Below are positions 1-41,866 of a DNA stretch of 41,866 bases, piece by piece. The stretch is from Thermoanaerobaculia bacterium (GTDB lineage Bacteria > Acidobacteriota > Thermoanaerobaculia > Thermoanaerobaculales > Sulfomarinibacteraceae), in contig JAMOVQ010000089.1 of assembly GCA_027067575.1 (NCBI GenBank), positions 1 through 41,866 of the forward strand, written 5' to 3'. The notes below the pieces were generated by a model. That model made no database searches, had not been told where the DNA came from, and was given only the letters and a program-made list of their open reading frames with translations. Position numbers and translations under genes: made by a program. Position 1 is the stretch's first letter. Each line of letters starts with the position of its first letter.

Positions 1-16
1 TGCTAACATGAACTTC

Positions 17-86
17 ACCTCGTTGGTGTCGGAATGTCGCTGCACAACTGCATTCTAACCTGCTGACTCAGCAGCACCAACGAGGT
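17..86. other. Structured element: 12-bp inverted repeat (acctcgttggtg / caccaacgaggt) enclosing two small hairpins
   Basis: Arms 17-28 and 75-86 are perfectly complementary; inside are gaatg/cattc (32-36/51-55) and tgctg/cagca (61-65/69-73). Confidence 0.55.
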
Positions 87-126
87 CTTGCCTTTCCCTT
101 GGCGGTGGATCCGGGGAGATCGGATC

Positions 127-155
127 TTGACAGTTCACCGGTCGTCGGGTAGAGT
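127..155 (+). promoter_or_regulatory. Predicted sigma70-type promoter of the rplM operon
   Basis: TTGACA (127-132), 17-nt spacer, TAGAGT (150-155), about 54 nt upstream of the rplM ATG. Confidence 0.7.
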
Positions 156-162
156 CTTGCTC

Positions 163-178
163 CCCTGCGCCCGCAGGG
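163..178 (+). promoter_or_regulatory. Leader hairpin at the 5' end of the predicted rplM transcript
   Basis: ccctgc-gccc-gcaggg, 6-bp perfect stem, starting about 8 nt after the -10 box. Confidence 0.4.
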
Positions 179-208
179 ACTGCCGAGAGTGTGACTGGCG
201 AGGTTGAC

Positions 209-643
209 ATGCGTACCTACGTGCCGAAGAAAGACGAGATCCGACGCGAGTGGCTGGTGGTCGATGCCTCCAACCAGGTGCTGGGGCGCCTGGCGAGTGA
301 GGTGGCCCGGCTGCTCAGGGGGAAGCACAAGCCCCAGTACACGCCGTACCTGGACACCGGCGACTTCGTCGTCGTGGTCAACGCCGAGCGCATCCGGCTG
401 ACCGGCCGGAAGAAGGAGCAGAAGGTGTACTACCGTCACTCGGGGTACCCCGGGGGGCTCCGGCAGGAGACGGCGAGGGAGATGCTGGAGAAGTACCCGG
501 AGCGGCTGGTCCGCCGGGCGGTGTGGGGGATGCTCCCCAAGAACCGCCTCGGGCGGAAGCTGTACCGGAAGCTCAAGGTCTACCGGGGGCCGGAGCACCC
601 CCACGAGGCGCAGCAGCCGAAGGCCCATACGGTCTCGGCCTGA
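209..643 (+). CDS. rplM: 50S ribosomal protein L13
   Basis: ORF 191..643; internal ATG at 209 gives [30 protein letters not shown]..., typical L13, followed by rpsI. Confidence 0.97.
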
Positions 644-657
644 TCGAGGGAGGCAGC

Positions 658-1050
658 GTGGCAGAGATCCAGTACTACGGCACCGGCCGGCGGAAGACCG
701 CGGTGGCGCGTGTCTACTTGCGGCCGGGGAGCGGCAAGATCGTCGTCAACCGCCGGGACTTCGAGGAGTACTTCCCGAACCGCGTGCTCAAGATGGTCAT
801 CCGGCAGCCCTTGCTGCTGACCGAGACGGCGGACAAGTTCGACATCGTGGTCAATGTGCGCGGCGGCGGTCCGAGCGGGCAGGCTGGCGCGATCCGGCAC
901 GGGATTTCCCGGGCGCTGCTCGAGTACAACCCCGAGCTCCGGCCCAGGCTCAAGAGCGCAGGCCTGCTGACGCGGGATGCCCGCCAGGTCGAGCGCAAGA
1001 AGTACGGTCAGCCCAAGGCGCGCAAGCGCTTCCAGTTCTCCAAGCGATAA
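658..1050 (+). CDS. rpsI: 30S ribosomal protein S9
   Basis: GTG start at 658; [30 protein letters not shown]... ending [11 protein letters not shown]. Confidence 0.97.
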
Positions 1051-1061
1051 GGGAGCGGTCC

Positions 1062-1901
1062 GTGGCAAGCATTCAGATGAAGGAACTGCTCGAGGCGGGC
1101 GTCCACTTCGGTCACCAGACCCGACGGTGGAACCCCAAGATGAAGCCGTACATCTTCGGCAAGAGGAACGGCATCCACATCATCGATCTCCAGAAGACGC
1201 AGCAGCACTTCGAGGAGGCGGCGGAGTTCATCCGCGAGGTGGCCGCGGCGGGACGGAACGTCCTGTTCGTCGTGACCAAGCGCCAGGCTCAGGACGCGAT
1301 CCGCGAAGAGGCCACGCGCTGCGGGATGTTCTACGTCAACCACCGCTGGCTCGGCGGCACGCTGACGAACTTCAAGACGATCCGGAAGTCCATCGACCGG
1401 TTCAAGGAGATCGAGCGGACGCTGTCGGCCGAGGAGTCGCTCCTGACGAAGAAGGAGCGGATCCGGCTCGAGCGGCAGCGCCGCAAGATGGAGCGCGCCC
1501 TCGGCGGGATCAAGGAGATGGAGGACCTGCCCGACGCGCTGTTCGTGATCGACACGGTCCACGAGCAGATCGCCGTCCGGGAGGCGAACCGTCTCGGCAT
1601 CCCCGTGGTCGCGGTGGTGGACACCAACTGCGATCCGGAGGAGGTCGACTTCCCGATCCCCGGCAACGACGACGCGATCCGGGCCATCCGCCTGTTCACC
1701 TCGAGGATCGCGGACAACATCCTCGAGGGCTTGAACCTGGCGGACGAGCGGTATGTCGGCGGCGACGAGGCCGAGACGCCTGCCGGCGAGGCGGCGGAAG
1801 AGGCCGCGTCCGAAGCGGCTCCGGAGCCGGAGGCGGAAGTGAAGGCGGAGACCGCGTCCGGCCCCGCCCCGGAGGAGAGCGAGGCACCCGCCCAGGCCTG
1901 A
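1062..1901 (+). CDS. rpsB: 30S ribosomal protein S2 with acidic Ala/Glu-rich C-terminal extension
   Basis: [41 protein letters not shown]... S2 signature. Confidence 0.97.
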
Positions 1902-1925
1902 GGCGGTCCTCGACCGAGGAAACCC

Positions 1926-1957
1926 GGGGCCAGGGGCGGTTCGCACCTGGCCCCTTT
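1926..1957 (+). terminator. Intrinsic terminator/attenuator between rpsB and tsf
   Basis: ggggccagg ... cctggcccc followed by ttt; 9-bp stem. Confidence 0.6.
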
Positions 1958-2000
1958 CTCGAACCCGATCGATTCTGAAGACGGCAAGGAGAGGGACGAC

Positions 2001-2849
2001 ATGACGATCACGGCAGCTGCGGTGAAGGAGTTGCGCCAGAAGACCGGCGCGGGAATGATGGACTGCAAGAAGGCGCTCCAGGAGGCGGGCGGCGACATGG
2101 ACGAGGCCGTCAAGATCCTCCGGACGAAGGGACTGGCGGCCGCCGCGAAGAAGGCCCACAGGGCGGCGAGCGAGGGGGTCGTGGCCATCGCCGGCGGCGG
2201 GCCCGAAGCCGCGATGATCGAACTCAACTGCGAGACCGATTTCGTCGCGCGGAACGAGAAGTTCCAGGAGTTCGCCAGGGCGCTGGTGGAGCAGGTCCTC
2301 GCCGACGGCGTCGACGACCTGGACGCTTTCAAGGCCCGCCCGTACTCGAACGATCCCGAGCACACCGTCGAGCAGGCGATCTCCCAGGCGATCGCGACCA
2401 TCGGCGAGAACATCGTGCTGAGCCGGATCGCCTACTGGAAGGCCGCCGACGGCAACGCCATTGCCTCCTACGTCCACATGGGCGGGAAGATCGGCGTGCT
2501 GGTCGAGGGCAGCGGTTCGATCCCCGAGGCGGCGCTGCGGGACGTGGCAATGCACATCGCGGCCACCGACCCCCGGTTCCTCTCCCGTGACGAGGTGACC
2601 GAGGAGATTCTGGCCAACGAGCGCGACATCGCGCTCAAGCAGGCGATGGACCAGGGCAAGCCGGAGCACATCGCCCAGCGGATCGTCCAGGGCAAGATGG
2701 AGAAGTTCTTCGAGCAGGTGGTGCTGCTCGAGCAGCCGTTCGCCAAAGACCCCTCCATGAGCGTGGGCGAGTACGTCGAGAAGAGCGGCGGCGAGGGGGC
2801 TTCCATCGCCCGGTTCGCGCGGTTCAAGCTCGGCGAGGCGGGCCAGTAG
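2001..2849 (+). CDS. tsf: Translation elongation factor Ts
   Basis: VKELRQKTGAGMMDCKKALQEAGGDMDEAVKILRTKG... EF-Ts signature. Confidence 0.97.
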   Translation: MTITAAAVKELRQKTGAGMMDCKKALQEAGGDMDEAVKILRTKGLAAAAKKAHRAASEGVVAIAGGGPEAAMIELNCETDFVARNEKFQEFARALVEQVLADGVDDLDAFKARPYSNDPEHTVEQAISQAIATIGENIVLSRIAYWKAADGNAIASYVHMGGKIGVLVEGSGSIPEAALRDVAMHIAATDPRFLSRDEVTEEILANERDIALKQAMDQGKPEHIAQRIVQGKMEKFFEQVVLLEQPFAKDPSMSVGEYVEKSGGEGASIARFARFKLGEAGQ

Positions 2850-2861
2850 GGGCCGGGGACG

Positions 2862-3614
2862 ATGCCGGCCGCCGGTCCGGGAGGGACGCCCCAATACCAC
2901 CGGATCCTCGTCAAGCTCTCCGGTGAGGTGCTGATGGGCGACCAGCCGTTCGGGATCGCCCCGGCGGTGGTGGAGCGGATCGCCCGGGAGATCGTGGCCG
3001 TCCACGAGCTCGGGGTGCAGGTCGCCGGCGTCGTCGGCGGCGGAAACATCATCCGGGGTGTGTCGGCCCACGAACAGGGGATCGACCGGATCACCGGCGA
3101 TTCCATGGGGATGCTCGCCACGGTGATCAACGCTCTGGCGCTGATGTCTGCCATCGAGAAGCTCGGCGTCTCCACGCGGGTGCAGACGGCGATCGAGATG
3201 CACCAGGTCGCCGAGCCGTTCATCCGGCGCAGGGCGCTGCGGCACATGGAGAAGGGCCGCGTCGTGCTGTTCGCCGCGGGGACCGGCAGTCCGTTCTTCA
3301 CGACGGATTCGGCGGCGGCGCTCCGGGCCAACGAGATCGGGGCCGATATCCTGATCAAGGCGACCAAGGTGGACGGTGTCTACACGGCCGACCCGGTGAA
3401 GGATCCTGACGCTGTCCTCGTGCCGCGCTTGACCTACGCCGAGGTGCTTCAACAGGAGCTTCGGGTGATGGATGCGGCGGCGATCTCCCTGTGCATGGAG
3501 ACCGGACTGCCGGTCAGGATCCTGAACATCCACCGTCCTGGTATCCTTCGAAGGGCCGTTCTCGGCGAGGACGTGGGTTCCCTCGTGGCCCCGGAAACGA
3601 AGGAGGACGTATGA
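2862..3614 (+). CDS. pyrH: UMP kinase
   Basis: [13 protein letters not shown]..., [27 protein letters not shown]. Confidence 0.96.
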
Positions 3615-4165
3615 AGGAGCTGCTCAAGGATCTGGAGAAGCGGATGGTCGGCGCCATCGAGGCGCTGCGTGGCGAGCTGGCGAGCCTGCGCACGGGCCGG
3701 GCGTCGGTGGCGATCCTGGACGGGATCACGGTGGACTACTACGGGACGCCGACACCGATCAACCAGGTGGCCTCGCTGTCGGTGCCGGAACCGTCGACGA
3801 TCGTCATCGCGCCGTGGGAGCCGAAAATGCTCGGCGAGATCGAGCGGGCGATCCTGCGCTCGAACCTCGGCCTGACGCCAAACAACGACGGGAAGGTGAT
3901 CCGCCTCCACATTCCGCCGCTGACCGAGGAGCGGCGCAAGGAGCTCGTCAAGGTCGCCCACACGTACGCCGAGCAGGCTCGGAACGCCATCCGGCAGATC
4001 CGGCGGGACGGCAACGACCGGCTCAAGAAGATGGAGAAGGCCAAGGAGATCTCCGAGGACGAGATGCACCACGGGTTCGACGAGGTCCAGAAGCTGACCG
4101 ATGCCTACATCGAGAAGGTTGGCGGCGCGCTTGCGACGAAGGAAAAGGAGATCATGGAGGTGTGA
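3611..4165 (+). CDS. frr: Ribosome recycling factor
   Basis: [45 protein letters not shown]...; ATGA overlap with the pyrH stop. Confidence 0.96.
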
Positions 4166-4212
4166 GCACGGGCTCGCCCATGATCCGGGGCACGACCCGG
4201 CCGGGTCGGGAC

Positions 4213-4246
4213 GAGGCGCCGCGGGCCCCAGGGGACGCGGCGCCTC
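4213..4246 (+). terminator. Long GC hairpin between frr and rlmB, without clear U-tract
   Basis: gaggcgccgc / gcggcgcctc, 10-bp perfect stem. Confidence 0.4.
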
Positions 4247-4274
4247 ACCGCGTTCGACGGGGGGTTGAGTGGGG

Positions 4275-5027
4275 ATGAGCGGACGTTCCGGGGCGGCCGC
4301 GGGCCGGCTCGTGGGTGTCCACGCCGTTCGTGCGGCGCTGGAGGAGGGGAGGCCTGTGGATCTCGTCCTCGTCCTCAAGGGACGCCGGGACCGCAGGGTC
4401 TCCGGGATCGTCGACCTCGCGCGATCCCGCGGCGTGCCGGTCCGTTTCGTCGACCGTGCCCGTCTGGAGCGGGAGGGGGGCGGTACGGTCCGGGGCGGGG
4501 TGGTCGCCCGGGTCGCGGAGAAGGCGTACGTTCCGCTCGAATCGCTGGTGAGGCCTGCGGGCGAACCGGGCCGGGTGATCTTGCTCGACGGCGTGACCGA
4601 TCCTCACAACGCCGGGGCGGTGATCCGCTCCGCGGCGGCGTTCGGGATCGACGGCGTCGTGCTCGCGGGCCCTGGAGCGCCGCCGATGGGTGGTGCGCTC
4701 GCCTCGGCCGCGGCCGGCCAGCTCGAGCGCGTCCCCGTCGCCCGGGCCGGATCCGCGGGGGACACCCTCCGGGTGTTCCGGGATGCCGGCTACTGGGTCT
4801 ACGGCGCGGCGATGGAGGGGACTCCGATCCCCCTGGTGCAGCCCTCCGATCGGTGGGTGCTCGCCCTGGGCTCGGAGGGCAGGGGGCTCAGGGCCAAGAC
4901 GCGGGCGTTCGTCGACGAGCTCGTCGCCGTGCCGATGAGACCGGGCGTCGAGTCGCTCAACGTCTCGGTGGCGGCGGCGATCCTCGCCTACGCCCTGACG
5001 GAGGCGTCCGGACGGGGACACGACTGA
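4275..5027 (+). CDS. rlmB: TrmH/SpoU family 23S rRNA (guanosine 2'-O) methyltransferase, RlmB-like
   Basis: VGVHAVRAALE..., LLDGVTDPHNAGAVIRSAAAFG, LALGSEGRGLR, SLNVSVAAAILAYA SPOUT motifs. Confidence 0.88.
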   Translation: MSGRSGAAAGRLVGVHAVRAALEEGRPVDLVLVLKGRRDRRVSGIVDLARSRGVPVRFVDRARLEREGGGTVRGGVVARVAEKAYVPLESLVRPAGEPGRVILLDGVTDPHNAGAVIRSAAAFGIDGVVLAGPGAPPMGGALASAAAGQLERVPVARAGSAGDTLRVFRDAGYWVYGAAMEGTPIPLVQPSDRWVLALGSEGRGLRAKTRAFVDELVAVPMRPGVESLNVSVAAAILAYALTEASGRGHD

Positions 5028-5140
5028 TCGACTGGCCGGTTTTGCATCGGTCGGTCCACCGACTGCGTCTGGCCTGACAGTGATGAGGCGTATGTTCCTT
5101 CCTTCCTCACGAGAGCGGGAAGCGCTGTGATTGCTGTTTC

Positions 5141-6616
5141 TCAGCGTTCGACGCGGTAGTTGGGGGCCTCCTTGGTGATGACCACGTCGTGGGCATGGGA
5201 CTCCTTGAGGCCGGCCATGGTGACCCGGACGAACCGCGCCTTCGTGTGGAGGTCCTCGATACTGCCGCAGCCGGCGAGGCCCATGCCGGCCCGGAGGCCG
5301 CCGACGAGCTGGGTCAGCTGGTTGGTCAGGGGGCCCTTGTACGGGACCATCCCCTCGATCCCCTCGGGGACGAGCTTTGCCAGGTCGGCCTCCTCCTGGA
5401 AGTAGCGGTCCCGCGATCCGTGGGCTTCCTTCATGGCGCCGAGGGAGCCCATGCCGCGGTACGCCTTGAACGTCCGGCCCTGGTAGAGGATCTGTTCCCC
5501 GGGCGATTCCTCGACACCGGCGAACAGCGACCCGATCATCACCACGTCGGCCCCGGCGGCCAGCGCCTTGGTCAGGTCGCCGGAGAACCGGATGCCGCCG
5601 TCGGCGATGACGGGCACGCCGTGCTCGTGAGCGACGCGGGACGCCTCCTGGATCGCCGTGATCTGAGGCATCCCCGCTCCGGTGACCACGCGGGTCGTGC
5701 AGATAGAGCCGGGGCCGATCCCGACCTTGATGCAGTCGGCTCCGAGCTCGATCAGCTCGCGGGTGGCCTCGGCCGTGGCCACGTTGCCGACGATCAGCGG
5801 GACGTCGGGGAAGGAGGCCCTGATGCGCTCCACGGCCTCCATGACCCCCCGGGAGTGGGCGTGGGAGCTGTCGAGGCAGAGGACATCCACATGTCGCTCC
5901 ACGAGTTTGGCGCACCGCTCCTCGAGGTCGGCGGCGACACCGACGGCCGCCGCCACCCGAAGGCGGCCCAGGTCGTCCTTGCAGGCGTGCGGGTACTCCT
6001 GGGCCTTCTTGATGTCCTTGACGGTGATCAGCCCCTTGAGGCTGCCTTCGGAGTCCACCACCAAGAGTTTCTCGATCCGGTGACGGTGCAAGAGCGCCTT
6101 GGCCTCGTCCAGGGTCGTTCCCACCGGGGCGGTGACGAGGTTCTCGGAGGTCATGAAGTCGGCAATTGGCCGGTCGAACTCGGTGCAGAACCGCAGGTCG
6201 CGGTTGGTCAGGATTCCCTTGAGGTGACCGTGCCGGTCGATGACCGGGAGCCCCGAGATCTTGTAGTGGGCCATGACCGCGAGCGCTTCCCGGACGAGCT
6301 GGTCCGGGTGGATCGTGACGGGGTCGACGATCATCCCCGATTCGGAGCGCTTGACCCGGTCCACCTCCTCGGCCTGACGGTTGATCGGCATGTTCTTGTG
6401 GATCACCCCGATTCCGCCGTGCTGCGCCATGGCGATGGCCATCCGGGCCTCGGTGACGGTGTCCATGGCCGCCGAGACGATGGGGATGTTGAGCCGGATC
6501 CCCGTCCGGGTGAGGAGGGTCGAGACGTTGACGTGGTTGGGGTGGACCTCCGAACGCGACGGCACGAGGAGCACGTCGTCGAAGGTCAGTCCCACGGGGA
6601 TCCTGTCGCTGCTCAT
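5141..6616 (-). CDS. guaB: IMP dehydrogenase with CBS domain pair
   Basis: [24 protein letters not shown]..., [24 protein letters not shown] overlap with the secA stop. Confidence 0.96.
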
Positions 6617-9405
6617 CGCTGGCCTCCCGCCTGGGCGTTTCTGCCGCAGCAGTGCTTGTACTTCTTGCCCGAGCCGCACGGGCACGGGTCGTTCCGGCCG
6701 ATCTTGGGCTGGGTCCGGCGGACCGTCACGGGCTTCGCCCCGTCCCCGACCGGGTTGTTGGCGATCTGCTCCTGCTTCGCACGGGACGCCGCCAGGTCCT
6801 TGACCGCGGGGTGCTGGAGCACGGTCCGCATGGGACGGCGCCGGTGCTCCATCTCTTCCACGGGCTGGGCTCGGAACAGGGTCATGACCACGTGGTCCTC
6901 GATCCGTTCCCACATCTGCTCGAACAGCTCGTACGACTCGCGCTTGTACTCGACCAGCGGGTCGCGTTGGCCGTACGCCCTGAGCCCGATCCCCTCGCGG
7001 AGGTGGTCCAGTGCCAGGAGGTGGTCCTTCCACTGGCGGTCCACCGTCTCGAGCAGGACGAACCGTTCGAGCTCGGCGAAGCTCTCGTCCCCGAACGACT
7101 CCACGCGCTTCTCGTACCGTTCGCGCGCGGCGTTCTTCAGGACCTCCTCGAGCCCCGGTCGGTTGATCGTGTCCCAGTCGATGCCGAGCTCGGAGAGGAA
7201 GAAGCCGAAGTAGCGGGTGAAGTTCCGTTCGAGGGCAGGCCGGTCCCAGTCCGCCGGGTCCGCCTCGGCCGGGCAGTACTCCTCGAGCAGCGAGTCGACG
7301 ATCTCCTCGATGACCCGGAGGATGTAGCCCCGGCCCTCCTTACCCTCGAGGATCCGGCGCCGGAGGCGGTAGACGGCCTCCCGCTGTTTGTTCATGACGT
7401 CGTCGTACTCGAGCAGGTGCTTCCGGATCTCGAAGTTCCGTGCCTCCACCTGCTTCTGCGCCCGCTCGATCGACTTGGAGACCAGGCGCGACTCGATGGG
7501 GACGTCCTCCTCCATCCCGAGCCGGTCCATCATCTTGCGGACCCAGTCGGAGGCGAAGATCCGCATCAGGTCGTCCTCGAGGGAGAGGAAGAACCGCGAC
7601 GATCCCGGGTCGCCCTGGCGGCCGGAACGGCCGCGGAGCTGGTTGTCGATCCGGCGCGACTCGTGCCGCTCGGTGCCGATGATGTGCAGGCCTCCGGCCT
7701 CGAGGACCTTCTGCTTCTCCTCGGCGCACAGCGTCGTGTACTTCTGAAGCGCCTTCTCGAACGCCTCCGGGTCCTCCGCGGGATCGGCCTCGGAGCGTGC
7801 CAGCGCCTCGGGGTTGCCGCCGAGCACGATGTCGGTGCCGCGGCCCGCCATGTTCGTCGCGATGGTCACCGCGCCGAGCCGGCCGGCCTGGGCGACGATC
7901 TCGGCCTCGCGCTCGTGGTACTTGGCGTTGAGCACCACGTGTTTGACCTTCCGCCGTTGCAGCATCTTCGCCAGCCGTTCGGACTTCTCGATGGAGACCG
8001 TGCCCACGAGCACCGGCTGGCCCCGGTCGTTGCAGTCGGCGATCTCCTCGATCACCGCCCGGAACTTCTCCTTCTCGGTCTTGTAGACCACATCCGGCCG
8101 GTCGTCACGGATCATCGGCTTGTTGGTGGGGATGACCACCACGTCGAGGCCGTAGATCTTGGCGAACTCCTCGGACTCCGTCTCCGCCGTGCCGGTCATG
8201 CCGGCCAGCTTCTCATACATCCGGAAGTAGTTCTGGAGCGTGATGGTGGCCAGCGTTTGGTTCTCGGACTGGATCTTCACCCGTTCCTTGGCCTCCACCG
8301 CCTGGTGGAGCCCGTCCGACCAGCGCCGGCCCGGCATCAGGCGGCCGGTGAACTCGTCGACGATCAGGACCTCGCCGTCCTTGACGATGTAGTCCCGGTC
8401 CCGCTGGAACAGGCTGTGGGCTCTCAGTGCCTGGTTGACGGCGTGGAGGATGTCGATGTTCGTCGGATCGTAAAGGTTCTCCACGCCGAGCAGCTTCTCG
8501 CACTTGGCGACGCCCTGCTCCGTCAGAGCCGCCGTGTGGGCCTTCTCGTCGATGATGTAGTCGCCCGTCACGGTCTTGTTGCCGTACTTGTCCTCGATCT
8601 CCTCGCCCTTCTCGAGTTTTGGGATGATCCGGTCGACCTTGTAGTAGAGGTCCACGGAGATCTCGGAGGGTCCGGAGATGATCAGGGGTGTCCGGGCCTC
8701 GTCGATCAGGATCGAGTCCACCTCGTCCACGATGGCGTAGACGTGCTCGCGCTGGACCATCCGGTCGAGGTCGAACTTCATGTTGTCCCGGAGGTAGTCG
8801 AAGCCGAACTCGTTGTTCGTCCCGTAGGTGATGTCCGCGGCGTAGGCCGCCTTACGCTCTGCGTCGTCCATCTGGTTTTGGATGCACCCCACGGAAAATC
8901 CGAGGAAACGGTAGACCTTGCCCATCCACTCGGCGTCGCGCCGGGCCAGGTAGTCGTTGACGGTGACCAGGTGGACGCCGCGTCCGGTCAGGGCGTTGAG
9001 CACCACGGCCAGCGTCGCCACGAGCGTCTTGCCCTCGCCGGTCTTCATCTCGGCGATCTTGCCCTGGTGGAGCACGATCCCGCCCATCAGCTGGACGTCG
9101 AAGTGCCGCATCCCAAGCGTCCGCCACGCAGCTTCCCGGACGATGGCGAACACCTCGCGCAGCTCGGCGTCGAGCACGGCCTCCACGTGCCGGCGGCGCT
9201 CGATCGGATCCTCGGGCAGCTCCGACGTGGCGTTCTGCACACGTTCCCGGATCCGGCCGATCCGTTCCTGGAGCTCGTCGTCCGAGAGCGCCTTCATCTC
9301 GGGCTCCAGGGCGTTGATGTCCGCGACGATCGGGCGCATCCGCTTGACGTCCCGTTCGTGTTTGGTGCCGAAGACGGCGGCGACTGCCTTTTCCACGATG
9401 TTCAT
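6613..9405 (-). CDS. secA: Preprotein translocase ATPase SecA
   Basis: [42 protein letters not shown]..., C-terminal SEC-C zinc motif [17 protein letters not shown]. Confidence 0.98.
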
Positions 9406-9422
9406 GGTCGACCTCTATGGAA

Positions 9423-9446
9423 CATGCCGGGGCGGGCCCCGGCATG
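9423..9446 (-). promoter_or_regulatory. 10-bp hairpin in the secA upstream region / downstream of the M23 peptidase
   Basis: catgccgggg-cggg-ccccggcatg, perfect stem. Confidence 0.5.
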
Positions 9447-9472
9447 TCGCTCGCCCGGAGCCCGCGCTCCGG

Positions 9473-10354
9473 TCAGTACGCGTCCAGGATGTAGTAGAGC
9501 GGGTTCACGGCCCGCCCGTTCTTGTGCACCTCGTAGTGCAGGTGCGGCCCAGTGGACCGCCCCGAGCTGCCCACCAGTCCGATCGTCTCCCCGCGGTGGA
9601 CCGTCTGCCCCGGCTCGACGAGGATCCGGTGGAGGTGACCGTAGATCGTCGTGTACCCCATGCCGTGGGAGATCCGGACCACCCGCCCGAACCCGCGCTC
9701 GCGTCCCGTCTCCACCACCACACCGTCCGCAGGCGCCACCACGGGTGTTCCGGCGCGCGCGGCGATGTCGAGCCCCCTGTGGATCGCAAGCCGGCCGGTG
9801 AAGGGATCGCGCCGGCGTCCGAAACCGTCCGTGATCAGTCCGTGGACCGGCGCGATGGTCGGGGTGGAGACGAGCTCCTTCTCCCTGCGACTCAGGGTCT
9901 TCTCGAGCGTCTGGAGCCCCCGGTCGATCCACTCCCCGCGGCGGGCGAGGTCGTCAGCGCTCTCCGGCGCCCGGTCGTAGGGTCCGCCGCGCCCGGCCAT
10001 CGTTCCACCCTCCTCCGCACCGGGGAAGAAGGTGCGATCCGGCTCCAGACCGGCCGCCAGGGCCAGCCTCGCGGTTCGCTCCTCGAACTCCTCGAGCCGC
10101 CCCTGTACCGTGCCGATCGTTCGCTCGAGCTCCTCGTTGGCCTTCTTGAGCTCGAGATTCTCGGCTCGGAGCTTCTCGAGCTCCATGTGGCGGGCCATGC
10201 CCGTTCCGCTGGAGACCACGGCGACGATGGAAAGGACGAAGGCAAGTACGATGGCCGTCCCGCCAGCGACGAGCGCCCGCGTGGAGAAGGAGAGCTTGAA
10301 GAACTTCGCCTTGTTATGGGGGACGATGATCACCGTATTCGTCCGCCGTGCCAT
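9473..10354 (-). CDS. Membrane-anchored coiled-coil M23 (LytM-type) metallopeptidase
   Basis: N-terminal TM helix, coiled coil, GFGRRRDPFTGRLAIHRGLDIAARAGTPVVAPADGVV...GPHLHYEVHKNG. Confidence 0.9.
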   Translation of the reverse strand: MARRTNTVIIVPHNKAKFFKLSFSTRALVAGGTAIVLAFVLSIVAVVSSGTGMARHMELEKLRAENLELKKANEELERTIGTVQGRLEEFEERTARLALAAGLEPDRTFFPGAEEGGTMAGRGGPYDRAPESADDLARRGEWIDRGLQTLEKTLSRREKELVSTPTIAPVHGLITDGFGRRRDPFTGRLAIHRGLDIAARAGTPVVAPADGVVVETGRERGFGRVVRISHGMGYTTIYGHLHRILVEPGQTVHRGETIGLVGSSGRSTGPHLHYEVHKNGRAVNPLYYILDAY

Positions 10355-10460
10355 ACCGGCCCTCCTCCTCGAGAGACGCACACCAACCTCCTTCGACCGT
10401 CGAGGCGCGACGATTGTGCCACCCCGCCTCCGAGGTGTCAAATCAGCCGGGTGGTCTCTG

Positions 10461-11240
10461 TCACTCGCCGGGCGGGTTCTCGTGGAGCCAGCGGACGTAC
10501 GCGGTCAGGACCTCGAGCTCCGTCGAGTCGATCCGGTCGCCCCACGCAGGCATGGCGAGCAGCGGGCCCGCGAGCCCGGGCACGGGAACGCGGACCGGCC
10601 GGGAACCGTCACGAATCACGGCCTGGATCCCCCCGTCACGCCCCGTGGCCTTCCGGTACCGCCCGCCGTACCACCCTGGGACGCGGCCCGCAAGGGAGCC
10701 CGGGTTGGCCACCCCGCCCTCGCCCAGGGGGCCGTGACAGCCGAAACAGCCCATGTCCCGTGCCACGTCGTGGCCCGCGGCGAGCTCGGGATCTTCGGGG
10801 ATCCCCTCCAGGCCCGCCAGCACCGCCACGGCGTGCTGTGCCCCGAGCCACTCCTCGTACTCCAGCCGTCCCGTGTACGGCGGCATCGCCTCGGCGAACC
10901 CCGGCACCGCCTCCCGGCCGTTGAAGATCGCATCCCGGATCACCTCCAGGGAGACGGGAGGCGTTCCGTCCGCGTGCCACCGCCACTGACCGTCCGGCCT
11001 ACGGTGGCAGGCGACACAGGCGGCATCCTCGAGCTCGGCGAACCCGTCGAGGAGGAGGTTCCCCTCGTCCCGGTTGACGGCCCAGCGGACGACGGGAACC
11101 GCCAGGACAGCCGCCACGACGAGGATCCCCAGGACCCACGCCGCCCAGTGCACCCCCCGTCCCGTCTTTCCGGACTTCGCCGCCGGCTGTCTTCTCGACG
11201 TCCGCTTCTTCGCCGCCACGTTCACCTCCGGGAGCCTCAT
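10461..11240 (-). CDS. Membrane-anchored diheme cytochrome c
   Basis: N-terminal TM segment and two CXXCH motifs (CVACH, CFGCH); exact start uncertain. Confidence 0.85.
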   Translation of the reverse strand: MRLPEVNVAAKKRTSRRQPAAKSGKTGRGVHWAAWVLGILVVAAVLAVPVVRWAVNRDEGNLLLDGFAELEDAACVACHRRPDGQWRWHADGTPPVSLEVIRDAIFNGREAVPGFAEAMPPYTGRLEYEEWLGAQHAVAVLAGLEGIPEDPELAAGHDVARDMGCFGCHGPLGEGGVANPGSLAGRVPGWYGGRYRKATGRDGGIQAVIRDGSRPVRVPVPGLAGPLLAMPAWGDRIDSTELEVLTAYVRWLHENPPGE

Positions 11241-11418
11241 TCTACATGCATGACGGTCCGCGAAGAACGGCCCGGCGTGGTCAAGACAGTGAACCCTTCC
11301 CGCCTTCCACCCCACTCGCCCATCCACTTAGGGACGGGCGAAGTGATGTCTCGGTTTGCCTCCCACAGACACGGAACCCGGAACCGCCCACGTTCGGGAC
11401 CGTCCCGTCGGCGAAGCA

Positions 11419-11439
11419 CGAGGTAGAGAGTGTCCCTCG
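11419..11439 (+). repeat. GAGAGTGTCCC element copy 1
   Basis: cgagg-tagagagtgtc-cctcg. Confidence 0.5.
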
Positions 11440-11531
11440 CTCTGACCAGCGACGAGCAAAGCGAGGTCCCGGTTGACGATTCAGAGGGCCCCACGCCTCA
11501 ACGAGGGGGACTGTCCGCTCGACCCGGCATG

Positions 11532-11552
11532 AGAAGAGGAGTGTCCCCTTCT
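11532..11552 (+). repeat. GAGTGTCCC element copy 2
   Basis: agaagagg-agtgt-cccc-ttct hairpin (one A/C mismatch). Confidence 0.5.
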
Positions 11553-11598
11553 TCTGCAGGCCCCGTCGAGAGACGAGTCCCTGTGACGCACTCTCGAG

Positions 11599-12966
11599 TC
11601 ATGGGAACATGGGGCGGGCCTCGATCCAGGCGGCATCGTCGGCCGAGCCGTCCACGACGGAGAGCCCCGCCGCCACGCCCCCCGCGTGGACCGTTAGCTC
11701 GACGTACCCCGCCGCGACGTCCCCCGCGCCGAGCGCGTGGGCCACCCGGTTGATCTGCAGGAGGCCGTACGCCGGGACCTCACGGTCCGCCTCGGCGCGG
11801 ACCGTTCCTCCGGCGATGATCCGTATGGTGACCTGGGACGGCATCGGCGCCAGTCCGGCGAGCACGAGGTTCGACCGGAACGCCCCGTGCTCCACAAGCC
11901 CGGGCAGGATCCACGTCTGCTCCAGGTCCAGCGGAGCGATGGTCTGGAGGCCGGGTATGGAGATCCCGAACCTCCGACCCTCGCCGTCGACGGCGTAGTT
12001 CCGGCTGGAGACCTGCACGAACCATCCTGGAACGCCCCCGACGACCAGGGTCCCCTTGACGTTGTCCGTGATGCCGAACGCCGTCTGGAGGACATCGTCC
12101 CACGCGATGGACTCGCCGCCCTCCAGGTCGAACGGAATCGAGGGCGCCCCGTCGAGCGTCCCGCCCTCACGGACGAACCGGACCCACCCGGTGAGCCGGA
12201 ACCCCACCGGATTCGTCAGCGTGAGGTCGGAGACGAACGGCACGCCCGACGCGCCCACGATGTGGCTGGCGACCGGCACGACCTGCCGCGCCCTGGTCCC
12301 GCTGGACTCCAGCACCACCGGCACCGGAACCGCGTCGTCCACGGAGAACGCGAGCAACCGCTCCCCCGCGAGCACGTAGAGCGGGTTGCCGGACCTGAGC
12401 AACGCACTCGAGAGCTCGAAAACCCCGTTCTCCTCCGCGTCGCCGTCCGCCCAGTCACCCTCGGTTAAGCTGCGGTAGGAGGGCCAGTGGCCGGGTCGCA
12501 CGGAAATGAAGTAGCAGGTCTCGCCCGGTTCGAGCCCCCGGAGCGTCACCGTACTGCTCCCGGCCTCGAACCCCTCGACGGTGAACGGCGGGTCCGCCGC
12601 CGCCCTGTCGCCCCCGACGGACAGCACGGCCATCTCGCCGTTCAGGAGATCCATGGCCACCAGGAGGTCGCCCTGACCCACAGGGCTGGAGAGCGCGAGT
12701 TCGAGCTCGGGCACTCTGATCGGCCTGTGGTAGATGTCGTTCCTGAGCGACGACCCGGACCTGTGGAAGTGAACAAACCCGACCATGGCGGCGAACGCCT
12801 CCATCCTCTTCCCCGCCTCCCCGGGGTCCTGCGGGAACGTGTAACCCGAGATCACGACCGACGTGGCGCCCTCGCCGACCGGTGCGATCTCGATCGCCGG
12901 GACCACCGGAACGGCAAGAACGGAGACGCCGAGCGCGCACGACATCGCGGTGAGCCAGTGTTTCAT
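11599..12966 (-). CDS. Secreted hypothetical protein
   Basis: 455-aa ORF with signal peptide (MKHWLTAMSCALGVSVLAVPVVPAIE); C-terminal part resembles repeated 'VASHIVGASGVPFVSDLTLTNP...' modules common in secreted proteins of Acidobacteriota-like genomes. Confidence 0.75.
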   Translation of the reverse strand: MKHWLTAMSCALGVSVLAVPVVPAIEIAPVGEGATSVVISGYTFPQDPGEAGKRMEAFAAMVGFVHFHRSGSSLRNDIYHRPIRVPELELALSSPVGQGDLLVAMDLLNGEMAVLSVGGDRAAADPPFTVEGFEAGSSTVTLRGLEPGETCYFISVRPGHWPSYRSLTEGDWADGDAEENGVFELSSALLRSGNPLYVLAGERLLAFSVDDAVPVPVVLESSGTRARQVVPVASHIVGASGVPFVSDLTLTNPVGFRLTGWVRFVREGGTLDGAPSIPFDLEGGESIAWDDVLQTAFGITDNVKGTLVVGGVPGWFVQVSSRNYAVDGEGRRFGISIPGLQTIAPLDLEQTWILPGLVEHGAFRSNLVLAGLAPMPSQVTIRIIAGGTVRAEADREVPAYGLLQINRVAHALGAGDVAAGYVELTVHAGGVAAGLSVVDGSADDAAWIEARPMFP

Positions 12967-13354
12967 CTCGACCTCCTTGAGTTCGGGACGAGCCTATTCC
13001 CCCGAAGGCGCCGGTGTCAAACCGCGGTGCCGCGTCCCCTGCGGAAGACCTCCTGGACGGACCTCCCCGCCCCGCCACGGGCCACCCGAGGTGAGGCGGC
13101 CGTCAGGGCGTCTCCGGGAGCCCCCCCCGATACCTGGTGCTCGAGCGGACCAACCCGCCGGAAGGCCGTGTCCCGACCGGCCCTCCAGACGGCGGAACGC
13201 ATGGCGGACACGCCGGGCGGTCTCCGCGCACGGCTCTGCTCCCCGGCGGGCCGGGGGGCGCGGGGGCGACCGCGCCGTGAGACCGGCACGGCAACAGGCG
13301 GGCGGCTCGCTCACGTCGAGAAGGAGAGAACGCAGGCGTCCCTCCCTCGAAGGG

Positions 13355-13370
13355 CGGGGAGTGTCCCCCG
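13355..13370 (+). repeat. GAGTGTCCC element copy 3
   Basis: cgggg-agtgtc-ccccg. Confidence 0.5.
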
Positions 13371-13457
13371 GATCCCGGAGAGGGGGGATCAGGAGCGGGT
13401 CTTCCCGGCCGGGACCCCCGAGACGGTGCGGTATGATGGCTCCGTAAGGAGGCAGCC

Positions 13458-13670
13458 ATGGAGATCCCGGGCAAGGTCGCCGTCTACTGTCCGCTGATCG
13501 ATGCCAAGGGCACCGCCGCGAAGCTGATCGCCATCGTGGACGGACACTACCAGCTCGAGACCACGGTCAAGGGCCGGATCCACACCATGTTCCTCCCCGT
13601 CGACCAGACGGCTTTGATCTTCACCGAGCCCGAGCCCGAGCCCGATCCGGAGATGGAGATCGAGCGGTAG
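13458..13670 (+). CDS. Small hypothetical protein (70 aa)
   Basis: MEIPGKVAVYCPLIDAKGTAAKLIAIVDGHYQLETTVKGRIHTMFLPVDQTALIFTEPEPEPDPEMEIER; preceded by aaggaggcagcc RBS. Confidence 0.6.
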   Translation: MEIPGKVAVYCPLIDAKGTAAKLIAIVDGHYQLETTVKGRIHTMFLPVDQTALIFTEPEPEPDPEMEIER

Positions 13671-13765
13671 GGAGGTCAGACCCCGCGGTACGCCCCCACC
13701 GCACGGCGTGACGAACGTGGCCCGCCAATCGGGCGCCGTGGCGGAGAACGTCCTCCCTCGATGAC

Positions 13766-13789
13766 AGAAATAGGGACACTCTCTTTTCT
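13766..13789 (-). repeat. GAGAGTGTCCC element copy 4
   Basis: agaaa-tagggacactctct-tttct (core on minus strand). Confidence 0.5.
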
Positions 13790-13853
13790 CTCCTTGCTGG
13801 CAGCGACGCGAGGCGCACTCCTTCCTCTCCCTCGCAAGCGCGCCTCTTTTTGG

Positions 13854-13890
13854 CCCGCACGAAATAGAGAGTGTCCCTTTCTCGTGCGGG
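13854..13890 (+). repeat. GAGAGTGTCCC element copy 5
   Basis: cccgcacga-aatagagagtgtccctttc-tcgtgcggg, 9-bp perfect arms. Confidence 0.6.
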
Positions 13891-13908
13891 GAGGTGTGCG
13901 AAGCGCGG

Positions 13909-13932
13909 GGAAGAGAAAGAGAGTGTCCCTTC
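13909..13932 (+). repeat. GAGAGTGTCCC element copy 6 (weak arms)
   Basis: gaagagaaagagagtgtcccttc. Confidence 0.4.
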
Positions 13933-13974
13933 GTTGAGTGGGAGGGACCGAGAGGGGCCGGTTCTCGGGAGGGG

Positions 13975-14379
13975 TCAGGTGGTGGGGAAGCCGGCGGTGG
14001 CCAGGATACGGGCGTGGTCGAAGGCGAGGGAGACCCCGCTGAGGTCCCCGAACCAGCGGCAGGCGGCGGCGTCGTCCCCTGCGGACAGTTCGCCGCCGGT
14101 GGGGCGGCAGAGGTAGACCACGCTGACGGTGTGGCCCCGGGGGTCGCGGTTGGGGTCGGAGAAGACGCCGAGGAGCTCCATGATCTCGACCTCGAGCCCC
14201 GTCTCCTCGGCCGCCTCGCGGACACAGGCGTCCTCGCAGCGCTCGCCGTACTCGACGAAACCGCCGGGAAGGGCCCACCTGCCCTCGAACGGCGGACGGC
14301 CCCTTCGGACGAGCACGACGCCCCGCCTGGGGTCGGTGATCACGGCGTCGACGGTCAGCGCGGGGTTCCGGTGCGGCAC
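13975..14379 (-). CDS. Nudix hydrolase
   Basis: Nudix box GGFVEYGERCEDACVREAAEETGLEVEI. Confidence 0.93.
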   Translation of the reverse strand: MPHRNPALTVDAVITDPRRGVVLVRRGRPPFEGRWALPGGFVEYGERCEDACVREAAEETGLEVEIMELLGVFSDPNRDPRGHTVSVVYLCRPTGGELSAGDDAAACRWFGDLSGVSLAFDHARILATAGFPTT

Positions 14380-14389
14380 GGTGGCCTCC

Positions 14390-19172
<4,783 letters not shown>

Positions 19173-20198
19173 ACTGCTCCGCGCGGTCGAGCCGTTCGTA
19201 GGCGCTGCGGCCCTCCTTCAGCGGGATCACCGAGTCCACCACTGGACGCAGTTCCTTCGCCCGGACCGCCTCGACCATCCTCCGCCAGTCCTCCCGCGAG
19301 CCCATGGTGGACCCGATGATCGACAGCTGGTTCCAGAAAACGAGCCGGATTTCCTCGGCGGGGTTGGGGCCGGATGTGGCGCCGCAGGTGACGATCCGGC
19401 CACCCTTGGCTGCTGCCTTGAGCGATTGCATCCAGGTGGCCTCCCCGACGGAATCCACCACGACGTCCACGCCCCGCTTGCCGGTCAGCTTTCGGACCGT
19501 GCGCGCCACCTCATCGTCGGCGGGGATCGCGTCGTGGGCGCCCAGCTCCAGGGCCCGGCGGAGCTTGTCCTTCGAGCGCGAGGTAACGATCACCCGGGCG
19601 CCAGCCATCGTGGCCAGCTCCAGGCACGCCAGGGAGACGCCGCCACCGATCCCGTGGATCAGCACGGTCTCGCCCGGCCCGAGCCCGCCGCGGGCGATCA
19701 GCATCCGCCACGCGGTCAGGAAGGTCAGCGGGAGCGCGGCGGCCTCCTCCCAGGAGAGGTGTCCGGGCTTCGGGGTGATCCCCGCGGCCTGGACCACCAC
19801 GGCCTCGGCGAAGGTACCGTCAGCGTGCTCCCCCAGAATCCCGTACCGGACGCAGAGCGACTGCTCGCCCTTGGCGCAGAACTCGCACCGGCCGCAAGAG
19901 ATCCCCGGGTCGAAGATCACCTCGTCGCCGGGTGCGATCCCATCCACGCCGGGGCCCACGGCGTCCACCACACCGGCGCCGTCGGCCCCGCCGATGTGAG
20001 GCAGTCCGATGGGCACACCGGGCAACCCGCCGAGGACGAACAGATCCAGGTGGTTGAGTGCGGCGGCCATCAGCCGGACCCGCACCTCACCCGGGCCGGG
20101 TTCGGGCAAAGGCCGCTCGCCGTACACGATCCGTTCGGTTCCGCCATGCTCCTCGAAATAGAGTGCCTTCATCGAGAGCGTCCCTCCCTGCAATCGAA

Positions 20199-20220
20199 GC
20201 ACCCCGCGGATGCGGGGTGC
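20199..20220 (-). terminator. Hairpin downstream of the Ig-like protein gene
   Basis: gcaccccgc-ggat-gcggggtgc, 9-bp stem. Confidence 0.5.
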
Positions 20221-20262
20221 CGTGGTCTCACGTCCGGATGACCGGACGGCGGTTGACCGGGC

Positions 20263-22026
20263 TCACCGGCCCTCGTCCGCCTCCATCACCTTGGTGGCAC
20301 CGCCGGGCGCCGCCTTCGTCGCCGTTCCGGAGTTGATGTTGTCCACCAGGAACGTCCGCTGACCGATGGCGGTGCACCCCTTCTGGTGGTTCGATCCGAG
20401 CAGCGAGGGATCGCAGTGATCGATCACACCGGAGTACTGGTCGTGCGTGATGACGATCAGCTCATGCTCGCCGTCCGCAAGCTGCGTCGTGTCGAGGTCG
20501 AAGGCGAAGCCGCTCCATTTCACCCGGGGAGCATACCCTGCGACCCACGGGTAGTTGTCCCACACCTCGGGGCTGTCGAGGCCGTACTCGGCGTTGCCCA
20601 TCCAGCGGCCGTCGACCCAGATCTCGACGCCGTCCGTGCCCGGATCGACGTTGTCGACGATGTGCTCCGGATCGATCGCCCACCCGGTCACCTCGATCGT
20701 GCCCTGGACTCTCTCGTAGACCTCCGGCGTGTAGATGTCGCCGATCGCCGGATAGTCCGTGTCCTCGTTGCAGTCGATGATCACGGGGATCGTGTCGATG
20801 ATCGCCTGATGGCCGCTTCGGTCGCCGGCCCGGATCGAGATGTAGTGAAGGCCCTGGAACCCCGGATTGTTCCACACGGCGAACAGGAGCCAGTTGATGT
20901 CGAGCGCGAAGATGAACTGGCTGTGCTTGGCGTTGGGGACGTCGGAGTAGAGCCGGGCGATGTCCTGCCGGAGCTGGCCGTAGCAGTTGACCTCGAAGCC
21001 ATGACCCGTGAAGTAAGGATCCCAGTACCAGCAGGCTCCGTCGTTCGTGCTGATCAGCGGCTCCCCGTCCACGAGGAGCTCCACCCACGCCACGCCACCA
21101 TCGTCCCCGCTGTCGTCGTTGGCCATGTCCACGTCCAGCACCCAGCCGCGGATGACCTCGACGGCCTGCGGGTCCTCGTACTCGTCGCCCGACCAGCCGC
21201 CACCCTGCCAGCAGCCGGAGGCGTAGAAGGTATGGTCCGGCAGCGGGTACTCGATCCGGCCGAACGGGGCCAGGTTCCGGTCGTTGTTGAACACCTGGAC
21301 GCGCCGCTGGCCGATCAGCCGCGAGGCGCCCTCGTCGTCCCACAGACGGATGCCGATCACGTGGACTCCGTTGGTCAGACGTGCGGTGTTGATGTTGTAG
21401 ATGAACCCCGCGTACTCCGCGGCGTCCACGCCGGGAAACCGGTTGGCGATGTCGGGACGGTGCATGCCCACGACGGCCTCACCGTACGCGCCGCCGTCCA
21501 CCACGACCTCGACCCGCTGGACCGAGCCGTCGTCGAGCGCCCACCCCATGATCGGGTAGACGCCGTTCATCGTCCCGTTCCGCTCGGGGTACTCGAGCTC
21601 TCCGAACGGCGCCTGGTTGACAGAGTCCACCGTGAACGACCGGTGTCCGTAGTCCTCCACGGTCGAGTCGGAGAACGTCACCCTGAGAAAGAGGGTGTGC
21701 ATCCCCGTTCCGACGACGTTCCCCCCGAAGGAGGTCCGGAACCCCGGCTTGACGTCTTGAGTTGCCGCATACCAGGGGTAGGCCTGGAGTACGTCGTACC
21801 GGGCGATGTCGATGTCCGCCGTGGCGACGAACGCGCCATCGACGTACAGATCGATGTTGCTGACGCCACGTTCGTCGAGGATCCAGCCGGAGACTTCGAC
21901 GATACCGCTCACCGTCGCGCCATCGGCCGGCGTGTCCAGCCAGAAGATCGTCTGGGCAAAGGCTCCCGCCGGGACCAGCACCACCGCGGCCAACAGCACA
22001 ACAGCCCTCGTGATCCGACGCATCAT
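20263..22026 (-). CDS. Secreted protein with about four Ig-like repeats
   Basis: Signal peptide MMRRITRAVVLLAAVVLVPAGAFAQ; repeats such as GIVEVSGWILDERGVSNIDLYVDG, GVYPIMGWALDDGSVQRVEVVVDG, GTIEVTGWAIDPEHIVDNVDPGTDGVEIWVDG. Confidence 0.8.
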   Translation of the reverse strand: MMRRITRAVVLLAAVVLVPAGAFAQTIFWLDTPADGATVSGIVEVSGWILDERGVSNIDLYVDGAFVATADIDIARYDVLQAYPWYAATQDVKPGFRTSFGGNVVGTGMHTLFLRVTFSDSTVEDYGHRSFTVDSVNQAPFGELEYPERNGTMNGVYPIMGWALDDGSVQRVEVVVDGGAYGEAVVGMHRPDIANRFPGVDAAEYAGFIYNINTARLTNGVHVIGIRLWDDEGASRLIGQRRVQVFNNDRNLAPFGRIEYPLPDHTFYASGCWQGGGWSGDEYEDPQAVEVIRGWVLDVDMANDDSGDDGGVAWVELLVDGEPLISTNDGACWYWDPYFTGHGFEVNCYGQLRQDIARLYSDVPNAKHSQFIFALDINWLLFAVWNNPGFQGLHYISIRAGDRSGHQAIIDTIPVIIDCNEDTDYPAIGDIYTPEVYERVQGTIEVTGWAIDPEHIVDNVDPGTDGVEIWVDGRWMGNAEYGLDSPEVWDNYPWVAGYAPRVKWSGFAFDLDTTQLADGEHELIVITHDQYSGVIDHCDPSLLGSNHQKGCTAIGQRTFLVDNINSGTATKAAPGGATKVMEADEGR

Positions 22027-22515
22027 TCTACCTCCCAGGGTCACAACCACATCGACCATTGAACTTCTCTCCAAGGCATCTTATACCACCGGCTCGCGGC
22101 CGGTCAAACAGTGTGGGGGAAGGCGCGGAACTGGAGGTGAAAGGAGACCGCCTGGAACGCGGCAGGAAGCGCGGGCGATCTCCGGTCATTATTGAGGCAG
22201 CAACCGGTGCCGGAGATGGTTGGGGACGCCGGGCTGCGTCTTGTGGAACTGTTTGCCTCGAAGAGTGTTACGGATTGCGAAGACGTGCGGGCAGTGTCCT
22301 GCGGGCCGTCGGACCGGTCCACGAAGACGCCTCGCTTCCGCGGCACCTTCGCGCACCGCGGAACCGGTCGTCCCGGCCGGTTCTCTTGGACCGCACCTCG
22401 TGCGGCTGTGACGCGGCGCACACGGCGGCGGGTTTTCGTACGGCGCTCGGGGGTCTTGCCGGGACCTCCGGCTCCTCCGGTGGCGTTCCCTGGCGCTGAC
22501 TCGGGCCGCGGGCGT

Positions 22516-24690
22516 TCAGAACCGTCCGCCGAGCCGCAGGAGGAGGGAACGGCCCGGGGCCGGGACGGCGTGCTCGTCCGCCGTGGGCAGGTACCACCGG
22601 TCCAGGACGTTGGCCAGGCGGATCCGGAGCTCCATCCCGCGCCCGAGGCGGACGCCGCCGCCCACGTCGAGGACCGCCCACCCGCCAGTCTCCCGCTCCG
22701 ACGGTCCCGGCCGGGTCTTCCGCGCCGTGGCCCGGCCCCGCACGAACCACCACCACCGTTCCCCGGCGCTTCCGGCCACCCCCAGCGAGAGACCCGGCGC
22801 CGGGATGTCGTCCACCGGATCCCCGGTGCCCCGGATCTCGCCGTGCTCGCTCCACGCGCCGAGCTCGAGGGCGATCCCGCCCCCGAGGGGAAGGGCGGCC
22901 TCGAGCTCGATCCCCATCAGCTCCGCCTCGTCACGGTTGCGGAAGAAGTAGTTCCCCTCATGCTTGTACCGCTCGATCAGGTCATCGATCCGGTACAGGT
23001 AGCCGGCCAGCGCCACCGACGCCTCGCCGTGCCGCCACCTGAGAACGGCGTCGATCTGGCGGCTCCGCTCCGGATCGAGGTCGGGGTTGCCCGTGATGAA
23101 ACCGCGTCCCGTCTCGCCCCGGTAGAACCGGTCCGACAGCCGTGCGTCGCGGAACCCCGAGGCGACCTGCACGGTGGCGTCGAGACCTGTTCCCAGGGGC
23201 GCCGTGGCGGCCAGGAACCCCGAGAGCGCGCCGTGGGAGACGGTGCGGCCGGAGAAATACCCGCGGCCGCTGGCGGCCCGGACCGCGTCGGCGCGCACTC
23301 CCGCGGAGAGCCGGAACACTCCGGCACGGGACGACAGCCCCGCGTAGAGACCCAGATTCTCCGAGTGCGCCCCTTCCATGGCCATCTCCCGCCAGACTGG
23401 GGTCAGCGTCCCACCCTCCCGCTCGAACCGGGTCGCCACCGAGTCCAGGCCGTACCGCCCCCAGCCGTCCAGCCCCACGACGAGCCGGGTTCGCCCAACC
23501 GCCCGCTCGGCCTCGAACCGGACACCCCAGTCCCGTGCGTCGGTATCGGTCCGGGAACGGGAGGCCACGCCGCCGGCCACCAGCGTGTCCTTGTCCAGCA
23601 CGAGCCGCTCGCTGTCCCAGAACAGTGAGGCCGCCAGCCGGTCCCACGCTCCCGGGCCCGGCCGCTCGTACGCCACCGAGAGCCGGTGAGAGTCCTCTTC
23701 GGGGTACCACCGGCGCTTCGCGCCCGGGTCCGGCCGGGGCTTGCCGATATCGCGCCCGAGGTCGGAGCGCCAGCCGATCCGGAGCACGCCGGCGCCCAGC
23801 TCCCGCTGCCAGGCGAGCCGGAGCCCGGAGCGTTCGGCTCCGCTGTTCGGCACCGTGCCGCGGGGGCTCTCGATGTTCCCAGCATCCCGGTGGTGGACGC
23901 CGAGCAGCCCCGCCCCGCCGGCCACCGGTCCGGACAGCTCGGCGCTGGCGCCGGCCTCCCGGGTGGCCGAGCCGCCGAACAGGGCGAACCGGAGCCCGAA
24001 CGGGGCCCCGGGCTCCGGCATCCGGGAACGCGCCCGGATCACCCCGCCGAAGGCGTCGGAGCCGTACGCCACCGAGCCCGGTCCCCGGACCACCTCGATC
24101 TCGTCCACGGTCTCGGGGTCGAGGAACGTCGCCGAGGGTCCGGCCCGGCGCTCGGCCGTCACCCGTCCCTCGTCGAGCAGTAGCAGCGTCCGTCCCTTGG
24201 GCAGGCCGCGGAGCGCCGGGACCGCCGACGGCCCCGAGCCGGACACGGAGGCGCCGGGGACGCCGTCCACCGCCCCGGCCACCGTCCGGGGCATCCGCCG
24301 TTCCAGGGCGGTCCGGCCGAGTACCGTCGCCTGGGCCCCGGGCGGGACCTCGAGGTCGGGCGGCGAGCCCGAGAGGACCGTGATCGTCTCGCCGAGCGGC
24401 TCCACAGTGACGGTCAGAACCCCCTCGGGCAGCGCGGCCACCGTCACGGGGGCATACACCACGCCGTCGGGGCGGGCCACCACGAGTACGAACGGCGGGT
24501 CGGGGTCCGGCGTGACCCGGAACCGGCCCTCGCCGTCCGCCACCACGGTCCCCTGCCGGTCTGCCACGGTGATCCGGGCTCCGGCCACGGGGTGTCCGGC
24601 CCGATCCACCACGCGTCCCTCGAACGCCCCGGCCGTCAGAGCCGCAAGGCACGCTGCGAGGAACGGACCGGACGTCCGCCAGATCGCCAT
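22516..24690 (-). CDS. TonB-dependent receptor with N-terminal carboxypeptidase-regulatory-like domain
   Basis: Signal peptide, FEGRVVDRAGHPVAGARITV, plug (ETVDEIEVVRGPGSVAYGSDAFGGVI), beta-barrel ending LLLRLGGRF. Confidence 0.93.
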   Translation of the reverse strand: MAIWRTSGPFLAACLAALTAGAFEGRVVDRAGHPVAGARITVADRQGTVVADGEGRFRVTPDPDPPFVLVVARPDGVVYAPVTVAALPEGVLTVTVEPLGETITVLSGSPPDLEVPPGAQATVLGRTALERRMPRTVAGAVDGVPGASVSGSGPSAVPALRGLPKGRTLLLLDEGRVTAERRAGPSATFLDPETVDEIEVVRGPGSVAYGSDAFGGVIRARSRMPEPGAPFGLRFALFGGSATREAGASAELSGPVAGGAGLLGVHHRDAGNIESPRGTVPNSGAERSGLRLAWQRELGAGVLRIGWRSDLGRDIGKPRPDPGAKRRWYPEEDSHRLSVAYERPGPGAWDRLAASLFWDSERLVLDKDTLVAGGVASRSRTDTDARDWGVRFEAERAVGRTRLVVGLDGWGRYGLDSVATRFEREGGTLTPVWREMAMEGAHSENLGLYAGLSSRAGVFRLSAGVRADAVRAASGRGYFSGRTVSHGALSGFLAATAPLGTGLDATVQVASGFRDARLSDRFYRGETGRGFITGNPDLDPERSRQIDAVLRWRHGEASVALAGYLYRIDDLIERYKHEGNYFFRNRDEAELMGIELEAALPLGGGIALELGAWSEHGEIRGTGDPVDDIPAPGLSLGVAGSAGERWWWFVRGRATARKTRPGPSERETGGWAVLDVGGGVRLGRGMELRIRLANVLDRWYLPTADEHAVPAPGRSLLLRLGGRF

Positions 24691-24695
24691 GGCGT

Positions 24696-26255
24696 TCAAC
24701 CCACGCGCCACACCGTGTCGAGCACCGTGCCGTCCACCCACTTGACCACGGCCACGGGCTCGTCGGAGCGCTCCGGTCTCGACGGGACGCCGCAGAGGCG
24801 GTCCAGCTCGGCCTTGAGGTCGTGGATGTCGCGGACCGGCAGGTCCGATCCGCGGACGGCGTCCAGCAGGTCCTGCCGCCGGGGGTTGACGGCGATCCCC
24901 CGCTCGGTGACCACCACGTCGATCAGCTCCCCCGGTCCGCACAGGGTCGTGACCCGGTCCACGATCACGGGGATCCGGTCGCGGAACGACGGGACCAGCA
25001 GCATGGTGGTGCGGGCCGCGAGGCAGTTCTGCCACCCGCCGATCCCGTGGAGGAGCCGCCCGTCGGAGTGGGTGACCACGTTGGCGTTGAACTCCACGTC
25101 CACCTCGGTGGCCCCGAGGACCACCACGTCCACCATGGAGGCGAAGTTCCCCTTGCCGTGGTAGTTGTACGAGGTGAACGGCGAGGTGTTGACGTGGCGG
25201 GGATCCTCCCGCATGGAGCGCACGCCATCCAGGTCGAACGTCTGCCCGTCTAAGATGTACTCCACCAGCCCGTCCCGGAGCATCTCGACCAGGTACCTGT
25301 TGGAGCCGCCCCGGGCGAACCGGGCCGTCACGCCGGCCGAACGCATGATGTCCCGCAGGTAGATGGCGAACGCCAGGGAGGTGCCGCCGGCGCCCGCCTG
25401 GAAGGAGAACCCGTCGCGCACGATCCCTGCCGCCTCGCAGAACCGGGCGGCCAGCTCGGCGATCCGCAGCCGGTCGGGGCTCCGGGTGATGCGCGTGGTC
25501 CCGGAGACGATCTTCGAGGGGTCGCCGATGGAGTCCACCTCCACCACCACGTCCACGTTGTTCCCCTGGATCTGCCACGGGATGCACGGGAACGGCACGA
25601 GGTTGTCCGTCACCACGATCACCTTCTCGGCGAAGATCGAGTCGGCCAGGGCGAACCCCAGGAGCCCGCACGCCGCCGGCCCGTCGAGACCGTGGGCGTT
25701 GCCGAACGGGTCCGCCGTGGGCGCGGCGATCACCGCCACGTCGATGTGGACCTCGCCGTCCTGGATCGCCTGCCACCGCCCCCCGTGGGAGCGCAGCACG
25801 CCGAGCCCCCGCATCTTCCCCTGGGAGCAGTAGTCGCCCAGCGGGCCGTTCATCGACCCCTCGATGTGGTGGATGACTCCGGACTCCAGGTGCCGGAGCT
25901 GGTTGGCGTGGACCGGGAACGACGCCGAGGGGAACCACATCAGGTCCTTGACCCCCAGCCCGGCCGCCGCGTCGAACGCCATGTTGGCCACGGCGTCGCC
26001 GTTCCGCAGGTGGTGGTGGGTCGAGACCACCATCCCGTCGGCCAGGCCCACCTTCTCGAAGGCGTCCCGCAGGGTGGGCACCTGCTTGTCGCCGTCCTCC
26101 GGGTAGTCCGCGCAGGTAACGATCCGGGGCGAGGCCTTCCGCCCCTCCGGCCGGAACTTCCCGACCCCCAGGTACGGCGTCTGCTCCCGGCCGTTGACCA
26201 CCTCCGGCACGAGCCGTCCGGCGGCGTTCTCCACCAGCCTCGCCTTCTCAGCCAT
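24696..26255 (-). CDS. citF: Citrate lyase alpha subunit (citrate CoA-transferase)
   Basis: VSTHHHLRNGDAVANMAFDAAAGLGVKDLMWFPSASFPVH..., IEGSMNGPLGDYCSQGKMRGLGVLRSHGGR; matches CitF. Confidence 0.93.
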   Translation of the reverse strand: MAEKARLVENAAGRLVPEVVNGREQTPYLGVGKFRPEGRKASPRIVTCADYPEDGDKQVPTLRDAFEKVGLADGMVVSTHHHLRNGDAVANMAFDAAAGLGVKDLMWFPSASFPVHANQLRHLESGVIHHIEGSMNGPLGDYCSQGKMRGLGVLRSHGGRWQAIQDGEVHIDVAVIAAPTADPFGNAHGLDGPAACGLLGFALADSIFAEKVIVVTDNLVPFPCIPWQIQGNNVDVVVEVDSIGDPSKIVSGTTRITRSPDRLRIAELAARFCEAAGIVRDGFSFQAGAGGTSLAFAIYLRDIMRSAGVTARFARGGSNRYLVEMLRDGLVEYILDGQTFDLDGVRSMREDPRHVNTSPFTSYNYHGKGNFASMVDVVVLGATEVDVEFNANVVTHSDGRLLHGIGGWQNCLAARTTMLLVPSFRDRIPVIVDRVTTLCGPGELIDVVVTERGIAVNPRRQDLLDAVRGSDLPVRDIHDLKAELDRLCGVPSRPERSDEPVAVVKWVDGTVLDTVWRVG

Positions 26256-27456
26256 CGCTCGCCTCCGTCTCGCCGTCGAGCATCCCGGCGGCCCGGGCCA
26301 GCGCCACGGTCCGGCGCGCCTGGGCCACCACCGGGGGATCGACCATCTTCGAGCCCACCGCCACGGCGCCGAGCCCCTTCGCCTCCGCCTCGCGGGCGGC
26401 CTCGACGATCCTGATCGCCTTCTCGAGCTCCGCCGCGGTCGGGGCCATGGCGCGGTGGACCACCGGCACCTGGGCCGGGTGGATGCACCCGATCCCGTCG
26501 AACCCCAGCGCCCGCTCCCGCCGGACGTACGCCTCCAGCCCCTCGGGGTCGTCGATCCCCGAGTACACCGAGGCGATGGGCTGCACCCCGGCCGCCCGGG
26601 CCGCGTACACCGTGGTCTGCCGGGCGAGGAAACTCTCCCACCCCTCCGGCGTCCGGGGCGCGCCGAGCTCCGCCGACAGATCCTCGAGCCCCAGCGTCAG
26701 CGCCACCACCAGCGGATCGGCGGCGGCGATCTCGTAGGCGTTGTGGATCCCGAGCGGCGACTCGAGGATCGGCATGAGGAACGGCGCGTCGTCGCCCGCC
26801 AGCGTCCTGAGGAACACCCCGATGTCCGCCACGGTCTGGGCGTGCTCCACCTTGGGCAACAGGATCGTGTGGGGGTTGTGGGGCGCCAGCGCCTCCATGT
26901 CCTCGAGCCCGGGCTCGCCCTGGTTGACGCGGACCATCCGCTCGGCCCCGCCCCAGTCCAGCGCCAGGAGGGCGTTCCGGACGAGGATCCGGGCCGCGTC
27001 CTTCTCCGCCGGCGGGACCGAGTCCTCCAGGTCGAGGATGATCCCGTCCGCCCCGTACAGCCCCGCCGAGAGCATCAGCTTCGGCTGGTTGCCCGGGATG
27101 TAGAGCCGCGACCGCCGCAACCGCTCCCGCTCCCGCGGCCGGTCGTGCCCCGGGGCCCTCGCCGGGAGGACCGCCTCGCCCTCGAACCCGGCACGCCGCA
27201 GGCACGCTTCCACTCGCGCCAGGATCACCCACTCCAGCGCCCCGAAGTCCTCCACCTCGAGAACGCCCGTGGCGGCTCCGAACGCCTCGGCGACCCGGCG
27301 CACCGCCGCTTCGATCGCCTCCCCGTAGAGGTAGCCGACCTTGCTCCGGATCCGGAGCTCGAGCGGCCCGTCTCCAGGCTCGTACCGCACCACCAGGTCG
27401 GACCGGATCCGGTCACCCGTAGGGCCGGACCGTGCCCCGCGAACCGTCGTGCCCAT
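26248..27456 (-). CDS. Fused citrate lyase acyl carrier (CitD-like) plus beta subunit (CitE)
   Basis: N-term RSDLVVRYEPGDGPLELRIRSKVGYLYGEAIEAAVRRVAEAFGAATGVLEVEDFGALEWVILARVEACLRRAG (CitD-like); C-term RSRLYIPGNQPKLMLSAGLYGADGIILDLEDSVPPAEKDAAR (CitE); 8-bp overlap with citF. Confidence 0.88.
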   Translation of the reverse strand: MGTTVRGARSGPTGDRIRSDLVVRYEPGDGPLELRIRSKVGYLYGEAIEAAVRRVAEAFGAATGVLEVEDFGALEWVILARVEACLRRAGFEGEAVLPARAPGHDRPRERERLRRSRLYIPGNQPKLMLSAGLYGADGIILDLEDSVPPAEKDAARILVRNALLALDWGGAERMVRVNQGEPGLEDMEALAPHNPHTILLPKVEHAQTVADIGVFLRTLAGDDAPFLMPILESPLGIHNAYEIAAADPLVVALTLGLEDLSAELGAPRTPEGWESFLARQTTVYAARAAGVQPIASVYSGIDDPEGLEAYVRRERALGFDGIGCIHPAQVPVVHRAMAPTAAELEKAIRIVEAAREAEAKGLGAVAVGSKMVDPPVVAQARRTVALARAAGMLDGETEASDG

Positions 27457-27684
27457 GCTCGTTCCTCCCCGTGGCCGGCCCGTGCCGGCCCGGTCGTTCG
27501 ACGCGCGTACCCTACCAAAACGTCCGGTGCGATGCAGCCCAGGCGGGTTCTCCGGCGTCGGATATACGGTGGACTGTTCGTGATGCGGCGCTGACCACCA
27601 TCCCCGGCGCGGGAAAGCAGAGGATCGCGGTGGGAATACCGGAAACCTCCGGTTCGTTCGGGGACGGATGGAAGGGAGGAACCG

Positions 27685-27873
27685 ATGGCTGACGTCGAAC
27701 TGAAGGATGCGGTGCTCGAGGCGATGAGGAACGCCAGCGGCCCGGTGCGGCCCGGCGACGTGGCGAAGGCGCTCGGGGTGGACTCGAAGCTCGTCTCGAA
27801 GGCGATCAAGCAGCTCAAGGAGGAGGGCAAGGTCCACTCGCCGAAGCGGTGTTTCTGGGCTCCGGCCGAGTAG
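27685..27873 (+). CDS. Small winged-helix DNA-binding protein (62 aa)
   Basis: VRPGDVAKALGVDSKLVSKAIKQLKEEGKVHSPKRCFWAPAE; ggagg RBS. Confidence 0.75.
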   Translation: MADVELKDAVLEAMRNASGPVRPGDVAKALGVDSKLVSKAIKQLKEEGKVHSPKRCFWAPAE

Positions 27874-27931
27874 GCAGCGGTCTGTCGCATACCGCGGGAC
27901 GTCCCGGCTCCGGATCGCCGGAGCGAGGGGG

Positions 27932-27960
27932 TTGCGCCCGGTGGGCGTTTGTGCTAACTT
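27932..27960 (+). promoter_or_regulatory. Candidate extended -10 promoter of the tRNA-tuf operon
   Basis: TTGCGC ... TGcTAACTT with 17-nt spacing, about 70 nt upstream of tRNA-Thr. Confidence 0.4.
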
Positions 27961-28029
27961 CCCCGTCCCACCGCCGGGAAGCAGTGGCGGTTTGTTCTTT
28001 CAGAAGTTGCGGGAGAGGGAGTTGGCTAG

Positions 28030-28105
28030 GCTGGCGTAGCTCAATTGGTAGAGCAGCTGATTTGTAATCAGCAGGTTACGGGTTCGAGTCCCCTCGCCAG
28101 CTCCA
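28030..28105 (+). tRNA. tRNA-Thr (TGT), CCA encoded
   Basis: gctggcg acceptor with cgccagc, tttgtaa anticodon loop, ggttcgagtcc T arm. Confidence 0.97.
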
Positions 28106-28130
28106 GTGGAGACCCGGGAGTCGTAAGGAT

Positions 28131-28217
28131 GCAGGGGTTGCCGAGCGGTCAAAGGCAGCAGACTGTAAATCTGCCGGCGTAACGCCTACGGTGGTTCGAA
28201 TCCACCCCCCTGCACCA
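28131..28217 (+). tRNA. tRNA-Tyr (GTA), CCA encoded, long variable arm
   Basis: gcagggg...cccctgc, ctgtaaa loop, 87 nt. Confidence 0.96.
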
Positions 28218-28240
28218 TGGTCATGGTGAATCGAGCGGTT

Positions 28241-28316
28241 GCGGGAGTAACTCAGCTGGTAGAGTCACGGCCTTCCAAGCCGTTGGTCGCGGGTTCGAGT
28301 CCCGTCTCCCGCTCCA
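28241..28316 (+). tRNA. tRNA-Gly (TCC), CCA encoded
   Basis: gcgggag...ctcccgc, cttccaa loop. Confidence 0.97.
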
Positions 28317-28344
28317 GCAGAAGGTCCGGAACGGAAGCGGATGG

Positions 28345-28420
28345 GCCCACGTAGCTCAGCCGGTAGAGCACGTCCTTGGTAAGGACGGGGTCACCAGTTC
28401 AAGTCTGGTCGTGGGCTCCA
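28345..28420 (+). tRNA. tRNA-Thr (GGT), CCA encoded
   Basis: gcccacg...cgtgggc, ttggtaa loop. Confidence 0.97.
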
Positions 28421-28491
28421 TTCTTCGGCAACCACGGGGCGTCCGTCACCTCGCGGGCGCGATGACCCGAAACGAACAGAGGGAGGCAAGG

Positions 28492-29685
<1,194 letters not shown>

Positions 29686-29691
29686 CATCAC

Positions 29692-29841
29692 ATGCCCAGA
29701 GACATCGTCCACCTCCAGTGCACCGAGTGCAAGCGGCGCAACTACACTGCGACGCGCAACAAGCGGAAGCAGACGTCGAAGCTGCAGCTCAAGAAGTACT
29801 GCCGCTTCTGCCGCCGGCACACCCTGCACAAAGAGGTCTAA
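29692..29841 (+). CDS. rpmG: 50S ribosomal protein L33, zinc-ribbon (4-Cys) form; absent from the ORF track because only 49 aa
   Basis: Manual translation [49 protein letters not shown]. Confidence 0.95.
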
Positions 29842-29856
29842 CATGAGCGGAAGTGC

Positions 29857-29932
29857 AGGCCAGTAGCTCAATTGGTAGAGTCCCGGTCTCCAAAACCGGT
29901 TGTTGGGGGTTCGAGTCCCTCCTGGCCTGCCA
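29857..29932 (+). tRNA. tRNA-Trp (CCA), CCA encoded
   Basis: aggccag...ctggcct, ctccaaa anticodon loop. Confidence 0.96.
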
Positions 29933-29957
29933 GTCCTGCTCCCCGGGAGTCAGCGCG

Positions 29958-30167
29958 ATGGATTGGTGGAAGCGCCTGACCGCGTTCCTGCGCGAGGTCG
30001 TTGCCGAGACGAAGAAGGTCACGTGGCCCTCGAAGTCCGAGGTCATCGCCACCACGACGGTGGTGATCATCGCCTCGTTCATCTTCGGCATCTACCTCTA
30101 CATCTGTGATTTCGCATTCTACAAGCTCGTGCACGCCGTCTTTGCGGCGTTCAACGTGTTCTCGTAA
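29958..30167 (+). CDS. secE: Preprotein translocase subunit SecE
   Basis: MDWWKRLTAFLREVVAETKKVTWPSKSEVIATTTVVIIASFIFGIYLY... Confidence 0.95.
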   Translation: MDWWKRLTAFLREVVAETKKVTWPSKSEVIATTTVVIIASFIFGIYLYICDFAFYKLVHAVFAAFNVFS

Positions 30168-30179
30168 CGGGGGCCATCG

Positions 30180-30713
30180 ATGGCCAAGCAGTGGTACATC
30201 ATTCACACCTACTCGGGGTTCGAGGACCGGGTCCGGCAGACGCTCGCCCAGCGCATCGAGGCGCTGGGGATGCAGGAGTTTTTCGGCGAGATCCGCGTTC
30301 CCACCGAGACGGTGGTGGAGGTGAAGAACGGGAAGAAGCGCGAGGTCAAGCGTAAGTTCTTCCCGGGCTACGTCCTCATCGAGATGGAGATGACGGACGA
30401 TGCCTGGCATCTCGTTCGAAACACCCCCAAGGTGACGGGCTTCGTCGGCGCCGGCAAGAAGCCGACTCCGCTGACCGAGGAGGAGGTCAACCAGATCCTC
30501 CACCAGTCGGTGGCGGCGGAGGAGAAACCGAAGCCGAAGGAGATCTACGAGAAGGGCGAGAAGGTGCGGATCGCCGAGGGCCCGTTCGCAGGGTTCACGG
30601 GTGACGTCGAGGAGGTCAACCTCGACCGCGGAACAGTCAAGGTCATGGTGACGATCTTCGGCCGCGAGACTCCGGTGGAAATGGAGTTCCGCCAGGTGCA
30701 GAAGCTCACCTGA
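30180..30713 (+). CDS. nusG: Transcription termination/antitermination protein NusG
   Basis: [20 protein letters not shown]..., [18 protein letters not shown] domain. Confidence 0.98.
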
Positions 30714-30723
30714 GAGGGGAACA

Positions 30724-31149
30724 ATGGCCAAGAAAGTCGTTGGACAGATCAAGTTGCAGCTGCCCGGGGGGCAGGCGACACCGGCGCCGCCGGTGGGCCC
30801 CGCCCTGGGACAGCACGGCCTGAACATCATGGATTTCTGCAAGGCGTTCAACGCCAGGACGCAGAACCAGGCGGGCGTGATCATCCCGGTGGTGATCACC
30901 GTCTACGCCGACAGGACCTACTCCTTCATCACGAAGACGCCGCCTGCGTCGTTCCTGCTCAAGCAGGCCGCCGGCGTGCAGAAGGGCTCCGGCATCCCGA
31001 ACCGGGAGAAGGTCGGAAAGGTGACGAAGGCGCAGGTCGAGGAGATCGCGAAGACCAAGATGCCCGACCTCAACACCGATTCCCTCGAGTCTGCCATGGC
31101 CACGGTCATGGGCACGGCGCGATCGATGGGGATCGAGGTCGTGGACTAG
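30724..31149 (+). CDS. rplK: 50S ribosomal protein L11
   Basis: [36 protein letters not shown]. Confidence 0.98.
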
Positions 31150-31159
31150 GAGGTGGCCG

Positions 31160-31858
31160 ATGGCTCGCAGGGGTAAGAAGTATCGCGAAGCGGCCGCCCG
31201 GATCGAGAAGCGTCCCTACGCTCTGGAGGAGGCCCTCGACCTCGTCAAGCAGACGGCGTACGCCCAGTTCGACGAGACCGTCGAGATCGCCATGCGCCTC
31301 GGGGTCAACCCGCGGCACGCGGACCAGATGGTCCGTGGCACGGTTGTGCTTCCCCACGGGACGGGGAAGACCCGCCGCGTCCTGGTGGTGACCGAGGGGC
31401 CGAAGCAGAAGGAGGCCGAGGAGGCCGGTGCGGACTACGTCATGGACGCCGAGGAGGCGGTGACGAAGATCCAGGACGGCTGGCTCGACTTCGATGCCGT
31501 GGTGGCGACGCCCGACATGATGCGGCATCTGTCGCGGGTGGGGCGTGTGCTCGGTCCGCGGGGGCTGATGCCGAACCCGAAGTCGGGGACGGTGACCCAG
31601 GACGTCGAGGCCGCGGTCCGGGAGATCAAGGCCGGCCGGGTCGAGTTCCGTGTGGACAAGACCGCCATCATCCACGCTCCGGTGGGGAAGGTCTCCTTCC
31701 CCCAGGAGAAGCTCGTGGAGAACGCCAGGACCATCGTGGATGCGGTGATGAAGGCCAAGCCGGCGTCGGCCAAGGGCCGGTACGTCCACTCGGTCCACGT
31801 GTCCTCCACCATGGGGCCCGGTGTGCAGATCGACCCGGTCAGCCTCGACGTGAAGTAG
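31160..31858 (+). CDS. rplA: 50S ribosomal protein L1
   Basis: [34 protein letters not shown]... Confidence 0.98.
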
Positions 31859-31868
31859 GAGGGGCCAG

Positions 31869-32393
31869 ATGCTCACCAGACAGGAGAAGCAGGAGCGGGT
31901 CCAGGAGCTCAAGGAGACCCTGAGCGCCGTCAACTCGCTCTTCGTCGTGGAGAACCGTGGACTGACCGTCAACCAGGTCAACGAGCTGCGGTCCCGGATC
32001 AGGGCGATCAACGCCCGGTACCACGTCCACAAGAACGCCATCGTGCGGTTTGCCGTCAAGGATACGCCGATGGAGGAGCTGACCGAGGACCTGGTGGGAC
32101 CGAACGCCTTCGCGTACACCGCGGAGGATCCGGTGGAGCTCGCCAAGATCCTGAAGGAGTTCGTCAAGCGGCACGGCCGCCTCTCGTTCAAGCGGGCGTT
32201 CATCGACGGCACCGTTGTGACGGCGGAGGAGGCCGAACAGGTGGCCGATCTGCCGTCGAAGGACGAGCTCATCGCCAAGCTGCTGTACATGCTGCAGTCG
32301 CCCATCCGGCGCCTGGTCGTCGCGCTCAACTCCCCCGTCCAGGGGCTGGCGAACGCGCTCCACCAGATCGCTGACAACAAGGAAGAATCCTGA
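31869..32393 (+). CDS. rplJ: 50S ribosomal protein L10
   Basis: [41 protein letters not shown]. Confidence 0.96.
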
Positions 32394-32416
32394 GCAACCC
32401 CAAGGAGGATTGGACA

Positions 32417-32797
32417 ATGGCCCAGATCGAGCAGATGATCGAGGACATCAAGGGGATGACCGTGCTGGAGCTCAACCAGCTCGTCAAGGCCCTGGAGGAC
32501 GAGTTCGGCGTCTCGGCGGCAGCCGCTGCGCCGGTGATGGTCGCGGGCGCCGTCGGTGCCGCCGGCGGTGAGGCCGCCGAGGAGAAGACGGAGTTCGACG
32601 TCATTCTGAACTCCATCGGTGACAAGAAGATCCAGGTCATCAAGGCGGTGCGCGAGGTGACCTCTCTCGGCCTCAAGGAGGCCAAGGAGCTCGTCGAGGC
32701 CGCTCCGACGAAGGTCAAGGAAGGCGTCTCCAAGGAAGAGGCCGAGGAGATCAAGAAGAAGTTCGAGGAAGCCGGCGCCCAGGTGGAGATCAAGTAA
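32417..32797 (+). CDS. rplL: 50S ribosomal protein L7/L12
   Basis: [71 protein letters not shown]. Confidence 0.98.
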
Positions 32798-32850
32798 CGA
32801 TCGGCCGTTCGTCCGATTCCGCTTCGTTTCGAACTTCGTATGAAGGCGCG

Positions 32851-32868
32851 GGGGAGGTCTGCCTCCCC
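32851..32868 (+). promoter_or_regulatory. Hairpin in the rplL-rpoB intergenic region (attenuator or processing site)
   Basis: ggggagg-tctg-cctcccc, 7-bp perfect stem. Confidence 0.5.
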
Positions 32869-32897
32869 GTGCCTGTCGTGTCGCGGAGGAAGGCCTC

Positions 32898-41380
<8,483 letters not shown>

Positions 41381-41410
41381 CCGGCGCCTCGGCGCCTTCC
41401 ACGGACCCCA

Positions 41411-41437
41411 CGGCCCCGGGCTCGCCCGGGGCCGTTT
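41411..41437 (+). terminator. Intrinsic terminator of the rpoBC operon
   Basis: cggccccggg-ctcg-cccggggccg-ttt, 10-bp perfect stem. Confidence 0.85.
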
Positions 41438-41490
41438 CCATCGATGGATGAGGTCCTCGCGCTGCCCCGTGGCGTGGTGATCCCTCCCAC

Positions 41491-41537
41491 TTGTCATTGC
41501 GAGCCGGACTCCGCAAGGAGAACGGCGAAGCAATCCC
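41491..41537. repeat. Dispersed intergenic repeat of the 'GTCATTGCGAG...GCGAAGCAATCCC' type
   Basis: ttgtcattgcgagccggactccgcaaggagaacggcgaagcaatccc, a recognisable intergenic repeat style found in many bacterial genomes. Confidence 0.55.
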
Positions 41538-41866
41538 TGGCAGCTTGTTGCGCGCTCCGGCTGCCACCGGCAGCCTGGCGTGCGGCCAACCGGCGGCCGG
41601 CCCCCGCGCTTCGCGCGGGCTGCGCGCCTCGCCCGCGCGTCCCGGTGGGAGCGAGCTCCCCCCGGGCCGCCCGTGCGACGCGCTGGCGCCGCCTCCGGCG
41701 TCGCTGCCGGCCGCCTGGGCTTCGTTGGAGGGCGTTCGGGTCATCGACTTTGAATGAACGGGGCCGCGAGTCTCGCACCCCGGGACCGCCCCCGCCGCGG
41801 CCGCTTCGTCGTCACGACCGCCAGGTCAGTTTCTCCTCGCGCCCTTGCGGGAACGGCCCCGGGGCA

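Follow-up and report, generated by a model that had tools for sequence, protein, structure and literature searches.

Six exact matches to the pattern GAGTGTCCC are found in the window, the whole stretch of 41,866 nucleotides that was analyzed, whereas a shuffle control gave a mean of 0.84 and no shuffle gave six (Table 1). All six are intergenic according to a purpose-written simple codon-usage gene caller. The initial annotation, which had described at least six intergenic copies of a constant core within arms that change from copy to copy, was therefore correct in number and location, but it did not mention that the core GGGAGTGTCCC is itself a small palindrome, GGGA-GTG-TCCC. The remainder of the window includes five tRNA genes followed by a run of short genes on the same strand (28030–29929).

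Table 1. Repeat copies and associated features in the window
Feature	Position	Strand	Basis or remark
GAGTGTCCC core, copy 1, AGAGAGTGTCCCT subtype	11428..11436	+	Exact match; intergenic
Outer pentamer of copy 1, TCGCT	11437–11441		Outside target consensus
GAGTGTCCC core, copy 2	11539..11547	+	Exact match; intergenic
Outer pentamer of copy 2, CTTCT	11548–11552		Matches YWWNT
GAGTGTCCC core, copy 3, GGGGAGTGTCCCC subtype	13359..13367	+	Exact match; intergenic
Outer pentamer of copy 3, CCGGA			Outside target consensus
Left outer pentamer of mini-element, AAATA (AWWWA); putative target site	13768..13772	+	Sequence
GAGTGTCCC core, copy 4, reads GGGACACTC on + strand; left end of outward-facing pair	13773..13781	-	Exact match; pair orientation in the genome (14 outward/2 inward)
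Putative 105-bp non-autonomous mini-element with two outward-facing ends	13773..13877		Orientation and flanking pentamers compared with element ends
9-bp distal arms CCCGCACGA/TCGTGCGGG around copy 5	13854–13889		
GAGTGTCCC core, copy 5; right end of outward-facing pair	13869..13877	+	Exact match
Right outer pentamer of mini-element, TTTCT (YWWNT)	13878..13882	+	Sequence; family footprint
GAGTGTCCC core, copy 6, AGAGAGTGTCCCT subtype; outer pentamer TTCGT	13921..13929	+	Exact match; intergenic

The genome (3.08 Mb in 191 contigs, 100% complete, roughly 69.5% G+C) contains 159 copies of GAGTGTCCC compared with three of a reversed control pattern, and both orientations are equally common (77/82). 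Genomic context was determined for 131 of the 159 copies, taken from 620 kb of stretches. Of these, 106 (81%) are wholly intergenic, although intergenic DNA makes up 13% of the bases; the corresponding value for permuted 9-mers was 8%. The counts in sixty relatives were at or near background, and the amplification of GAGTGTCCC is accordingly specific to the window's genome. The commonest arrangement is the direct array (72 close pairs), and close opposite-strand pairs were outward-facing in 14 cases and inward-facing in two. Copies with common inner flanks diverge directly after the core.

TIR-associated tyrosine transposases (TIRYTs or TIRtrons) possess terminal repeats with GGGGWSAS and form moderately abundant repeat families (PMC3733652). 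They constitute subclass 2.1 of TnpAY1 (PMC6006769), and a C-terminal HTH/DnaA-C-like domain has been reported for part of this subclass without being defining for TIRYTs. As the initial annotation had stated, no transposase gene is present in the window; Y1/HUH genes are located elsewhere in the genome. A profile search with PF01797 returned four Y1 genes and a full-length protein search 24 transposase matches, most of them cut off by contig ends, which is the expected effect of a recent multicopy element on a short-read assembly. All aligned copies show the signature NHYH and YVELNP. Pfam gives Y1_Tnp only, above the cut-off, and no DnaA-C-type C-terminal domain was found in the transposase; the match to the profile of REP-associated tyrosine transposases (REP_Tyr_transpos) was below the cut-off, and PF08299 matches were confined to the genome's single other locus. 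No match was obtained in a sequence search of the PDB, and a single-sequence structure prediction of a TIRYT was unusable (pLDDT 37.5). A single relative emerged from a scan of named genomes, a MAG of the Acidobacteriota with a protein of 61% identity, and the phylum was assigned on this basis as probably Acidobacteriota.

The transposase genes carry GGGACACT[C/G] upstream, oriented inward, and of the genes whose 3' end was sequenced most have AGTGTCCC or a near variant downstream, oriented outward; the first G of the GGGGWSAS-type repeat is often A in this genome. The AGAGAGTGTCCCT form in the window matches the C127 copy of the TIRYT at its right end, and the pentamer AAATA next to the putative mini-element also adjoins transposase-element ends at loci L154, L163, and L169. 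A Y1 transposase flanked by the motif was thus found, with the motif as its outward-facing terminal repeats. The REP-like origin proposed at first was right with regard to Y1 (HUH) genes whose ends carry the motif, but these belong to the TIRYT branch rather than to the GTAG-type REPs. Taken together, these results support a link between the repeats and a TIRYT/class-2 Y1/HUH transposase of the same genome.

To judge the mobility of the transposase element, we consider its ends. Thirteen TIRYT 5' ends have a mutual identity of 91–99% (median 96.5%), while in the 1.2 kb outside 14 left ends no similarity between any two was observed. In all 14 left ends both the base adjoining GGGACACTG and the fifth base out are A; the pentamer is AWWWA in 13 and fits A[AT][ATC][AT]A in every case, compared with an AWWWA background of 0.0011 per intergenic position (p about 7e-38 for the left-end count). 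The presence of AWWWA at 13 of 14 left ends with unrelated flanks therefore points to insertion 3' of a retained short target, as in IS200/IS605. Near-identical ends at unrelated sites next to a pentamer are strong evidence at the sequence level that the element is mobile, and it appears to be a little-studied single-strand-DNA element with many recent copies that inserts next to a 5-nt A/T-rich site. In a second subtype, GGGACACTC (C97, C112, C165, and C182), the inner ends are identical within the subtype and the sites differ. The right boundary of the element is less clear than the left: one pair of copies, on contigs C53 and C175, diverges 4 nt past the core, and others differ before that point.

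The footprint can also be followed in the dispersed repeats. Outward of the CAGTGTCCC-family core, the A/T content is.65,.88,.78,.61, and.86 at the first five positions and.29 at the sixth, while the corresponding values for the GAGTGTCCC core are.35,.81,.60,.40, and.56, again with.29 at the sixth. The footprint at GAGTGTCCC copies is thus weaker than that at transposase-element ends, and it is absent from many copies, including two of the six in the window. These data support the view that the dispersed copies share the marks of element ends, namely intergenic location, the 5-nt A/T footprint, and outward-facing close pairs.

In other genomes of the phylum, an inward-oriented GGGACA was found within 300 bp upstream of 22 of 26 TIRYT genes, compared with about 0.19 per 300 bp elsewhere, and a downstream GGGACA had the outward form in 11 of 20 genes and the opposite form in none of the 20. 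The bases after GGGACA vary by lineage, each of which amplifies its own version matching its own transposases: GGGACAGTCTG in family f33 and GGGACAGGCTG in family f61 (66 copies vs. 7 for the control in genome G202), neither of which is amplified in the window's genome. The 5-nt footprint outside the core recurs in both of these lineages, and positions -2/+2 in f33 are T/A in some subfamilies and A/T in others. In G202, on a single contig (loci L129–L141), GGGACAGGCTG forms long arrays in which every one of the 35 close pairs is direct, with a spacing of commonly 33–60 bp, an arrangement beyond what simple two-ended transposition explains. The GC skew of G202, considered in view of a possible replication-strand bias, was too flat for placing the origin and terminus.

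The complementarity of the arms was assessed in 102 intergenic copies with inner and outer flanks re-paired between copies as the null. Since the core can fold as GGGA-GTG-TCCC, two registers were tested. With the 9-nt core as the loop and position -i set against +i, which is the register of the initial annotation, an excess of pairing was observed (z = 5.8), and it persisted after stratifying by the inner two (4.5) or the inner three bases (2.6, p = 0.0055), whereas the signal in neighboring registers was gone in the strictest strata. The hairpin centered on GTG, in which only the pair next to GGGA/TCCC covaries (z ∼4), was weaker and was rejected. At least four of five arm positions were paired in 15 copies compared with 4.9 expected, and the window copies taken one by one have two to four of the five adjacent positions paired. 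The complementarity reaches only ∼5–7 bp from the core: arms of at least 7 bp within 32 nt were not in excess (8 observed vs. 7.1 expected), and the mean longest arm was likewise at chance level (p = 0.08). The copy-specific self-complementary arms described at first are therefore real next to the core, but at chance level as long stems.

Distal inverted arms were nevertheless noted in single copies: 9 bp at C7:3427 and around copy 5 in the window, 8 bp at C133:25789 and C142:82176, and 7 bp at C98:34560. Because long arms are not above chance, the 9-bp arms in the window are an exception and not the family rule; the 8–9 bp arms of these four copies possibly reflect chance or a rare separate process.

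We consider it likely that these copies represent the terminal repeats of a mobile TIRYT Y1/HUH transposon, present as solo ends, direct arrays, and short two-ended mini-elements, with the outer arm as the target pentamer and the inner arm as a putative guide. On single-stranded DNA, TnpA would bind the constant core, GGGACA[N3-5]. A T-rich inner arm (the guide, e.g., TTTTT) would then pair with the outer pentamer over the constant loop; the analogy is with IS608, which reads its target through base pairing to a guide located in its own end (PMC5934647). The outer pentamer would serve as both cleavage and target site; a cut on its 3' side and strand transfer would move whole elements, and the same strand transfer could move lone ends, as proposed for REP systems. 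The copy-specific arms would thus represent guide-target pairing across a constant loop and not inherited stems. A guide that is constant within a subfamily predicts its targets, as is seen for the AAAAA guides, whose targets have T at +1 and +5 and more T than A at +2 to +4, and across subfamilies the model predicts the arm covariation that was observed. Guide-target pairing in TIRYT ends, drawn from the IS608 analogy, is plausible but unproven, because no significant covariation was found within G202 alone; in the genomes other than G202, subfamily structure inflates the covariation z. The fuller proposal is that a class-2 TIRYT functions as an autonomous transposon whose inverted ends are symmetrical, that each end has a guide of its own pairing with a 5-nt target across a constant GGGACA-N3-5 loop, and that this one mechanism accounts for the mobile element and for hundreds of solo ends with arms differing from copy to copy, in several lineages of the phylum. 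We regard this as tentative, with the chances slightly against it, and the 72 direct close pairs count against simple two-ended transposition as the full account.

Alternatively, the dispersed copies could be passive remnants of decayed or deleted full TIRYT elements, with solo ends that were never mobile and a complementarity that is a relic of terminal repeat and target preference, involving no guide pairing. The multicopy state of the full elements and the loss of the target footprint from many copies are in line with this, and so is the short, A/T-dominated complementarity, since an A/T target beside an A/T-rich inner arm could yield much of the signal. However, the register with the 9-nt loop survives stratified permutation, the dispersed copies far exceed the transposase matches (159 vs. 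24), and regular arrays have formed, also in G202. On balance, an origin as passive remnants appears unlikely.

The repeats could also be kept by selection as RNA hairpins, serving for intrinsic termination, attenuation, or processing, or else as operators, in either case with no present mobility. Some copies resemble a stem with a T-run (AAAGGGAGTGTCCCTTTTTC), and the arms covary. Within tandem gene pairs (G000), the motif is directed against transcription in 17 regions and along it in 7, which points the same way and is possibly a replication-strand effect. Against this, the split of the copy-bearing regions among divergent, tandem, and convergent gene pairs (15/27/7) is much like that of intergenic regions overall (59/141/41), neither orientation prevails in the genome, and the family is confined to the window's genome and matches its transposase ends. 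Intrinsic terminators and operators were rejected on the grounds of this near-background gene context, and we consider selection as RNA hairpins or operators very unlikely. Insertion of a short module into the loop of pre-existing hairpins with stems older than the core, as the initial annotation had envisaged and as the few copies with 7–9 bp arms might suggest, is hardly credible and was rejected, since long arms occur at chance level and near-identical element ends lie at sites with nothing but a pentamer in common.

Returning to the terminal repeats of a mobile TIRYT, the system fits the TIRYT/TIRtron description: a class-2 Y1/HUH protein (HUH and Y---NP, here NHYH and YVELNP) is encoded by a gene flanked by terminal inverted repeats of the GGGGACA type, and members of the repeat family are scattered elsewhere singly, in pairs, and in groups. 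It differs in that the elements are multicopy and near-identical at many sites, a pentamer next to the end is defined, inner and outer arms covary, the C-terminal DnaA-C-type domain is lacking by Pfam, and the core is often AGGGACAC instead of GGGGACAC. Set beside Quentin et al., the present element is unusually direct evidence that a transposase of the TIRYT class moves.

With REP/RAYT (TnpAREP) systems and REPINs it shares short, clustered intergenic repeats with hairpin potential around a class-2 Y1 gene, and a repeat and transposase that are matched lineage by lineage. REPs, however, are defined by a 5' GT[AG]G foot next to the stem, and neither GTAG nor GTGG was found in the conserved core or the adjacent consensus. 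In addition, the loop or core is constant here and the arms are variable, and the repeats are the inverted ends of the transposase gene, with close opposite pairs facing outward. The likeness to IS200/IS605 (IS608, ISDra2) lies in the Y1/HUH chemistry, assigned by homology, and in insertion 3' of a short target of fixed length kept in the left flank; pairing of the target with an end-borne guide, as proposed here, would be a further parallel. In contrast to these elements, the protein is class-2 Y---NP and not class-1 Y---Q, the ends are symmetrical and inverted instead of two unlike subterminal hairpins, and the target is a degenerate AWWWA instead of a fixed TTAC-type sequence. How such repeats spread is an old question. 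In this genome a TIRYT is present in many copies, its left ends and a pentamer target are defined, and a dispersed repeat family accompanies it, so that the spread of the repeats, including possible guide pairing of the IS608 type, becomes directly testable.

A larger repeat was also observed. Positions 41576–41866 of the window are part of an intergenic repeat of ∼830 bp that occurs with 85–95% identity on at least 17 contigs, with full copies at, e.g., L040:7449-8281 (C12) and L049:15454-16451 (C103), and the window's contig ends inside it. It is built of internal units of ∼135 bp, each of which contains a second palindromic repeat, GGGACGAGCGRAGCGAYGTCCCGG (L040:7449-7480 and similar); a degenerate relic of the latter lies at 11299–11368, just upstream of the first copy in the window. 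Rfam gave no match for the larger repeat and only tRNAs in the window, and a known RNA family was therefore rejected as its identity. As several of its copies end at GAGTGTCCC or CAGTGTCCC, the ∼830-bp repeat may be carried by the TIRYT system as a large passenger.
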